Assembly: GCA_020725865.1 (NCBI GenBank) | Contig: DYEC01000001.1 | Location: forward strand, 1 to 64,000 | From: Anaerolinea sp. | Lineage (GTDB): Bacteria; Chloroflexota; Anaerolineae; Anaerolineales; Anaerolineaceae | Direction: 5' to 3' | Length of the DNA: 64,000 bases | Shown here: piece by piece, positions 1-64,000 of the stretch | How the letters are laid out: each line of letters begins with the position of its first letter | Position numbering within the stretch: position 1 is the first letter of the stretch | Position numbers and translations under genes: made by a program | The notes under the pieces: model-generated | What the model was told of the DNA's origin: nothing | Seen by the model: only the letters and a program-made list of their open reading frames with translations | Databases searched by the model: none

Positions 1-459
1 AGGGATGCCGGCGTCAATGGCTTTCATGATGGGTTCTTTGAAGAGGACGTTATCGGTGACGGTGAGAGCGATACCGTCCGGTTTAGCGGCGACAGCCTGG
101 TCAATCAATGAGGCAGTCTTTTCCAGGTCAAACTTGTCCGGACCCAGAACCTGCACATCAACGCCCATTTGAGCGGCGGCGTCCTTGATACCCTGCTCAA
201 CAGTGCACCAGAAAGAATCCCAGGCACATAGGGCGTGCTGCACCATGATGAATTTAAGTGGTTTTTCGCCAGCGGGTGCCTCAGGTGCTTTGGTGGGTTC
301 GGCGGGCGCTTCGGGTGCCTTGGTGGGTTCGGCGGGTTTTTCTGGGGCTTTGGTTGGCTCAGCGGGTTTCTCTGGCGCAGGCGTTGCTGCCGGTTGGCAG
401 GCTGTCAAGACCAAACTTAACAGGACGACCAGTGTCAATAGAACATGAAACTTTCTCAT
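1..459 (-). CDS. Sugar-type ABC transporter substrate-binding lipoprotein, N-terminal part (cut by window edge)
   Basis: The frame runs from an ATG at 459 out through position 1 with no stop, giving about 153 residues. A consensus Shine-Dalgarno (AGGAGGAAG) sits just upstream of the ATG. It has a lipoprotein signal peptide (MRKFHVLL..., L-T-A-C lipobox with Cys at residue 21), then a Pro/Glu/Thr/Lys/Ala linker of repeated EPTKAPE units, then the start of a type-1 periplasmic-binding fold (KPLKFIMVQHALCAW). It copies the N-terminus of the neighbouring gene (612-2558) almost residue for residue. By family knowledge it would be tethered to the outer face of the membrane and bring a sugar-like ligand to an RbsC-type permease. 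Whether it has one or two binding domains is not visible. Confidence 0.9.
   Translation of the reverse strand, partial: MRKFHVLLTLVVLLSLVLTACQPAATPAPEKPAEPTKAPEKPAEPTKAPEAPAEPTKAPEAPAGEKPLKFIMVQHALCAWDSFWCTVEQGIKDAAAQMGVDVQVLGPDKFDLEKTASLIDQAVAAKPDGIALTVTDNVLFKEPIMKAIDAGIP
1..459. repeat. Tandem duplication, copy 1 (copy 2 at 2100-2558)
   Basis: Positions 1-459 align without gaps to 2100-2558 (constant offset 2099). Differences are scattered substitutions, mostly at third codon positions and in the signal peptide. The copies cover signal peptide, linker and the first third of the binding domain. Confidence 0.9.
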
Positions 460-544
460 TTTCTTCCTCCTGTATGTGAGAATACCCTTGAACAACGGTT
501 TTCATTACTTTTGCTTTAATTGAGAGGCTACTACTTGTGAGTTG

Positions 545-553
545 TCACCTCCT
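545..553 (-). promoter_or_regulatory. Orphan Shine-Dalgarno-like element in the gap before the second binding protein
   Basis: On the minus strand this reads AGGAGGTGA within AAAGGAGGTGACAAC, a near-perfect anti-16S match. It lies about 85 bases before the ATG at 459 and has no usable start codon at normal spacing. A comparable AGGAGGTGATAC lies in the gap before the other binding protein (2629-2637). Such elements can bind 30S subunits and stabilise mRNA (STAB-SD in Bacillus); that role is inferred here. Confidence 0.4.
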
Positions 554-565
554 TTAGGTTGGGTT

Positions 566-599
566 ACTGGTCTGATGACTAATCAGTCATCAGACCAGT
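566..599 (-). terminator. Perfect 15-bp hairpin after the double binding-protein gene
   Basis: Arms at 566-580 and 585-599 are perfectly complementary (ACTGGTCTGATGACT) around a 4-base loop. It starts 12 bases beyond the stop codon at 612. No U-run follows on the minus strand, so it may be a 3'-end stabiliser or partial terminator between two binding-protein genes rather than a full intrinsic terminator. Confidence 0.6.
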
Positions 600-611
600 T
601 CAAGATTAAAT

Positions 612-2558
612 TTAGCGGTATGTGCCTGCCAGTTCCTCGACGATATCCACATTGGATTTGTCAATGAAGCCTGGTCCAGTGGCTGAAATGCCAAGGGCGG
701 GGCTGATATTCTGGCGCAGATAAAGCACCAGGGACATGACTGTGCCATAACCGATTAGATATGGTTGAGCGTCCATCACAAACAGGGTGATCCCTTCGCG
801 AATATATTTAATATTCGCTGGGCTGATATCAAAGGTGACATGCTTAAGGTCGCCGGCTTTGATGCCCTGTGCTTCTACAAAGGCATAGAATGGATCAGAT
901 CCAGCCGGACCAACCGTCATAAAGGCGTCAACATCTGGATGGGCAGTATAGTAGTCACTGATGGTTGTTTGAACTTGCGCAGCATCTTCGCCTTTGACAC
1001 CCAATACCTCTCCTGGTATGCCCTTTTCTTTCAGGGCATCCAGGAAGCCACGGCAACGGGCATCTAGTCCGGTATGGCCTACCTGATGGTTGACGCAGAC
1101 AGCTTTTTTGACGCCAGCCTCTGCCAGCTTCAAGCCACCATAATAACCCTGCACGTAGTCCTCAGCACCCCAAAAGGTTAAATATGGAATGCCATCTTTT
1201 TCGGGTCCCTGACCAGTATCATAGGCAACCACCGGGATTCCAGATTCGATGGCTTTTGTGACCGGTTCTTTGAAGAGCACTGGATCTGTAATGACAACAC
1301 CCATGCCATCCGGTTTGGTAGCGGCCGCCTGATCAATCAGAGCCGCGGTCTTTTCGACGTCAAATTTGTCCGGACCGTAGATTGTGACCTCGACGCCCAT
1401 ATGTTTGGCAGCGTCTTGCATACCTCTTTCAACGACGCACCAGTACGGATCATAGGCACACATCGCATGCTGTACCATTGCCAACTTGAGCGGTTTGTCT
1501 GCTGGTACGGGTTGCTTGCCTAACATTTTGGCATCCACGAAGCCTGGACCGGTGGCAGTGACGGGCAATGCCGGGCGAATACCAAATTTGTTCGCCAGCA
1601 TCAGATACATGACCGCACCGTATCCCTGGAGGTATGGCTGCTGGTCAACTGCGAAGAGGGTTGTGCCGTCTTTGATCTTAGCTTCGACTTCGGGGGTGAC
1701 GTCGAAGGTACCATGCACTACACCCTTGACACCTTCGGCATCGAGGAAGGCATAGAAGGGGTTGGCTCCGCTAGGCCCGAGGGTGAGGAAGGCGTTGACA
1801 TCCGGGTTGGCGGCGTAGAAGTCGCTGATGGTGGTCTGGCTCTGTGCGGCGTCTTCGCCCTTAACGCCAAGGACTTCGGCTTTTAGATTCTGAGCTTTGA
1901 AAGCGTCAACGAAACCCTGGCAACGCTTATCAAGACCGGCGTGACCGACTTGATGGTTGATGCAGACGCCGCGCTTGGCGCCAGCCGCAATCAGCCGGAC
2001 ACCGCCTTGGTAGCCACCCTGATACTCATCCTGACCAAGGTAGGTAAGGTAGGGGATGCCGTCTTCCAGAGGACCCTTGCCGGCGTTATATGCCAGAACA
2101 GGGATGCCGGCGTCAATGGCTTTCATGATGGGTTCTTTGAAGAGGACAGGATCAGTGACAGTGAGGGCGATGCCGTCCGGTTTGGCGGCGACAGCCTGGT
2201 CAATCAATGAAGCGGTCTTTTCCAGGTCAAACTTGTCCGGTCCCAAAACCTGCACATCAACGCCCATTTGAGCGGCGGCGTCCTTGATACCCTGCTCAAC
2301 AGTGCACCAGAAGGAATCCCAGGCGCACAGGGCGTGCTGTACCATGATGAATTTGAGCGGTTTTTCACCTGCGGGTGCTTCAGGTGCCTTGGTGGGCTCG
2401 GCAGGTGCTTCGGGCGCTTTGGTGGGTTCGGCGGGTTTTTCCGGGGCTTTGGTTGGCTCAGCGGGTTTCTCTGGCGCAGGCGTTGCTGCTGGCTGACAAG
2501 CAGTCAACAGGATGCTTGCCAGTACGACAATGCTTAACAGGACACGCAATTTTTTCAT
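612..2558 (-). CDS. ABC transporter substrate-binding lipoprotein with two fused type-1 periplasmic-binding domains
   Basis: Protein of 648 residues starting at the ATG at 2558; a GGAGG lies immediately upstream, between this ATG and an in-frame ATG 15 bases earlier, which rules the earlier one out. Signal peptide with lipobox L-T-A-C (Cys 21), a Pro-rich EPTKAPE linker to about residue 65, then domain A (about 66-345) and domain B (about 353-648). Both begin with the same block (KPLKFIMVQHALCAW against KPLKLAMVQHAMCAY) and share GPDKFD, NHQVGH, GVKGEDAAQ and ATGPGF motifs in the same order. RbsB-like proteins normally have one such domain and about 300-350 residues. It lies directly downstream of an RbsC-like permease, so sugar or polyol uptake is likely; the ligand is unknown. 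No ATPase gene is visible nearby. Confidence 0.92.
   Translation of the reverse strand: MKKLRVLLSIVVLASILLTACQPAATPAPEKPAEPTKAPEKPAEPTKAPEAPAEPTKAPEAPAGEKPLKFIMVQHALCAWDSFWCTVEQGIKDAAAQMGVDVQVLGPDKFDLEKTASLIDQAVAAKPDGIALTVTDPVLFKEPIMKAIDAGIPVLAYNAGKGPLEDGIPYLTYLGQDEYQGGYQGGVRLIAAGAKRGVCINHQVGHAGLDKRCQGFVDAFKAQNLKAEVLGVKGEDAAQSQTTISDFYAANPDVNAFLTLGPSGANPFYAFLDAEGVKGVVHGTFDVTPEVEAKIKDGTTLFAVDQQPYLQGYGAVMYLMLANKFGIRPALPVTATGPGFVDAKMLGKQPVPADKPLKLAMVQHAMCAYDPYWCVVERGMQDAAKHMGVEVTIYGPDKFDVEKTAALIDQAAATKPDGMGVVITDPVLFKEPVTKAIESGIPVVAYDTGQGPEKDGIPYLTFWGAEDYVQGYYGGLKLAEAGVKKAVCVNHQVGHTGLDARCRGFLDALKEKGIPGEVLGVKGEDAAQVQTTISDYYTAHPDVDAFMTVGPAGSDPFYAFVEAQGIKAGDLKHVTFDISPANIKYIREGITLFVMDAQPYLIGYGTVMSLVLYLRQNISPALGISATGPGFIDKSNVDIVEELAGTYR
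2100..2558. repeat. Tandem duplication, copy 2 (copy 1 at 1-459)
   Basis: Second copy of the duplicated signal peptide, linker and domain start. Within both copies the linker (about 267-370 and 2366-2470) is built from short coding repeats for EPTKAPE/EKPA. Confidence 0.9.
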
Positions 2559-2628
2559 TTTTCCTCCGTTCATTTCGCCTTTTTCTTGAAAAGATATGTG
2601 GTGCAGTTATTGCAGTATTTGATCCGTA

Positions 2629-2637
2629 TCACCTCCT
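2629..2637 (-). promoter_or_regulatory. Orphan Shine-Dalgarno-like element in the permease/binding-protein gap
   Basis: Minus strand AGGAGGTGA, about 70 bases before the ATG at 2558, with no start codon at a suitable distance; the real start has its own GGAGG. Same arrangement as at 545-553. A role in mRNA stability or ribosome standby is inference. Confidence 0.35.
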
Positions 2638-2683
2638 CATTAGACTAACGACTGGAAATACCATGCTGGCAGCAGGGTTTTTA

Positions 2684-3682
2684 CTAGTCGGCTTTGCCTA
2701 AATAGGTGTTGCTGATGACTGCCAGGATGATGATCAGACCGGCAGTTGCCTGGAAGACCTGGATTGGAATCTGCATCAGCACAAGACCCTGGTCGAGCAT
2801 CTGAAGTAAAAACGTACCCAGCACAGCACCAATGATGGTGCCGTAGCCGCCCGTCAGCCGTACACCGCCAATAACACTAGCGGCAACTACAATCAGCTCC
2901 ATGCCCTCCCCGCGCAACGGGTCAACGCTCATGCGATGTGCAAATTGAAGGACGCTGGCGATGCCGACTAGCATTCCAGTGAGTGTGAAATTCATGATTT
3001 TGACTCGGGCAACGTGCACACCCTGTGCAAGAGCAGCTTCTGGTGCTCCACCTGCAGCGAAGATCCAATTACCATAGCGGGTACGCATCAAAACAAAGGT
3101 AAAAATCGCCGCCAGCAAGAGAAACCAAATCATTGAGGTGCGGAAAGCCTGTACACCAAAGAGGTTGTTAAGCAGGGTGAAATCACCGTTCATGATCTTG
3201 AAGACTGGAATAGGCTCGCCTTTGTAGGTTGCAAAATCGCCTCCGCCAATGGCACGCACGATTCCGCGATAAGCCAACATGGTGCCTAGAGTGGCAATGA
3301 AAGAGGGAATTCTGGTCTTGATAACAATCAAGCCATTCAAACATCCTAACAGGGTGCTGGAAACCAGTGCCAGAAGTATGGAGAGCCAGACTGGCCAACC
3401 CGCTATCAATGATAATGCTAAGACATAGCTGGCAACCGCAAAATTAGAGCCAACTGAAAGATCGAATTCACCAGAAATCATCAGCATCGCAACACCAATC
3501 GTGACGATTCCGGTGATACTCCCAAAGGTCAATATATTGCCAATCGAAAGTGGGGTCAGGAAATAGGGTGCCGCAAATGAGAAGAAGGTGAAAAGCAGGA
3601 GAAGGACGATCAGCGCAACAGCTTCGGGCATATAGGATAAGCGGTGTCGAATCTGTGGCAGTTTTTTTGTGACCAAATCCAT
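2684..3682 (-). CDS. RbsC-like sugar ABC transporter permease
   Basis: Protein of 332 residues beginning MDLVTKK. An upstream in-frame TTG is rejected because the Shine-Dalgarno GAGGTG overlaps it and places the ATG at 3682. It is almost entirely hydrophobic, with about 8-10 membrane segments, and carries the branched-chain/ribose permease signature (GEFDLSVGSN near residues 71-80, and the GGVRLTGGYGT region near the C-terminus). It is the membrane channel for the binding proteins encoded downstream. The matching ATPase is not in the window; it may lie beyond the left edge or be shared. First gene of the minus-strand operon; a promoter and LacI-type operator precede it. Confidence 0.9.
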   Translation of the reverse strand: MDLVTKKLPQIRHRLSYMPEAVALIVLLLLFTFFSFAAPYFLTPLSIGNILTFGSITGIVTIGVAMLMISGEFDLSVGSNFAVASYVLALSLIAGWPVWLSILLALVSSTLLGCLNGLIVIKTRIPSFIATLGTMLAYRGIVRAIGGGDFATYKGEPIPVFKIMNGDFTLLNNLFGVQAFRTSMIWFLLLAAIFTFVLMRTRYGNWIFAAGGAPEAALAQGVHVARVKIMNFTLTGMLVGIASVLQFAHRMSVDPLRGEGMELIVVAASVIGGVRLTGGYGTIIGAVLGTFLLQMLDQGLVLMQIPIQVFQATAGLIIILAVISNTYLGKAD

Positions 3683-3756
3683 TTGGCACCTCAAGGTTCA
3701 GAAAGATGAATTGAATTGGTGTCCTGCCCCTGTGACATCCCTAAACACACATTTTT

Positions 3757-3770
3757 TGCAAATGTTTGCA
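3757..3770. promoter_or_regulatory. LacI-family-type operator at the permease promoter
   Basis: TGCAAATGTTTGCA: 6-base arms TGCAAA/TTTGCA around TG. It lies immediately downstream of the -10 box of the permease promoter, overlapping the expected transcription start, as a repressor site would. A close match occurs at 5080-5093. Confidence 0.65.
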
Positions 3771-3776
3771 TAAGGT

Positions 3777-3805
3777 AGTGTAACAAAATTAAAGACAAAA
3801 GTCAA
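3777..3805 (-). promoter_or_regulatory. Sigma-70-type promoter of the sugar ABC operon
   Basis: On the minus strand: -35 TTGACT (3805-3800), 17-base spacer, -10 TACACT (3782-3777). The -10 end is about 94 bases from the permease ATG. Confidence 0.65.
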
Positions 3806-3834
3806 TAGGGATAAGTGATATTCCTGAAGTCATG

Positions 3835-5037
3835 CTAGCCAGTAATTGGCTTGACCAATCGGATGAACTCTTCTGCTTTGCGGTCTATTTCTTCTTCTGG
3901 GGTGAGAGGGTTAATGCCGAAATCAGCACCCAGGCCGGGATCAACAACACCAACGCTCAGGTTAATACTGCGTCGCAGGATGGAATCAGTATGTGGCAGC
4001 ATGTTTTTACGATAGCGTTGGGTTCCACTGGCATCGCGAAAATTGAGTAAATGTTCCATATTGTTATAAACATGCCAGCCACTATGGTAGACCACTTTGC
4101 TGTTCAAGGCTTTTGCAGCTTTTTCTGCTAATTCCTCATCTTCAAATTGAACGGTCAGCAGTGTGCAGCATTCGCCAGGATCATTAATGCGCCGGAAAGA
4201 TACCCCCTCCAGTCCGCCAGCCTGAATGCCGGCTTTTAAGCGAGCTTTTTTCATCCGCAAGGTTTCTAGAATTACGTCGAGTTTTCTGAGCTGTCCAAGT
4301 GCAAAAGCCCCGGTCAATTCATTCATGCGCATATTAATGCCGATAAGCGTGCGATTGCCGACTTCAACACCTTTCCGAAGTGGAAAATGTCCTTGATCGT
4401 GAAAAGCGAAAGCGCGGCGGTAAAGTGTTTCATCGTTGGTGACCAACAACCCGCCATCGCCGCTGTTGATCACTTTGTAGTTATTGAGTGAGAATGCCGC
4501 GCAGGCACCGAACGTCCCCAATCGCTGCCCGCGATAACTTCCTCCAAGCGCCTGACAGCAATCTTCAATCACAATCAGGTTGTATTTTTGTGCTAAAGCC
4601 ATGATTCTTTCCATGTCACATGGATTGCCCAGCATGTGAACGGGCATGATGACCTTAGTACGTGGGGTGATCTTACGCTCTGCATCTTGCGGGTCCATCG
4701 TAAGAGACTCATCCACTTCAACCAGTACTGGGATGCCGCCTACGGCTATTACTGAGGACATTGAAGCAATAAATGTATAGCCGGGCACAAGCACCTCATC
4801 GCCAGGCTGTAATCCAACCGCAACTAGGGATGCCATCAGCGCGCTGGTACCAGAATTGACCGCAACGCAATAATTTACTCCGATCTTTTGGGCAAATTCG
4901 CGCTCGAGCGTGTAAACTTTTTGTTTGAAGCGGAGGTCGTCATCCTTCCCATAGCGGGAAAGATAACCACTTTCTAAAACATCCATTACTTCTTTGCGTT
5001 CCTCGTCGCCAAAAAAGAAGAAACCTGGTCCTGGCAT
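3835..5037 (-). CDS. DegT/DnrJ/EryC1/StrS-family PLP-dependent sugar aminotransferase
   Basis: 400 residues, the usual size of the family. AGGAGGTGTAAC precedes the ATG. Family marks: the SGTSAL loop near residue 63, the EDCCQALG segment with the PLP-pyridine Asp, and a SLNNYKVINSGDGG block whose Lys would form the internal aldimine. These enzymes transfer an amino group to keto-sugars or keto-cyclitols, usually from Glu or Gln, in the cytoplasm. Its position beside a sugar ABC operon and a shared operator suggests it modifies or degrades the imported compound, perhaps an amino sugar or cyclitol; the substrate cannot be read. Confidence 0.9.
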   Translation of the reverse strand: MPGPGFFFFGDEERKEVMDVLESGYLSRYGKDDDLRFKQKVYTLEREFAQKIGVNYCVAVNSGTSALMASLVAVGLQPGDEVLVPGYTFIASMSSVIAVGGIPVLVEVDESLTMDPQDAERKITPRTKVIMPVHMLGNPCDMERIMALAQKYNLIVIEDCCQALGGSYRGQRLGTFGACAAFSLNNYKVINSGDGGLLVTNDETLYRRAFAFHDQGHFPLRKGVEVGNRTLIGINMRMNELTGAFALGQLRKLDVILETLRMKKARLKAGIQAGGLEGVSFRRINDPGECCTLLTVQFEDEELAEKAAKALNSKVVYHSGWHVYNNMEHLLNFRDASGTQRYRKNMLPHTDSILRRSINLSVGVVDPGLGADFGINPLTPEEEIDRKAEEFIRLVKPITG

Positions 5038-5072
5038 GTTACACCTCCTGAGTAATGCCGAATATTTTTATT

Positions 5073-5078
5073 ATTATA
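5073..5078 (-). promoter_or_regulatory. -10 box of the aminotransferase promoter
   Basis: TATAAT on the minus strand, about 36 bases from the ATG at 5037. The LacI-type operator lies just upstream, where the -35/-10 spacer would be; no good -35 is seen. Confidence 0.45.
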
Positions 5079-5079
5079 A

Positions 5080-5093
5080 TGCAAACGTTAGCA
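5080..5093. promoter_or_regulatory. LacI-family-type operator between divergent genes
   Basis: TGCAAACGTTAGCA within the longer dyad 5078-5095, with the central CG typical of LacI/GalR operators. It matches the site at 3757-3770 in 12 of 14 positions. It could control both the aminotransferase (minus) and the gene at 5176 (plus). Confidence 0.65.
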
Positions 5094-5175
5094 TTTGGTA
5101 CTAGCAAATTTGTTTACAATCCTCAAATTATCAGTAGCGGCTCAATAATGATATGATTATATTAGGAGGTGGAGT

Positions 5176-6000
5176 ATGGTCTCTTATGTAACGCTTGGTT
5201 CCTTGAGGGTGAGCCGCTTTATTCTTGGCAGTAACCCGTTCAGTGGTTTTTCTCATCAAAGCCCGGCGGTTGATCTGGAAATGAAACGGTATTACACCAC
5301 CGAGCGTATTAAGCAAACCATGCGAGAGGCGGAAGAACTAGGTGTCAATACGCTGATTGCGCGCACAGATTTTCACGTGATGCGCTTTTTGCTAGAATAC
5401 TGGGATCAGGACGGTCAGATACAATGGTTTGCCCAGACCTGCCCGGAGGTAGGCGATCATGTAACTTGTATTAACCGCGCCGCAAGCGGAGGTGCAAAAG
5501 CCTGTCACATTCATGGCGGTGTCATGGATTATCTGCTTGCACAGGGACGCTTGGACGAAATTCCTCCGATGATTGATTTGATCCATCAGAAAGGTATGCT
5601 GGCGGGAATTGCGGGGCATAATCCGGAGGTTTTTTTGTGGGCGGAGGATGTCCGTCTGGATGTGGATTATTACATGTGTAGCTATTACAATTCCGCTCAC
5701 CGTGACCAGCGCGCCGAGCATGTTCCCGGTATGGAAGAGTGGTTTCTGGAAGAGGACCGTGTCATTATGGCGCAAGTGATTCAAACGCTGAGCAAACCAG
5801 TGGTGCATTATAAAATCATGGCTGCCGGGCGCAACGAGCCGCAGGAGGCGTTTGCTTTCGCGGCGCGCCACATGCGTCCAGCGGATATGGTTTGTGTGGG
5901 AGTTTACACGAAAGATGCGCCGCAAATGTTGCGTCAGGACCTTGAGTTGTTTGAAACGGCGTTAGCTCGCCAGATGAAACAAACGGTAGAGGGCAGGTAA
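5176..6000 (+). CDS. Uncharacterised protein, possibly a TIM-barrel related to aldo/keto reductases
   Basis: 274 residues; AGGAGGTGGAGT precedes the ATG. I do not recognise the family with certainty. The N-terminus (LGSLRVSRFILGSNPFSG) resembles the opening strand of aldo/keto-reductase barrels. Alternating segments such as ELGVNTLIART, KACHIHGG, GMLAGIAGHNP and PVVHYKIMAAG look like successive barrel strands. There is no convincing NADPH-binding C-terminus, and the length is shorter than the usual 310-330. It is divergent from the aminotransferase across a shared LacI-type operator, so a role in the same carbohydrate pathway is inferred. An isomerase or lyase barrel is equally possible. Confidence 0.7.
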   Translation: MVSYVTLGSLRVSRFILGSNPFSGFSHQSPAVDLEMKRYYTTERIKQTMREAEELGVNTLIARTDFHVMRFLLEYWDQDGQIQWFAQTCPEVGDHVTCINRAASGGAKACHIHGGVMDYLLAQGRLDEIPPMIDLIHQKGMLAGIAGHNPEVFLWAEDVRLDVDYYMCSYYNSAHRDQRAEHVPGMEEWFLEEDRVIMAQVIQTLSKPVVHYKIMAAGRNEPQEAFAFAARHMRPADMVCVGVYTKDAPQMLRQDLELFETALARQMKQTVEGR

Positions 6001-6040
6001 AGTTGGGGCTTGTATAAAGAAACCACCCGGCTATTTACAT

Positions 6041-7663
6041 TCACTCAATCACCTGAAACAGTGAATAGGGACCTTCTTTCACAACCAGTTGTAAGTATTC
6101 AGCTTTAAAGGGGTTCCATTCTCCTAATGCCCTTTCTGAGGGTCCCCAAACCAGATAATTTACAGCATACTCGCGTAACAGGTGAATACGCTGAAGGTCT
6201 CTGGTTTCCTGATGGTAAACTGTTTCGACCTGCTCCTGAAGTATTTTTCCCCCCGCGCTTTCAGGGCCATGACCAATCAATACTCGAACCGGTGCAAAAG
6301 CCGGCAGGGTATTGCTGCTATCAAAAGACGCCAGTACAAGCGGGGAAACTTGTAAGTCCTGTTCATTGAACCATTCGAACAGGGCGACCTGTTCGCGGGG
6401 CAGGAACACCGGTTCGGCTGGTGTTCTGGCAGTTTGGACACCACCTGCGAATAGCAGAAGGGTGGCGGGCAGTGAGAATATCAGCAGTCCAAGGGTCACC
6501 GCGTTTTTGTATCTGCTACTCAGCCAGCGCGGTGGCTTGTCTAAGAACGCAAAAGTCAACGCAATGAGTGCCACCCAGAAACCTTCAATCAACCGACGCT
6601 GGATGCTGATGGGGATACAGATGCCTATCAGACCGATCATCATCCACAAGACAGGCAGAAGTGTTTTATGACGGTTGATTGTCCACATACTACTTGCTCC
6701 AGCGATAGCAAGAGGCAAAAGCCATCCGTAAGAAGCAAGATACATGAGAAGCGGTGCAGCGGGGAGAATGTTTTGTGCAGTCCAGATGCGTAGATATGGA
6801 TCGCTAATAAACCTGTATGCAGTGTAGAACAGAAGCGTCGCAGTCGGCAGGCTCCCAACCACCCAGTAAGGCAATATCGCTATGCTACTATGTGGCGTTT
6901 CGTATATGGCTGCTTTTTTTCGCCATTCCAGCATCCACATGCTTATCCAGTGAAAGAAGATGATACCCGCCCCCATGGCAGCCTGAACAGGCTGGCAGAT
7001 AACTGAAAGTAGCCAGAAACAGCCAAGAATGATTGAATTGCGGTACGATGGCGTTTGCCAGAGACGAAGGTAAGCGAGCAGTGTCCAAAGCAATGCGGCG
7101 CGCCCTAAGGCAAGATGTGGAATACCATAAAGGCTTAGGAATCCAAAGCTTTCCGGTGAGTAGAATTCTAGCGGTAATCGGTCAGGATTTCTGCTGAAAA
7201 GCAACAGCCAGCCCAGGCCACTGCCCGCGGTGGCGATGACCAGCGAGATTTGCCTCTGTAATTTGTTCTCGATGAACGTTGAAAGAAAATGGTAAGTTGC
7301 CCAGACACTTAAGATGCCTGCTAGAACGCGGAAGCTATGGAACAGGATAATTAGCTTCAGGTGAACCTGCGGGGGCGAAACAAGTTTGCCCAGTAGCAGG
7401 TAAGGTAAAAAAGCAATCACTCCGCGCTGGGACATAGCGGTATAAGGCGAACGAAACAGCCACGCGCCTTCCATGCCCGTGCGCATTTTGGCAATATATG
7501 AATTACCATCTGTAACACCAAAAATAAATCCGGAGAAAACCCACTTTGTCTGCGGATTGAGGCGACTATCTTGTTGCAGGGCGATTGCGTACGGTAGGCT
7601 GGTCAAAGCCATGAGCAAAATCGCATAAACCCAGACCCACCGCTGTTTTATCATTAGTAACAT
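6041..7663 (-). CDS. Multi-pass membrane protein, possibly GT-C-like
   Basis: 540 residues starting MLLMIKQRW, with roughly 10-12 predicted membrane helices followed by a soluble C-terminal part from about residue 430. An early extracytoplasmic loop carries charged and aromatic residues (GVTDGNSYIAKMRTG), as in polyprenol-linked glycosyltransferase-like proteins. I do not recognise a named family. The ATG has only a weak ribosome binding site (a later in-frame ATG is at residue 4). It is convergent with the gene at 5176 and follows the hydrolase gene by 73 bases on the same strand. Confidence 0.75.
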   Translation of the reverse strand: MLLMIKQRWVWVYAILLMALTSLPYAIALQQDSRLNPQTKWVFSGFIFGVTDGNSYIAKMRTGMEGAWLFRSPYTAMSQRGVIAFLPYLLLGKLVSPPQVHLKLIILFHSFRVLAGILSVWATYHFLSTFIENKLQRQISLVIATAGSGLGWLLLFSRNPDRLPLEFYSPESFGFLSLYGIPHLALGRAALLWTLLAYLRLWQTPSYRNSIILGCFWLLSVICQPVQAAMGAGIIFFHWISMWMLEWRKKAAIYETPHSSIAILPYWVVGSLPTATLLFYTAYRFISDPYLRIWTAQNILPAAPLLMYLASYGWLLPLAIAGASSMWTINRHKTLLPVLWMMIGLIGICIPISIQRRLIEGFWVALIALTFAFLDKPPRWLSSRYKNAVTLGLLIFSLPATLLLFAGGVQTARTPAEPVFLPREQVALFEWFNEQDLQVSPLVLASFDSSNTLPAFAPVRVLIGHGPESAGGKILQEQVETVYHQETRDLQRIHLLREYAVNYLVWGPSERALGEWNPFKAEYLQLVVKEGPYSLFQVIE

Positions 7664-7736
7664 GGAAGCAAATGTTGGCTTATATTGGGTAGGAAAATGG
7701 TGGGCGAATTTTTTGCACGCTTATGATGTGTCCGCC

Positions 7737-8573
7737 TCACAAAAAACGCACAAACCAGTCACGCGCTTGCAGCCGCATGTCGCTGGTTACACGGTGAGTA
7801 ATTCCACTGTGGTAACTCAGGCGTAATTGGTCTGGGTATCCAGCGTAGAATGGCTGCAGGACCTTGCCGAGACGAGTGGCGTAGGTTTTTGGAATATCCG
7901 TATCCTGTCCTGCAACAATCATCAGCAAAGGTTTGGGAGCAAAGCGGGTTTGCAGTTTTTCCAATGGGTCAAGCTGACGGATAAAAGCAGTTCTTTTCAG
8001 CGTTTCTGCTTCCACGCTTTGAATTGTTTTCTGCCATTTGGGGTTTGAGCCGGCTTCCATGAGGGCGTTTTCCCAGTGTTCCAAAAAACTGGCATGGCTG
8101 ATAAATGTTACCGCCGCCTGAACCATTTCAAACCGGGCAGCCATCAGGAAAGCAACAAAACCGCCCATTGAAGAACCACAAACACCCAGCCGATGGATGT
8201 TCATGCGTGGATCGGTGCTGAAGTGGTGGATCAGCGTTTCCATGTCACGCGCGGTTTGTTCAACGATCTGGAACATCAAAAACAAGCGGTCCAGCCCGCT
8301 TTCAAAAGGGTATATATCCTCTGAAGAGGGTTTTTCCCATGCGGTGCGGATACGGTCGTCCAGCCGCTCGCCGTGCATGGCGGCATCCATAGCAACCATG
8401 CAGATGCCAGCTTCAGCTAACATGTCGCCCAGCTCAATCCCCGAGCGTTTGTTGCTGGTCAGCCCATGTACATAGAAGACGACGGGCAGATTTTCAGCAT
8501 CTTTGGGGTAGATGGTCAGTGTCGGGATGCCATAGAGAGTTTCACTTTGAATGATTCGCTGTCGCGTATCCAT
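7737..8573 (-). CDS. Alpha/beta-hydrolase (esterase/dipeptidyl-peptidase-like)
   Basis: 278 residues. Oxyanion-hole segment VVFYVHGLTSNK near residue 31, nucleophile elbow GSSMGG near 133-138, Asp in the AGQDTDIP strand and His in GITHRV near the C-terminus make a complete Ser-Asp-His triad. No signal peptide, so cytoplasmic. The fold matches dienelactone-hydrolase or prolyl-oligopeptidase-type esterases; the substrate is unknown. Possibly co-transcribed with the membrane protein downstream. Confidence 0.85.
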   Translation of the reverse strand: MDTRQRIIQSETLYGIPTLTIYPKDAENLPVVFYVHGLTSNKRSGIELGDMLAEAGICMVAMDAAMHGERLDDRIRTAWEKPSSEDIYPFESGLDRLFLMFQIVEQTARDMETLIHHFSTDPRMNIHRLGVCGSSMGGFVAFLMAARFEMVQAAVTFISHASFLEHWENALMEAGSNPKWQKTIQSVEAETLKRTAFIRQLDPLEKLQTRFAPKPLLMIVAGQDTDIPKTYATRLGKVLQPFYAGYPDQLRLSYHSGITHRVTSDMRLQARDWFVRFL

Positions 8574-8869
8574 AAACTAAATTCTATTGGTTTTCCAGTT
8601 CTGTGTCAATTTGTACGCAACTTCCCAAAAGCTGGGGGGTTATAAAAACCGAAAAGAGTTACCGGTTAGTTTTAGTTATTGGTGTAAGCGTTGAAAAGAA
8701 CGATAAGGGCTGTACGACCAACTATTATATCTTTTTGATTTTCCGTCTGCTTTGATATCAGGGTGGTGAAATAGGTCATGTCTGTTAAGGGCATGAGCTT
8801 TTTGGGTTTTTATGGTTGGTTTTGGCAGCCGTTTGCACATAAGATCACTTTGGAAGAAAGGAAAGAACG
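8574..8869. other. Intergenic region before the megasynthase
   Basis: About 300 AT-rich bases between divergent genes, which must hold the promoters of both the hydrolase and the megasynthase. I see no convincing -35/-10 pair at 17 bases. No conserved small ORF was found. The megasynthase ATG at 8870 has GAAAGGAAAGAACG before it. Confidence 0.5.
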
Positions 8870-11800
8870 ATGAGCGAGACAAAAGCCGTTGCTATTGTTG
8901 GGATTGGCGCAATCATGCCAGATGCATTTGATGCGCCGACCTTCTGGCAAAATATCAAGCAGGCGCGTTATTCCATCACCGAAGTGCCGCCGGAACGCTG
9001 GCGGGTTGATTTATATTATGATCCCGATCCCTCCGTTCCAGATAAGACTTACAGCAAGATTGGAGCGTGGGTAAGGGGATTCAAATTTGAGCCGTTCAAA
9101 CTTGGCATTGCCATCCCACCCAAGGTGCTGGCAGTGATGGATGAAGCGCAGCAGTGGGCAATTGCCGCTTCTCACCAGGCGTTAAACGATTATGGCTACC
9201 CAAAGCGTCCCCTCAACCCGGAAAGAGTGGCGGTCATTTTTGGTAATGCCTTGGGGGGTGAATATCATTATCGCACAACCATGCGTATCTATCTTCCGGA
9301 GTATCTGGATATGCTGGCTTCTTTGCCCGATTTTCAGAATTTACCCCGCGAGGTACAGGCGGCTCTGATGAATGGGTTACAGGAGCGGATGCGATCGCGA
9401 ATTTCGGATATTACAGAAGACACGATGCCGGGTGAATTGAGCAATATTATTGCTGGTCGTGTCGCGAATGTCTTCAATTTTTCGGGACCAAACTATGTAA
9501 CAGATGCTGCCTGTGCAGCGTCCATTGCTGCATTGCAAAATGCGGTTGAGGGATTGATGGCGCATCAGTTTGATGCAGTGCTGACCGGCGGCATTGACCG
9601 GGGGATGGGACCGGAGGCGTTTGTTAAATTCAGTAAGATCGGCGCGCTCAGCCCGGATGGTTCGCGGCCTTTTGCGGAGGGCGCCAATGGTTTTGTAATG
9701 GGTGAAGGTGCGGCAGTTTTCCTGCTGAAGCGGTTGGCAGATGCCGAGAAGGACGGCGACAAAATCTATGCCGTCATTCGCGGAGTGGGTGGTAGCAGTG
9801 ACGGCAAAGGCAAAGGGATTACTGCTCCCAACCCGCTGGGCCAGCAGCGTGCGATTGAGCGTGCCTGGCGCAACGCTGGCCTCTCGCCAGCAACTGCTGG
9901 AATGATTGAAGCCCATGGAACATCCACACGGGTTGGCGATGTGACCGAGGTGAACAGTCTGAACGCAGTCTTCGCTCCGCTAGGGTTGCCGGTAGGAAAA
10001 GTGGCGCTGGGATCCGTCAAATCCAACATCGGGCATTTAAAAAGCGCTGCCGGAGCTGCCGGATTGTTAAAGGCGGTTTACGCTTTGTATGAACGAGTGA
10101 TTCCCCCTTCAGTAAACTTTGAGCGGCCGAATCCAAATATTGATTTTGCCCGTCTGCCGTTTTATGTGCCGACACAGGCGCGTCCGTGGGAGGTCCGTCA
10201 GGGCGAAGTGCGGCGTGCGGGTGTCAGCTCATTCGGTTTTGGTGGGACAAATTTTCATGTGGTGCTGGAAGAGTATCTGCCCGGCATGTTGACCGGCGAA
10301 AAGGTGTATGCAGTGCCCGAAATGCCGGCTAAGGCTGAAACAGTGGCTGAGCCGGCCATTCGGACGGTATCAGCCGGTGTCCAACCAGCGCTAAAACCTT
10401 ACAATGGCTTGCTGTTTCTCAGTGCAAACGACACGGCCGGATTGATGCAGGCTTTGCGCGTGGCACTAGAGCGGGCAGCCCGTGGTGAGCTGCCCCTCTC
10501 GGTTTGTCCAAGTGAAGAACAGCTCCGCAAACCGGAACGACTGGCAATTGATTTTGCCAATGCGGATGAATTGCTCAAGCGCGGCGAAAGGGCATTGAAA
10601 GCGTTGGAAAATCCCACCCCGGGCATCTGGACAGCTCTAACGGCTCAGGGCATTTTTTACGGTAGCGGAGAACCGGGGAAGGTGGTGTTCATGTTTCCCG
10701 GTCAGGGATCGCAGTATGTTAACATGCTGCGTGAATTGAGAGATGTAGAGCCGGTTGTGGCAGAGACCTTTGAAGAAGCCGATCGGATAATGGTACCGAT
10801 TTTAGGCCGCCCGTTGACCAGTTACATTTTTGTGGATGGTGATGAAACAGCTCTGGCTCAGGCTGAAAAGGAATTACGCAATACTGCTATCACCCAGCCG
10901 GCAATGCTGACCGCGAATGTGGCGGTGCTTCGGGTAATGGAGAAATACGGCTTTCACCCGCATCTGGTGATTGGTCACAGTCTGGGTGAGTATGCAGCGC
11001 TGGTAGCGGCTGAAGTGATGAGCTTTGCCGAAGCGCTTGAGGTGGTCAGCGCGCGCGGACGCGAGATGACGAAGGTATCGCTGGATGATAATGGGGCGAT
11101 GGTGGCAGTTTCTGCGCCGCTGGAAGAAGTGGAACAGGTATTGAAGACGGTGGAAGGTTATGCAGTAATTGCCAACATCAACAGCCCGATGCAATCAGTG
11201 ATTGGCGGTTCAACGGCAGCGATGGAATCAGCACTGGCGATCTTTCAGAAAGCTGGTTTTCAAGCCTCAAAAATTCCGGTTTCTCACGCTTTTCATACGA
11301 AAATTGTCGCTCCTGCCAGCGAACCGTTGCGCAGGGTAATTGAAAGTAAAAATATCCGCCCGCCCAGAATACCAGTTGTTGCTAATGTTACCGGTGAATT
11401 GTATCCAACGAACCGGGAAGAAATCATCGAAATGCTGGCACAACAGCTTGCTTCACCCGTACAGATGGTCAAGAGTATGCAGACGCTTTACCGCGAGGGC
11501 GCTCGCGTCTTTGTTGAGATCGGGCCAAAGCGGGTGATCAGTGCTTTAGCTGCCGACAATCTGAAACACTATCAAGATGTCATTATTCTAGGGACAAATC
11601 ACCCGCGTAAAGGCGCTCTGGTCAGCTTGAACGAAGCGCTGTGCGGCTTGTATGCGGCGGGTGTTGTACCGGTAGCTGAACCTTTAGCAGTTGCTATGCC
11701 ATCATTGCAAACTGAAACGCCTGCTGTTCACGGCGCTCCAGTGGTTATCCATCATAAAAATGGCCGTCTGCCGTTGACTGGCTCGGTGGTCATCAGCGGG

Positions 11801-14800
11801 GCTGGGTTGGGGCTTCCGGGGCGCGGAAAAGCTGTTTTTGATGAGCGGAATGTACTGCGTCTTCTAAACGGCGAAATGCTGATTGAACCGCTGACCGAAG
11901 AAAAACGCCGCGCAATGCTAGCAAAACGGGTGACCCGCTTGGTAAAAAGCGAGTCTGGGGCAGTAATGGAAACCATTGATGACCTTGAACAAACGGTTAA
12001 ACTAGGGGGACAGGGAGGGGTGTTTAATCTGGAAGAAGAATTCGGTATTCCCCAAGAACGTGTAGAGGCAACCGATATTTCGACTCAATTGGCAATCGCT
12101 GCCGGGATAGACGCCCTGCGTGATGCCGGTATTCCGCTGGTAATGGCATACCGGCAGACCAGTAAAGGTACACTGTTACCCGACCGCTGGCGGCTGCCGG
12201 AGGCGCTGGCAGATGAGACTGGCGTGATCTTCGGTTCGGCTTTCCCCGGCCTGGATCAGATGGCTGTCGAAGCAGAACGTTATTATCGGTATCAAGCGTT
12301 GACTGCTCAATTGAACGAATTACGCACCCTTAAGGTACTATTACCGGAAGGGCAGCAAGATGTGCGAGTGTTTTTGGAGAAACGCATTTCCGAACTGGAA
12401 GCACAACTTGCTGAAGAGGATTACCACTTTGACCGGCGCTTCATTTTCCGTATTCTTGCGATGGGGCACTCGCAATTTGCCGAACATATCGGAGCACGCG
12501 GACCCAATACACATGTTAACGCTGCTTGCGCTACGACAACCCATGCGATTGCTGTTGCGGAGGACTGGATAAGAACAGGGCGTTGCCGTCGGGTGGTCGT
12601 GATTGCTGGTGATGATGTGACGCGTGACAGCCTGGCTGGGTGGATTGGAACCGGCTTGATGGCAAGCGGCGCGGCAACCACAGAAGGAAACCCACGCATG
12701 GCAATTCTGCCGTTTGACCGCCGCCGTAACGGGATGATCATGGGCATGGGCGCAGCGGCGCTGGTGATAGAGTCAGAAGATGCAGTGCGCGAACGCGGGA
12801 TGAGAGGTATCAGTGAGATTCTGGCAACAGTGATTGCCAACAGTGCATTTCATGGTACCCGGTTGGACGTACAGCATGTTTGTGAGGTGATGGAGCGCCT
12901 GATCAGCGTGGCAGAAGAGCGTTATGGAATAAACCGCAAAGAGATCGCCCCTCAGACTGTTTTTGTCTCGCACGAGACCTACACCCCTGCGCGCGGCGGC
13001 AGCGCTTCTGCTGAAATCCGTGCTCTGCGTTACACCTTTGGGGAAGCTGCAGATCAGGTCATTATTGCCAATACCAAAGGTTATACCGGCCACACGATGG
13101 GTGTAGGAGTTGAGGATGTGCTGGCAGCAAAGGCGCTGGAATACGGCATTGTCCCGCCCATTGCCAATATTCATGAGGGCTTCGAGCCGGATCCAGAACT
13201 GGGCAACCTGAACCTTTCCAGAGGCGGTAAGTACAACGTAAAGTATGCGCTTCGTCTGGGCGCCGGATTTGGATCTCAAATTGCTATGACGTTGACACGC
13301 AAGATTGCCGGAGTTGGCGAACGTATCAACCCGGAGGTATATAACCGCTGGCTGTCGGATGTTGCGGGTTATGAACACGCAGAAACTGAGGTTGTACAAC
13401 ATACATTGCGTATCAAACACACGGGTGCGCCGGTAAAACCGCCAAAACGCTCAACGTGGGAGTATGGCACGGGTCCGACCATGTGGGCATTTGGAGAACC
13501 GAAAGTGGAAACCGAACCGGTGCAGCCTGTAATTGAGGTTCAGCAGCCCTTGGAAGCGAAACAGCCAATCCAAGCGGTTCCATCGGTGGTTGTTTCGGCA
13601 AGCGGTGAAGAAATTAAAAATAAAGTACTGTCGCTGGTGAGTGAGAAGACCGGTTATCCGGTGGAGATGCTGGACTTGGATTTGGACCTTGAGGCAGACT
13701 TGGGTATTGACACGGTCAAGCAAGCGGAACTGTTTGCGTCGGTGCGCGGGTTATATGACATTCCGCGCCGCGAAGACCTGCGTCTGGCGGATTACAACAC
13801 ACTGGCGAAGGTGATTGCGTTTGTGGAAGAGGCGGTCAAAGCACAAGGCGGCGCGCCGGCACAGGCGCCGGCGGAGGCGCCTGCCCAAGCCCCGGCAGTA
13901 GCCCCGCCGCCAGCAGCAAGTGTTGCTGTGTCTGCAGGATCGCCGGGGTTGTATGAAGAGATCAAGGAAAAAGTACTGTCGCTGGTGAGTGAGAAGACCG
14001 GTTATCCGGTGGAAATGTTGGACTTGGATTTGGACCTTGAGGCAGACTTGGGTATTGACACGGTGAAGCAAGCGGAACTGTTTGCGTCGGTGCGCGGGTT
14101 ATATGACATTCCGCGCCGCGAAGACCTGCGTCTGGCAGATTACAACACACTGGCGAAAGTGATCGCCTTTGTGGAAGAGGCAGTCAAAGCACAAGGCGGC
14201 GCGCCGGTGCAAGTGAAGGTGGAAGCCGTTGCTGAAGCTCCAGTTGTAACCCATCCGCAGAGAGCTGATATGTCGGCATCATCGCAAGTGTTGCGTGAAG
14301 AGATCAAGGAGAAAGTGCTGTCGTTGGTGAGCGAGAAGACCGGTTATCCGGTGGAGATGCTGGACTTGGATTTGGACCTTGAGGCAGACTTGGGTATTGA
14401 CACGGTGAAGCAAGCGGAGCTGTTTGCGTCGGTGCGCGGGTTGTATGACATCCCGCGCCGCGAAGACCTGCGTCTGGCGGACTATAACACGCTGGCGAAG
14501 GTGATTGCGTTTGTGGAGGAAGCCGTTCAGCCCGCGAAGCTTTCAGAGACGAGTAAAATTGAAAATGTAATGATTCAACCCGTAACAGAGTCAACTAATG
14601 AGGTCAATGCAGAGTTGGAAAGCCAAACCAGTCAGTCATCTGAAGTAAAAACCGGCGTTGTCCGCCGACGCGTTCCTGTTCCGGTATTGCGCCCGCGTCT
14701 TGACCTATGTGTACCAACTCAAATAAAACTTGAAGAAGGCAAACGTGTGGTCATCGTGCGGGATCAAGGCAAGGTCGCCGATTCTCTGATCCGATTGTTA

Positions 14801-17167
14801 CAAAAACGTAAAGTCAATGTGTTAGAGATAAGAGCTTATGAGGCGCTGGAACAGCATATCCAGAAGTGGCAGTCGGAAGGCAACATTGACGGCGTTTACT
14901 TCCTGCCAGCGTTAGATAATGAGCCCGACTTAAGCGTTTTGACCCTTGAGGGCTGGCAGGAAGCAATGGAAAAAAGGGTTTATGCACTGTATACGTTGAT
15001 GAAAAATATTGCTGGTAATCCGTTTCTGATTTGTGCCACACGGCTGGATGGACTGCATGGCTACGGTCCGAAGGGTGCCAGCGCGCCTCTCGGTGGGGCA
15101 GTCAGTGGATTTGCCAAGGCGCTTGCTCGCGAACGCCCAGGCACGCTGGTTAAAGTGATAGATTTTGAACCTGAAACTACTGCTAAAAATATTGCCAACT
15201 GTCTGTTGGAGGAAACTCTGAATGATCCAGCAGTGGTTGAGGTTGGCTATGAGGGCGATTTGCGTTTTACAATTGTCCTGCGTGATCAGCCTTTACCCGA
15301 TGCAGTGAATTTTGAGCTAAAACCCGGCAGTGTGTTTCTGGTGAGCGGCGGGACTGCAGGGATCATTGCTCCGGTGTTGCTTGACCTGGCACAGGTGGAA
15401 AGAAGTACGTTTTATCTGCTAGGAAGGTCACCGCTCCCGGAGTGTAATGACCCCGATTTACAACAGCTAAAGACAGACCGCGAGGCATTTCGCAAGGTGT
15501 TGCTACAGCGCATGGCACAACAGACGGGCGGCCGCCCTGCATTTATTGAAGTAGAACAAAAACTGGCGGCTTTGGAACGGGCAGCTGCTGCGCTGGACAC
15601 GATGGCAGAAATCCGCCGCCGTGGCGGTAAAGTGGAATACCTTGTCTGTGACGTGACCAATTTCCCCGCGGTACAGGCAGCAGTACAGCATGTGGCACAG
15701 GCAGAAGGCCGCGTGGATGTATTGATTCATGCAGCTGGTATCGAGCGCAGTCGCAAATTGGAAAGCAAGCCGCTGGAGGAAGTTCGCCAGACCCTTCAGG
15801 TTAAAGCAGATGGTTTTTTCCATCTCTATAAAGCCTTGCAGGAAGCTCAGTTGCAGCCGGGCGCTATTGTGATGTTTTCATCTGTTGCCGGGCGGTTTGG
15901 TAATGCCGGACAGGTGGACTATGCGGCGGCTAATGATTTGTTGTGCAAGCTGGCTTCTGCGCTTCGCCGTCAGAACCCGGCGGTCAAGACGCTCGTGCTG
16001 GATTGGGGTGCATGGGCAGAAGTTGGCATGGCGAGCCGCGGGCATACACCTGAGCTGATGAAAATGGCTGGAATCGAAATGATCCCACCGGCTGAAGGTG
16101 CGTCGCTTGTACGCAAAGAACTGCTCTCGGGCAACGGTGAGGTTGTGCTGGCAAGCTCATTGGGTATGCTGGAGACTTCTGCCTGTCCAAATGCAGGCTT
16201 GAACCTGATACGTGCCAATACAGCTTTGCGTGAAGGCAAGGTGGTGCACAAGATGCTGAGCCAGTTGACTGACCTGACACTACAGGATGGCATCCTGCTT
16301 GAAGCTGAGTTAGACCCCACATCGGAACCGTTCCTGCGTGATCATGCCCTAAATGGCATCCCGGTTTTGCCGGGAGTGGTGGGCATTGAAGGGTTCGTTG
16401 TGGCAGCCAGACATATCGCATCCGTACTGGCTGGACCAAAGCAAGGTTTTACTGTTTCGCATTTGGAAAATATCCGGTTTCTGACGCCATTCAAGTTCTA
16501 TCGAAATCAGTCGCGGCGAGTAATGTGGAAAGCTCAAATGGTGCGTGAGACAAGCGGTCTGGTAGCTTATGTCACGCTTGAGTCCGATCTGCCGCTGCAT
16601 TCGGGGCGGATGGAACACCTGCTCCATTTCTCTGGAATGGTGCACATGGAACCGGGTAAAGAAATGCCTTCAGCGACCGTTGAACCGCCGCTGTGGAAAG
16701 GCAAAGCGCTCGTCAAGGCTGAAGATATTTATCGGTTGTACTTCCATGGACCCAGTTTCCAGGTTCTAGAGGGTATTCAAGCCAATGGCGAGGGCATTTT
16801 GGGGCGGTTGCGTAACGGTCACGCAGTAGCCGAAAATGGCAGCCACTTGGTAAATACTGCCATGCTAGTAGAGTTGTGCTTTCAGACCGCAGGCATCTGG
16901 GAAGTGGCAAAGACCGGCGTTCTGGCGCTCCCGCATTCGATTCGCAGCCTGACCATTTATCAGGCTTGTGCTAAAGATACCCCGGTCTTTGCAGAAGTGA
17001 TACCTCATCAAGATGAGGCAGGAAACCTGAGCTTTGATGCGCGTGTAGTGGATGCGGATGGCTGTGTGTATCTGGAATTGAAGGATTATCGCACTTCACC
17101 TCTCCCCTATGCACCGGATCAAAACCTGATTGAGCCGTTCAAGCAATTGACCGGCGGGGTTAACTAA
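8870..17167 (+). CDS. PUFA-synthase-like multidomain megasynthase, KS-AT-KS-ACPx3-KR-DH
   Basis: 2765 residues. Domains: KS1 (1-470; Cys215, His349, His389), malonyl-type AT (604-905; GHSLGEY with Ser704, HAFH 806-809), KS2 (about 965-1440; Cys1220 in NAACATTT, His1368, His1408, with a predicted helical insertion before the Cys), three ACPs (attachment positions 1615, 1731, 1845), KR (Rossmann SGGTAGI near 2159, Ser2338, Tyr2351), and a C-terminal DH (His2492 in HALNGIPVLPG). KS1 is of PfaA type (ITEVPPERW). PfaA/B/C functions of marine PUFA synthases are condensed into one chain; the ER is supplied in trans by PfaD. Oddities: every ACP has LGIDT, Thr instead of Ser, and KS2 is not a degenerate chain-length factor. 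It likely makes a long-chain lipid or polyketide from malonyl-CoA; the product is unknown. Confidence 0.9.
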   Translation: MSETKAVAIVGIGAIMPDAFDAPTFWQNIKQARYSITEVPPERWRVDLYYDPDPSVPDKTYSKIGAWVRGFKFEPFKLGIAIPPKVLAVMDEAQQWAIAASHQALNDYGYPKRPLNPERVAVIFGNALGGEYHYRTTMRIYLPEYLDMLASLPDFQNLPREVQAALMNGLQERMRSRISDITEDTMPGELSNIIAGRVANVFNFSGPNYVTDAACAASIAALQNAVEGLMAHQFDAVLTGGIDRGMGPEAFVKFSKIGALSPDGSRPFAEGANGFVMGEGAAVFLLKRLADAEKDGDKIYAVIRGVGGSSDGKGKGITAPNPLGQQRAIERAWRNAGLSPATAGMIEAHGTSTRVGDVTEVNSLNAVFAPLGLPVGKVALGSVKSNIGHLKSAAGAAGLLKAVYALYERVIPPSVNFERPNPNIDFARLPFYVPTQARPWEVRQGEVRRAGVSSFGFGGTNFHVVLEEYLPGMLTGEKVYAVPEMPAKAETVAEPAIRTVSAGVQPALKPYNGLLFLSANDTAGLMQALRVALERAARGELPLSVCPSEEQLRKPERLAIDFANADELLKRGERALKALENPTPGIWTALTAQGIFYGSGEPGKVVFMFPGQGSQYVNMLRELRDVEPVVAETFEEADRIMVPILGRPLTSYIFVDGDETALAQAEKELRNTAITQPAMLTANVAVLRVMEKYGFHPHLVIGHSLGEYAALVAAEVMSFAEALEVVSARGREMTKVSLDDNGAMVAVSAPLEEVEQVLKTVEGYAVIANINSPMQSVIGGSTAAMESALAIFQKAGFQASKIPVSHAFHTKIVAPASEPLRRVIESKNIRPPRIPVVANVTGELYPTNREEIIEMLAQQLASPVQMVKSMQTLYREGARVFVEIGPKRVISALAADNLKHYQDVIILGTNHPRKGALVSLNEALCGLYAAGVVPVAEPLAVAMPSLQTETPAVHGAPVVIHHKNGRLPLTGSVVISGAGLGLPGRGKAVFDERNVLRLLNGEMLIEPLTEEKRRAMLAKRVTRLVKSESGAVMETIDDLEQTVKLGGQGGVFNLEEEFGIPQERVEATDISTQLAIAAGIDALRDAGIPLVMAYRQTSKGTLLPDRWRLPEALADETGVIFGSAFPGLDQMAVEAERYYRYQALTAQLNELRTLKVLLPEGQQDVRVFLEKRISELEAQLAEEDYHFDRRFIFRILAMGHSQFAEHIGARGPNTHVNAACATTTHAIAVAEDWIRTGRCRRVVVIAGDDVTRDSLAGWIGTGLMASGAATTEGNPRMAILPFDRRRNGMIMGMGAAALVIESEDAVRERGMRGISEILATVIANSAFHGTRLDVQHVCEVMERLISVAEERYGINRKEIAPQTVFVSHETYTPARGGSASAEIRALRYTFGEAADQVIIANTKGYTGHTMGVGVEDVLAAKALEYGIVPPIANIHEGFEPDPELGNLNLSRGGKYNVKYALRLGAGFGSQIAMTLTRKIAGVGERINPEVYNRWLSDVAGYEHAETEVVQHTLRIKHTGAPVKPPKRSTWEYGTGPTMWAFGEPKVETEPVQPVIEVQQPLEAKQPIQAVPSVVVSASGEEIKNKVLSLVSEKTGYPVEMLDLDLDLEADLGIDTVKQAELFASVRGLYDIPRREDLRLADYNTLAKVIAFVEEAVKAQGGAPAQAPAEAPAQAPAVAPPPAASVAVSAGSPGLYEEIKEKVLSLVSEKTGYPVEMLDLDLDLEADLGIDTVKQAELFASVRGLYDIPRREDLRLADYNTLAKVIAFVEEAVKAQGGAPVQVKVEAVAEAPVVTHPQRADMSASSQVLREEIKEKVLSLVSEKTGYPVEMLDLDLDLEADLGIDTVKQAELFASVRGLYDIPRREDLRLADYNTLAKVIAFVEEAVQPAKLSETSKIENVMIQPVTESTNEVNAELESQTSQSSEVKTGVVRRRVPVPVLRPRLDLCVPTQIKLEEGKRVVIVRDQGKVADSLIRLLQKRKVNVLEIRAYEALEQHIQKWQSEGNIDGVYFLPALDNEPDLSVLTLEGWQEAMEKRVYALYTLMKNIAGNPFLICATRLDGLHGYGPKGASAPLGGAVSGFAKALARERPGTLVKVIDFEPETTAKNIANCLLEETLNDPAVVEVGYEGDLRFTIVLRDQPLPDAVNFELKPGSVFLVSGGTAGIIAPVLLDLAQVERSTFYLLGRSPLPECNDPDLQQLKTDREAFRKVLLQRMAQQTGGRPAFIEVEQKLAALERAAAALDTMAEIRRRGGKVEYLVCDVTNFPAVQAAVQHVAQAEGRVDVLIHAAGIERSRKLESKPLEEVRQTLQVKADGFFHLYKALQEAQLQPGAIVMFSSVAGRFGNAGQVDYAAANDLLCKLASALRRQNPAVKTLVLDWGAWAEVGMASRGHTPELMKMAGIEMIPPAEGASLVRKELLSGNGEVVLASSLGMLETSACPNAGLNLIRANTALREGKVVHKMLSQLTDLTLQDGILLEAELDPTSEPFLRDHALNGIPVLPGVVGIEGFVVAARHIASVLAGPKQGFTVSHLENIRFLTPFKFYRNQSRRVMWKAQMVRETSGLVAYVTLESDLPLHSGRMEHLLHFSGMVHMEPGKEMPSATVEPPLWKGKALVKAEDIYRLYFHGPSFQVLEGIQANGEGILGRLRNGHAVAENGSHLVNTAMLVELCFQTAGIWEVAKTGVLALPHSIRSLTIYQACAKDTPVFAEVIPHQDEAGNLSFDARVVDADGCVYLELKDYRTSPLPYAPDQNLIEPFKQLTGGVN
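13622..13859 (+). repeat. ACP-coding repeat, unit 1
   Basis: First of three almost identical ACP-coding units. Unit 2 is offset by 348 bases, unit 3 by a further 342. The core motif LEADLGIDTVKQAE is the same in all. Confidence 0.9.
13970..14207 (+). repeat. ACP-coding repeat, unit 2
   Basis: Second unit. Over the ACP core it differs from unit 1 only at scattered synonymous positions. An Ala/Pro-rich linker (13846-13969) separates the two units. Confidence 0.9.
14312..14528 (+). repeat. ACP-coding repeat, unit 3
   Basis: Third unit, again near-identical to the others; the copy ends earlier, just after the VIAFVEEAV helix. Confidence 0.9.
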
Positions 17168-17177
17168 TAAATGATTG

Positions 17178-17218
17178 CCGCCCCTTTCTGATAATTTGGA
17201 AAGGGGCGGTATATTTTT
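17178..17218 (+). terminator. Intrinsic terminator or attenuator between megasynthase and PPTase
   Basis: Perfect 11-bp stem CCGCCCCTTTC (17178-17188) with GAAAGGGGCGG (17199-17209), 10-base loop, followed by TATATTTTT. It would reduce read-through into the PPTase gene 25 bases further on. Confidence 0.8.
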
Positions 17219-17242
17219 GCATATTGGGAGGACGCCCAACAC

Positions 17243-17962
17243 ATGGCAAAATCAATAATATATTGGTTGGTGTCCAGTGAAAAACCGCCAGAACCATCGG
17301 ATTTTCTTTCGCCAAGGGAACATTATGTTCTGGCGGAAAAACGCTTTCCCAAACGCCGCACTGAGTGGCTGAATGGACGATGGGCGGCGAAGTGTTTGCT
17401 CTGTGCCAGTCATCTGCGATTAAGGGCGGTTCCGTTTAAGCAAATTGAGATTGAAAACACCATTGAAGGAATCCCGTATGCGGTGCTCAACGGGCAGATG
17501 CTTGAGGGTAGTTTGAGCCTCAGCCACCGCGATCAGGTAGCCTTTTGTGCGGTTACCTTTGAACCGCTTTTATACGTAGGAGCAGATATCGAGCGCATTG
17601 AACCCCGCTCAGCGGAATTTATCGCGGATTATTTCACGGCTTCTGAGGCGGGTTTCATTTGTAGCAACCCGCTGGAGAGCCACTTTCTGGCGAGCCTAAT
17701 GTGGAGCGCAAAGGAAGCAATGCTCAAAGCACTGGGTAAAGGACTGCGACTAGATACGCGTCAGGTAGAAGTGACAGAAGTTTCAGGCAGTGGCGCTGGA
17801 TGGTCTCCGCTCGGTGTTTGCTGTGCACTGGCTGGTGTAGACCGCTGGGTGGTCAAGTGGCAGCGGTGGAACGATTATGTGCTAACGCTGGCGGTGCTTT
17901 CGCGGGAAAAACTACCGAAAGAAATTGGTTTTCAACAAATCAATAGCGCCGAAATTTTTTGA
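17243..17962 (+). CDS. Sfp-type 4'-phosphopantetheinyl transferase
   Basis: 239 residues, the usual Sfp/PfaE size. The magnesium-binding pair is visible: GADIERIE near residue 113 and WSAKEAMLKALGKG at about 154-167. It transfers the phosphopantetheine arm of CoA to carrier proteins. Immediately downstream of the megasynthase on the same strand, it is the obvious activator of its three ACPs, which is notable because those ACPs show Thr at the modification site. Shine-Dalgarno GGGAGGAC precedes the ATG. Confidence 0.9.
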   Translation: MAKSIIYWLVSSEKPPEPSDFLSPREHYVLAEKRFPKRRTEWLNGRWAAKCLLCASHLRLRAVPFKQIEIENTIEGIPYAVLNGQMLEGSLSLSHRDQVAFCAVTFEPLLYVGADIERIEPRSAEFIADYFTASEAGFICSNPLESHFLASLMWSAKEAMLKALGKGLRLDTRQVEVTEVSGSGAGWSPLGVCCALAGVDRWVVKWQRWNDYVLTLAVLSREKLPKEIGFQQINSAEIF

Positions 17963-18051
17963 TACGGTTGGAACATCTCGTATCTCAAATGGTCCCAGGA
18001 TAATGTTGAGGTTTGAGGCTCTCGAAGGCTAAAAAATAAAAAATTGAATTG

Positions 18052-19674
18052 TTAAATCAGCGGTTTTTCGGGAATATAGCGCCTCAGTGGTTCGGGCAGG
18101 CTTATTCCCTGCATCTCCAGAGCGCGCACACGGGCAAGGTAAGCCGCGCCGGTCAAGAGATGTAGCGTAACGTCCACCACATGCCGGTTGGCAGGGTCGC
18201 TCAGGTAAGTGCCGCGCACCCAATCGTTGAACATGCCCATTGCTGGACCGCACCAGATTTGGTAATCCATCTCGCGCCCCGGTTCACCGGTGTTCGACCA
18301 GCGAGAGGATAATCCCAGATACCAGCGAAAGACCAGTGCCATCTGATCTTTAGGATTGTTTCGGGCGCGTTCAAGCTGACGCGGGTCGCGTTCGCTGAAG
18401 AAACGCACACATTCATCCCAGACTTCGCCAAAGGCTTTCTTAAAAACCTGCGTTTCCAAACGCTCGCGCTCCTTTGGTGGAATCTCCTCCAGTGAGTCGT
18501 AACGCGAATATAGTTCATGTAGTTTTTGAGCGCGCATGGCAAACATCGTACCGCGCTTTAACACTTGCACTTTGACACCCATTTCAAACATATCCGCGGC
18601 TGGTGCCATGGCAACATCGGTCATTTCAGCCTGAGCAAGCAGATTTTTAGCGTGCGCTGATGTCCCTGCTTCCACACAGCTCTGGTTGATGGAGCCTGTT
18701 ACAATGTAATCTGCCCCTAACATAAAGGCTGCCAGAGCGGCTTCAGGGGTGCCTATTCCCCCGGCTGCGCCAACCCGTACCGGCACCGCAAACTGGTGCT
18801 TTTCCTGTAATTCATCACGCAATGCCCGTATGGCGGGAACCAGCGCGACCAGCGGGCGGTTATCGGTATGCCCTCCCGAATCGGCTTCAACGGTGATATC
18901 GTCTGCCATTGGCACCCTGAGTGCCAGTTCAGCCTGAAGGGGGGTGATACGTCCTTCATTGACCAATTGATTGAGAATTTCCGTTGGGGCGGGGGCTAAA
19001 AACCTGCGTGCCACTTCCTTGCGCGAGAGCTTGGCAATGATACGGTTTCCAATGACCGGTTCTCCGTTGCTTCCTTGTGAAAGACCTGCCGCGCGATACC
19101 AGACCAAATTTGCCGAGACCATCAAATAAGCAGAAGCCTCGAGGACGCGGATACCATGTTGCAAATACAGCTCAACTGTTCGCCGCTCCAGTGCAGGTTC
19201 GTTAGGGCTGTTGAGTAGATTGAATGCAAAGGGCCGCTCAGGGAGTGCATCCTTGATTTTCTGTATGGCTGATTCGATACGTGCCGGTGAGCATCCTCCT
19301 GCGCCGAACGATGCTAAAAAACCCGCCTTTCCCAACGCGATCACCAGTTCTTCCGATGAGATTCCGTTTGCCATCGAACCAGCGTAAAATGCATAATTAG
19401 TACGGTAAGCCGAGCGAAAGTCGGGGTTGCCAAGCTGTTCGATAGGTAAAGGGGGTGCACAGGCAATCAAGGAAAAATCACCCTGGCTGGTGATAGATCC
19501 TTGAGCAGTCATCCCGATTTGATTCCCTTTTTGGACCACATACAGCGGTTTATTCAGTTTGGTTAAGAGCTGATACAACTGGTCTGGTTCAGATAGAATG
19601 GTATTTGCAGGACCTTGCCAAAACAAACCAAGGATTGTATTTTCGTTGCGCAGTACAGAAATCATATTTGCCAT
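18052..19674 (-). CDS. pfaD: PfaD-family enoyl reductase (FMN, 2-nitropropane-dioxygenase-like)
   Basis: 540 residues, the family's length. The barrel holds the glycine-rich segments typical of PfaD: FGAGGCSP near residue 108, RPFAFNLLNSPNEP near 134, EADSGGHTDNRP and GAAGGIGTPEAALAAF in the phosphate-binding half. PfaD proteins act in trans as the enoyl reductase of PUFA and related lipid synthases, which matches the absence of an ER domain in the adjacent megasynthase. It is convergent with the PPTase rather than co-directional, so regulated separately. GAGG lies about 10 bases before the chosen ATG; a second in-frame ATG is three codons later. Confidence 0.93.
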   Translation of the reverse strand: MANMISVLRNENTILGLFWQGPANTILSEPDQLYQLLTKLNKPLYVVQKGNQIGMTAQGSITSQGDFSLIACAPPLPIEQLGNPDFRSAYRTNYAFYAGSMANGISSEELVIALGKAGFLASFGAGGCSPARIESAIQKIKDALPERPFAFNLLNSPNEPALERRTVELYLQHGIRVLEASAYLMVSANLVWYRAAGLSQGSNGEPVIGNRIIAKLSRKEVARRFLAPAPTEILNQLVNEGRITPLQAELALRVPMADDITVEADSGGHTDNRPLVALVPAIRALRDELQEKHQFAVPVRVGAAGGIGTPEAALAAFMLGADYIVTGSINQSCVEAGTSAHAKNLLAQAEMTDVAMAPAADMFEMGVKVQVLKRGTMFAMRAQKLHELYSRYDSLEEIPPKERERLETQVFKKAFGEVWDECVRFFSERDPRQLERARNNPKDQMALVFRWYLGLSSRWSNTGEPGREMDYQIWCGPAMGMFNDWVRGTYLSDPANRHVVDVTLHLLTGAAYLARVRALEMQGISLPEPLRRYIPEKPLI

Positions 19675-19802
19675 GTATCAGATGCCTCAATTTTTGGATT
19701 ACTTGTGGATATTAACCCGCAGATAAACGGATGGGTACGGGGATTTCAAAATTTTTTTGTGGTTGACAGTCAGTTCTCAGTAGGACAAATCATTGATAGG
19801 GT

Positions 19803-19839
19803 AAAAATCTGCTCAGGCGAGCGACAACACCTGAGCAGA
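19803..19839 (-). terminator. Intrinsic terminator after the CBS gene
   Basis: Perfect 10-bp stem TCTGCTCAGG/CCTGAGCAGA (19808-19817 with 19830-19839), then TTTTT on the minus strand. It separates the CBS gene from pfaD. Confidence 0.8.
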
Positions 19840-19864
19840 CAAGGGTTCACAGTACCGATGGATT

Positions 19865-20314
19865 TTATCTTGGATAATCTCGGCCCAGAATATAATTCTC
19901 CAAACTGGCAATAAGAATAGATTGATCAGCAATCACCTGTTTGACAACGTCACCAATCGAAATCATACCCACCAATTTGCCTTCCTTCGTAGCCACTGGA
20001 AGGTGGCGGATACGTTGTTTGGTCATCAGCATCATGCATTCGTCAATGGATGTTTCTGGGTGAACGCCGATTACTTCCTCAGTCATAAAATTTTTCACTG
20101 GTTCATCAACGATGCACTGTCCGGCTTTTGCAATGTGGCGGGCGAAATCGCGTTCAGAGACAATTCCTGCTATCTTACCTTCCTGATCCAAAACCAGCAA
20201 GGCGCCGATATTTTTTTCTGCCATCAGTTCTAGCGCCTCAAGCACAGATGTATCTGGACTCACCGACCAGACATCACTGCCTTTTACTCGCAGTAAATCC
20301 TGCACAGTAGCCAT
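19865..20314 (-). CDS. Two-CBS-domain protein
   Basis: 149 residues from the ATG at 20314, chosen because GGAGGTG lies 5 bases upstream; a longer frame exists but has no such site. Two CBS motifs in tandem: VWSVSPDTSVLEALELM...GALLVLDQEGKIAGIVSERDFAR and IGVHPETSIDECMMLM...HLPVATKEGKLVGMISIGDVV. Stand-alone CBS pairs bind adenine nucleotides and act as energy sensors. No enzymatic domain is attached. It has its own terminator, so it is monocistronic; its partner is unknown. Confidence 0.9.
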   Translation of the reverse strand: MATVQDLLRVKGSDVWSVSPDTSVLEALELMAEKNIGALLVLDQEGKIAGIVSERDFARHIAKAGQCIVDEPVKNFMTEEVIGVHPETSIDECMMLMTKQRIRHLPVATKEGKLVGMISIGDVVKQVIADQSILIASLENYILGRDYPR

Positions 20315-20441
20315 AGGACACCTCCAATTTTTTATTTTCAATTCCTGGCAATGCTCTGGATTTATTATACAGGGAAAGTAATCACGGTACAATCAATTTT
20401 TTTAGGATTTGTGAGTACCCCAAAATCACCTTTTTCTTGGA

Positions 20442-22772
20442 TTATTTCTTGAAAAAGCCAGTACCTTTTTGCCCATCCATTGCAATTTCTAGTTCGTGAT
20501 CCGGGCGCTCGGTTCTAATCTTGATTAACCTGATGCAGTCTATGGCGGCTGAATTTTCAGGAATAAGTTCATGAATCCAGTTTTTCGCCTGCATCACAAA
20601 GCTGTGGTTAAAACGGTCAGCTTCATCTTCTGCCGAGACTGCCAGCGGATAGATTTGAGACTCGACCAAATCCTGGAAAAAGTGCGTGCCGTAGGATGGT
20701 TCTGACGAGTATCCGCCTTTCTGGCTGGCAAGTTCAATCAGGGCACGCGCGTTAAAAATATCTGCGTAGGTAACTGAAACTCCTTGCAGATAATCAGTTG
20801 ATCCCCAGCGTCCCGGTCCAATAAGAATAAACGAATGCCCCTCAAGCGCTTTGTTTAATTGCCCGATTTTTCGGGCTACTTCGGTGAAATCGTGGGGCTT
20901 TGAAAGCCGGTAATATGCACCTGGGTCAACATAGACAACGTACTCAATGTTTGGAACACGTCCAACCGGTACCATATGGTTGCAGACAAACAGAACATCT
21001 TCCCCTGGCAGGTCTTTGGGGATGAGGACATTGATTCCTTCAAAGCTCCAGCTATGATGAGGGCGGCATTGCAGCAGGTGAAAAATTGGTTTCGGCTTGC
21101 CATTCTCGTTGCGGGAGATGGAAAGAGCAAATTCAATATCCACCGCTTTTCTGTAGTTTTCGGTCAGGCGCGCCAGGACGGTTTTCAGCAGTGGGACAAA
21201 GCCGCCGGATTGTAACAAATTGTCAAAAGTGATGACAAATTCCCGCGGGTCAAGATTTAAACCAAGCGACAGTGGCGGACGTATCAAATCGCCATCGTAA
21301 ATGGAAACAACCCAGCGCAGAGAGGGAAAATCAGGAGTTAACACGGATTTCACAGGTAATGTGACCAGCGCGTTATTTTCAAGGTCAATAACATCCATAA
21401 AATGCTGTGAGTAATAGCGAATCGCTTTTGGTGTTACTTCGGGGCGCAATTGCGGGTGGCTCAGGCTGACCAGACGCGGGTAGTCACTGGCTGTCCGCTC
21501 AACCGCGCGGGTTCCCAGACCAACCACAAGGCGCGTAAAACCATCCTCCCGTTTCAGGCGGGGATTCCAGACAATCGGGCTGTAACTATAGGCGATCCCG
21601 GCAATTGCCGGAAAATAGAACTGGCGGTGGCGTTCTCCCTGAACTTCCTGAAGCAAAATTGCCATCCGCTCGTTGTAGTCAAGCAGTCCCATACGCTGGC
21701 GGTATGAGATTGCGTCGGGGCTGAATATGCTGGCATATGCGCGCCGAATTGCCAAGGTCAAGTCGCGAAGATTCTCTTTTATTGTGCCCTGATTGGGACA
21801 AAAAACGCTCATGTATTTACCAGCAAAGGACGCGCCAAAATTGTCCTCCAGCAGACTGGAAGAGCGAACGATGAGCGGTGTGTTACCTACCTCATGCAAC
21901 ACTTCGCGTAGCTGATCGGCGATTTCTTCAGGGAATCTGGCACTAGCGTACCGTTTTTGTATCTGGTCATATTCCTCGCGTATTTGTTCGGCTGATTTGT
22001 ATTTCTGATTGACAAATTCAAGATGGTTCAATGCCAGGAAGTCGTAAAACACATCCGCTCCAACAAAGTATGAGCGCGGTAGGATTATTTGTTCGGTGAT
22101 CTCCGGTGCGGTTTGTTGCAAAATCTTGTAAGCCAACAGCATACCGGCTGCCTTTCCGCCGATTTTCCCGGTACCAATGCGGTGTTTGAGAACAAAGTTG
22201 AAGTCAGCAGTGGTAAACCAGTGTTTAGCAATGTTAATAAATGCCAGTTGATCGCTGAACAAACTTTTGAGCAATACAACGCGCAGTTCCTGCAAATGGT
22301 GATCCACCAGCACCCGCTGTTCGGGCGGGAGTGCCTCAAACTCTTCAGCCTGCCGCAGCACCATCTCCAGTGGTGCAAGTTCGGGATTAAAACGCAGGGT
22401 CAGATTTGAGGATATTGGCTTGTTTTCCCCGTTGGTTCGGTCCGCCAGAATGTTGTCCACAATCTGATGAAGCAATTCCAGCGGCAGATTATAGGCAAAA
22501 TAAAAATCTGTCAGTGTTCTCTGGACGCGGTGATAACGCAGTTCCCATTGATCGGCGTCCTCGTTATGTAAAGGATCAACGATGCCTTCCCGTTGTTGGG
22601 AAAGGATTGCCTTCTCCCTGACTTCCTGTTCAAACCGTTCAGGTGTAATAATTCCCCGTTGGAACAATTCTTCGCGCATTTGGCGGCGAATCGATGAGGC
22701 AAGCATGGGGTATTGAGCAAGCAAAAGATAAATTTCCAGAATTTTGGAAGACTCTGGGGGAGTGATGGGCAT
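20442..22772 (-). CDS. PEP-synthase-like protein with PEP/pyruvate-binding (PPDK N-terminal) domain
   Basis: 776 residues; AAGGAGGAAC precedes the ATG. The nucleotide-binding PPDK-type region is clear: GKIGGKAAGM near residue 200, then RSSSLLEDNFGASFAGKY near 300 with the Arg and Gly-rich turn that contact ATP. I see no phosphohistidine swivel domain (no TxxGGxxSH-type motif) or C-terminal PEP barrel, so it is not a standard PEP synthase. The C-terminal part (GPGRWGSTDYL, near 650) is of unknown function. It follows the glutamate dehydrogenase gene by 80 bases, suggesting an operon. Activity unknown. Confidence 0.8.
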   Translation of the reverse strand: MPITPPESSKILEIYLLLAQYPMLASSIRRQMREELFQRGIITPERFEQEVREKAILSQQREGIVDPLHNEDADQWELRYHRVQRTLTDFYFAYNLPLELLHQIVDNILADRTNGENKPISSNLTLRFNPELAPLEMVLRQAEEFEALPPEQRVLVDHHLQELRVVLLKSLFSDQLAFINIAKHWFTTADFNFVLKHRIGTGKIGGKAAGMLLAYKILQQTAPEITEQIILPRSYFVGADVFYDFLALNHLEFVNQKYKSAEQIREEYDQIQKRYASARFPEEIADQLREVLHEVGNTPLIVRSSSLLEDNFGASFAGKYMSVFCPNQGTIKENLRDLTLAIRRAYASIFSPDAISYRQRMGLLDYNERMAILLQEVQGERHRQFYFPAIAGIAYSYSPIVWNPRLKREDGFTRLVVGLGTRAVERTASDYPRLVSLSHPQLRPEVTPKAIRYYSQHFMDVIDLENNALVTLPVKSVLTPDFPSLRWVVSIYDGDLIRPPLSLGLNLDPREFVITFDNLLQSGGFVPLLKTVLARLTENYRKAVDIEFALSISRNENGKPKPIFHLLQCRPHHSWSFEGINVLIPKDLPGEDVLFVCNHMVPVGRVPNIEYVVYVDPGAYYRLSKPHDFTEVARKIGQLNKALEGHSFILIGPGRWGSTDYLQGVSVTYADIFNARALIELASQKGGYSSEPSYGTHFFQDLVESQIYPLAVSAEDEADRFNHSFVMQAKNWIHELIPENSAAIDCIRLIKIRTERPDHELEIAMDGQKGTGFFKK

Positions 22773-22796
22773 AAATTTGTTCCTCCTTTCTTCTGG

Positions 22797-22835
22797 GAGC
22801 TGTGCAGAACCGCATTTTGCCGTCCTGCACAGCTC
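22797..22835 (-). other. Intercistronic hairpin
   Basis: Perfect 11-bp stem GAGCTGTGCAG/CTGCACAGCTC (22797-22807, 22825-22835) with a 17-base loop, 18 bases after the dehydrogenase stop and before the next Shine-Dalgarno. No U-run, so more likely a processing or stability element than a terminator. Confidence 0.6.
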
Positions 22836-22852
22836 TGAAGCTAAATATTGGG

Positions 22853-24124
22853 TTATGCCCAGCCGCGTAGCCGCACTGCTTCAGCCACGCGGTTCACGGC
22901 TACCAGGTAAGCCGCAAGACGGTAATGGACTTTGTGCCGTTGAGCAACATCATGTACCGTCCAGAAAGCGGTGGTCATTTTTTTGTCCAGCCGCTCGTGG
23001 ACAAGCGTTTCTTCCCAGTAATAGTCATAGGCATTTTGCACCATCTCAAAATAAGAAACAGTTACACCGCCGGCATTGCATAGAAAGTCGGGCAAGACAC
23101 AGACATTTTTAGCGAAAAGTATCTGATCTGCTTCAGGTGTTGTAGGACCATTTGCCAGTTCGGCAATCACACGGGCTTTAATGCGGTCGGCGTTAGAGGC
23201 GTTAATTGCATTTTCCAATGCGGCAGGAATGAGAACCGTCACGTCCAGCTCCAGCAATTGCTCATTGGTGACAAATTGAGCACCGGGAAAATTGATCACT
23301 GAACCAGTTTGGGCTTTATGGGCTAACACTTGTTCATAATCGAGACCATCGGGGTTATAAATTCCTCCGCGCGAATCGGAAACGGCGACAATTTTTAACC
23401 CGAGTAGCTCTTTGCCAAGCTTATGCGCAAATGAGCCGGCATTTCCATACCCTTGAATGGCAGTGGGTGCGTCCTTGAGATTCAGATTAAGGGCTTTGCT
23501 GGCTTCACGCAGACAAAACATTCCGCCGCGCGCGGTTGCATCGCCCCGCCCGGCTGAGCCGCCTAAAGCCAGCGGTTTACCGGTAATCACGCCGAATTCT
23601 GTATAACCGCGCTGGAAGGAAAACTCATCTGCCATCCATGCCATTATCTGAGGGGTGGTATAGACATCAGGGGCGGGCACATCTTTTTCAAGACCAAGCA
23701 AGCGTCCTACCTGACGGATGTAGGCGCGGCTTAGGCGCTCCAGCTCACCAGCCGACAACATCTTGGGATCACAGATGATGCCGCCTTTGCCGCCGCCCAG
23801 CGGTAAATCCATTACAGCGGTTTTCCATGTCATCCAGGCTGCAAGGGCTCGGATGGTGTCTATTGTTTCCTCGCTGTGATACCGGATGCCGCCTTTGATA
23901 GGTCCGCGCGCGTCGTTATATTGAACCCGGAAGCCATGAAAAATTCGGGTGCTTCCGTCATCCATTTTCACTGGCAGGGTGACCTTCAGCTCGCGCATAG
24001 GCCAGCGCAAAAATTCATGCACAGCAGGGTCGAGCTGTAGAATTTTTGCGGCTTCATCCAGTTGTTGCTGAGCAACCCGAAAAGGGTTATAAGCGCTTGA
24101 TGTTGGGGGATGTGTCTGGTTCAT
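22853..24124 (-). CDS. gdhA: Glu/Leu/Phe/Val dehydrogenase, probably glutamate dehydrogenase
   Basis: 423 residues, typical of hexameric bacterial and archaeal glutamate dehydrogenases. Substrate block KGGIRYH near residue 78 and catalytic Lys in PLGGGKGG near 105-112, then [18 protein letters not shown], and the NAD(P) Rossmann segment IQGYGNAGS near 214. It interconverts glutamate with 2-oxoglutarate and ammonium. AAGGAGAAAAGC precedes the ATG. First gene of a two-gene unit with the PEP-synthase-like gene. Leucine or phenylalanine specificity cannot be excluded from motifs alone. Confidence 0.93.
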
Positions 24125-24485
24125 GCTTTTCTCCTTGGCTTTAGAATTTATGGAACGGTTGATCCCGAAACCGCCGAATAATGTGGAATCCGTGCTGTGA
24201 TTTGGTAAGCGAGCTGGATTTGTGACATATAGAATTACACGCCGTTTTGATGAACGGCGGTTTTTGTTTATGGTGGTTATGTATCGGGGGTGCTTCTACG
24301 GATATAAGAAGATGAATTGAGCTGTCTGGATAAATCCGATAAGTCGCACCTGTGTTATCGTTTTATTAAAAATTTTCGCAATTGTACATACAATCATGAT
24401 TTTGTAAAGGGTCTTCACAATTGTATTTTTCAATTGAAATGAATACACTATGAGTTGGCACATGTTGGCGAAATACGGCTAAATC
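24125..24485. other. Divergent intergenic region with an orphan terminator and palindromes
   Basis: 361 bases between gdhA (minus) and the gene at 24486 (plus). Besides the terminator at 24240-24269 it holds the dyad ATTGTACATACAAT (24381-24394) and the palindrome ACAATTGT (24417-24424), possible operator sites. I could not identify a full promoter for either gene. Confidence 0.5.
24240..24269 (+). terminator. Orphan intrinsic terminator on the plus strand
   Basis: Stem CGCCGTT (24240-24246) with AACGGCG (24253-24259), 6-base loop, then G and TTTTTGTTT. No plus-strand gene lies upstream of it; gdhA runs the other way. It may end a small RNA or act in the leader of the gene at 24486. Confidence 0.65.
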
Positions 24486-26882
24486 ATGGATAAGGCAATT
24501 TACCCGGTTATCTTTTTACTATCCGCCGCCAGTCTGCTTTTTGAGGTTAATCAGACGCGCTTATTTTCGGTTGCACAGTTCTATCATTTTGCTTTCATGA
24601 TCATCAGCATGGCGCTTTTGGGGTATGGCATCAGCGGTACATGGCTGGCTCTTTTTCCTTCCTTTGGGCAGGGGGTGCCCATGAAGCGGTTATCCCAGCT
24701 ATCGCTTGCTGGGGGATTTGGAATGTTGTTCTCTTATCTGCTTTCCAACTGGTTACCTTTTGACTCGTTCAGCATTGCCTGGGATTTCCGGCAAGCGGTG
24801 ATCCTCTGTCTCCATCTGGTGGCGTTGGCTTCACCATTTTTCTTCACCGGTCTGGCTACAGGCATGGTGCTGGAACGCTTCCCCGAAGTTGCCGGGAAAA
24901 CATATTCTTACAATCTTGCCGGTTCTGCCTTGGGGTGCTTACTGGCGCTAGGATTACCTTCCCGGCTGGGTGGTGAAGGTGTGGTGGTGTTCAGCGGAAT
25001 GTTATCGGCGCTGGCGGGAGTATGGGCGATCAGCAGACTGAAGCGACGGCCGCCAGTTGTTCTGGGGTTGACGATTGTTTTGTTTATGTTAACCGTCCCG
25101 GATATTTCACTGAGACTGACAGGGGGGGAAGGCTGGCATTTGTACCGGCTGAATCTATCACCCTATAAAGGACTTTCGTACGTGCTACGGACACCAGGTG
25201 CGGAAGTGGTTTATCACCGCTGGAATTCTTTTTCCCGCGTTGATGTAGTGCGAAGCCCCAATATTCGCTCGTTGCCCGGACTGAGCACTCAATACCGCCG
25301 GATTCCACCACAGCAAGATGGTTTACTGGTAGATGGTGATGATCTAAATGGAATTATCCGCAAAGACAGTGATTTGTCATTTATCCCTTATCTCCCTTCC
25401 GCGGTGGTATATGAGCTGCGGCCAAGAGCCGAGGTGCTGGTTCTAGAGGGACGCGGCGGATTAGATGTGATTACAGCGCAAGCGATGGGTGCGCGGCGGG
25501 TAACCGTTGTGGAAGCCAATCCGCTGATTGTTGAAGCTGCCGCAGAAGTGTATCAGGCGCAAGAGATACAGGTAGTGATAGATACCGATCGGAGTTATCT
25601 GCGCCGAGCGGAACAAACTTTTGATGTTGTTGTTCTCACGTTAACGTCATCCTATCATCCAGTGCGATCAGGGGCATACAGTTTGGCGGAAGATTATCGT
25701 TATACGGTAGAGGCTTTTGAGGATATGCTGCGGGTACTGAATCAGGATGGTTTTCTGATGGTGGCGCGTTGGGAACAATCACCGCCATCCGAGTCGCTGC
25801 GTGCTTTTGTTCTGGCAGTAACTGCACTCGAGCGTTCCGGGCTTGAACCGAGTAGCCGACTGGCAATGTGGCGCGGTTATAACCTGTCCACGTTGTTGGT
25901 CAAGAAAACACCTTTTAAGCCCGCGGAACTGGATCAGATTCGGCGTTTTACGCAAGAAAGATCGTTCGACCTTTCTTATCTTCCCGGTCTTGCCAGGAGT
26001 GAGACAAATATCCATAATGTTCTGCCACAAGCGGTAGATTATGATGCCTGTCAGGCGTTGCTGGATAGACAGCAAAGGGATAAATTTCTGGCTGAGTATC
26101 CATTTGACATTTCACCAACTAGTGATGATCGTCCTTTCTTTGGACATTTTTTCAAATGGTCACAGGCGAGGGAATTATGGATGGAGATGGGCAAAACCTG
26201 GCAGCCTTTTGGTGGAGCGGGCTATTTTGTTGTTTTGATCATTTTGGCAGTTGTCCTGTTTCTGACCGTTTTATTGATTGTGTTGCCAGTGATAATGCAA
26301 AGCAGGAGCCGATTGTTGCAGGTTTCAACTGTCAGGTTGCCGATTCTGCTGTATTTTGGGCTGCTTGGTCTGGCGTTTTTAATGGTTGAAATTCCGTTGA
26401 TTCAGCGTTTCATGTTGTATTTAGGACATCCGGCTTATTCAGTATCAACGGTGCTATTTGCTTTATTGTTCTTTTCAGGGTTGGGCAGCCGCTGGGGACA
26501 CCGTCTCCCGGTCTGGCTTGTTTTCTTGTTTTTGACCTTAAGTTTACTAAGCTTGCCCTGGCTCCTGCCACAGCTCTTTGTCCTGACACTCAAGTGGTCG
26601 TTTTGGGTGCGTTTGGTAATGACTATTATTGTTATTGCGCCTTTGGGTTTGTGCATGGGTGTACCTTTTCCTGCGGGAATTCAGCAGCTGACAAAAATCC
26701 ACCAGGGTGTGCTGATGATTCCTTGGGTGTGGGGAATTAATGGCTCAGCATCGGTGGTTTCAGCGGTTCTGGCTGCTTTGCTGGCGTTGAGCTTTGGCTT
26801 GCGTTGGGTTTTGTGGGTTGGTGCGTTGTGTTATGTGCTTGCGGGGGTTATATTTGTGCTTTCAGGGTTGCGTGGGAGGTGA
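24486..26882 (+). CDS. Membrane-embedded spermidine-synthase-like protein (TM - SpeE-like - TM)
   Basis: 798 residues. N-terminal block of about six to seven membrane helices (residues 1-210), a soluble spermidine/spermine-synthase-like methyltransferase fold (about 310-480; VLVLEGRGGLDVITAQAMGA as SAM-type glycine loop and VVEANPLIV with the acidic ribose-binding residue), then five to six helices (575-798). The catalytic Asp pair of true aminopropyltransferases is not evident: where it is expected the sequence reads VVLTLTSSYHPV. So the activity is uncertain. The 3' end overlaps the convergent isoaspartyl methyltransferase gene by 21 bases. Confidence 0.85.
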   Translation: MDKAIYPVIFLLSAASLLFEVNQTRLFSVAQFYHFAFMIISMALLGYGISGTWLALFPSFGQGVPMKRLSQLSLAGGFGMLFSYLLSNWLPFDSFSIAWDFRQAVILCLHLVALASPFFFTGLATGMVLERFPEVAGKTYSYNLAGSALGCLLALGLPSRLGGEGVVVFSGMLSALAGVWAISRLKRRPPVVLGLTIVLFMLTVPDISLRLTGGEGWHLYRLNLSPYKGLSYVLRTPGAEVVYHRWNSFSRVDVVRSPNIRSLPGLSTQYRRIPPQQDGLLVDGDDLNGIIRKDSDLSFIPYLPSAVVYELRPRAEVLVLEGRGGLDVITAQAMGARRVTVVEANPLIVEAAAEVYQAQEIQVVIDTDRSYLRRAEQTFDVVVLTLTSSYHPVRSGAYSLAEDYRYTVEAFEDMLRVLNQDGFLMVARWEQSPPSESLRAFVLAVTALERSGLEPSSRLAMWRGYNLSTLLVKKTPFKPAELDQIRRFTQERSFDLSYLPGLARSETNIHNVLPQAVDYDACQALLDRQQRDKFLAEYPFDISPTSDDRPFFGHFFKWSQARELWMEMGKTWQPFGGAGYFVVLIILAVVLFLTVLLIVLPVIMQSRSRLLQVSTVRLPILLYFGLLGLAFLMVEIPLIQRFMLYLGHPAYSVSTVLFALLFFSGLGSRWGHRLPVWLVFLFLTLSLLSLPWLLPQLFVLTLKWSFWVRLVMTIIVIAPLGLCMGVPFPAGIQQLTKIHQGVLMIPWVWGINGSASVVSAVLAALLALSFGLRWVLWVGALCYVLAGVIFVLSGLRGR

Positions 26883-27632
26883 GATACCTGTGCCTTCTCC
26901 GGTGAGCGGTACGAATAAAACTCCACCCAGATTATAGGCTTTGAGCTTATCGCCCTCATTGACAAATTTCCATAGAGACTGATAGCCTCCTGGGGGACCA
27001 ATTGGGACGACTATGCGGCCGTGCGGAGCGAGCTGGTCTACCAGCGGTGGGGGCAAATGATCAGGGGCGGCGGTTACAATAATGGCGTTGTAAGGTGCGT
27101 ATTCCTCCCACCCAAAATACCCATCCCCAGTTTTTACATGTACTTGTTGATAACCCAGACGTATCAAACGATTGCGGGCACTCTCTGCAAGCTCAGGGAT
27201 GATCTCAATAGTGTATATACTGACATACCCAAGTTCTGCTAGCACTGCTGCCTGATACCCTGAGCCGGTGCCGATCTCCAGTACTCGCTCGCCCGGTTTC
27301 AAATCCAGCAGTTCGGTCATCCAAGCAACAATGTATGGCTGAGAAATTGTTTGTCCGTAACCGATGGGCAGGGGATGATCCGCGTATGCCAGTGCAAGGT
27401 ATTCATCCGGCACGAAATACTCACGCCGTACGGTTCGCATTGCGCGCAGGACACCGGGATCGGCAACGCCGCGCGCCTCAATGGTTTCTTTAACCATTTT
27501 TTCACGGGCTTCCTTAAATGGGTCCTGTTCGATGGTGGGGGTTGATGAAATTGTAATGGCAGGCTGGCAGGCATTGACAAGGAATAACAGCCCGGCTGAA
27601 ATAATTAAGAAAACAACCCACAAAGACCGCAT
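26862..27632 (-). CDS. pcm: Protein-L-isoaspartate O-methyltransferase with a lipoprotein signal peptide
   Basis: 256 residues. The enzyme core is unmistakable: DHPLPIGYGQTISQP and VLEIGTGSGYQAAVLAELG (SAM-binding motif I). It methylates isoaspartyl residues to start repair of aged proteins. Unlike the usual cytosolic 210-residue enzyme it begins with a hydrophobic segment ending L-V-N-A-C at about residue 22, a plausible lipobox, so it may be anchored outside the membrane. SAM availability there is questionable. Its stop lies 21 bases inside the end of the convergent gene. Confidence 0.88.
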   Translation of the reverse strand: MRSLWVVFLIISAGLLFLVNACQPAITISSTPTIEQDPFKEAREKMVKETIEARGVADPGVLRAMRTVRREYFVPDEYLALAYADHPLPIGYGQTISQPYIVAWMTELLDLKPGERVLEIGTGSGYQAAVLAELGYVSIYTIEIIPELAESARNRLIRLGYQQVHVKTGDGYFGWEEYAPYNAIIVTAAPDHLPPPLVDQLAPHGRIVVPIGPPGGYQSLWKFVNEGDKLKAYNLGGVLFVPLTGEGTGISPPTQP

Positions 27633-27688
27633 ACAGGCAAGTTTAGGTCTTTATCAAAAGCGTTGCATATTATTTTTTATTATACACA

Positions 27689-29164
27689 TTACTGTTCTAC
27701 GAGTCTCATGCGTCCTGTCTTGTCTGCCACATATTTAAACATTCCTTGAGGGATGTGGCTATCAATCTCCAGCCAGCCATTGTCCATGGCCTCCCAGATC
27801 AACTGGAAGGGGGTTTTACCTGCGACCCATTTTTCAACAATGACGACACCGTGTCCGGGCAGTACAGTAAAAACCAGTTGCCGGGCATCTTCTGGGTTTC
27901 TGAGCGCTTCGGAGCGTGCAAAGGCAGACATAATGCCAACCGCTTGGGCTTCTGTGGAACACGAAACCGGGAAATGATAGTAAGGCGGGTCGAGATAGAC
28001 ATGTTCAACCAGTTCTGGATCGAAGGACTTAATGCCGCGATGGCCGTGTAGTTTTGAGCGAGCTACCGGGACTTCTTGTAATTTCCCTTCCTGTCCTAAT
28101 CGAATGCGAGGCAAGCGGCTATCCATACCAATGAGCTCAACTGCTTCTGAAGAAGGCGGGTCGTTGCGTTTGCCTTCTACATGCCGCATACATGCACCCA
28201 GACCATCCGCACGCATTGCGACAATGACTGCCAGTTCATCGTCACTCAGATTGTCCTTATCCACCGGCCGAGCACTGCCGGTGATAGTGGTGATCAGCGC
28301 ATCAAGGCTGGCATCCCAAGTGGCAAAACATCCTTCGCTGTACTGACTGGCTATTGCGTGATTGAAAAGAGGAATATTGACCAGGTTTCCAACTTCTACC
28401 ATGCGGGTAAAAAACTTCCGTCTCCCCAGTTCTTTCCCCGCCCGGCGCATGGCGACTGGCGTGCTGAGGCTTTGCCAGATGGCCTGAGGGATTGGTTTAC
28501 CGACGACCTCATGTTGTGTTACTTCGCGCGTACTCGCAGCAGTGACCATGCGCAACACCAGGTCTTCATAAAACCACTCACCGTTTTCTTCATACACCGT
28601 TCGTGGGTGAGCACCAACCAAGTCGAAAGTATAGGCTTCTTCTATTTGTTTTTCGCCAATGATCAGGATGACGCGCACGCTCATGGTTTGCGATTGGATA
28701 AGCCGTATCAGCGAGAGAATTGCCCCGGCGCGCCTGCCTTGCTCATGTAATGTCAGATAAGCATTGCTTGCCAATCCTGGGAAGTGATAATCTGCCGGAT
28801 CTGGTTCTTCTTTAGCGGCTGCGATCTCGAAGTGATCCAGCAAGGTCGTAAATTGTTTCCGGCTCATCTGCACCAGCGTAAACACGGTGGGGTGATATGC
28901 CAGCCTGAACACCCGTTTAGCCGAGAACATTGGCGCTTCACGCCAGTTGACCGGCTGATTAAACGCAGCGGTCGTGATCCAGATATCCACTTCATCCTGA
29001 GGTATATTCAGTAGGACATGCCCCTGTTGTTGGAATTGTTCTCTTAATCCGGTTAACACCTCTTCTAACAGTGGGGTAGTGGGACCAGGTTTAATTACCA
29101 AACGGGTTTTTTGTAGCCAAGGATGTACCACACGGGAGGGATGAACAATCGGGATTTCCATCAT
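27689..29164 (-). CDS. Protein of unknown function, 491 residues
   Basis: I do not recognise a family. It begins MMEIPIVHP; AGAGGTG sits 3-6 bases upstream of two consecutive ATGs (29164, 29161). No signal peptide or membrane helix is evident; it looks like a large soluble mixed alpha/beta protein. Distinct segments include DEVDIWITTAAFNQP near 57, VRVILIIGEKQ in the middle, a LHGHRGIKSFDPELVEHVYLDPPYYHF stretch (shown here in part) in the last third, and GHGVVIVEKW near the C-terminus. It starts 8 bases after the SDR stop codon, so they are co-transcribed. Confidence 0.75.
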   Translation of the reverse strand: MMEIPIVHPSRVVHPWLQKTRLVIKPGPTTPLLEEVLTGLREQFQQQGHVLLNIPQDEVDIWITTAAFNQPVNWREAPMFSAKRVFRLAYHPTVFTLVQMSRKQFTTLLDHFEIAAAKEEPDPADYHFPGLASNAYLTLHEQGRRAGAILSLIRLIQSQTMSVRVILIIGEKQIEEAYTFDLVGAHPRTVYEENGEWFYEDLVLRMVTAASTREVTQHEVVGKPIPQAIWQSLSTPVAMRRAGKELGRRKFFTRMVEVGNLVNIPLFNHAIASQYSEGCFATWDASLDALITTITGSARPVDKDNLSDDELAVIVAMRADGLGACMRHVEGKRNDPPSSEAVELIGMDSRLPRIRLGQEGKLQEVPVARSKLHGHRGIKSFDPELVEHVYLDPPYYHFPVSCSTEAQAVGIMSAFARSEALRNPEDARQLVFTVLPGHGVVIVEKWVAGKTPFQLIWEAMDNGWLEIDSHIPQGMFKYVADKTGRMRLVEQ

Positions 29165-29172
29165 TTGCACCT

Positions 29173-29958
29173 CTAATTTTCTTCCCAGCCCTCTAGCCGG
29201 AATAGCCGAACTGCAAGATCTGCTGTAGTGGGCGAGAAGAAGTTGAGTATGTTGAGAAGATGAACTTGTGGGGGTAATAGAAGGCGTGCTCTACGGTGTT
29301 CAATGCACCTGAGGATAGCACGTGCCACCGTTTGAGGTGGAATTTTTGCCGATATAGGCGAAAATTTCAGGTTGGCAATCATTGGTGTGTCAATACGCCC
29401 CGGATAAATAGCGGTTAGGTGAATCCCGCTACCGCGTAATTCCTGGCGCAGTACATCTGCAAAACCGCTCATAGCCGATTTTGCTGCTACATAAGGGGCA
29501 TCTGGAGGCAGGGGGGTTTTGGCGTCCATGCTAAGCATTAATACAATGTGACCACTATGACGTGATTGCATATGAGGCAGAACTGCAAGCACTTGATATA
29601 GGCTGCCGTAAAAGTTGATCGCCATGGACTGTTCCATGATTTCCATTGTTAGCTTGTTGATTGGGCAACGAATGTATTGCCCTGCATTGGCGATCAGAAT
29701 ATCCACCTGCCCCCAATGATCAATAGTGGTTTGAATCAGGCGTTCCACTTGATCTTTTTGTGTGACATCGGTTGATATAGCCAATGCCTGACCGCTATTT
29801 TGGGATATTTCGCGTGCAAGGTGCTCAAGCGCTTCGGCTGAACGCGCTGCCAGGACTACACGTGCCCCTTGATCTGCCAGTAATCGAGCCGTTTCTCGCC
29901 CAACACCGCTTGAGGCGCCGGAGATAATAGCCACTTTGTTGGTGAAAAAGCTTTTCAT
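29173..29958 (-). CDS. Short-chain dehydrogenase/reductase
   Basis: 261 residues from the ATG at 29958 (MKSFFTNKVAI; AAAGGG upstream), preferred over a longer frame because the Rossmann strand starts right there. GASSGVGRE binds the NAD(P) phosphate, NAG stabilises the sheet, and Tyr-x-x-x-Lys appears as YVAAK, with the catalytic Ser in VLMLSMDA. The substrate is unknown. First gene of a pair with the unknown 491-residue protein. Confidence 0.88.
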   Translation of the reverse strand: MKSFFTNKVAIISGASSGVGRETARLLADQGARVVLAARSAEALEHLAREISQNSGQALAISTDVTQKDQVERLIQTTIDHWGQVDILIANAGQYIRCPINKLTMEIMEQSMAINFYGSLYQVLAVLPHMQSRHSGHIVLMLSMDAKTPLPPDAPYVAAKSAMSGFADVLRQELRGSGIHLTAIYPGRIDTPMIANLKFSPISAKIPPQTVARAILRCIEHRRARLLLPPQVHLLNILNFFSPTTADLAVRLFRLEGWEEN

Positions 29959-30162
29959 TGTTGTAACCCTTTCGCAACTTAAGAAATTGGTTGGGTCGCC
30001 AAGAATACAGAACAAAACAGCCTCCTGTAGAGACTGATATTATAACGACGATATTGTGTCTGAATTGTATCGGGTCGTTTTTCTGTTTTCAATCCCCCTT
30101 TGGTCATATTTTTGTCATGATGTCACACAAAAAGAACAGAAACGGGTAAAATAAGAACGATC

Positions 30163-31926
30163 GTGAGTGCACTGATAGAAATTGAAAACCTGTCTTTTCA
30201 ATATCCCGTGGGGGGAGCACAGCCGATTCAGGCATTAAGAGGTATTTCATTACGGATAGAGAACGGTGAATACGTCGCATTGATCGGCGCTAATGGTTCT
30301 GGCAAAACCACTCTAGCACGCCATTTGAATGCCCTTTTGTTACCCAGTGTGGGTAGTGTCCGAGTGAACGGGATGGATACGCGTGACCCTCGTCATCGGC
30401 AACGCATTCGCTCAATTGTTGGCATGGTCATGCAATATCCGGAAGACCAGATCGTGGCGACTGGAGTAGAAGAGGATGTGGCTTTTGGTCCGGAGAATCT
30501 GGGGTTGCCAGTTGGCGAAATCCGGCGCCGGATTGAGGAATCCTTGAAGGCGGTGGGGATGTGGGAATTGCGTCACCGACCACCTTATCTTTTATCCGCC
30601 GGACAGATTCAGCGTGTTGCTCTGGCGGGTATTTTGGCGCTGCGCCCGCGTTGCATCGTGTTTGATGAGGCTACTTCCATGCTTGATCCGCTGGGACGTA
30701 GGACGGTGTTGAGTCTGATTGACCAACTCCATCGCGAGGGAATTACCATCATCACTGTGACTCATTTTATGAATGAGGCTGCACGTGCCGGGCGTGTGGT
30801 TGTATTGCATCAAGGTCAAGTGGTGATGGATGATGTGCCTGAAAAGGTGTTCTCCCATGTTCAGGAACTTGAAGAAATCGGTTTAGGTCTGCCGGCGACT
30901 GTGCAAACTGCACGGGCACTGAGAGCTGTTTTGCTTGACCTGCCGGATAGATTGTTGCGGGTGGATGATTTGATCCAAGCTTTACCAACCTATCCCGGTG
31001 GGAGGGCGGTAAAAGCGGAGTTATCCTCCCCCAAAAGTACTTCCCCGCTTGGTCAACCAGCATTAGTTGAGGTTCATGGGTTGGAACATACCTATCTATT
31101 GGATACACCGCTTGCGCAGCGCGCCTTGGAAGGCGTTAACTTTTATGTTTCGGACGGCAGTGCTCATGGCATTTTGGGGTCTACTGGGTCTGGAAAATCC
31201 ACCTTGCTCCAACATTTAAACGGTTTACTGTTGCCGCAATCCGGACAGGTGCGTGTGGGAAATTTTTTGTTGCACCATAGGGATACCGATTTGCAGGCTG
31301 TGCGTTGTTTTGCGGGTCTTGTGTTCCAGTTCCCAGAGACCCAGTTTTTTGAGCAATATGTGGGCGATGAAATTGCTTATGGCTTGCGCCTACTCAAGCG
31401 CACAAAAGAACGGATCAGGACTGATGTGCGCTGGGCAATGGAAATCGTTGGATTGGATTTTGAGCGTTACAAAGACCGTTTGACGTTTACATTAAGCGGA
31501 GGTGAAAGCCGCAAAGTGGCGCTAGCATCCATTCTGGCGCTCCGTCCCCGGTTGTTGCTTCTAGATGAGCCATTGGCGGGTCTTGACCCACTCTCACGTC
31601 ATGATTTACTCATAAAGCTAAAGGGATTGCAACGCGAAGGTATGACTGTCATTTTGTCTTCGCATCACATGGAAGAGGTTGCCGAATTGACTGATGAATT
31701 GACAGTTTTTCATCAGGGTAGGGACGTGCTGCGAGGAGGGGTGCGCGAAGTTTTTGACCGGGTGGATGAATTGCGTACGCTGGGTTTAGAGCCGCCCGTG
31801 GCTGTGCGTGTAGCCGCTGCGTTGCGACAGCGCGGCTGGGTTTTGCCGCCCGGGCTGATTCGACCACAGGAGCTGGCAGATCAAGTAGCGCGTTTACAGA
31901 TGGGGTCTCATCATGAATCAGTTTGA
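30163..31926 (+). CDS. ECF transporter ATPase, EcfA-EcfA' fusion
   Basis: 587 residues starting at GTG. Two complete ABC ATPase domains. First: Walker A GANGSGKTT near 42, Q-loop MQYPEDQ, signature LSAGQ near 145, Walker B CIVFDEA. Second: Walker A GSTGSGKST near 341, QFPETQ, signature LSGGE near 444, LLLLDEP. The YPEDQ/FPETQ Q-loops are typical of ECF (CbiO-like) ATPases. Most organisms encode EcfA1 and EcfA2 separately; here they are fused. With EcfT downstream it forms the energizing module for vitamin uptake. No S component is adjacent; the nearest is at 44881-45438. Confidence 0.92.
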   Translation: MSALIEIENLSFQYPVGGAQPIQALRGISLRIENGEYVALIGANGSGKTTLARHLNALLLPSVGSVRVNGMDTRDPRHRQRIRSIVGMVMQYPEDQIVATGVEEDVAFGPENLGLPVGEIRRRIEESLKAVGMWELRHRPPYLLSAGQIQRVALAGILALRPRCIVFDEATSMLDPLGRRTVLSLIDQLHREGITIITVTHFMNEAARAGRVVVLHQGQVVMDDVPEKVFSHVQELEEIGLGLPATVQTARALRAVLLDLPDRLLRVDDLIQALPTYPGGRAVKAELSSPKSTSPLGQPALVEVHGLEHTYLLDTPLAQRALEGVNFYVSDGSAHGILGSTGSGKSTLLQHLNGLLLPQSGQVRVGNFLLHHRDTDLQAVRCFAGLVFQFPETQFFEQYVGDEIAYGLRLLKRTKERIRTDVRWAMEIVGLDFERYKDRLTFTLSGGESRKVALASILALRPRLLLLDEPLAGLDPLSRHDLLIKLKGLQREGMTVILSSHHMEEVAELTDELTVFHQGRDVLRGGVREVFDRVDELRTLGLEPPVAVRVAAALRQRGWVLPPGLIRPQELADQVARLQMGSHHESV

Positions 31927-32737
31927 GTTCCTGCGCTACGTAAATCTTGGACAGTATTTACCAACCAACTCGTGGATCCATCGGCTGGATGTGCGAGCAC
32001 GCATCCTTGCAGCAGTGTTTTTGTTATTGTCACTTACCCTGACGGGGCGTCCTGTTGCTTTGGTGATTGCCATGTTTGGTTTGTTGGCGTTGCTTTCTTT
32101 GGCTCGCATCCCATGGGCGTATGCATTTCGTAATTTACTACCGCCTTTACCGTTTCTGTTACTTCTGGCAGTGTTACAGGTTTTTTTCAATCCTCGTCCT
32201 GTTGATACAGACATACTGATTTTTCGATGGCACTGGATTAGTGTAAGCATGATGAGTTTGCTTGCAGGCGTTACGCTGTTATTGCGTTTTTCGGCATTGA
32301 TTTTGACACTCAGTCTGGCAACGTACTGTATTTCGACTTCAGAAATGATTCATGGTCTGGAGTCGCTTCTTTCGCCGTTACAACGCGTTGGTATTCCTAC
32401 CCGCATGTTTGTCATGATGATACAGGTCATGTTGCGGTTTTTGCCGTTTTTGGCACTGGCAGCGGAGCGGATCGCCAAGGCACAGGCATCGCGCGGTGCA
32501 CAATGGGGCAGCCGGCGCGGAAGTCTTATCCAGCGTGCCCGGCAGGTTGTTCCCTTGCTGGTACCGCTTTTCTTAACTGGTTTACACCGAGCCGAGAATC
32601 TGGCACTTGCGATGGAGGCGCGCGGATATGACAGCGAATCCCCGCATACTTCTTTATTTGTGATGCATTTTAGCTGGCGAGATGCAACGGCGATTATAAT
32701 GGTTTTTGTGTTCTCGCTGGCATTACTTTTGGTTTAA
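31913..32737 (+). CDS. ecfT: ECF transporter transmembrane component EcfT
   Basis: 274 residues with five to six membrane helices. The coupling helices with Ala-Arg-Gly-type motifs are present: KAQASRGAQWGSRRG near 186 and AMEARGYDSE near 232. EcfT connects S components to the two ATPases. Its start overlaps the ATPase gene by 14 bases, implying translational coupling. Confidence 0.92.
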   Translation: MNQFEFLRYVNLGQYLPTNSWIHRLDVRARILAAVFLLLSLTLTGRPVALVIAMFGLLALLSLARIPWAYAFRNLLPPLPFLLLLAVLQVFFNPRPVDTDILIFRWHWISVSMMSLLAGVTLLLRFSALILTLSLATYCISTSEMIHGLESLLSPLQRVGIPTRMFVMMIQVMLRFLPFLALAAERIAKAQASRGAQWGSRRGSLIQRARQVVPLLVPLFLTGLHRAENLALAMEARGYDSESPHTSLFVMHFSWRDATAIIMVFVFSLALLLV

Positions 32738-32764
32738 GCATTTTAGCTTTGAGGAGGGAATACT

Positions 32765-33340
32765 ATGCTTAGCGAGCTGATACGTAAGTGTCGTAGCTAT
32801 CGGCGTTACCACGCAGAAATTTCTCTGTCACTGGATACCTTACGTGAGCTAATCGGGCTGGCGCGCTTAATCCCTTCTGCGTTTAATCGGCAGCCATTGC
32901 GGTATCTGCTTATTAACGATGCCCAAAACAAGGAACTAGTATTTTCTTATCTTGTCTGGCCTGTCTTTGGAGAGTGGACGAAACCTGCACAAAACGAACG
33001 CCCTGCGGCTTATATTGTCATTCTGGGAGATACCGAAATTGCCACCCATTTTGGTGTGGAGGCTGGCATTGCCGCTCAAACGATTCTACTTGGAGCAGTA
33101 GCACGCGGGCTAGGCGGGTGCATTATGGGTGCTTTGGACCGCGAAAGTCTGCGCGACGCGTTGAAAATACCAGAACGTTTCCGAGTTTTGCTGGTGATTG
33201 CTTTAGGTGTTCCGGCAGAACAAGTGGTAATTGAACCACTAGCACCCGGCCAGTCTCCCCGTTTTTGGCGGGATGCCAGCGGTATCCAACATGTCGAAAA
33301 ACGTTCTGTAGATGAACTTATTCTCAATCTCGCAGAATAA
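32765..33340 (+). CDS. Nitroreductase-family flavoprotein
   Basis: 191 residues, typical size. N-terminal CRSYRRY gives the FMN-phosphate-binding Arg-Ser-x-Arg pattern, followed by SAFNRQPLRY (usual S-x-x-N-x-Q-P-W) and GLGGCIMGALD. Uses FMN and NAD(P)H; substrate unknown. GAGGAGGGAATACT precedes the ATG, 28 bases after ecfT. Its 3' end overlaps the convergent acyl-CoA synthetase gene by 17 bases. Confidence 0.88.
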   Translation: MLSELIRKCRSYRRYHAEISLSLDTLRELIGLARLIPSAFNRQPLRYLLINDAQNKELVFSYLVWPVFGEWTKPAQNERPAAYIVILGDTEIATHFGVEAGIAAQTILLGAVARGLGGCIMGALDRESLRDALKIPERFRVLLVIALGVPAEQVVIEPLAPGQSPRFWRDASGIQHVEKRSVDELILNLAE

Positions 33341-35402
33341 TGCGGGCGTCTACAATTTGTGCCCCATGTTCAAAAACTAACACTGGATTCAGGTCAATTT
33401 CGGTTATCTCGTCCAATTCCTCCATCAGGCGCGAGAGTTTGAGCAGCATTTCTACAAGCGCCTGATGGTCGGCTGAGGGTTGACCTCGTACACCTTTAAG
33501 CAGTTTGGCACCGCGCAGTTCATCTAACATTTCTTCAACTTCACCTTTTGCAACTGGTACCAGTCGGATGGTGACATCACTGAATACCTCGGCATAGATG
33601 CCGCCCAGCCCGAATAGAATCAGGGGACCAAAGGAAGGATCGCGCTTGCCACCCAAAATTACCTCCCGGCCGCCGTATACCATCTTCTGGATCAGGAAGC
33701 CACTGGACGGGCCCAGCCGTTGTTGCATTTGCTCAATGGCTTTTCTTAATTCACCTTCATTCTTAATATCCAGTGCTACGCCGCCCACATCGGTTTTATG
33801 AGTGGCTCCGCTTGCCGCAACCTTGACCACCACCGGATATCCAATCTGCCCTGCTTCCTGAGCAGCTTGATCAGCATTTGAAACTTTTGCCCAAGGTGCT
33901 ACTGAAAGACCGTAATCTTCACAGATTTGCATTGCCTGATCAATGCTTACTTCACGGTTTCGAACGTTTTTCAAAACGTTTCGAGCTTTAGTAGCTGCGT
34001 TTGCCGGGATGGTAAGGTCCGTAGCTTCACTGATAAAAGCTTCCCGGCGTTTTAATCGAAAATAATGATCGCGTGAGGCAGCCAACGCTTGAACGGCTTC
34101 ATACACTTCTGGGAATACTGGAAAGCCTAAATTTTTCTCTAGATAAGCGATCTCGTCCATCTCAGTGAAGTACACAAGAGCGACAGGGATCTGGTAGTGC
34201 AGGCTGAGGGCTTTTAATCTTTCGGCAACTTCGCGCGCTTTGGGAATTGTTTCACGCCGATAGTTGAAAATTAACAGAACTGCATCCGGCTGCATGATCT
34301 TCATGGCTTCTTCAATTAGCAACGGATAGGAATCAAAATTGAAAACGGTGCCAAGATCCAGGGGATTGATTCGCTCAATCACATTCACGCGAAAGAACGG
34401 TTTGGCAATTTCAATCAGTTCGTCGGGGTAAGGTGGCAAAATAAAACCAAACTCGCTGGCACAGTCCACCGAAATAATAGCATGACCGCCCGAGCGAGAG
34501 AATACCGCCAACCGATTACCGCGCACCGGCGGGAGAGAGAATCCCTTACCAAAGGTCATCATCTGGCGAAAAGTGTACGCACGAGTGATGCCAAATTGGG
34601 CAAAGGCGGCATTGACTACTCGTTCGTCGTTTGCCAGCGCAGCAGTGTGCGATTGGGCAATCTGGGCACTCGCTTGACCGGTATTGGATTTATAAACGAT
34701 GACTGGTTTCTGTGATTTACCAGCCAGCTCTACCAATTCACGTCCTGCGTTGATGCTTTCGAGATACAACATGATGATATCTGTAGCATTATCCTGTAAG
34801 AAGTATTTGAGATAATCGCTTTCCTTTAGGTCCAGCTTATTGCCAACGCTGACTGTTTTAGCAACCCCCAATCCGCAAGCAGTCATCATATCCGTGCAGG
34901 TCAGCACCACTCCGCCGCTTTGCGACATCAGCGAAGTGCGTCCGGGCATCATTTCGCTTGGTTCCGTATGAACAAAGATGGTGCAGATACCGCTTTCGGT
35001 ATTAATAATGCCAACACAGTTTGGGCCGACAATGCGCATCCCCCACTTTTGTGCGATTTGCCCAATTTCTCTTTCAAGCTTTGCACCCTCTTCTGAGAAT
35101 TCGCTAAAACCGGCGGTTTCAATGACGGCATAGCGTACGCCGCGCTTTCCCAGATCATCCAGCAAACCCGGCACAGTTGCCGCAGGGGTGAGAATCACAG
35201 CCAGATCAAGGTTGGGAGGGAGCTCATCAACAGAGGTATAAATGGGATGGTCAAGGGTGCGCCCCGCCTGGCGTCCCAGAAGGTACATCTCACCTTGATA
35301 GCCAAACAACAACAGGTTATTGGCGATATTTCGCGCAAGGTTATCCGCTTTATCCGATACACCTACAACTACAAGACTCTTGGGATAAAAAATTTTTTCC
35401 AT
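33324..35402 (-). CDS. Acetate/acyl-CoA ligase (ADP-forming), fused alpha and beta subunits
   Basis: 692 residues with the alpha-beta order of single-chain ACDs. N-terminal CoA-binding Rossmann domain (SLVVVGVSDK), a succinyl-CoA-synthetase-like ligase domain with GPNCVGI and QSGGV, the phospho-His region QSHTAAL near 252, and a C-terminal ATP-grasp domain with ATHKTDVGG near 525. Converts acyl-CoA, ADP and phosphate to free acid, CoA and ATP, giving substrate-level ATP in fermentation. It may conserve energy from acyl-CoAs made by the neighbouring operon; this is inference. GGGAGGGAGT precedes the ATG. Confidence 0.92.
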   Translation of the reverse strand: MEKIFYPKSLVVVGVSDKADNLARNIANNLLLFGYQGEMYLLGRQAGRTLDHPIYTSVDELPPNLDLAVILTPAATVPGLLDDLGKRGVRYAVIETAGFSEFSEEGAKLEREIGQIAQKWGMRIVGPNCVGIINTESGICTIFVHTEPSEMMPGRTSLMSQSGGVVLTCTDMMTACGLGVAKTVSVGNKLDLKESDYLKYFLQDNATDIIMLYLESINAGRELVELAGKSQKPVIVYKSNTGQASAQIAQSHTAALANDERVVNAAFAQFGITRAYTFRQMMTFGKGFSLPPVRGNRLAVFSRSGGHAIISVDCASEFGFILPPYPDELIEIAKPFFRVNVIERINPLDLGTVFNFDSYPLLIEEAMKIMQPDAVLLIFNYRRETIPKAREVAERLKALSLHYQIPVALVYFTEMDEIAYLEKNLGFPVFPEVYEAVQALAASRDHYFRLKRREAFISEATDLTIPANAATKARNVLKNVRNREVSIDQAMQICEDYGLSVAPWAKVSNADQAAQEAGQIGYPVVVKVAASGATHKTDVGGVALDIKNEGELRKAIEQMQQRLGPSSGFLIQKMVYGGREVILGGKRDPSFGPLILFGLGGIYAEVFSDVTIRLVPVAKGEVEEMLDELRGAKLLKGVRGQPSADHQALVEMLLKLSRLMEELDEITEIDLNPVLVFEHGAQIVDARIILRD

Positions 35403-35624
35403 ACTCCCTCCCTGAGATTAGTATGAATTGTTTCTCCTGCATTCATATTATTGCACTGTTTCTTGTGTTGTTACAATAATTTGGTACGTCGCTATGGAAA
35501 AATAGTCACCAAATCCTGGACTAAACGCTCAACTATCTGGCTTGACTATTGATAGCCGGTGGATTTTTCGAAATACTGAGAGAATTTGGCCTGTCGAATT
35601 TTTAGCAATAGGGGGAAAATTAAC

Positions 35625-35661
35625 TGCGGGGCAGTCATATATTCATGCACACTGCCCCGCA
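35625..35661 (-). terminator. Hairpin after the last gene of the cai/fix-like operon
   Basis: Perfect 11-bp GC-rich stem TGCGGGGCAGT/ACTGCCCCGCA (35625-35635, 35651-35661), 5 bases past the stop at 35667. Downstream is GTTAATTTT, a weak U-tract, so probably an operon terminator. Confidence 0.65.
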
Positions 35662-35666
35662 ATGTT

Positions 35667-35954
35667 TCAAGCTTGATACTCGCTCTCTTTCAAGCGACTG
35701 ATTTCGAATATTGCCAGGTTATCTCCATCCGGGCAAGATATTGTGGTGCTGTCGCCATCTCCCCAGGGGAACTTGCCACGCATTTGCAGAACCACGATGT
35801 AGGGCCAAAGACTGTGCAATGCGTGCGGGCACAAGTAACCAGAGAGAGTGACGTTATCTACGATGATTTCTTCCCCTGGTTTATGACCCGCCTGGCATTC
35901 ACCGGCGATGCTTTTGACCCGGATTCTGACCTTATCCATGCCTGTATCTTCCAT
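35667..35954 (-). CDS. TIGR04076-type small protein of unknown function
   Basis: 95 residues. Matches my recollection of the TIGR04076 family: GECQAGHKPGEE, a CPHALHSLWPYI block and a CPDGDN block with conserved Cys and His that could bind a metal. AGAGGTGTCCGA places the start at 35954. It follows fixX by 56 bases with no terminator between and is last in the operon, so it is probably transcribed with the Fix complex. Function unknown. Confidence 0.8.
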   Translation of the reverse strand: MEDTGMDKVRIRVKSIAGECQAGHKPGEEIIVDNVTLSGYLCPHALHSLWPYIVVLQMRGKFPWGDGDSTTISCPDGDNLAIFEISRLKESEYQA

Positions 35955-36010
35955 TCGGACACCTCTTCTTTACTTAGTCAGAAACAGCAGGAGTGTTGTC
36001 ATCGCGGATA

Positions 36011-36295
36011 TTACCCATAGCGGTAGATGATGCCAAAGCCGCCGCGTGGGTATTCCCATACCAGCGCCTCAGTCGGGCAGGCAGCTTTGCATGTGCCACA
36101 CTCAACGCAGCCTGCCCAATCAGCAACAACCTTACCTTCTTGTTCGCTGTAAACGCCGACCGGGCAAACAAACAGACAGGCTTTTGTCTTGCATATTGCA
36201 TTGCAGATCTCTGCTTTGACCTCAATGTGCGGATGACCCTCATCCAGTTCGTATTTATTGACAGCCAGTTTTTCGGGTAAGCTCATGCGGTTCAT
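36011..36295 (-). CDS. fixX: FixX ferredoxin-like protein
   Basis: 94 residues, standard FixX length. One complete [4Fe-4S] motif CVECGTCKAACP; the other cluster site is degenerate (CNAICKTKACLFVCP), as in the family. It is the iron-sulfur subunit attached to FixC. ATGA overlap with the fixC stop indicates translational coupling. Confidence 0.93.
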   Translation of the reverse strand: MNRMSLPEKLAVNKYELDEGHPHIEVKAEICNAICKTKACLFVCPVGVYSEQEGKVVADWAGCVECGTCKAACPTEALVWEYPRGGFGIIYRYG

Positions 36296-37584
36296 AGGCT
36301 GCGCACTCCTTTCAGTCCATCTTGCGCCAGCGCCAGCAGTGAAAGGTGGCTGTTCTTCAGACTTTGCATGACCATTGGCAAGAGATGTTGTTTTGGCACT
36401 CCTTCATGCTGATAAATAGCTGTCATGAGAGATGCCAGAAATTCAGGATAAACTTTATAGAGCCGTTCGTTTTTCATAAAGTCCGGCGCTCCGGCATAGG
36501 TCTGCATGTCTTTCAAAACAAAAGATTCTGCCATCAGGCGCTGATAAACGCCCAAAGTTTGGACGCTGAAGTCGTTTTTCTTTTTGGCTTCGAGAACTGC
36601 TTCAGCGGCAGCTATACCTGACCCAATTGCCAGGTCCATTCCACGCACAACGAAGCCGTTGTTGACAGATAAACCAGCGGCGTCTCCAACGACCAGTAAG
36701 CCATCCATATACAGACGTGGCATCATTGCCAGACCACCTTCTGGCACGAGGTGAGCGCCATATTCCAGGAGCTTCCCGCCTCGTATTAATGGTGCTATGG
36801 AAGGATGGGCAAGGAAATCTTCGATTACTTCAGCGGGTCTGAGTCCGGTTTCAATTAACTCATCCAGATGCATGACCAGCCCAATCGAGATGCTCTCCTG
36901 ATTGGTGTATAGGAAACCACCGCCCGCGACACCGCGCGTGGCAAACCCAACCAGACCGTAGGCGACTCCCTCATTCCCACTGAGGCGAAATCGCTCTTCA
37001 ATCGTCTCGCGTGGCAGACCGATTAATTCCTTTACGCCCACTGCCAAATGAGCCGGATTGAAACGACCACGCAACCCAAGCTGTTGCGCCAGGAAAGAAT
37101 TGGCACCGTCTGCCAGGATGATGACATCAGCGCCCATTTCCTCATCCCCGGCCGCAATGCCAACCGCTCTGCCATTTTCGACAATGACACGGTCAACCTT
37201 AATCCCCGGAACCAGCATAGCACCAGCCTGTTCTGCCTGCTCCCCCAGCCAGCGGTCGAACTTGCCCCGTAAGACTGAGAAGGCATTATAGGGTTGCTCG
37301 TTGAATACCTGCGATCTGAAATCAATGTTGAAGGAAGCGTTTTCACTCATAAAGCTGATGATCTGATTAGTGATGTAACGTTCAACAGGGGCTTCCTTCC
37401 AGTATTCCGGAATCAGTTTCTCGAGAACACGTCCATACAACACACCGCCGCTCAGATTTTTGGAACCGGGGTATGGACCGCGTTCAACCAGAACGACTTC
37501 CAACCCCTCCTTTGCTAGCTTATAAGCGGCGGCGCTGCCTGCCAGTCCTGCACCGACAATGATGACATCAAATTTTTCTTCCAT
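36292..37584 (-). CDS. fixC: FixC flavoprotein (ETF-quinone-oxidoreductase-like)
   Basis: About 430 residues from the ATG at 37584 (MEEKFDVIIVGAG); GAGG lies upstream and an earlier in-frame GTG overlaps it. FAD-binding GAGLAGSAAA at the N-terminus, VVGDAAGLS near residue 290. With FixX it forms the quinone-side module of the electron-bifurcating Fix complex, which also lowers the potential of electrons to ferredoxin or flavodoxin. Confidence 0.93.
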   Translation of the reverse strand: MEEKFDVIIVGAGLAGSAAAYKLAKEGLEVVLVERGPYPGSKNLSGGVLYGRVLEKLIPEYWKEAPVERYITNQIISFMSENASFNIDFRSQVFNEQPYNAFSVLRGKFDRWLGEQAEQAGAMLVPGIKVDRVIVENGRAVGIAAGDEEMGADVIILADGANSFLAQQLGLRGRFNPAHLAVGVKELIGLPRETIEERFRLSGNEGVAYGLVGFATRGVAGGGFLYTNQESISIGLVMHLDELIETGLRPAEVIEDFLAHPSIAPLIRGGKLLEYGAHLVPEGGLAMMPRLYMDGLLVVGDAAGLSVNNGFVVRGMDLAIGSGIAAAEAVLEAKKKNDFSVQTLGVYQRLMAESFVLKDMQTYAGAPDFMKNERLYKVYPEFLASLMTAIYQHEGVPKQHLLPMVMQSLKNSHLSLLALAQDGLKGVRSL

Positions 37585-37599
37585 AAGCAGATGCCTCAC

Positions 37600-38553
37600 T
37601 CACTTACGGGCTTTAAGGGCTTTGATCAGTTCTGGGACGATCGCATATAGATCACCGACAATCCCGTAGTCTGCTTGTGCGAACAGGGGTGCCTCTTCAT
37701 CCTTATTGATAGCAACCACCACGCGGCTTTCTGTGATGCCCACCGTATGCTGTGCCTGTCCGGAGACGCCAATACCCAGGTATAAATCAGGCTTAATGAA
37801 GGCGCCGGAGACCCCAATGTAACGCTCGCGCGGCAGCCAGTCTAACCCTTCGCAGAGCGGGCGTGTAGCGCCTACTTCGGCTTCCAATAAGCCTGCCAGC
37901 TCAAAGATCATATCCAGGTCCTCTTTCTTTTGCAAACCGCGGCCGGGGCAGACGACCTTTTTCGCTGCTGCGAGGTTCACTGTTGAAGGGGGTTTGGGTT
38001 TGCGTTCACGCAGGGTCCAGCGTGTTTTGGGTTCGATGAATGGCACCTGAATGATCTCACCCTGACGTGATGGATCTGCTGCCAGTGGTTCAAAGATTCC
38101 CAGTCCGAATGTGGCAATCATTGTCTCTGTGGCTGATTTTTCAACCCGGACTGCACCGCCCCCAAAGATGAGATGGGATGCCTGAATCACATCACCCTCA
38201 ACAAAAAATTTCTTGACGTCGGTGATCACCGTTGTATCCAGGGCCGCGCCCAATCGCCCAGCAACCGCTTTACCACGCTTACTGGCGCCAATCAGTAGTG
38301 CACACGGTTTATGGGATTGCACCAGCCCGGCAATGGTTGGGACAAAATCCTCAACTAATTTGTCTGCTTTCTCGCCCAACCAGAAGACCTTATCGGCGCC
38401 TTGAGCCAGAGCAGCTTTTGCGGATGTTTCGTCGCCAACCACGATGGCAGCTACTCCTCCGCCGGTGGCTTCTGCCAGCGTGCGTGCTCCCGCCAGCAGT
38501 TCAGCCTGGAGAGAAGTTTTTTCTGAAAATACCCACAGGTCTTTGACAGCCAT
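37600..38553 (-). CDS. fixB: FixB, electron transfer flavoprotein alpha subunit
   Basis: 317 residues, standard. The C-terminal FAD domain shows RPLCEGLDWLP, GVSGQAQHTVG, SRVVVAINKDEEAPLF and ADYGIVGD. It carries the electron-transferring FAD and pairs with FixA. AGGAGGTATAAC precedes the ATG; 10 bases separate it from fixA and 15 from the chosen fixC start. Confidence 0.95.
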   Translation of the reverse strand: MAVKDLWVFSEKTSLQAELLAGARTLAEATGGGVAAIVVGDETSAKAALAQGADKVFWLGEKADKLVEDFVPTIAGLVQSHKPCALLIGASKRGKAVAGRLGAALDTTVITDVKKFFVEGDVIQASHLIFGGGAVRVEKSATETMIATFGLGIFEPLAADPSRQGEIIQVPFIEPKTRWTLRERKPKPPSTVNLAAAKKVVCPGRGLQKKEDLDMIFELAGLLEAEVGATRPLCEGLDWLPRERYIGVSGAFIKPDLYLGIGVSGQAQHTVGITESRVVVAINKDEEAPLFAQADYGIVGDLYAIVPELIKALKARK

Positions 38554-38563
38554 GTTATACCTC

Positions 38564-39340
38564 CTAAAGGACGCCCTCTTTACTGAGATAACCGATTAGG
38601 GTTTGCACTGCCTCATCTGGTTTGGCGGTGATTTTGATCCGTTTGCGGTCCACCTGTTTGGGTGAGCGGACATTTAGCACCTCGATTCGTTTTTCTGCTT
38701 TTCCTGCCAGCTCAAGATCACTCAATTTCCATTCTGTAATTGGTTTCTTACCAGCTTTGAGTATTTCTTTCATGGTGGGTAGACGAGGTTGGTTGATATC
38801 AGTGGTGACCGAAATCACAGCCGGTAGAACGGTTTCCAGCACTTCGACTTCATCCTCTAAACTACGATCAACGATCAATTTGCCATCGGCAACTTCGACT
38901 TTACTCACTGCGTTGATGGTAGGTAAACCAAGCAGTTCGCCCAATTGCAACCCAACCTGCTGGAAATAGAGGTCGGCTGAACCCTCGCCACAAATAACCA
39001 GATCGAATTCACCCATTTTACGGATTGCAGCCGCCAGAGTTTGAGCGGTCAGGTGCGTATCTGATTCTGACAGTGCGTCATCAATTACGAGATATAGTTC
39101 ATCTGGCCCTCGTGAGAGCACATCTTTCTTGCCTTTGGAGTTGGACAATTGACTGCCACCAACGCTTAAAGCCATGACCTTTCCACCATGAGCTTCGACA
39201 AGCTGGACGGCAGTCTCGATCGCCATCAAGTCGTACTCGCTGATGACCCATTCTGCCTGTTCAAATGAAATCGAGCCATCTGGTTTGGCAATAATATCCT
39301 CTGGATCGGGAACAAATTTGTAACAAACAATAATGTTCAT
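38564..39340 (-). CDS. fixA: FixA, electron transfer flavoprotein beta subunit
   Basis: 258 residues. N-terminus IIVCYKFVPDPEDI and the CGEGSADLYFQQVG nucleotide-binding segment near 123 are characteristic of Fix/Etf beta subunits. In bifurcating members this subunit holds the bifurcating FAD and binds NADH. First of the fixABCX genes; AGGAGGTTGA precedes the ATG. Confidence 0.95.
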   Translation of the reverse strand: MNIIVCYKFVPDPEDIIAKPDGSISFEQAEWVISEYDLMAIETAVQLVEAHGGKVMALSVGGSQLSNSKGKKDVLSRGPDELYLVIDDALSESDTHLTAQTLAAAIRKMGEFDLVICGEGSADLYFQQVGLQLGELLGLPTINAVSKVEVADGKLIVDRSLEDEVEVLETVLPAVISVTTDINQPRLPTMKEILKAGKKPITEWKLSDLELAGKAEKRIEVLNVRSPKQVDRKRIKITAKPDEAVQTLIGYLSKEGVL

Positions 39341-39410
39341 TCAACCTCCTGCTTAATCAGACCGCATTGCCGAGTGATGGCTTTTTGGTCATATTATCTT
39401 AGTTGGCGAT

Positions 39411-39451
39411 TGTCCAGAGCAAGAGGGTATGGCTATCTCTTGCTCTGGACA
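39411..39451 (-). other. Perfect 15-bp intercistronic hairpin
   Basis: Arms TGTCCAGAGCAAGAG (39411-39425) and its exact complement (39437-39451), 11-base loop, 21 bases past the hydratase stop and upstream of fixA. No U-run. Likely an mRNA processing or stability element dividing the acyl-CoA and fix halves of the operon. Confidence 0.7.
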
Positions 39452-39472
39452 TCCAAGTTTTATAAAACAGAG

Positions 39473-40258
39473 CTATTTGCCCTTGTAGACAGCCTTGCGT
39501 TTTTCAATGAATGCTGCGACACCTTCTTTGAAGTCTTCACTCTTCATGACAATTTCCAGTGCTAACGCTTCCAGGTCATAGAACTGTTCCAGCGACATGC
39601 CCCAGCCCCGGTCAATGAACGTCTTGATGAGTTTATAGGAGAGTAGGGGCCCGCTTGCCAGTTTTTTGGCAAATTCAAGCGTTTTTGGCATCAGTTCTTC
39701 GGGTGGGAAAATTTTTTGGGCGATGCCAAGGCGATACATCTCTTGTGCGTCAATGATCTCAGCACTGAAGCAAAGCTCTTTGGCTTTGTAAGGACCGACC
39801 ACTCGCGGCAGGAACCACAGGTTGCCGCAATCGGGGACCATGCCGATATTGGTATAAATCTCAGAGAAGCGGGCTTTCTCAGAGGCATAGATTACATCGC
39901 AAGCGAGCGCAACTCCTGCGCCACCGCCAGCCGCAATGCCGTTAAGCGCGCAGATGACCGGTTTCTCGATACCTTGTATCGCCTGTATTGTTCTTCCCAG
40001 TTTACGGCCGGCGACATAATCAAGTTGAAGATTGCCTTCCAGCATATCGTTGATGTCTCCACCCGCGCTGAATGCTTTGCCGGCGCCGGTCAGTACAACC
40101 ACTTTTACGGCGTCATCTTTGCGTAATGCATCAAATGCCTCACCAAGCTCATCCAGCATTTTCATGCTGAGCGGGTTCAGCTTGTCAGGTCGGTTCAAGG
40201 TGACAATTGCAACGCCGTCTTCTATGACGATATCCAGTGTTTCAAATGTGTACGCCAT
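39473..40258 (-). CDS. Enoyl-CoA hydratase/isomerase (crotonase family)
   Basis: 261 residues from the ATG at 40258 (AAGGA upstream; an earlier in-frame start lacks a site). Oxyanion-hole segments GKAFSAGGDI near 66 and NGIAAGGGAGVALACD near 104; the acidic pair region reads SEIYTNIGMVPDCG, with Asp at the second site as in several hydratases and isomerases. In cai-type operons this position is held by CaiD (crotonobetainyl-CoA hydratase); sequence alone is more like general PaaB/PaaG members. Likely hydrates or isomerises an enoyl-CoA made from the acyl-CoA of this operon. Confidence 0.88.
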   Translation of the reverse strand: MAYTFETLDIVIEDGVAIVTLNRPDKLNPLSMKMLDELGEAFDALRKDDAVKVVVLTGAGKAFSAGGDINDMLEGNLQLDYVAGRKLGRTIQAIQGIEKPVICALNGIAAGGGAGVALACDVIYASEKARFSEIYTNIGMVPDCGNLWFLPRVVGPYKAKELCFSAEIIDAQEMYRLGIAQKIFPPEELMPKTLEFAKKLASGPLLSYKLIKTFIDRGWGMSLEQFYDLEALALEIVMKSEDFKEGVAAFIEKRKAVYKGK

Positions 40259-40320
40259 AGCTGTATCCTTTTTGTGTTTAGAACTCGGCTTTGGCATGAT
40301 AAGCCGTTTTCCTGTTTGCC

Positions 40321-40369
40321 CTCAGGGTTCCGGCGATGGATCAAGGATGACGACTAGCGGAACCCTGAG
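40321..40369 (-). other. Perfect 12-bp intercistronic hairpin
   Basis: CTCAGGGTTCCG (40321-40332) pairs exactly with 40358-40369 around a 25-base loop, in the 186-base gap between the CoA-transferase and hydratase genes. No U-run on the minus strand. Confidence 0.65.
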
Positions 40370-40444
40370 AGTTAAGAATGCTGATCGTGCGAGGCGATAT
40401 CGGCTAGGAATAGGTGATGTATCCTCGTCAGGCGATCTAATGAC

Positions 40445-41668
40445 CTAATGGCAGCCTTTGCCAGCTTTCAGAACGCCCTTCTGATAGAGCTCTTCGATTT
40501 TCTCGTCGCTATAGCCGAACTCGCGCAGAAGATCGTCGTTGTCCATTCCATACAGCGGCGCACCGCGCCAGATCTTGCTGGGGTTTTTCTTGAAGCGCGG
40601 CACAGTGTTGACACCCTTGACCTTGCCGTATTGTGGATCTTCCCATTCGGTGAAGACCTCGCGAGCAATATAGTGTGGGTTCTTTTCTGCCATTTGTACA
40701 TTGAGAATGATGCTACAGGGCACTTCGGCTTCCAGGAAGATCTTGTCCACTTCCTCGGCAGTGTGCTGATCACAGAAACGCTGAATAGCTTCATCGAGTT
40801 TTGTACCGGCAGGAGTTCCACGCAGGGCAAGTTGCATTCCGGGCGGGAAGTCCGGGTCGTTTTCCAATCCGATCAATGGCAGGCCACGTTTCATGGGACC
40901 ACCACCTACCAGTCCAATGAAAACGTAATTGCCATCCTTGCACTTGTAAGCGCTGTAGCCAGCAAACTTTGGATCGGCATTGCCAAAGCGCGGTATAACC
41001 TCGCCGTCCTGGAAGTAGGTCATTGGATAATGGAGCTGAATCTTCATCATCATCTCAAACTGGGCAATGTCAATACTCTCGCCTTTTCCGGTTTTCTGGA
41101 CATTGATGTAAGCTGCCAGTGCTGCCCAGCAGGCATTTAGCGCAGTAACATAGTCGCAGGTGTAGGGCACAGCACGCATGGGCGGATTGGGTTCTGGCAT
41201 ACCGTTGATGAACATGTAGCCACCAAATGCCTGTCCGATGGCGTCATAGGAAGCCCGTGAAACGTAATTCGGATCGCCTTCCTGTCCAAAACCGGATACG
41301 TGGACAATGACCAGTTTTGGATTTTCTTTCCAAAGGACCTCATCTGTCAACCCCCATTTCGCATATGTGCCACCCTTGGAAGATTCCATCCAGATATCCG
41401 CCCAGCGAATAAGCTTCAAGAAAATTTCTTTGCCTTCCGGGGTGGGAATGTTGAGTGCCATTGTTAGTTCGTTGCGATGTTCCTGATTCCATGCATATCG
41501 AATTGCCCGGCAGGTGTCCGGCGCAACTGCGCTTTCAACATGGATTACGGTAGCACCTGCTTCAGCCATCAGCATTGCTGCGAAGGGCTGTGCAACTACA
41601 GTCCCGGTGCTGAGAACCTTCAGCCCCGAGAGCTGACCAAATTTTGGGACATCACTTGTTTTTGCCAT
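40445..41668 (-). CDS. CaiB/BaiF-type (class III) CoA-transferase
   Basis: 407 residues, close to the 405 of E. coli CaiB as I remember it, with extended resemblance: PKFGQLSGLKV, TDEVLWKENPKLVI, HVSGFGQEG, YTCDY (its Asp matches the catalytic aspartyl-CoA residue), GKGESIDIAQFE and KNPSKIWRGAPLYGMD. It moves CoA between a carboxylic acid and an acyl-CoA. The CaiB-specific tail motif suggests a carnitine- or betaine-like substrate, but other anaerobic acids cannot be excluded. GAGAGGTATAACC precedes the ATG. Confidence 0.9.
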   Translation of the reverse strand: MAKTSDVPKFGQLSGLKVLSTGTVVAQPFAAMLMAEAGATVIHVESAVAPDTCRAIRYAWNQEHRNELTMALNIPTPEGKEIFLKLIRWADIWMESSKGGTYAKWGLTDEVLWKENPKLVIVHVSGFGQEGDPNYVSRASYDAIGQAFGGYMFINGMPEPNPPMRAVPYTCDYVTALNACWAALAAYINVQKTGKGESIDIAQFEMMMKIQLHYPMTYFQDGEVIPRFGNADPKFAGYSAYKCKDGNYVFIGLVGGGPMKRGLPLIGLENDPDFPPGMQLALRGTPAGTKLDEAIQRFCDQHTAEEVDKIFLEAEVPCSIILNVQMAEKNPHYIAREVFTEWEDPQYGKVKGVNTVPRFKKNPSKIWRGAPLYGMDNDDLLREFGYSDEKIEELYQKGVLKAGKGCH

Positions 41669-41734
41669 GGTTATACCTCTCTAGATAAAATTTATGGTTT
41701 TAATATCAATCTAACAGGTACCTGTGCATAGGCA

Positions 41735-42889
41735 TTATTTTTTGAATTTCTTGAGCAGTTGCGGACCGGCTATGTTGTACATAATCTGATCAGTTCCGCC
41801 ACCAATGCGCATGACGCGTACATCACGCCACAGGCGCTGGATACGGTGTGCCATCATGTATCCCAGACCACCCATGATTTGCATGGCATCATCAATAACT
41901 TCAAATGAAGCCTGCGTGATGTATAGCTTTGCCATGGCATGTTCGTGGCGCACAGGCATTCCATTGTCCATCATCCATGCCACCTTATAGCAATAGTTCT
42001 TCATGTTTTCGATCTTGATTGCCATGTCAGTGATCATTTTCTGGATCATCTGGAAGTTGCCAATCGGCTGGCCGAACTGAACACGCTGGTTGGCATACGT
42101 GGCGGCATCCTCAAAGGCAGCTTCGGCAGCGCCGATGCAGGAGGCAGAGAGCACGATGCGCTCAATCTCGAAGTTCGCCATCAGTTGCATCCAGCCGTTA
42201 TTAAGCTGTCCTACAAGGGCATTCTTTGGCAATCGAACGTCATCCAGGAAAACCTCACAGGTTGGTACCGACCACCAGCCAACTTTAGGCAATGGGTTGA
42301 TGCGAACCCCCGGTGTGTTGGTAGGTAGCAGGAACATGGACATGCCCTTATAAGGATTTTCAATTTGTGGGTCACGCGTCATGAGCAGGATATATTTAGC
42401 TACATTAGAAATTGTGCAGTAAATTTTTTGCCCATTGATGACCCATTCCTCGTCGCCTTCGAGAACTGCTCGTGTTTTCAGTCCCGCGGCGTCAGAGCCA
42501 GCCTGTGGTTCACTGATGCCCAGTGCGACTGGCGGGTCGCCGCGGCAAATGCCGCCCAGGACAGTACTTTTCTGCTCTTCTGAGCCAAATTGTTCGATAT
42601 CACGGATAGTGATCACCCCCAGTCCATAGATAACGCCCAGCGGAAAGGCGTATTTACCTAACACCTCAGCAACCAGGCATTGTGTCAGCACGTCAGCTGG
42701 TGTGCCGCCATACTTTTCAGAGATGCCCAGTCCCAGAAAACCATTGTCTGCCAGTGCTTTCCAGGGTTTCCAGGGGAATTCATGCTTTTCATCTAGCTCG
42801 GCGATCAGGCTTTCTGGTGCCTCTCGTTCAAGCAGGTCGGTGAGGCTTTGGATCAATAGCTCTTGCTCTTCGGTAAATTTGAAGTCCAT
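41735..42889 (-). CDS. Acyl-CoA dehydrogenase family flavoprotein (CaiA-like)
   Basis: 384 residues. MDFKFTEEQELLI start, GISEPQAGSDAAG (FAD/substrate), GWMQLMANFEIERI and QIMGGLGYMMAHRIQRLWRDVRVMRI near the C-terminus, as in the family. Next to CaiB- and fixABCX-type genes it probably works as an acyl-CoA dehydrogenase or, as CaiA does, an enoyl-CoA reductase taking electrons from the Fix flavoprotein. First coding gene of the operon; AAAGGATGG lies before the ATG. The last residues (GGGTDQIMYNIAG) carry the usual RIGGGxxE-like loop with D instead of E. Confidence 0.9.
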   Translation of the reverse strand: MDFKFTEEQELLIQSLTDLLEREAPESLIAELDEKHEFPWKPWKALADNGFLGLGISEKYGGTPADVLTQCLVAEVLGKYAFPLGVIYGLGVITIRDIEQFGSEEQKSTVLGGICRGDPPVALGISEPQAGSDAAGLKTRAVLEGDEEWVINGQKIYCTISNVAKYILLMTRDPQIENPYKGMSMFLLPTNTPGVRINPLPKVGWWSVPTCEVFLDDVRLPKNALVGQLNNGWMQLMANFEIERIVLSASCIGAAEAAFEDAATYANQRVQFGQPIGNFQMIQKMITDMAIKIENMKNYCYKVAWMMDNGMPVRHEHAMAKLYITQASFEVIDDAMQIMGGLGYMMAHRIQRLWRDVRVMRIGGGTDQIMYNIAGPQLLKKFKK

Positions 42890-42970
42890 ACTTTACCATC
42901 CTTTCTAGTTGATTGATAAATAGTTTGGCAGGTTTGTGAATATTCCTGCAAGATTTTGGGGCGAACACAC

Positions 42971-43011
42971 AAAAAAACCACTGCCGGCATATCCCTGGCA
43001 AGTGGTTGTCA
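42971..43011 (-). terminator. Intrinsic terminator in the gap upstream of the acyl-CoA dehydrogenase gene
   Basis: On the minus strand CCACTTGCCAGG, 6-base loop, CCGGCAGTGG with one bulge, then TTTTTTTGTGTG. It begins about 12 bases after the stop of the short open frame at 43023, so it seems to end the transcript coming from the lipoate operon or from that frame. Confidence 0.75.
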
Positions 43012-43022
43012 ACAAAAGGAAT

Positions 43023-43250
43023 TTACTGTAACTCATCATATGAATCCAGAAGATTTTTAACATGTGCTTTTATATGTGACTGATTTTCGGGCAACAGTAA
43101 ACCCCTCCCTTTGCCGCGAATCTTTTCTCGTGGCAGGGATAATATTTTGTCCTGTTCACCAATAATCAACGCGGGGTCTTGCTTCTTAGCAGGAGCACAT
43201 TCACCCTGTAACTTTATCTTCGCGCAGGAATGATGGCTTATGAAGTATCT
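43023..43250 (-). pseudogene. Short open frame or 3' remnant of a gene (75 codons, no clear start)
   Basis: Stop-free from 43250 to a TAA at 43025-43023. The translation looks protein-like: HHSCAKIKLQGECAPAKK near the start, IIGEQDKILSLPREKIRGKG, then LLLPENQSHIKAHVKNLL and a DSYDELQ end. There is no ATG or GTG; TTG at codon 28 is the only usual alternative start and lacks a Shine-Dalgarno. A terminator follows immediately. It may be a gene that lost its 5' end, or a small protein with an unusual start. I do not recognise it. Confidence 0.4.
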
Positions 43251-43396
43251 TTAATCACAATAAAAATGTGACACGATTCATAATTGTACAAAAAATATGC
43301 TCCCCCTCTAAACCAAGAGAATATCAAAACCTATCTTCTCCCACATTCTGGATTTGGCTTGTGAAATTCCGTGGTAGCTTGTACATTTTGTTACAG

Positions 43397-43801
43397 CTAT
43401 CTGTTGATGCTCTGACGTTTCTGTTCCAGGCGTTCCTTAAAGCGCTGCTCATCAATAATAAAGCGCTCATGTTCTCCTTCGGCGATCTTTTCCACCTCAT
43501 CCCAGGCTTCGACTCGGAAGCGTAGTCGTCGTCCTTCTACCTCCAGCAGTTCTGCTCGCGTGCGAATTTTCATACCAACTGGCGTGGCTGCTAGATGACG
43601 CACATTAACCAGTGCACCAACAGTGGTTTGCCCTTTTGCCAAATGCTTGGCAACTGTAATGCGGGCTGTTTGTTCCAGCAACTGGATCAGGCGTGGTGTT
43701 CCAAGCACCGGCGGTAGTTCTCCACCGGTCATAGAGGCGGCAGTATCGCTTTCTTGCACGGTCAGGTTTAACTCATTGGTCAATCCAACTTCGATGGTCA
43801 T
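43397..43801 (-). CDS. FlK-like thioesterase (hot-dog fold)
   Basis: 134 residues from the ATG at 43801 (MTIEVGLTNE; GGGAGA 6 bases upstream), preferred to a longer frame that overlaps the ligase gene. Hot-dog motifs as in fluoroacetyl-CoA thioesterase relatives: PPVLGTPRLIQLLEQTA with the catalytic Glu, VGALVNVRHLAATPVG and a C-terminal GEHERFII strand. Hydrolyses an acyl-CoA; substrate unknown. 35 bases after the lipoate ligase gene and probably in its operon. Confidence 0.85.
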   Translation of the reverse strand: MTIEVGLTNELNLTVQESDTAASMTGGELPPVLGTPRLIQLLEQTARITVAKHLAKGQTTVGALVNVRHLAATPVGMKIRTRAELLEVEGRRLRFRVEAWDEVEKIAEGEHERFIIDEQRFKERLEQKRQSINR

Positions 43802-43836
43802 GTTTGATCTCCCAAGTGTAATGGCATGGCAACGTG

Positions 43837-44583
43837 CTATCGCATGGCAATCCATGAATGGGTGCTGTATTTTTGTTCTGCAAGCTGCCTAGCGCGCTTC
43901 AATTCTTCATCGGTATAGTCACCGTATTCTGTTTCCAGATTGTTGCGGAAAGCGGTTTCAAGAGCAGTTACAACCTCTTGGAAAGAGACCGAGAGAATGT
44001 CTGAAATGCTGGTGACGCGTTTTTTGACACTACGGATAAGTTTGTCAGATATCTTTTCTTCACTGACTGTTAGCAGGGTGAACATTTTTTCCACATCTAC
44101 CCGGTATAGGATGGTACCGTGCTGCAATAAAACCCCTTGCTTGCGTGCCTGAGCGTTGCCGGAGATTTTTCTGCCATCCACAATAATGTCGTTGATGGGT
44201 TGAAAACTGCCCTCAATGCCCAAGAGTTGTAGTGCTTCGATTAAGTAACCACAGATTAGACGATAAGATTGGATCAGGTCATCCGGGAACAAGGCGAGTG
44301 GTGCCAAGAGGCTGTATGTGATTTCGCCGTCACAGTCATGATAAACTGCTCCGCCGCCGGTAATGCGGCGGACAACGTCCACGCCCTGCCGACGACAGGC
44401 TTCCAGATTGACCTCGTATTCCAGTCCTTGGAAGTACCCGATAGAAACAGCGGAAGGCTTCCAGCCGTAAAGACGAATAGTGGGCGGGGTTGTGCCAGTT
44501 CGAATACCTTCCATGATTGTCTCATCCAGCGCCATATTCATATAGGCATTGAAATAGCGGAAGGGAATCATGCGATATCTCAT
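43837..44583 (-). CDS. lplA: Lipoate-protein ligase A, catalytic domain
   Basis: 248 residues: only the BPL/LPL catalytic domain. Lipoyl-AMP motifs RRITGGGAVYHD near 73-84 and DGRKISGNAQ with the catalytic Lys near 142. It activates free lipoate with ATP and attaches it to E2 or GcvH proteins. Bacterial LplA usually carries its C-terminal accessory domain in the same chain; here that domain is encoded by the gene just upstream with an ATGA overlap, as in archaeal two-gene ligases. Confidence 0.92.
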   Translation of the reverse strand: MRYRMIPFRYFNAYMNMALDETIMEGIRTGTTPPTIRLYGWKPSAVSIGYFQGLEYEVNLEACRRQGVDVVRRITGGGAVYHDCDGEITYSLLAPLALFPDDLIQSYRLICGYLIEALQLLGIEGSFQPINDIIVDGRKISGNAQARKQGVLLQHGTILYRVDVEKMFTLLTVSEEKISDKLIRSVKKRVTSISDILSVSFQEVVTALETAFRNNLETEYGDYTDEELKRARQLAEQKYSTHSWIAMR

Positions 44584-44867
44584 GATTGCATTGCCTCTTC
44601 CAGGATATCAATCAAGTCTTGTGGGCTAAAGCCAACCAGCACAGCTTTTTCCCTGTTCAGGATATTTTGTACTTTTTCAATCAAGCTGGTTTTTTCCAAA
44701 GGCAGTAGTGCACCTGCCAAGGCATTTTCAATGACTGGGAGAACATCCTCTGGATAAAGAAAAAAGTCGCCGGTTATGATAACTTTTTCTAACCGCTCTC
44801 CGTATGTTATATCAACACGTACCAGCTTGCCGCCGGGAACCTTTTTGATCGCTTTTGCTTGTTTCAT
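44580..44867 (-). CDS. lplB: Lipoate-protein ligase accessory (C-terminal) domain, stand-alone
   Basis: 95 residues matching the LplA C-terminal domain: GGKLVRVDITYGERLEKV, TGDFFLYPED, and the LVGFSPQDLIDILEEAM end. In Thermoplasma such a separate subunit is required by the ligase to form lipoyl-AMP. Four-base overlap with lplA. The symbol follows archaeal ligase usage and is not octanoyltransferase LipB. Confidence 0.85.
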   Translation of the reverse strand: MKQAKAIKKVPGGKLVRVDITYGERLEKVIITGDFFLYPEDVLPVIENALAGALLPLEKTSLIEKVQNILNREKAVLVGFSPQDLIDILEEAMQS

Positions 44868-44880
44868 TACCGCTTATCGT

Positions 44881-45438
44881 TTAGAGATTGGCGCCGCGTC
44901 GCCGACCAACTTCGATGCGTTTCCAGGCAGCGACGATAGCCAGAGTAAATAGAGCCGAAACAGCTGCCTCAGGCAGTCCGTTTGCCACGGCAATTGGCCC
45001 CAGCGCAGCCCAGGGTAAAAATCCAAGCACTCCAATCATTCCTAAAACCAGAATGGTATTGGTCAGGCTGCCGGAAATACCGCTTAAAATCATACCCACT
45101 GCCGGCCAGCGTTTGAAAGCTATCCATACCAGCCAGGCAACCGGTCCAATAAATAAACGGGGCAAGACCGCCAGCAGAGGGTTGGTAAACCAGACATCTG
45201 CCGGACCTGTTGGGGCAATGGCTGCCTGCAACATGCTGAATAAGCCAAAAATCAGACCAATTGCAGCACCTACTAACGGGCCTTCTAACACCGCGCCAAT
45301 AACAGCCGGAACGTGCATGATGGTTAGCGAAGCTCCACTGAACCAGGGAATGAACCCCCAATGTGTCCAGCCCAATAACACCGAAATCGCGCCCAACACT
45401 CCAGTCACAACAACTTTACGGGTGGTTTCTTGTGGCAT
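44881..45438 (-). CDS. ECF transporter S component, probably for lipoate (LipT-like)
   Basis: 185 residues with five to six membrane helices and no soluble domain. ECF S-component style: small, Ala/Gly-rich helices, an N-terminal Thr-rich amphipathic start and a HVPAVIGAVLEGPLVGAAIG block typical of substrate-binding components. Its gene is followed 13 bases later by the two lipoate-ligase genes, and LipT has been predicted in such contexts, so lipoate is the likely vitamin. It would borrow the ECF module encoded at 30163-32737. TAGGAGAAAG precedes the ATG. Confidence 0.85.
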   Translation of the reverse strand: MPQETTRKVVVTGVLGAISVLLGWTHWGFIPWFSGASLTIMHVPAVIGAVLEGPLVGAAIGLIFGLFSMLQAAIAPTGPADVWFTNPLLAVLPRLFIGPVAWLVWIAFKRWPAVGMILSGISGSLTNTILVLGMIGVLGFLPWAALGPIAVANGLPEAAVSALFTLAIVAAWKRIEVGRRRGANL

Positions 45439-45526
45439 CTTTCTCCTATGGGATGGGAAGATTTTATGGTGTGTGGTGAGTGATATTTTTTGCCTGTGTC
45501 CTGATCACTACACTTATTGAACCTGA

Positions 45527-45562
45527 TAAACAAAACAAAGCGGGTGCCGAATGAATACCCGC
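45527..45562 (-). terminator. Intrinsic terminator of the tRNA-Val gene
   Basis: Stem GCGGGT/ACCCGC (45540-45545, 45557-45562), then TTTGTTTTGTTT on the minus strand, 7 bases past the tRNA 3' end. Confidence 0.85.
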
Positions 45563-45569
45563 AGTGAGT

Positions 45570-45643
45570 GGGCGCGGGGGGGCTCGAACCCTCGAACCTC
45601 ACGGATGTGAACCGTGCGCTCTGACCAACTGAGCTACGCGCCC
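45570..45643 (-). tRNA. tRNA-Val (anticodon CAC)
   Basis: Cloverleaf: acceptor GGGCGCG/CGCGCCC, D-arm GCTC-AGTTGGTCA-GAGC, anticodon stem CACGG/CCGTG with loop TTCACAT (anticodon CAC, reads GUG), T-arm GAGGG-TTCGAGC-CCCCC. The T-stem has one A-C mismatch at its second pair. No encoded CCA. Confidence 0.95.
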
Positions 45644-45654
45644 TAGCAAATTAG

Positions 45655-45683
45655 ATTATAGCAAAGGAAAGATGCCTTGACAA
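45655..45683 (-). promoter_or_regulatory. Promoter of tRNA-Val
   Basis: Minus strand -35 TTGTCA (45683-45678), 17-base spacer, -10 TATAAT (45660-45655), 11 bases before the mature 5' end. Confidence 0.8.
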
Positions 45684-45714
45684 GGATTTTGCTAAAATCT
45701 TTATCAATCGCTTC

Positions 45715-45743
45715 TTGACATGCGCTTTGAACCGTGATAATCT
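45715..45743 (+). promoter_or_regulatory. Promoter of the cold-shock gene
   Basis: -35 TTGACA (45715-45720), 17-base spacer, -10 TAATCT (45738-45743). This gives a leader of about 110 bases before the ATG at 45859, long as in many csp mRNAs. Confidence 0.75.
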
Positions 45744-45858
45744 TATGTGCAAGGGAGATACATTGGCTTTGCTGGTTTTGTCGGGCGGTTTGTATTTGAT
45801 GTAGGTGACCGGCGGTCAATCAATCTCCGATTTTTTGTTTAAGTATGGAGAAAGGACT

Positions 45859-46074
45859 ATGTCAGAGCGTTATACAGGGACCGTAAAGTGGTTCAATGCC
45901 ACCAAAGGCTACGGCTTTATTGGTCGTGGCGATGGGACAGAGGATGTTTTTGTGCATTTCTCTGCGATTCAGATGGAGGGGTATAAGAAGCTGCTGGAGG
46001 GTCAAAAGGTGGAATTCTCCATTGAGCAGGGACCCAAAGGGCTTCAGGCAGCCGATGTCACTGTCATTGAGTAA
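45859..46074 (+). CDS. Cold-shock protein (single CSD)
   Basis: 71 residues from the ATG at 45859, preceded by GGAGAAAGGACT. RNP1 KGYGFI and RNP2 DVFVHFSAI of the OB-fold are intact; the [11 protein letters not shown] opening is classic. An RNA chaperone binding single-stranded nucleic acid. Monocistronic with its own promoter and terminator. Confidence 0.96.
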
Positions 46075-46095
46075 GGACCGGTCTTAAACCCACCG

Positions 46096-46134
46096 GGGGC
46101 TGTTTGGAAACAACAGCCCCTTATTATTTTTTTA
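46096..46134 (+). terminator. Intrinsic terminator of the cold-shock gene
   Basis: 9-bp stem GGGGCTGTT/AACAGCCCC (46096-46104, 46112-46120), 7-base loop, then TTATTATTTTTTTA. Confidence 0.9.
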
Positions 46135-46136
46135 TA

Positions 46137-46793
46137 TTACTGTTTCAATCCAAACCAGTAAACAAATAATTTAATATATTCTTCTATCGTGGCTTTTCGA
46201 CCTTGTGCGGTAGCCCACCATGTACTGGAGCGATACCAATGTCCGCTTACGGGTCGGACAATAATTTTCATATTGCTACCCTTAAACACATCCCGGAAAA
46301 TCAGGCGAGTGCGCATAGTATGAAAAGGATCAGTGATAACAATACATGAACTGATGAACTCGCGTTCCATCAACTGGCGCAGTGCAACAGCTTCATCATA
46401 GGTCGAGTCAGCGTGTTGATCGGTTACCCGGATAGCAGTCGGGGGAATACCCAATTTCAAGGCTTCCAGTTTGAGATGTTCGATGTAGTCAATGTTATAG
46501 CCCGCTAGCGCCTCGCCGGTTTCGGTCAGGATATAAATTTGTGCGTAACCAGCTTGGTACAAACGTGCCGCTTCTTCCATACGGGGCATGCCGCCGCCGC
46601 TCAGCACGGCAACCGCTTGTGCTTTTTCCAATGGGTCGGCAATAATCAGAAAGCCACCGATTGCCAGCAGAGCAGTTTCCAGAACAAATGCCGATACAAT
46701 CAAAAACAGGAATATTAATGTCACGCTGCCGATAGAGGTCAGACAGCATGAGCGACGCGGCGGATTAGGAAGCAGAGAAGGTTGTTCGTTCAT
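46137..46793 (-). CDS. YdcF/SanA/ElyC-family membrane-anchored protein (DUF218)
   Basis: 218 residues: one N-terminal membrane helix (about 22-50), then the DUF218 fold with AVLSGGGMPRMEEAARLYQAG, the ADSTYDEA segment and ITDPFHTMRT near 150. The family has envelope-related roles (ElyC, SanA) and no agreed reaction. 18 bases after the MalY-type gene on the same strand. Confidence 0.88.
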   Translation of the reverse strand: MNEQPSLLPNPPRRSCCLTSIGSVTLIFLFLIVSAFVLETALLAIGGFLIIADPLEKAQAVAVLSGGGMPRMEEAARLYQAGYAQIYILTETGEALAGYNIDYIEHLKLEALKLGIPPTAIRVTDQHADSTYDEAVALRQLMEREFISSCIVITDPFHTMRTRLIFRDVFKGSNMKIIVRPVSGHWYRSSTWWATAQGRKATIEEYIKLFVYWFGLKQ

Positions 46794-46811
46794 CTTTTTT
46801 AAAGTGATTCC

Positions 46812-47963
46812 CTATCGCGAACGCAGTGCGATTCTCATTCGCTCCAGTGCCTCTGCAAGAATAGAACGCGGGCAGCCAAAATTTAGACGAGTAAAACCCT
46901 TTCCACCTTTTCCAAATCGTGTGCCATCCTCCAGCGCAACCCGTGCCTTTCTCAAAAAGAAATCAAATGGCGATTCGGGCAAGTTGGCTTCCCGGCAGTC
47001 CAGCCATGCCAGATAAGTACCTTCCGGTTTAATCATCTTGATGTCCGGTAATTCGTTGCATATATATTCGTAAAGGTAATCGCGATTTGCTTCAAGATAG
47101 ACAAGTAGTTCTTCCAGCCAGGGTTGTCCATGCTGATAAGCTGCTAGTGCAGCAATTTGCCCTAAAATATTAACATGGGGTACAAGTCCGCGAGTAGACG
47201 TTTGCAGCTTTTTGCGCAGTTGCTGGTTCTGAACAATGGCATAGGAGCATCCTAAACCAGCAATGTTAAATGTTTTACTGGGTGCCATGAGCGTAACAGT
47301 ATTCTGAGCGATTTCTTTAGAAAGTGAGGCAATTGGAATATGTTGATGATCCGAAAAAATCAAATCGCTGTGTATTTCATCTGAACAAATTATCATCTGA
47401 TGACGCAGGCAGATTTCAGCCATGCGTTCTAACTCTTCTTGACGAAAGACGCGTCCAACCGGGTTGTGCGGGTTACAGAGGAGGAAGAGACGCGTTTTGT
47501 TTGTGATGGCGGCTTCGAAGTCATAAAAGTCTATCTGGTATCCTTGCGGGGTATAAGTTAATTCCATTTCCTGGCCGATCAAACCACCGTTATCTGCCAC
47601 ATGCAGAAATGGCGGATATACGGGGGTTTGAATCAACACACCTTCACCCAGGGGGACAAGCGCCTGGCAAACCAGATTGAAACCGGTCACCACTCCGGGC
47701 AAAAGCAAGACATCTTTCGGTTGAATATGCCACTGATAGAGTATTGCCATACGCTCAACAATAGCTTCAATCAATTCGGGCATTTCCGTTGGGTAACCAA
47801 AGATACCATGCTCTACGCGGTCGTGCAACGCCTGCAAGACTTCTGGTGGGGAGACAAAATCCATATCCGCTACCCATAGCGGCAATACATCCGGATCATA
47901 TCTGCGCCATTTACCGCTTTCGGTCTTGCGACGATCAATGATTTGGTCAAAGTCGAAGTTCAC
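46812..47963 (-). CDS. MalY/PatB-family PLP-dependent C-S lyase or aminotransferase
   Basis: 383 residues, fold-type I. PLP contacts: LWVADMDF near 29, NPHNPVGRVF near 163, SDEIHSDLIF with the Asp near 195, and the Lys in MAPSKTFNIAGLG near 229. MalY/PatB proteins cleave cystathionine and related C-S bonds and some act as regulators. Upstream of the YdcF gene in a two-gene unit. True aminotransferase activity is possible but less likely. Confidence 0.9.
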   Translation of the reverse strand: MNFDFDQIIDRRKTESGKWRRYDPDVLPLWVADMDFVSPPEVLQALHDRVEHGIFGYPTEMPELIEAIVERMAILYQWHIQPKDVLLLPGVVTGFNLVCQALVPLGEGVLIQTPVYPPFLHVADNGGLIGQEMELTYTPQGYQIDFYDFEAAITNKTRLFLLCNPHNPVGRVFRQEELERMAEICLRHQMIICSDEIHSDLIFSDHQHIPIASLSKEIAQNTVTLMAPSKTFNIAGLGCSYAIVQNQQLRKKLQTSTRGLVPHVNILGQIAALAAYQHGQPWLEELLVYLEANRDYLYEYICNELPDIKMIKPEGTYLAWLDCREANLPESPFDFFLRKARVALEDGTRFGKGGKGFTRLNFGCPRSILAEALERMRIALRSR

Positions 47964-48084
47964 GGTTACACCTCGTTGTTAATTGACTGGGTGGGATTAT
48001 ACTGCAAAGTTATTGAATACCTCGTACAGCATCAAGGGGAACAAAACCGGGCTGATTTCTTTGGTATACTTTCTACTACTAAGG

Positions 48085-49023
48085 ATGACAAAATATCACA
48101 CTCCCCCAGATTTATTGATTTTGACTTCGCCGGGCTGGCAAGACTATGAGCTTATGGATAGTGGCAGTGGGTACAAGCTGGAACGCTTTGGGACTTATTG
48201 GCTTGTACGTCCCGAAGCCGAAGCCGTCTGGCAACGCGCGCTCCCGGAAGCAGAGTGGCATCGGGCACATGCCGTTTTTCACCCCGGTGCTGAGGAGAGC
48301 GGCGGACATTGGGAAAAGCTACAGCCTCTACCGGAATCATGGGTGTTAGGCTATGGGAATTTGCGCTTTGAAGTGATGCTGACCGCCTCGCGCCATACTG
48401 GGATTTTCCCCGAGCAGGCTTGTTCGTGGGATTGGCTCGCTGACCAGATCAAAAACGCCCGGCGCCCTGTACAGGTTCTAAATTTGTTTGGTTATACCGG
48501 TCTGGCGACTCTGGCGGCGGTGGCGGCGGGAGCTAAAGTAACCCATGTGGATGCTTCACGAAAAGCCATTGAATGGGCAAAGAAGAATCAGTTGTTATCC
48601 GGGTTAACTGAGCGATCGGTACGCTGGATTGTGGATGATGCGTTGAAATTCACAAAACGCGAAGCCCGTCGTGGGGTTCATTATGATGGATTGATCCTTG
48701 ACCCGCCTAAGTTTGGGCGTGGGCCTAAAGGCGAGGTATGGGAGTTCTACAAGCTGCTTTCTGAATTGCTAAATGCTTGCCGTGAGGTGTTGAGCGAACA
48801 GCCGCTCTTTGTGGTGTTGACAGCTTATGCAGTTAAAGCCTCGGCGTTGACATTGTATTACGCAGTGCAGGAAATGATGTCGGGGTACTCTGGGGTAACA
48901 GAAGCTGGTGAGATCGCACTCGTGGAAAGCAGTGCCGGAAGGTATTTATCCACGTCAATATTTGCCCGCTGGTCGGCGCAAAAAAACCAGCAATTCACAC
49001 GAAACAGGAAGGTTGTAAGATGA
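48085..49023 (+). CDS. Class I SAM-dependent methyltransferase (RlmI-like)
   Basis: About 312 residues from the ATG at 48085. A longer frame from 47983 exists, but an extended -10-like TGGTATACT sits at 48060-48068 inside it, and the conserved region starts after 48085. VLNLFGYTGLATLAAVAAGA is SAM motif I (near 129), THVDASRKAI follows, and LDPPKFGRG near 203 is the catalytic Asp-Pro-Pro-Lys-Phe segment of RlmI/RlmK rRNA cytosine methyltransferases. No PUA domain is visible at the N-terminus. ATGA overlap with proC. Confidence 0.88.
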   Translation: MTKYHTPPDLLILTSPGWQDYELMDSGSGYKLERFGTYWLVRPEAEAVWQRALPEAEWHRAHAVFHPGAEESGGHWEKLQPLPESWVLGYGNLRFEVMLTASRHTGIFPEQACSWDWLADQIKNARRPVQVLNLFGYTGLATLAAVAAGAKVTHVDASRKAIEWAKKNQLLSGLTERSVRWIVDDALKFTKREARRGVHYDGLILDPPKFGRGPKGEVWEFYKLLSELLNACREVLSEQPLFVVLTAYAVKASALTLYYAVQEMMSGYSGVTEAGEIALVESSAGRYLSTSIFARWSAQKNQQFTRNRKVVR

Positions 49024-49877
49024 GCGCTTGTGATATGCTAAAAATAACGGTTGTTGGTCCCGGTGTAATGGGGGAAGCGATGATTGCCGGCATGTTGCGG
49101 AAGAACGTTACCTCGCCACAGTGTATTCTCGCCAGTGGTCCTGAATTGGATCGTAATGAGGAATTGCGCGAACGGTATGGGATATCGGTGACCTCGGATA
49201 ACGCCACCGCTGTTCAGCAGGCGGATGTGGTGATACTTTCGATAAAGCCTCAGTTGCTACAACGTGTGCTCAAGGGATTGAAGAATAAAATTCCCGCTCA
49301 TGCGCTGGTGCTTTCCATTGTAGCGGGTGCTTCTATACAGACTATTAGCGAAGGATTGAACCATCCGCATATTGTGCGCTCGATGCCCAATACGCCTGGA
49401 CAGATCGGTGAAGGAATTACAGTTTGGACACATTCGCCTTCTGTCACCCCAGAGCAGGCTGACCAGGCGCGCCGCATCTTGGGTGCTCTAGGTGTGGAAG
49501 TATTTGTTGAAGAGGAAAACTATCTCGACATGGCAACCGCACTCTCTGGAACAGGACCGGCATATGTATATCTGTTTATGGAGGCAATGATCGACGCTGG
49601 GGTGCATCTGGGTTTCTCGCGCAAGATTTCTGAGCAATTAGTGATCCAGACGATTCTGGGGTCGGTTGCTTATTACAAATCCAAAGGTGTGCACGTTGCC
49701 AAATTGCGCAATGAAGTCACCTCGCCGGGTGGAACAACGGCTGAGGCGTTGTATTATCTTGAGAAAGCAGGCTTTCGTACGGCGATGTCCCGTGCCATTT
49801 GGGCGGCTTATGAACGCTCGAAGGAGCTGGGCCAGGGACTCAATGGACATATGCCGGAAGCGAAAACAGGCGGATGA
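49020..49877 (+). CDS. proC: Pyrroline-5-carboxylate reductase
   Basis: 285 residues. Rossmann VVGPGVMGEAMIAGM at the N-terminus (Pro where most ProC have Ala), PQ in SIKPQLL, and the C-terminal signature VTSPGGTTAEAL near 236 with the TALSGTGPAYVYLF block near 172. Catalyses the last step of proline synthesis with NAD(P)H. Translationally coupled to the methyltransferase. Confidence 0.95.
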   Translation: MSACDMLKITVVGPGVMGEAMIAGMLRKNVTSPQCILASGPELDRNEELRERYGISVTSDNATAVQQADVVILSIKPQLLQRVLKGLKNKIPAHALVLSIVAGASIQTISEGLNHPHIVRSMPNTPGQIGEGITVWTHSPSVTPEQADQARRILGALGVEVFVEEENYLDMATALSGTGPAYVYLFMEAMIDAGVHLGFSRKISEQLVIQTILGSVAYYKSKGVHVAKLRNEVTSPGGTTAEALYYLEKAGFRTAMSRAIWAAYERSKELGQGLNGHMPEAKTGG

Positions 49878-49943
49878 ATCGACGGCTTCGAAAAGTGTTT
49901 TGAGCTGGCGGTCATCCGTTTGCACAGGGCTGGGTTTTGAGGG

Positions 49944-51368
49944 ATGAAAGACAGCCGTTTGATGCTGGTGCTTTGGGCGCTTATCCCGCTGATTGTGGCA
50001 GTTGCCTTTAATCTGTCGCCGCAAGCATATGCCCTGGATGAACTTTGGATGCAGGCGCGGCAGGCACACCGCTGGCAGCAGCTTTCGCAGCAAATCAAAG
50101 CGTTGCGGGGGATTACAACATTTGAACCTTGGCGAGCTGACCTCTGGGAACAAATTGGCAACCTTGAAATGGCATCTGGAGGATGGCAGGACGCCATTGA
50201 GGCATATCAGGCTGCCAGAGGATTGGGTGGACTTTCGTCAGAAGGACAGATCGCGTTGGGTAGTGCCTTTTGGAATCTTGGGGAACGTGAGCAGGCAGCA
50301 GCGTACTGGTCACAGTTGATGGCAAATGAGGAATTATCAGCCGGCGCTTATGCAAAAATTGCGGGGCTATATCGCAAGGCAGGAGACTTTTCTAATGCTG
50401 AAAAGACCTTAAGGAACTGGTTGAGACAAGCGGAAAACGATCCTCAAGCCAATTACCAGCTTGGTTTGCTTTTATCGCCCAATCGCCCGCAGGAAGCTCT
50501 CGCCTATTTGCAACGGGTGAAAGAAGAGCCGGGGCTGGTTTCAAAAGCCAGCGTTCTAGAGAGTATTATCGTAACCGTGTCACACGAACGGGATCCTGGT
50601 TATCGCTCTCTCCAAATTGGACGAACGCTGGGTAGTCTGGAAGAGTGGGACATGGCAGCGTTGGCTTTTGAGGCAGCTATACGTGCCAGTCCCGGGTATG
50701 CCGAAGCATGGGCACTGCTGGGTGAGGCGCAGCAACATTTGGGACAGGATGGTTTGCCACAATTACAATATGCGCTTGAGTTGAAACCCGATTCTACCCT
50801 TGTCCAGGCTTTGTTGGCACTTTACTGGCGAAGGCATGGAAAACCACAAGTTGCTATGCAATATTTATTGGATATTGCTGAGAAGGAGCCAAAACGGGCA
50901 GTCTGGTTGGTTGAACTAGGAAATACCGCAGCTGAAAATGGGGACAACAAAACTGCACTAGGCTATTTCCGCAAAGCAGCGGAGATTGAACCACAGAGCC
51001 CGCTAGTCTGGCGTAGCCTGGTGCAGTTCTGCCTGTCTCAGGGGCTGTTGCTGCGCGAGGAGGGGTTACCGGCAGCCCGGCAGCTGCTTGTTTTAACGCC
51101 TGATGATCCAGTTGCACTGGATTTGATGGGGGCGGTTCTCCTTAATCTGGAGGATTTGGAAAGTTCGGAACGTTTCTTGCAACTTGCTATACAGCGTGAC
51201 CAGGCTTTTCCTGAGGCCCATTTACATCTTGGACAGGTGTATCTCTTAATGGAGCAATTGGATGCTGCCCGCTATCACCTGAAGCAGGCAATTGAGCTTT
51301 CAGAAGAGGGTGATTCAATGTGGCGAATGGCAAAGCGATTGCTTGAACGCAACTTCCCGGGCGAGTGA
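49944..51368 (+). CDS. Membrane-anchored TPR-repeat protein
   Basis: 474 residues: one N-terminal helix (about 5-25) then roughly ten tetratricopeptide-like repeats, for example the AALAFEAAIRASPGYAEAWA, ALGYFRKAAEIEPQSPLVWR and LDAARYHLKQAIELSEEGDS stretches. Probably a protein-interaction scaffold facing the outside. 66 bases after proC and followed by a lipoprotein gene; partners unknown. Confidence 0.85.
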   Translation: MKDSRLMLVLWALIPLIVAVAFNLSPQAYALDELWMQARQAHRWQQLSQQIKALRGITTFEPWRADLWEQIGNLEMASGGWQDAIEAYQAARGLGGLSSEGQIALGSAFWNLGEREQAAAYWSQLMANEELSAGAYAKIAGLYRKAGDFSNAEKTLRNWLRQAENDPQANYQLGLLLSPNRPQEALAYLQRVKEEPGLVSKASVLESIIVTVSHERDPGYRSLQIGRTLGSLEEWDMAALAFEAAIRASPGYAEAWALLGEAQQHLGQDGLPQLQYALELKPDSTLVQALLALYWRRHGKPQVAMQYLLDIAEKEPKRAVWLVELGNTAAENGDNKTALGYFRKAAEIEPQSPLVWRSLVQFCLSQGLLLREEGLPAARQLLVLTPDDPVALDLMGAVLLNLEDLESSERFLQLAIQRDQAFPEAHLHLGQVYLLMEQLDAARYHLKQAIELSEEGDSMWRMAKRLLERNFPGE

Positions 51369-51411
51369 GGATTAGCCGGTTTCACTTTTTAGTGTAGCAG
51401 GAGAAGCAAAG

Positions 51412-52074
51412 ATGAAGGCTATGTTTCATCTGGTTTGCCTGATAACCGTGTTCAGTTTTGTTAGTTTGGGGTGTAACAATTCTATTGCCTCGCTTGCCCA
51501 AAGTGGAAGCAATCCAGTGGACAAAGTTCTTTTTTCTGATGATTTTTCTAATCCGAATAGCGGTTGGGATACTTGGAGTGATGGTACTTCACTGGTGGCT
51601 TATCAGGACGGGATGCTGCGAATCCGCGTTGACCAACCTCAATATGATTACTGGTCGCGACCGGGAAAATATTACGAAAACGTGATTTTATCTGTAGATG
51701 CGCTAAAAGTGGATGGTCCAGATGATAATGACTTTGGATTGATTTGCCGCTATAAAGACCGTAATAACTTTTATGCTTTTCTGATCGGTTCGGATGGTTA
51801 TGCCGGTATTGTAAAAATAAAAGATGGGCACCACCAGGTGCTTGGTACAGACACGATGCAGTTTAGTGAAGTAGTAAAGCGAGGCACAGGCGCAGTCAAC
51901 CAATTGCGTGCTGGATGTGTTGGATCAACTCTAATGTTTGCTGTTAATGGACAGGATATTCTGCGCGTTGAAGATACCGATTTCCTGGCTGGTGAGGTGG
52001 GTGTAATTGCCGGGAGTTTTGGTACGCCAGGGGTGGAAATATATTTTGATAATTTTGTCGCCGAAAAGCCTTGA
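51412..52074 (+). CDS. Lipoprotein with a concanavalin/DUF1080-like beta-sandwich domain
   Basis: 220 residues. Lipobox F-V-S-L-G-C with Cys at about residue 21. The rest is a beta-sandwich (LFSDDFSNPNSGWDTW, DNDFGLICRYKDRNNFYAF, GVEIYFDNFVAE) resembling LamG/3-keto-disaccharide-hydrolase-like domains, which often bind carbohydrates. AGGAG precedes the ATG. Function unknown. Confidence 0.8.
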   Translation: MKAMFHLVCLITVFSFVSLGCNNSIASLAQSGSNPVDKVLFSDDFSNPNSGWDTWSDGTSLVAYQDGMLRIRVDQPQYDYWSRPGKYYENVILSVDALKVDGPDDNDFGLICRYKDRNNFYAFLIGSDGYAGIVKIKDGHHQVLGTDTMQFSEVVKRGTGAVNQLRAGCVGSTLMFAVNGQDILRVEDTDFLAGEVGVIAGSFGTPGVEIYFDNFVAEKP

Positions 52075-52143
52075 AGCTGTACCGACGATAATGTGCAGAA
52101 ATATATCCGCAGTAACAGCCTGATTTCATGATAGAATTTTTGC

Positions 52144-53421
52144 ATGAATTTTTATGTTGATTCAGTTGGCTGTCGCTTGAACCAAAGCGAGATTGAGAAA
52201 ATTGCCCTGCAACTGCGCGCGGCTGGAAACACCCTGGTGGATAACCCAGCCGAGGCAGATGTTGTCATTGTCAATACCTGCGCTGTGACGACAGAGGCGG
52301 CTTCGGATTCACGACAGAAGATTCGGCAGGCAGCCCGCGCTGGTGCGAGTCAGGTAGTGGTTACCGGATGCTGGGCAACGCTTGAACCGCTGGCTGCTGC
52401 CGCACTGCCGGGGGTCGGCCGTGTCTTTGAAAATTCTCACAAGGATAGGTTGGTTGCTGAATTGTTGGGCGTTCCGTCGCAGGATTTTGATCTAGAACCA
52501 ATGGCGCGGCAGCCACTCCCCGGAGCACATCAGCGCACGCGAGCATTTATCAAAGTGCAGGACGGTTGTGATAACTTCTGTACTTTTTGTGTCACGCGTG
52601 TTGTTCGCGGCAAATCCAGAAGCTTGCCGCATCGCCGTATTTTGGCAGACATTCATTCGGCGCTAGCAGGGGGGACAAAAGAGGTGGTGCTAAGCGGAGT
52701 TAATCTTGGTTCGTGGGGGCGCGATCTTGATCCGCCATCTAACTTTTGTGAACTGATTAGATATATCCTGAAGGAAACTGATGTGCCCCGTTTGCGTTTG
52801 TCCTCGTTAGAACCATGGGATTTGGACGAAGATTTCTTCTCGCTTTGGGAGAATCAACGGCTGTGCCGACATTTACATTTGCCTTTGCAATCTGGTTCCG
52901 CGGGCGTGCTCCGCCGCATGGCTCGCAAAACAACACCCGAGGGTTATGCCAGCTTGATCAGCAAAGCGCGGCAGGTGGTACCGAATATGGCAATCACTAC
53001 CGATATTATGGTGGGGTTTCCAGGCGAGAGTGAGGAGGAATTCAGTGAAAGCCTGGAATTTGTCCGTCAAATGGCATTCGCAGGTGGGCACGTGTTTGTT
53101 TTCTCGCCGCGGCCTGGCACAGCGGCGGAACGTATGGCGGGGCGTGTGCCGTCTCAAGTATGCAGGGAACGCAGTGCTAGGATGCGCGCTTTGCTGGCGG
53201 AACTGGCAACCCATTATCGCGAGCGTTTCATCGGAGCCGAGCTTACCGTACTTTGGGAAACTGCAACAGCACAGCCAGATGGTCTTTGGCTTCTGGAAGG
53301 CTTGACGGATAATTATCTGAGGGTAGAGGCATTGGCAGATAAACGGCTATGGAATTCCTTCAGTCGGGTAAGCCTCAAAATGCAAACCGGCGATGGTTTG
53401 AGCGGCCAAATTATTGAGTAA
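52144..53421 (+). CDS. mtaB: tRNA t6A37 methylthiotransferase MtaB
   Basis: 425 residues. N-terminal UPF0004 domain with SVGCRLNQSE, NTCAVTTEA and TGCWA cysteines for the auxiliary [4Fe-4S] cluster; radical SAM motif C142-x3-C146-x2-C149 in GCDNFCTFC; C-terminal TRAM-like region. The SVGCRLNQ start is the MtaB subtype rather than MiaB or RimO. Adds a methylthio group to t6A37 of tRNAs that read ANN codons. Monocistronic by appearance; 152 bases of gap follow. Confidence 0.92.
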   Translation: MNFYVDSVGCRLNQSEIEKIALQLRAAGNTLVDNPAEADVVIVNTCAVTTEAASDSRQKIRQAARAGASQVVVTGCWATLEPLAAAALPGVGRVFENSHKDRLVAELLGVPSQDFDLEPMARQPLPGAHQRTRAFIKVQDGCDNFCTFCVTRVVRGKSRSLPHRRILADIHSALAGGTKEVVLSGVNLGSWGRDLDPPSNFCELIRYILKETDVPRLRLSSLEPWDLDEDFFSLWENQRLCRHLHLPLQSGSAGVLRRMARKTTPEGYASLISKARQVVPNMAITTDIMVGFPGESEEEFSESLEFVRQMAFAGGHVFVFSPRPGTAAERMAGRVPSQVCRERSARMRALLAELATHYRERFIGAELTVLWETATAQPDGLWLLEGLTDNYLRVEALADKRLWNSFSRVSLKMQTGDGLSGQIIE

Positions 53422-53573
53422 AAAAACCGGCGCTGAAAACTTGCGCGCTGAATTGAGCAATGATATATTACGGATGGAAGAGGAGCCCCTTGAAGTCAGG
53501 AGTTTTTTATTTGACTGCTCGCTGACAGGGGAAATAAAGCCAAAATACAGAGTTTCATGAAAGGAGTAGAATA

Positions 53574-54935
53574 ATGAAGAAAGTTGCTCTACAAGTTCTG
53601 GTTCTTGGGTTGATTGTGATGTTGCTGCTGACTGCCTGTGCCCCGGCGGCGACGCCAACAGCCGAACCCACAAAAGCGCCGGAGGAGGCCCAGCCTGCGC
53701 CCACTCAGGCCGAACCTGCACAACCGCCGGCGGAAACGGTCACTCTAGTGGTCTGGGACCAGTACGCTCGCGATGTCGAAAGTGAAGTCATGAACCAGAT
53801 CAATAAGGAGTTTGAAGAGGCTCACCCAGGGGTCAAAATTGAGCGTGTGGTAAAGTCATTTGATGATCTGAAAACCACAATTAAGCTTGCACTGGGTCAG
53901 CCAGATGGACCGGATGTCGCACAAGTTAATCAAGGGCAGGATATGGTAGCCATTGTAGCTGGTGACTTGCTTCTGCCGTTGGATGATTATGCGACCAAGT
54001 ATAAGTGGCGCGAAATATTCCCCGAGTCGCTCAACAGCCGGAATAGCGCCACTGCAACCGGCTTTGGGCAGGGTAATTTATATGGCATGAGTGTGACCGC
54101 AGAGTTTGTCGGGGTTTATTACAACAAAGGCATGTTTGAGAAGTATGGCTGGAAGTTGCCAACCACCTTTGATGAGTTTACCAAATTGCTGGCTGATATT
54201 AAAGCTGCCGGCGAGACCCCGATTACCTTTGGCGATCTAGATGGCTGGCCTGGTATCCATACCTTCAGCTCGGTTCAACACGTGCTGGTGGATGTGGACT
54301 ATATCAACAACTTCACCTATGGTCTGAATAACGTGAGCTTTGATATCCCGGAGAACCGCGAAGCCGCCAAAATTGTACAAGGTTGGGCGAAGGACGGGTA
54401 TTTCACGGATGGGTTTATGGGCATTGGCTATGACGACTCACTAAAGATTTATAAATCGGGTCAGGGTGCCTTGATGATCACCGGTACCTGGGCGGCTGGT
54501 GAGTTCGTCACCGACACTGACCAGAAATTTGGCAATTTCTTGATGCCGCAAAAGACCGTGGATACTCCGCAATTGGCGATTGGCGGTGTGGGCCTGCCTT
54601 TCTGCATCCGCAAAGGTACCAAGAATGCCGATCTGGCAGCGGAATATATCAACTTCTTGGTCAGCCCGCGCGCAGCCCAGCTCTGGGCTGAAAAAGGTAT
54701 GCTGCCAGCCGCACCGCTCCCGGCAGATTACAAAGTTGAGGAAGGCACTTTGCTGGCAGATCAGGTGGCTGCTTGGGGCACCTTACTGAAGTCGAATGGT
54801 ATCGGGCATTATATTGACTGGGCGACACTGACCATGTACGATACTCTGAACGCCGAATTGCAAAAGCTATTTGCTGGAGAAACTACTCCCGAGCAATTTA
54901 CTGCGGCTATTCAGGCGGATTACGCGAAGCGATAA
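53574..54935 (+). CDS. ABC transporter family-1 sugar-binding lipoprotein
   Basis: 453 residues. Signal peptide with lipobox L-L-T-A-C (Cys about 22), short Ala/Pro/Glu/Thr linker, then an SBP_bac_1 (MalE/UgpB-type) fold starting VTLVVWDQYARD. EEAHPGVKIERV, GALMITGTWAAGE and FLVSPRAAQLW are family landmarks. Captures an oligosaccharide or glycoside for the two permeases downstream. AAAGGAGTAGAATA precedes the ATG. A strong terminator follows, so it should be made in excess over the permeases. Confidence 0.93.
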   Translation: MKKVALQVLVLGLIVMLLLTACAPAATPTAEPTKAPEEAQPAPTQAEPAQPPAETVTLVVWDQYARDVESEVMNQINKEFEEAHPGVKIERVVKSFDDLKTTIKLALGQPDGPDVAQVNQGQDMVAIVAGDLLLPLDDYATKYKWREIFPESLNSRNSATATGFGQGNLYGMSVTAEFVGVYYNKGMFEKYGWKLPTTFDEFTKLLADIKAAGETPITFGDLDGWPGIHTFSSVQHVLVDVDYINNFTYGLNNVSFDIPENREAAKIVQGWAKDGYFTDGFMGIGYDDSLKIYKSGQGALMITGTWAAGEFVTDTDQKFGNFLMPQKTVDTPQLAIGGVGLPFCIRKGTKNADLAAEYINFLVSPRAAQLWAEKGMLPAAPLPADYKVEEGTLLADQVAAWGTLLKSNGIGHYIDWATLTMYDTLNAELQKLFAGETTPEQFTAAIQADYAKR

Positions 54936-54950
54936 ACCAACAAATTGTTA

Positions 54951-54989
54951 CCCTCTTCTCCCTCTTTTTGGGGGAGAAGAGGGTTTTTT
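54951..54989 (+). terminator. Intra-operon intrinsic terminator
   Basis: Perfect 12-bp stem CCCTCTTCTCCC/GGGAGAAGAGGG (54951-54962, 54972-54983) with TTTTTT after it, 15 bases past the binding-protein stop and 22 bases before the permease ATG. Confidence 0.93.
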
Positions 54990-55011
54990 ATGGTCATTCG
55001 TTGAAGAGCTC

Positions 55012-55905
55012 ATGAATAAAAAATATCATTGGCCTGGCGAGTCTCGCTTTCTGGGTTACCTGTACATTCTGCCAGGGGTGGTGATTTATCTGTTGTTTGT
55101 GCTATACCCTGTTTTGGAAACGGTGCGCACCAGCTTTTATCGGTGGGATGGTTTTACAGTTAACCGCACATTCATCGGATTGCAGAACTACCGTCAGTTG
55201 TTGATAGACAGTCAATTTTTACAAGCGCTTTCTCACAATCTGATTTTCATCATTTTCTACAGTATTATTCCAATTGTTCTGGGCATTATTCTTGCCAGCC
55301 TGCTGGGCCGCCGCAGACTGCCGGGAATGACCTTTTTCCGCGCCGGGTTGTTCCTGCCACAGGTAATCAGTATGGTAGTGGTGGGCGTTATGTGGCGCTG
55401 GATCTTTAACCCTGTATTTGGACCTCTGAATGCTTTTCTCAAAATGGTTGGTTTGAATTCGCTCGCCCGCCCATGGCTGGGGGATTTCAATCTCGCGCTA
55501 CCCTCGGTTGGTATCATCGGCACATGGGTCATGTATGGCTTCTGCATGGTGTTATTTCTGGCGGGGATGCAGCGGATTCCAGAAGATTACTATGAGGCTG
55601 CCGAACTGGATGGCGCCAACGAGGTTCAGCAGTTGCGTTATATTACACTCCCCAGTCTGCGCCCCGAGTTTGGAGTTGCTTTAATTACCACAATTATCGC
55701 TGCGCTACGCGTTTTCGATCTGGTCTATGTACTGACGCGCGGCGGGCCCGGTGATCGTACACTGGTCGTGGCTTTTCTAGTCTATCGCGCGGCATTTCAG
55801 CAAAACCGCATTGGTTACGCTGCGGCGGTTGCTACGGTATTGACCCTGATTATCTTGTTGATCTCATTTCTTATCCTTCGTTTTCAATCCCGTTCTGAGG
55901 AATGA
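55012..55905 (+). CDS. Sugar ABC transporter permease, MalF/UgpA type
   Basis: 297 residues from the ATG at 55012 (MNKKYHW); a longer frame runs through the terminator and the end of the preceding gene and is rejected. Six membrane helices; the ATPase-contacting EAA loop reads EAAELDGANEVQQLRYITLPSLRP. Forms the channel with the next gene's product. Confidence 0.92.
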   Translation: MNKKYHWPGESRFLGYLYILPGVVIYLLFVLYPVLETVRTSFYRWDGFTVNRTFIGLQNYRQLLIDSQFLQALSHNLIFIIFYSIIPIVLGIILASLLGRRRLPGMTFFRAGLFLPQVISMVVVGVMWRWIFNPVFGPLNAFLKMVGLNSLARPWLGDFNLALPSVGIIGTWVMYGFCMVLFLAGMQRIPEDYYEAAELDGANEVQQLRYITLPSLRPEFGVALITTIIAALRVFDLVYVLTRGGPGDRTLVVAFLVYRAAFQQNRIGYAAAVATVLTLIILLISFLILRFQSRSEE

Positions 55906-55907
55906 TC

Positions 55908-56732
55908 ATGCGTTCCTGGGCCCGACTCATCCCGAATTATTTTCTTCTTACATTGTTTTTGCTGGTTGTCATATTGCCAATTTTGGGTATTGTCTTGAGC
56001 GCGTTCAAGACCAATCAGGAAATTGCGAAGGGTCCTTTTTCGCTTCCTGCCAGGCTCAACTTTGATAATTTTGTGGGAGCATGGGTAGCTGGACATTTCA
56101 ATAATTACTTCCGCAGCAGTGTGATTGTTTCCACTGTTACGGTTGCGGTGAGCGTTTTTTTGAGCATCCTATTGGGCTACGCGTTTGGAATACTCTCGTT
56201 TCCCGGACAAAATCTGATCTATGCTGTGTTGTTAATCGGTTTTATGGTGCCTTTTGAGGCGGTAGTGATTCCTCTGTACCATTTCCTGAACCGTTTGGGT
56301 CTTGTCAATACCTATTGGGCTTTGATCTTACCGCAAATTGGTCAAAGCATCAGCTTTGGCACATTATGGATGACCAGCTTTTTCCGCACAGCACCGCAGG
56401 AGCTGGTGGATGCTTCAGCGATGGATGGGTGCAACCGCTGGCAAACGTTGTGGCATGTCCTCTGGCCGTTGGCAAAGCCAGCGGTGTTAACGCTCGTAGT
56501 GCTGTTCTTTATGTGGACCTGGAATGAATTTCTGCTGGCTTTGATCATGGTACAGGATGATCGCTTGCGTACCCTGCCGGTCGGGCTGGCATTCTTTCAG
56601 GGGCGTTACGTAGCAGATATTCCACGCATGGCGGCTGGCTCGATTATTGTTGCAGGCCCAATTGTCCTCGTGTATGTTCTATTCCAGCGTTATTTCATTC
56701 GCGGCCTGCTGGGCGGAGCAATCAAAGGGTAA
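55908..56732 (+). CDS. Sugar ABC transporter permease, MalG/UgpE type
   Basis: 274 residues. Two ATGs occur (55902, 55908); GAGGA is 6 bases before the second, which I chose. Six helices; EAA-type loop DASAMDGCNRWQTLWHVLWPL. Partner of the preceding permease. No ATPase gene is present in the operon, so a shared MsmX/UgpC-type ATPase elsewhere is expected. Confidence 0.92.
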   Translation: MRSWARLIPNYFLLTLFLLVVILPILGIVLSAFKTNQEIAKGPFSLPARLNFDNFVGAWVAGHFNNYFRSSVIVSTVTVAVSVFLSILLGYAFGILSFPGQNLIYAVLLIGFMVPFEAVVIPLYHFLNRLGLVNTYWALILPQIGQSISFGTLWMTSFFRTAPQELVDASAMDGCNRWQTLWHVLWPLAKPAVLTLVVLFFMWTWNEFLLALIMVQDDRLRTLPVGLAFFQGRYVADIPRMAAGSIIVAGPIVLVYVLFQRYFIRGLLGGAIKG

Positions 56733-56747
56733 AGAAAGGATTTTCTC

Positions 56748-58118
56748 ATGAAGTTGACGATTTTGGGCGCGGCAGGGGTTCGCACCCCATTGATGATCCA
56801 GTCTATTCTACGTCGCCAGGAGCGCATTGGCATTGATGAACTGGCATTGATGGATATAGACGGCGAGCGTCTGGAATTAATTGGTGCCATCACTCAGCCA
56901 TTGGAACAATCCAGCCAGGTGCAGTTTCGCATTAAACGCACGACCGATTTAGTTGAGGCGCTAAAGGATGCAGATTTTGTTATAGCCACGTTCCGCGTTG
57001 GAGGGATTGAGTCGCGCATGGTTGATGAGCGCGTGCCCTTAAATTATGGTGTTTTAGGGCAGGAAACGACCGGACCGGGTGGTTTTGCGATGGGTATGCG
57101 GACAATCCCGGTTTTGCTGAGGTATGTTGAACAAATGCGCCAACTCTGTCCGAATGCCTGGATGATTGATTTTGCCAACCCAGCCGGTATGTGCACTGAG
57201 GCGCTAACGCGGGTGGGTGGTTGGCAACGCTCAGTGGGCATCTGTGATGGTCCAGTTGAGATTTTACGTCTGGCGGCGGCTGTCTTAAAGGCACCGATGG
57301 ATGAGGTTTCACTGGGGTATTTTGGGTTGAATCATCTGGGCTGGATCCGTTCGGTGCGCTATCGGGGGCGGGAGTATCTTGGAGAAATGATTGAGCTGTT
57401 GCGGCGCTCTGGCGGTGTTGGCGGGTTGAATATTGCAGCGGACTTAATCACGGCACTGGGGATGATCCCGAATGAATATCTTTACTATTATTACTACCGG
57501 CGGCAATCGGTGGAAAATATTCTCCGTGCAGAACGCAGTCGCGGTGAGCAGATTGCGGCATTAAATCTTGAATTGTTTGAACAATTACACCGGCTCAAAG
57601 CAAAGGGGGATTTTGAGGGGATGCGCGGTGCTTATATGCGTTATCTGGATCAACGAGGTAGCAGTTACATGCAGGCTGAAACCGGGCGCGCTCCAGTTCA
57701 TGGCGATCTTGAGCGATTGGCTGCCGAAGCAGCAGAGGGAGAGGGATATGCCGGCGTTGCATTGGACTTGATCGAGGCGCTGGTGGGATATAAGCCCCGT
57801 CAGATGCTGCTCAATATTCCCAATTGTGGCGCAATTCGTGGCATGAGCGAAGACGACGTGGTGGAAATTCCTGCTTTTGTTCACCGCGGTGCCATTGAGC
57901 CGCTGGCAATCGGAGATGTACCTGATCATTGTCTGGGTTTGATGAAGCAGGTCAAAGCATATGAACGGTTGACCGTTGAGGCGGCAGTGGAAGGTTCATA
58001 TCAGAAAGCATTGACCGCGCTGACTATTCATCCATTGGTAGCAGATTACGAGCTGGCGAAACGCATTCTGACGGATTATCAGCGCGAGCACGGTGCATGG
58101 TTTCCAACGTTATGTTAA
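56748..58118 (+). CDS. Glycoside hydrolase family 4 enzyme
   Basis: 456 residues, family length. N-terminal NAD-binding ILGAAGVRTP; metal ligands C166 (in GICDGP) and H196 (in GLNHLGW) as expected for GH4, which uses NAD and Mn for redox-assisted glycoside cleavage. TGPGGFAMGMRTIP near 109 fits the 6-phospho-beta-glucosidase branch. With no PTS but a sugar kinase next door, the substrate may be phosphorylated after import or be non-phosphorylated; not decidable here. AAAGGATTTTCTC precedes the ATG. Confidence 0.92.
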   Translation: MKLTILGAAGVRTPLMIQSILRRQERIGIDELALMDIDGERLELIGAITQPLEQSSQVQFRIKRTTDLVEALKDADFVIATFRVGGIESRMVDERVPLNYGVLGQETTGPGGFAMGMRTIPVLLRYVEQMRQLCPNAWMIDFANPAGMCTEALTRVGGWQRSVGICDGPVEILRLAAAVLKAPMDEVSLGYFGLNHLGWIRSVRYRGREYLGEMIELLRRSGGVGGLNIAADLITALGMIPNEYLYYYYYRRQSVENILRAERSRGEQIAALNLELFEQLHRLKAKGDFEGMRGAYMRYLDQRGSSYMQAETGRAPVHGDLERLAAEAAEGEGYAGVALDLIEALVGYKPRQMLLNIPNCGAIRGMSEDDVVEIPAFVHRGAIEPLAIGDVPDHCLGLMKQVKAYERLTVEAAVEGSYQKALTALTIHPLVADYELAKRILTDYQREHGAWFPTLC

Positions 58119-58137
58119 TGGGGGATGAAAAGGTACA

Positions 58138-59079
58138 ATGGCACTGAAATATGATGTCATGGTGGTTGGAAATTACAGTATTGATTTGATCTTCACCGGC
58201 TTACCCAATTTTCCACAGCTCGGCAAAGATACAATTGGTACAGGGTTTGATATGCTGCCCGGTGAGGCTTATACGCCGGCGGTTGCGATGCACCGTTTGG
58301 GACTGAAGGTGGGCTGGGCAGGGGACTTCGGAAATGACCTCTTGAGTCGTATTGCGCTGGAATTTGTCCGCAAAGAAGGGTTGGATGAATCGTTGTTTGT
58401 GATTCATGACCGACCGCTGCGGCGGGTAAGCGCTTCGGCTTCTTTCCCTGAAGATCGGGCTTTTATGACCTACTATGATGAAGACCCGCAGCCGCCAGCA
58501 ATTGCATCTGCCCTGCCAAAAGCAGAAACGTACGCCCTGTACCTGCCCGGACTTTGTCAGGATTGGGTGTTGGATTTGTTTTTAACCGTGTTGCAAAACA
58601 AGGGAATCAAGCTGGTTATGGATGGTAACCTGTTGGGAGAGCCGTCCATCAATGACGCAAGAGTGCGGCGGGCAATTGAAACCTGTGAGGTCTTTTTACC
58701 GAACGCGGCTGAAGCACGCTGCTTGACAGGCGAGAACGATTTGCGTAAAGCTGCCTTGATGCTGGGAACACTTTGCCCACTGGTGGCAATCAAGGATGGT
58801 GCGCGCGGGGCTTGGGGCTGTCAGCAAGGGCAGGTCATCCATATGCCGGCTATTCCGGTAAAAGCATTGGATACCACCGGTGCGGGGGATTGTTTTAGCT
58901 CTGGTTTTGTGGCAGCATGGTTGAATCGGTTGCCATTAGCGCAATGTTTGCAATGGGGCAATATTGTTGGCGGACTCTCAACTCAGAAATGGGGCGGAAC
59001 AGGTGAACTGGTAACCGTTGAGACTGTCCAGCAGTGGTTACAGTATTATAATAATATTCGTTTGGGTGATTCTGCTTGA
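58138..59079 (+). CDS. PfkB-family carbohydrate kinase
   Basis: 313 residues. The C-terminal PfkB signature DTTGAGDCFSSGF near 244 gives the anion hole and catalytic Asp; N-terminal region GNYSIDLIFTGLP. Phosphorylates a sugar or nucleoside with ATP. Last gene of the GH4 operon, 20 bases after GH4, so it acts on the imported glycoside or the released sugar. Confidence 0.92.
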   Translation: MALKYDVMVVGNYSIDLIFTGLPNFPQLGKDTIGTGFDMLPGEAYTPAVAMHRLGLKVGWAGDFGNDLLSRIALEFVRKEGLDESLFVIHDRPLRRVSASASFPEDRAFMTYYDEDPQPPAIASALPKAETYALYLPGLCQDWVLDLFLTVLQNKGIKLVMDGNLLGEPSINDARVRRAIETCEVFLPNAAEARCLTGENDLRKAALMLGTLCPLVAIKDGARGAWGCQQGQVIHMPAIPVKALDTTGAGDCFSSGFVAAWLNRLPLAQCLQWGNIVGGLSTQKWGGTGELVTVETVQQWLQYYNNIRLGDSA

Positions 59080-59104
59080 CAGTTGACATGGCTGTCATTA
59101 TAAT
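59076..59104 (+). promoter_or_regulatory. Strong promoter of the potassium-transport operon, with an internal dyad
   Basis: -35 TTGACA (59076-59081), 17-base spacer, -10 TATAAT (59099-59104): both boxes are consensus. The spacer holds TGACA-TGGC-TGTCA (59084-59097), a possible repressor site. The leader is only about 40 bases. The -35 overlaps the end of the kinase gene. Confidence 0.8.
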
Positions 59105-59150
59105 CACAGGCTTTGTGCAGATATAAAGGCGAGCAGATTTGTGATGGATT

Positions 59151-61091
59151 ATGGACATAGACGAATATAATGGTACGGCCGTCATGCGCCGGACAGTGGG
59201 GGAAAGACCCCGACGGTCCTGGCGTAGCTGGTTGATAGGTCGTCCCCTTCCTACTGCAGATGCACCGCACCAGACCATTGGCAAACTCATCGGTCTGGCG
59301 GTTTTTTCTTCTGATGCCATGTCCTCGGTGGCGTATGCCACACAGGAAATATTAATTATCCTGGCAGTAGCCGGTACGGCTGCATTTTCATATTCCATTC
59401 CACTGGCTGTAGCCATCGTGGTTTTGCTGGCAATTGTTATATTCTCATATGAGCAGACGATCCATGCTTATCCCAGTGGTGGTGGGTCCTATATTGTTGC
59501 GCGAGACAATCTTGGTGAATTGCCAGCGCAAATCGCTGCTGCGGCGTTGCTTACAGATTATATCCTTACTGTGGCTGTATCCGTTTCCTCTGGCGTAGCC
59601 CAAGTGGTATCGGCGTACCCGGCGCTGTTCCCCTGGCGTGTTTGGGTTTCAGTTGCGTTGGTTTTTTTTGTTATGCTGGTCAATCTGCGCGGTGTGCGTG
59701 AGTCTGGGATCACATTTGCAATTCCAACGTACTTTTTTCTAGTAATGATGTACATGACCGTTGGCTGGGGTGTCATTCGTTGGCTGACTGGTTCGCTTGG
59801 CACAGTGGTTAACCCACCGGAGATGGAAATTGTCCAGACGCTCCAGGCAGTAACACCTTTTTTGATTCTTAAAGCTTTTGCAAGTGGTACGTCTGCTCTA
59901 ACCGGCGTAGAAGCAATTTCAAACGGTATTCCAGCATTCAAAGAGCCGAAAAGCCGTAATGCAGGAATTACTTTGATATGGATGGCAAGTATCCTTGGTT
60001 CTTTGCTTTTATTGATTACGATACTGGCTCATCAAATCCAGGCATTACCTTCTGAGTCCGAGACCATTATTTCACAACTTGCCAGGACAGTTTTTGAGGA
60101 ACGTGGGATTTTATACTTATTGACCATAGCGGCGACAATGGTCATTCTGGTGATGGCGGCGAATACTGCTTTTGCAGACTTTCCCCGTCTAAGCGCAATC
60201 GCAGCGACGGATGGGTTTCTTCCCCGCCAATTTACTTATCGCGGCAGTCGTCTGGTTTATTCACGCGGCATTGTTGCCCTTGCATTTATTGCCAGTGCGC
60301 TGATTATCATCTTTCGAGCAAGTGTTACCCGTTTGATTCCGCTGTATGCCATCGGCGTGTTTGTGTCCTTTACACTATCACAAGCGGGCATGGCGCACCG
60401 CTGGTGGAAATCTGGCCATCTCAAACCGGGTGAAGAAAAAGTAGAACGCGGTTCAACTCTACGTTATGATCCGGCCTGGAAGTACAAGATGGTCATCAAT
60501 GGTTTTGGTGCGTCTGTTACTGCGGTGATTGCTTTGGTATTCGGGGCAACCAAGTTTTCAGATGGTGCCTGGATTGTAGTTTTTCTGATCCCGCTTCAGG
60601 TATTTATATTTTCATCAATCCATCATCACTACCGCAGTGTTGCAGACCGGCTTTCGTTAGAACACTTTGGTGCCTACCCCCGGATTTCAAGGCATCGGGT
60701 GATTCTGCTGGTGGGCGGCGTACATCGCGGTTCGCTGGCAGCGCTGCGCTATGCTAGAACTCTGTCCGACGATATCACAGCGGTGTATGTTTCGATTGAT
60801 CCAAATGAGGCGGCTAAACTCCAGAAGAAATGGGAAATCTGGGGAGAAGGTGTTCGATTGGTGATTTTAGACAGCCCGTATCGTTTATTCCTTGAGCCGC
60901 TTCTGGAATACATTGAAGAGATAGATGAACAGCGGCAGGCGAACGAAATCATTACAGTTGTGGTGCCCCAATTTGTTCCCAAACACTGGTGGGCAAAGTT
61001 TTTACATGCCCGCACTGCGGACACCTTGCGGAAGGTGCTCTTGAACCGCACTGAAATTGTGATCACGGAAGTTCCTTATGAAGTTCATTAG
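59151..61091 (+). CDS. KimA-like APC-family transporter, probably potassium importer
   Basis: 646 residues: about 12 membrane helices (50-480), then a soluble C-terminal universal-stress-like domain with ILLVGGVHRGSLAALRYARTL near 525. Landmarks SSDAMSSVAYATQEIL, IHAYPSGGGSYIVA and LLTDYILTVAVSVSSG agree with my memory of Bacillus KimA (YdaO), a potassium importer inhibited by c-di-AMP. Two TrkA/RCK proteins follow in the same operon, which supports ion transport. An amino-acid permease of the same superfamily is the alternative. Start at 59151 has a weak site; MRRT at 59184 is possible. Confidence 0.85.
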   Translation: MDIDEYNGTAVMRRTVGERPRRSWRSWLIGRPLPTADAPHQTIGKLIGLAVFSSDAMSSVAYATQEILIILAVAGTAAFSYSIPLAVAIVVLLAIVIFSYEQTIHAYPSGGGSYIVARDNLGELPAQIAAAALLTDYILTVAVSVSSGVAQVVSAYPALFPWRVWVSVALVFFVMLVNLRGVRESGITFAIPTYFFLVMMYMTVGWGVIRWLTGSLGTVVNPPEMEIVQTLQAVTPFLILKAFASGTSALTGVEAISNGIPAFKEPKSRNAGITLIWMASILGSLLLLITILAHQIQALPSESETIISQLARTVFEERGILYLLTIAATMVILVMAANTAFADFPRLSAIAATDGFLPRQFTYRGSRLVYSRGIVALAFIASALIIIFRASVTRLIPLYAIGVFVSFTLSQAGMAHRWWKSGHLKPGEEKVERGSTLRYDPAWKYKMVINGFGASVTAVIALVFGATKFSDGAWIVVFLIPLQVFIFSSIHHHYRSVADRLSLEHFGAYPRISRHRVILLVGGVHRGSLAALRYARTLSDDITAVYVSIDPNEAAKLQKKWEIWGEGVRLVILDSPYRLFLEPLLEYIEEIDEQRQANEIITVVVPQFVPKHWWAKFLHARTADTLRKVLLNRTEIVITEVPYEVH

Positions 61092-61112
61092 AAAATAATT
61101 AGGCAGGGTAGG

Positions 61113-61775
61113 ATGAAAGTCATTGTGGTGGGTTGTGGTCGTTTTGGCGCTGAGCTGGCATACCGTCTTTTCAAGTCAGGCCATGAGGTCACGGTAGTAG
61201 ATTATTCGCCGGTGTCTTTTTCGGTTTTGCCAACCGATTTTGGGGGGAGGCTGGTGGACGGTGAGGCGACCAGTCAGGACGTGCTGGTGCGGGCAGGGAT
61301 TGAAACCGCCGATGCACTGGCAGTTGTTACCAATTCGGATGCGCTCAATCTGGTGGTAGGACGAATAGCTCGTGAAGTTTATCATATTCCCAATGTTGTG
61401 GCGCGTAATTATGACCCACATGCGAGTAGTTTGTACGAGTTGTTTGGTCTTCAGGTGGTTAGCGCTGCCAGTTGGGGTGCTCAGCGTATGGAAGAGATTC
61501 TCGGGCAAAGTTCATTGCGGCGGGTTTTTTCCGCTGGTCAGGGTGAGGTGGCAGTGTATGAGATTACCATTCCGGAAGCCTGGCATGGAAAACCCTTAAT
61601 GAAATTGGTGAACTCTTTTTGTAGTGTTGTCGCAATCACTCGAGGTGGTAGAGCGCATATCCCTCAGCCCGATCAAATTCTTGAAGCGGGCGACTTGTTG
61701 AGCATCAGTGCCACTGCAGAAGGGGCTGTGCAGTTGCAAAAACGGTTAACGGTTTCTTCTCAGGAGGAGCATTAA
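61113..61775 (+). CDS. TrkA/KtrA-type RCK regulatory protein 1
   Basis: 220 residues. TrkA-N domain with nucleotide loop VGCGRFGAELA and the acidic VVDYSP at the end of strand 2; TrkA-C domain from about 140. Such peripheral rings gate potassium channels in response to NAD(H), ATP/ADP or c-di-AMP. 21 bases after the transporter gene. Confidence 0.9.
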   Translation: MKVIVVGCGRFGAELAYRLFKSGHEVTVVDYSPVSFSVLPTDFGGRLVDGEATSQDVLVRAGIETADALAVVTNSDALNLVVGRIAREVYHIPNVVARNYDPHASSLYELFGLQVVSAASWGAQRMEEILGQSSLRRVFSAGQGEVAVYEITIPEAWHGKPLMKLVNSFCSVVAITRGGRAHIPQPDQILEAGDLLSISATAEGAVQLQKRLTVSSQEEH

Positions 61776-61776
61776 G

Positions 61777-62472
61777 ATGTATGTCTTGATTGTTGGCGGC
61801 GGTAGGACTGGTGCACAACTGGCGCGTTTCCTGCTGGCACAGAACCACGACGTAATGGTTGTGGATGACCGTAGAGAAGTACTCTCGCGCATTCACAAAG
61901 AATTGCCTACGGAGATTATTATCGAAGGAAATCCGCTGGATCTGCTGGTTCTGGAACAGGCTGATATTCATAAAGCTGATGTGGTTGTTGCCTGTACAAC
62001 CAGCGATGAGATAAATCTGGTGGTTTGTTATCTAGCTCGGACGAATTTTCATGTTCGCCGCACGATTGCCCGTGTCAACAATCCTCGCGATGCATGGCTG
62101 TTTAATGAGCTGTTCTGTGTGGATGTGGCAATTAATCAGGCTGAAATTATGGCACGCATTATCGAGGAAGAAATGTCCATGGGCGACATGATGACTTTGC
62201 TTAAGTTGCGCCGAGGACGTTACTCGCTGGTGGAGGAAAAGGTGCCGCCGGATGCAAAAGGGATTGGTCTGGCAATTAAGGATTTGGGTATTGAGGACTG
62301 TGTCATTGCGGCGATTATTCGTCAGGGTAAGATCATTGTGCCGCGAGGCATTACCACATTCCAAGAAGGCGATGAGGTGCTTGCGGTGGCGGATGCAGAA
62401 GGTGCGCGTTATCTGGCGGATTTACTGGGCAAACCCCAGTCAAGGGATGAGAATAAAGAGAGGAACGTGTAG
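61777..62472 (+). CDS. TrkA/KtrA-type RCK regulatory protein 2
   Basis: 231 residues. Nucleotide loop VGGGRTGAQLA, VVDDRREVL, TrkA-C at about 140-220. It begins 1 base after the previous stop, preceded by AGGAGGAGCATTAAG. Related to but clearly distinct from protein 1; the two may form a hetero-oligomeric ring. Confidence 0.9.
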   Translation: MYVLIVGGGRTGAQLARFLLAQNHDVMVVDDRREVLSRIHKELPTEIIIEGNPLDLLVLEQADIHKADVVVACTTSDEINLVVCYLARTNFHVRRTIARVNNPRDAWLFNELFCVDVAINQAEIMARIIEEEMSMGDMMTLLKLRRGRYSLVEEKVPPDAKGIGLAIKDLGIEDCVIAAIIRQGKIIVPRGITTFQEGDEVLAVADAEGARYLADLLGKPQSRDENKERNV

Positions 62473-62501
62473 AAGATGTGTGGTACACAGGTTGGGGTTG
62501 T

Positions 62502-62531
62502 TTGACCAATAAAGCCTGACTGCGGTATAAT
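62502..62531 (+). promoter_or_regulatory. Promoter of rpmH
   Basis: -35 TTGACC (62502-62507), 18-base spacer, -10 TATAAT (62526-62531), about 50 bases before the rpmH ATG. Confidence 0.75.
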
Positions 62532-62581
62532 TTCAACTTGTTGATTTTACAGCAATTATCTGAAACAGGTAAAGGAGCAAG

Positions 62582-62755
62582 ATGGTAAAAAGAACGTATC
62601 AACCGAAGATTCGTCGCCGCGTGCGCGTGCATGGCTTTCGAGCCCGGATGGCAACTGCCGATGGGCGTGAAGTGTTGCGCCGACGCCGTTTACGCGGGCG
62701 ACACAGGCTGACAGTGAGTGATAAACTGCGTGCCAAGCACGTCCGCTGGTCATAG
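62582..62755 (+). CDS. rpmH: 50S ribosomal protein L34
   Basis: 57 residues, very basic: [46 protein letters not shown]. Shine-Dalgarno AAAGGAGCAAG. Most L34 have 44-52 residues; here a tail ([11 protein letters not shown]) extends past the usual RLTV/S end. Confidence 0.96.
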
Positions 62756-62826
62756 GCAACCTGGCTGCCGCTGGTTAATGCTTAAGGGTTGCGGCATGAA
62801 CACAAATTGGAAAGATGGGTTGATGG

Positions 62827-63207
62827 GTGAAACGGAATGTTCGCCTGCGAAGCTTTGTCGAATTCCAGCGGGTGCGGCGTTTTGGGAAATCTTTCACGCA
62901 TCCATTAATTGTTTTGCTGGTCATGCCTCAAGAACAACCTGGCGTAAAAATTGGCGTTGCGGCGGGGAGATCCGTGGGCGGAGCGGTGAAGCGCAACCGC
63001 GCCAAGCGGCGGTTGCGAGCGATATTAGATGAATTTGTGCCGCAGTTACAGCCCGGTTATGATTTGATTGTTATGGCGCGTGAAGCAATTACTCGGGCTA
63101 GCTATTTTGAATTGCGCGCAGCGATAAAGGATGTGCTGATCAAAGCGCAGTTATTGAAAGAGACCAATGAATTTCCAAGTGACACAAACGCAGGAATTTC
63201 AACCTGA
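62827..63207 (+). CDS. rnpA: Ribonuclease P protein component
   Basis: 126 residues starting at GTG. Basic protein with the RNR signature [15 protein letters not shown] near 51, [16 protein letters not shown] at the start. Binds the RNase P RNA for tRNA 5' processing. 71 bases after rpmH; the 3' end overlaps yidD by 41 bases. Confidence 0.95.
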
Positions 63208-63460
63208 ACCGCGTTTGCGGGATTTGCCGTTTAAGCTCAGCACAATACCGCGCTGGGTGTTATTACTTTTTATTCGAGGATATCAACGGTTTGTTTCCCC
63301 AATTTTGCCACCGAATACCTGTCGCTTTTATCCGACCTGTTCCCATTATGGTTATCAGGCGGTTTATAAGCACGGGGCGCTCAAGGGCAGTCTGATGGCA
63401 ATCTGGCGTGTTTTGCGCTGTAATCCCTTTAATCCCGGCGGCTTTGATCCGGTACCCTGA
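63167..63460 (+). CDS. yidD: Membrane protein insertion efficiency factor YidD
   Basis: 97 residues. [27 protein letters not shown] and [19 protein letters not shown] regions (shown partly) define the family, with its conserved cysteines. Helps YidC insert membrane proteins. Starts within rnpA. Confidence 0.94.
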
Positions 63461-63522
63461 TATTTTGTGTGAAAGGCTTTTCCATACTAATAAAATTTCG
63501 AGATAAGGTTGTGTAAAATCGA

Positions 63523-64000
63523 ATGAGGCTGAAATATTTTTCTATTGTAATATTGCTGGTATTGACCAGCATGCTTATAGGGGGGTGCAGCGGGGCAGGG
63601 ACAATTGCGAACAACTGGCCTGGAATAACGGTTGACCAGGGTACAGTTTATGTGGCTTATGCCGGCGAGGTCATGGCGGTGCGGCTGAGCGATGGTAGTC
63701 TGGTTTGGCGCTTTCCTGAAAAGGTTGAAAGTGGCAGAACGTATTACGCTGCACCTGCGGTTTCTGATGGCCTGGTAGTTGTGGGAGATTATGCCGGGAC
63801 GCTTCATGCCCTGGATGCGGCGAGTGGTGTTCAAAAATGGCCCTTTACACCGCAGATCAAATCTGGAAATCCGGCACGTTTTGTGGGCAGCGCACTCATC
63901 CACCAGGATATGATTTTGGCGCCCACTGCCGGTCACGATAACCTGTATGCTGTGAGCCTGACCGGGAAGGAACTTTGGCGTTTTCCTACCGGACAGGCGA
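63523..64000 (+). CDS. PQQ-like beta-propeller lipoprotein, N-terminal part (cut by window edge)
   Basis: Open from the ATG at 63523 through the window end (159 codons). Signal peptide MRLKYFSIVILL with lipobox L-I-G-G-C (Cys about 25), then repeated blades with Trp and Gly docking: DGSLVWRFP, GTLHALDAASGVQKWPF, LYAVSLTGKELWRFP. BamB/PQQ-like propeller, surface-anchored. It sits where yidC usually follows yidD. A weak Shine-Dalgarno precedes it. Confidence 0.88.
   Translation, partial: MRLKYFSIVILLVLTSMLIGGCSGAGTIANNWPGITVDQGTVYVAYAGEVMAVRLSDGSLVWRFPEKVESGRTYYAAPAVSDGLVVVGDYAGTLHALDAASGVQKWPFTPQIKSGNPARFVGSALIHQDMILAPTAGHDNLYAVSLTGKELWRFPTGQA

Follow-up and report, generated by a model that had tools for sequence, protein, structure and literature searches.

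A conserved two-domain, probably inositol-binding lipoprotein in Anaerolinea, with a changed pocket in its second domain

The substrate-binding lipoprotein (SBP) encoded near the start of the Anaerolinea sp. contig analysed here is a real, conserved and functional-looking two-site receptor, and it lies in a myo-inositol catabolic operon. We favour, with a probability of roughly 0.6, a reading in which its first domain (D1) binds myo-inositol, its second domain (D2) a different but related ligand, and both serve one importer, the fusion being old and D2 having escaped the homogenisation seen in its relatives. The most interesting observation is that doubling is found across the whole class with homogenised halves, together with a changed D2 pocket in the clade to which this protein belongs. 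The stretch of DNA that was analysed, 64,000 nucleotides and from here on called the window, forms the beginning of a contig of 292,876 bp (C25), in a genome of 3.12 Mb and 26 contigs. The features that concern the receptor, with the basis of each assignment, are:

1..459, minus strand: 5' part of a tandem SBP paralogue, cut by the contig end (sequence comparison)
612..2558, minus strand: gene of the two-domain substrate-binding lipoprotein, 648 aa (ORF list, PF13407, D1-D2 alignment)
615..1499, minus strand: domain D2 (Peripla_BP_4), residues 354-648 (PF13407, pocket alignment, AlphaFold2 model)
1500..1523, minus strand: inter-domain linker, residues 346-353 (D1-D2 alignment, linker alignment across relatives)
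1524..2363, minus strand: domain D1 (Peripla_BP_4), residues 66-345 (PF13407, pocket alignment, AlphaFold2 model)
2364..2495, minus strand: Pro/Ala/Lys-rich stalk, residues 22-65 (sequence)
2496..2558, minus strand: signal peptide and lipobox (LTA-C21), residues 1-21 (sequence)
2684..3694, minus strand: permease 1 (PF02653), upstream of the two-domain SBP in the operon (PF02653 match)

The open reading frame 2573..612 on the minus strand gives 653 aa from an upstream in-frame ATG; translation more likely begins with the ATG at 2558, for a product of 648 aa without any internal stop or frameshift. A sequence-only reading of this DNA had described two homologous type-1 binding domains in one lipoprotein, and this description holds. 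PF13407 scores 264 bits against the whole protein with two stretches over threshold, and 142 and 131 bits against the separate domains (cut-off 35.1), which places both in the CUT2 (Peripla_BP_4) family, and the lipobox cysteine is C21. When residues 66-345 were aligned with the second domain the identity was 61% over 273 aa (E 2e-131), a similarity far beyond chance. D2 has no signal peptide or stalk of its own, as an in-frame fusion of tandem genes would predict, and the linker letters VPADKPLK are found at residues 351-358. The usual CUT2 SBP, though not by strict definition, has one domain per chain; here there are two. An AlphaFold2 model made with 19 orthologues shows two complete SBP folds (pLDDT 90.8, pTM 0.88), and in a structure search solved SBPs matched either half of it with Z 25-27; no PDB entry covering both domains was among the structure matches listed. 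The same signal peptide and a PAEPTKAPE-like stalk (window 2364-2558) also occur in other proteins of the genome (L004-L009), with about 55-74% identity over up to residues 1-94, which suggests that N-termini have been shuffled.

The paralogue, which starts downstream of the fused gene and is cut by the contig end, has 94% identity to residues 1-153 of the fused protein, and its 3' part was found at the end of contig C22 (C22:222340-222672; L011), D1-like over residues 247-343 and then with a D2-like tail. Orientation, the split gene and the gene order around a full-length orthologue (L022) join C25:1 to C22:222672. The gap is flanked by perfect identity to D1 and is therefore most likely a collapsed repeat. 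The simplest reading of the split paralogue is a single-domain protein with about 93 codons missing; it is possible that it is a second doubled gene. With one D1-like and one D2-like end, it looks as a single-domain product of unequal recombination is expected to look.

Beyond the paralogue, C22 carries permease 2, an ATPase of 256 aa with one NBD, a transaldolase-like gene, iolB, iolD, an iolE-like gene, a LacI-type regulator and three iolG. The iolB (317 bits, cut-off 205) and iolD (919 bits, cut-off 715), both downstream of the SBP, and the three iolG (484, 385 and 471 bits, cut-off 355) score over their cut-offs, and the iolE-like gene is below (187 bits, cut-off 290). The locus is a myo-inositol catabolic operon, and because of these neighbours the substrate class is inositol and not the generic sugar first proposed. 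Three inositol dehydrogenases would be consistent with the utilisation of two or more inositols. The operon has the BPD_transp_2 permease and RbsA-like ATPase genes of a CUT2 system, the ATPase and permease 2 lying on C22 and being tied to the SBP through the split paralogue and the synteny with L022. The two permeases are 44% identical to each other; a single permease had been suggested, and the genes show two different ones. Directly upstream of permease 1, at window 3835-5037, is a DegT/DnrJ aminotransferase. It was considered as a conserved partner that would hint at inosamines, and was rejected since no DegT homologue was found beside the cassette in L022 and other relatives.

The fusion is no local, recent event. 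Its architecture is old and conserved, and the class has many other doubled SBPs. L022 (G025), from another genus, is 75% identical over all 648 residues and lies inside a contig of 112 kb, and full-length relatives in general are 53-78% identical. Scanning of GTDB genomes yielded 26 loci, the majority of them with two domains, in MAGs of Anaerolineae, Caldilineales and Ardenticatenia and in one MAG labelled Armatimonadetes; nearly all sequences come from MAGs. About 20 loci, mostly from Chloroflexota, share the fusion, and in these the cassette PERM1 - SBP - PERM2 - ATPase (about 260 aa, single NBD) is constant, so that the architecture does recur in other Chloroflexota. Four loci (L039-L042) have the same cassette with a single-domain SBP. 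More distant homologues in the phylum are also single-domain, with one permease gene only in the stretches that were fetched, and plasmid homologues in Thermus and Rhizobium match over about 850 bp, which is one domain.

The history of the doubled gene appears to differ between the middle and the ends of the domains. In a whole-domain tree D1 and D2 group by lineage and not by position. On the tree of the 83 flank columns, however, the D1/D2 label needs 4 changes, as compared to a mean of 14 when shuffled, and on the 199 middle columns it needs 13. At residue 86/375 there is Thr in 20/20 D1 and Val in 20 of the 21 D2, and at column 322/613 D1 and D2 have no residue in common. In L024, L025 and L028 the halves share long tracts of 100% nucleotide identity and have diverged at the ends. 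The simplest account would be one old fusion, with the domain middles homogenised by intragenic recombination (apparent gene conversion) and the ends keeping their D1 or D2 identity. This identity is imperfectly kept; a single D1 clade together with a single D2 clade is absent from the whole-domain tree, and on the flanks, too, the placing of all D1 in one clade is rejected (p 0.03).

That rejection, and the pairing of D1 with D2 within lineages in the whole-domain trees, would also be expected if the fusions were young and recurrent, each lineage having doubled its own single-domain gene. The single-domain relatives in the same cassette (L039-L042) point in this direction, as do the double and single forms that are interspersed in another orthogroup. 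In the inositol family, however, different lineages have the same D1- and D2-diagnostic residues at the domain ends and the linker in the same place, and we consider recurrent fusion the less probable origin, although it keeps a real share of the probability. The question concerns origin only, and recurrent fusion is compatible with any function. Under the single old fusion that we prefer, the D2 of the window's clade, which has a long branch (0.43, support 100/100) and only 62% nucleotide identity to D1, appears to have escaped homogenisation.

To compare the binding sites we used the ligand positions of RBP, Asn13, Phe15, Phe16, Asp89, Arg90, Arg141, Asn190, Asp215 and Gln235 (PMC3676853), and the neighbouring positions 64 and 214, mapped by alignment and with the RBP pocket as a guide only. 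The D1 pocket is D81 F83 W84 T133 N158 A159 R212 G261 F285 D286 Q306 and the D2 pocket is D370 Y372 W373 V422 D447 T448 R501 G550 F576 D577 A597. The best Foldseek match, 4RU1 (Acel_1806 of Acidothermus cellulolyticus; E 2e-20, 31% identity), is a verified myo-inositol protein (PMC10747050). By alignment mapping only, D1 is the same as this CUT2-type protein at 11/11 pocket positions and D2 differs at 5/11, and 4RU1 has a single domain where the present protein has two. The pattern D F W T N A R G F D Q is, with isolated exceptions, common to the D1s, the D2s of other relatives, the single-domain forms and 4RU1; the D1 of L022 deviates at one position (A>N). In the D2 of the window, L021, L022 and L023 the changes F>Y, N>D, A>T and Q>A are found in 4/4, and T>V in three of the four. 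Outgroups carry the N/Q type of pocket, and thus D2 is the domain that has changed. Four contact positions have been altered together, and D2 is not the plain second copy of the family norm that it had been taken for. The D2 orthologues have dN of 0.10-0.17 and saturated synonymous sites, like D1, and D2 thus seems to have diverged under purifying selection.

Rhizopines are inosamines, and the sole close family of each domain is the MocB rhizopine-binding equivalog NF052284 (NCBIfam), in which neither can be placed, as they score 219 and 233 bits, far below the cut-off of 420. The fused protein reaches 442 bits and passes only by the sum of its two domain scores. This makes NF052284 on window 615-2558 an annotation pitfall for doubled proteins, in which two scores below the threshold add up. 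MocB itself works with an inositol permease (PMC10107442).

In the reading that we favour, the protein would be a lipid-anchored receptor whose two sites serve a CUT2-type ABC importer of inositols. D1 (66-345) would retain the ancestral myo-inositol pocket, and D2 (354-648) would have been re-specified in the window's clade, its likely ligand being another inositol stereoisomer, an inosamine or a hexose. The domains may deliver ligand by turns to a translocator made of the two different permeases, plausibly as a heterodimer of permease 1 and permease 2, and the single-NBD ATPase. In most relatives intragenic recombination would keep the halves alike, and here D2 would have escaped and diverged under purifying selection. 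The sequence-only reading had offered binding of two ligands or higher capture as advantages of two domains; the changed D2 pocket favours two ligands in the window's clade, and the identical pockets favour more capture in most relatives. Judged from the mapped positions, both sites look the same outside the window's clade, and two ligands therefore cannot be the general reason for doubling; for the relatives with identical pockets the gain must, on the same mapping, be another one, for example more sites per anchor.

It is conceivable, though clearly less probable than two ligands, that the two sites are equivalent in the window's clade as well, with the same inositol in both and the D2 substitutions only tuning affinity. 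The benefit would then lie in the larger number of sites on each anchored chain, and in a greater probability that the permease encounters a domain with bound ligand. The relatives outside the window's clade speak for this, with homogenised halves and with pockets that agree at almost all mapped positions, and so do the other doubled SBPs of the class, most of which have halves that are 95-100% identical. Against it stands a joint change at four contact positions that is fixed in the four genomes of the clade and that includes the position of RBP Gln235, which is the only hinge residue that touches the sugar (PMC3676853). A D2 that no longer binds ligand and acts instead as a spacer, or as a domain for docking or regulation, is improbable. 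Ala597 in place of the Gln of the other domains and the long branch of D2 could be understood in this way, but D2 retains R501, F576, D577, W373 and D370, three of its substitutions (Y, D, T) occur at the same positions in the sugar-binding relatives 2H3H and 3ROT, and D2 shows purifying selection. An assembly artefact, in which two tandem paralogues were chimerised at the contig end, can be dismissed: it is true that base 1 of the contig is also the start of the window and that the nearly identical paralogue breaks there, but about 20 independent loci in MAGs have the same fusion, some of them in the interior of large contigs as in L022, and the D2 groups with the D2 domains of three further genomes in an orthologous clade.

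Importers of the GlnPQ and OpuA type have tandem or paired substrate-binding domains, and the tandem kind is known chiefly where it is fused to the permease, as in GlnPQ. The tandem SBP domains of GlnPQ are in one chain, bind different ligands and compete for docking to one translocator while acting independently (PMC8025302). The arrangement described here likewise has two SBP domains per chain that would feed one translocator, but they form a separate lipoprotein of the CUT2 (Peripla_BP_4) family, with the permeases as separate ORFs, and are not fused to the permease. The CUT2 importers of the RbsABC / FrcBCA type likewise have a Peripla_BP_4 SBP, BPD_transp_2 permeases and an RbsA-like ATPase half; here, by comparison, the SBP is doubled, the permeases are two and different, and the ATPase has one NBD (about 260 aa). 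In the literature searched, with partial coverage, we found nothing relevant on doubled SBPs in Chloroflexota.

A PF13407 survey of 60 relatives showed 22 ORFs, in 12 genomes, with two full domains among roughly 240, and in 150 genomes of the class (Anaerolineae and allies) at least 17 of 120 PF13407 ORFs have two or three domains. Among the 85 matches listed from outside the class but inside the phylum there were no doubled SBPs, and the long single-match ORFs that were checked there had one domain and no second. The difference between the class and the rest of the phylum has a Fisher p of 1e-4, among the matches listed and uncorrected for relatedness. The doubled SBPs that were fetched come from several subfamilies and adjoin genes of double-NBD ATPases; across the full mature domain the identity of the two halves is usually 95-100%. 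Orthologous doubled genes of different genera have near-identical halves within the gene and only 60-88% identity between the genomes. One orthogroup has double and single forms interspersed, and short-read assemblies may collapse identical repeats; it is probable that identical tandem domains have been collapsed in this way and that doubling is under-counted. The doubled loci contained one other long direct repeat in 187 kb, and this near absence of other long repeats argues against sloppy assembly.

These observations could be brought together if double and triple CUT2 SBPs evolve in concert across the class by intragenic recombination, and lineages that escape gain a second specificity, with one anchored receptor and one importer with two different permease halves; we regard this wider model as evenly balanced. 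A class with free-standing doubled receptors for sugars and cyclitols would provide natural experiments on the value of two sites, where identical halves test the number of sites alone and the window's clade tests a second specificity once homogenisation stops.

The other doubled SBPs show further variation. In L060, L063, L067, L068, L097, L100, L111 and others, which belong to other subfamilies and represent a form that is common in the class, the halves are 97-100% identical in nucleotides. Heterotypic SBP fusions (L098, L103, L105, L107, L110 and L112) have about 32-36% identity between the domains, 30% in L098, and a conserved KGIPHEWTTEGWEPP-like linker region, and several have two ATPase genes nearby. 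Chains with three SBP domains were seen in L028/L109 (946 aa) and L096 (906 aa), and in L028 a domain of another subfamily is fused ahead of the inositol pair. Doubled SBPs are also located beside inositol genes in L016 (G052; iolD-like and transaldolase-like) and L101 (G376; iolE-like), and since these belong to a different subfamily, doubling has arisen more than once in inositol transport. Elsewhere in the window, near-identical tandem acyl-carrier repeats (88-92% in nucleotides) were observed at 13605-14526, in a polyketide/PUFA-synthase-like ORF of 2765 aa at 8870-17167.
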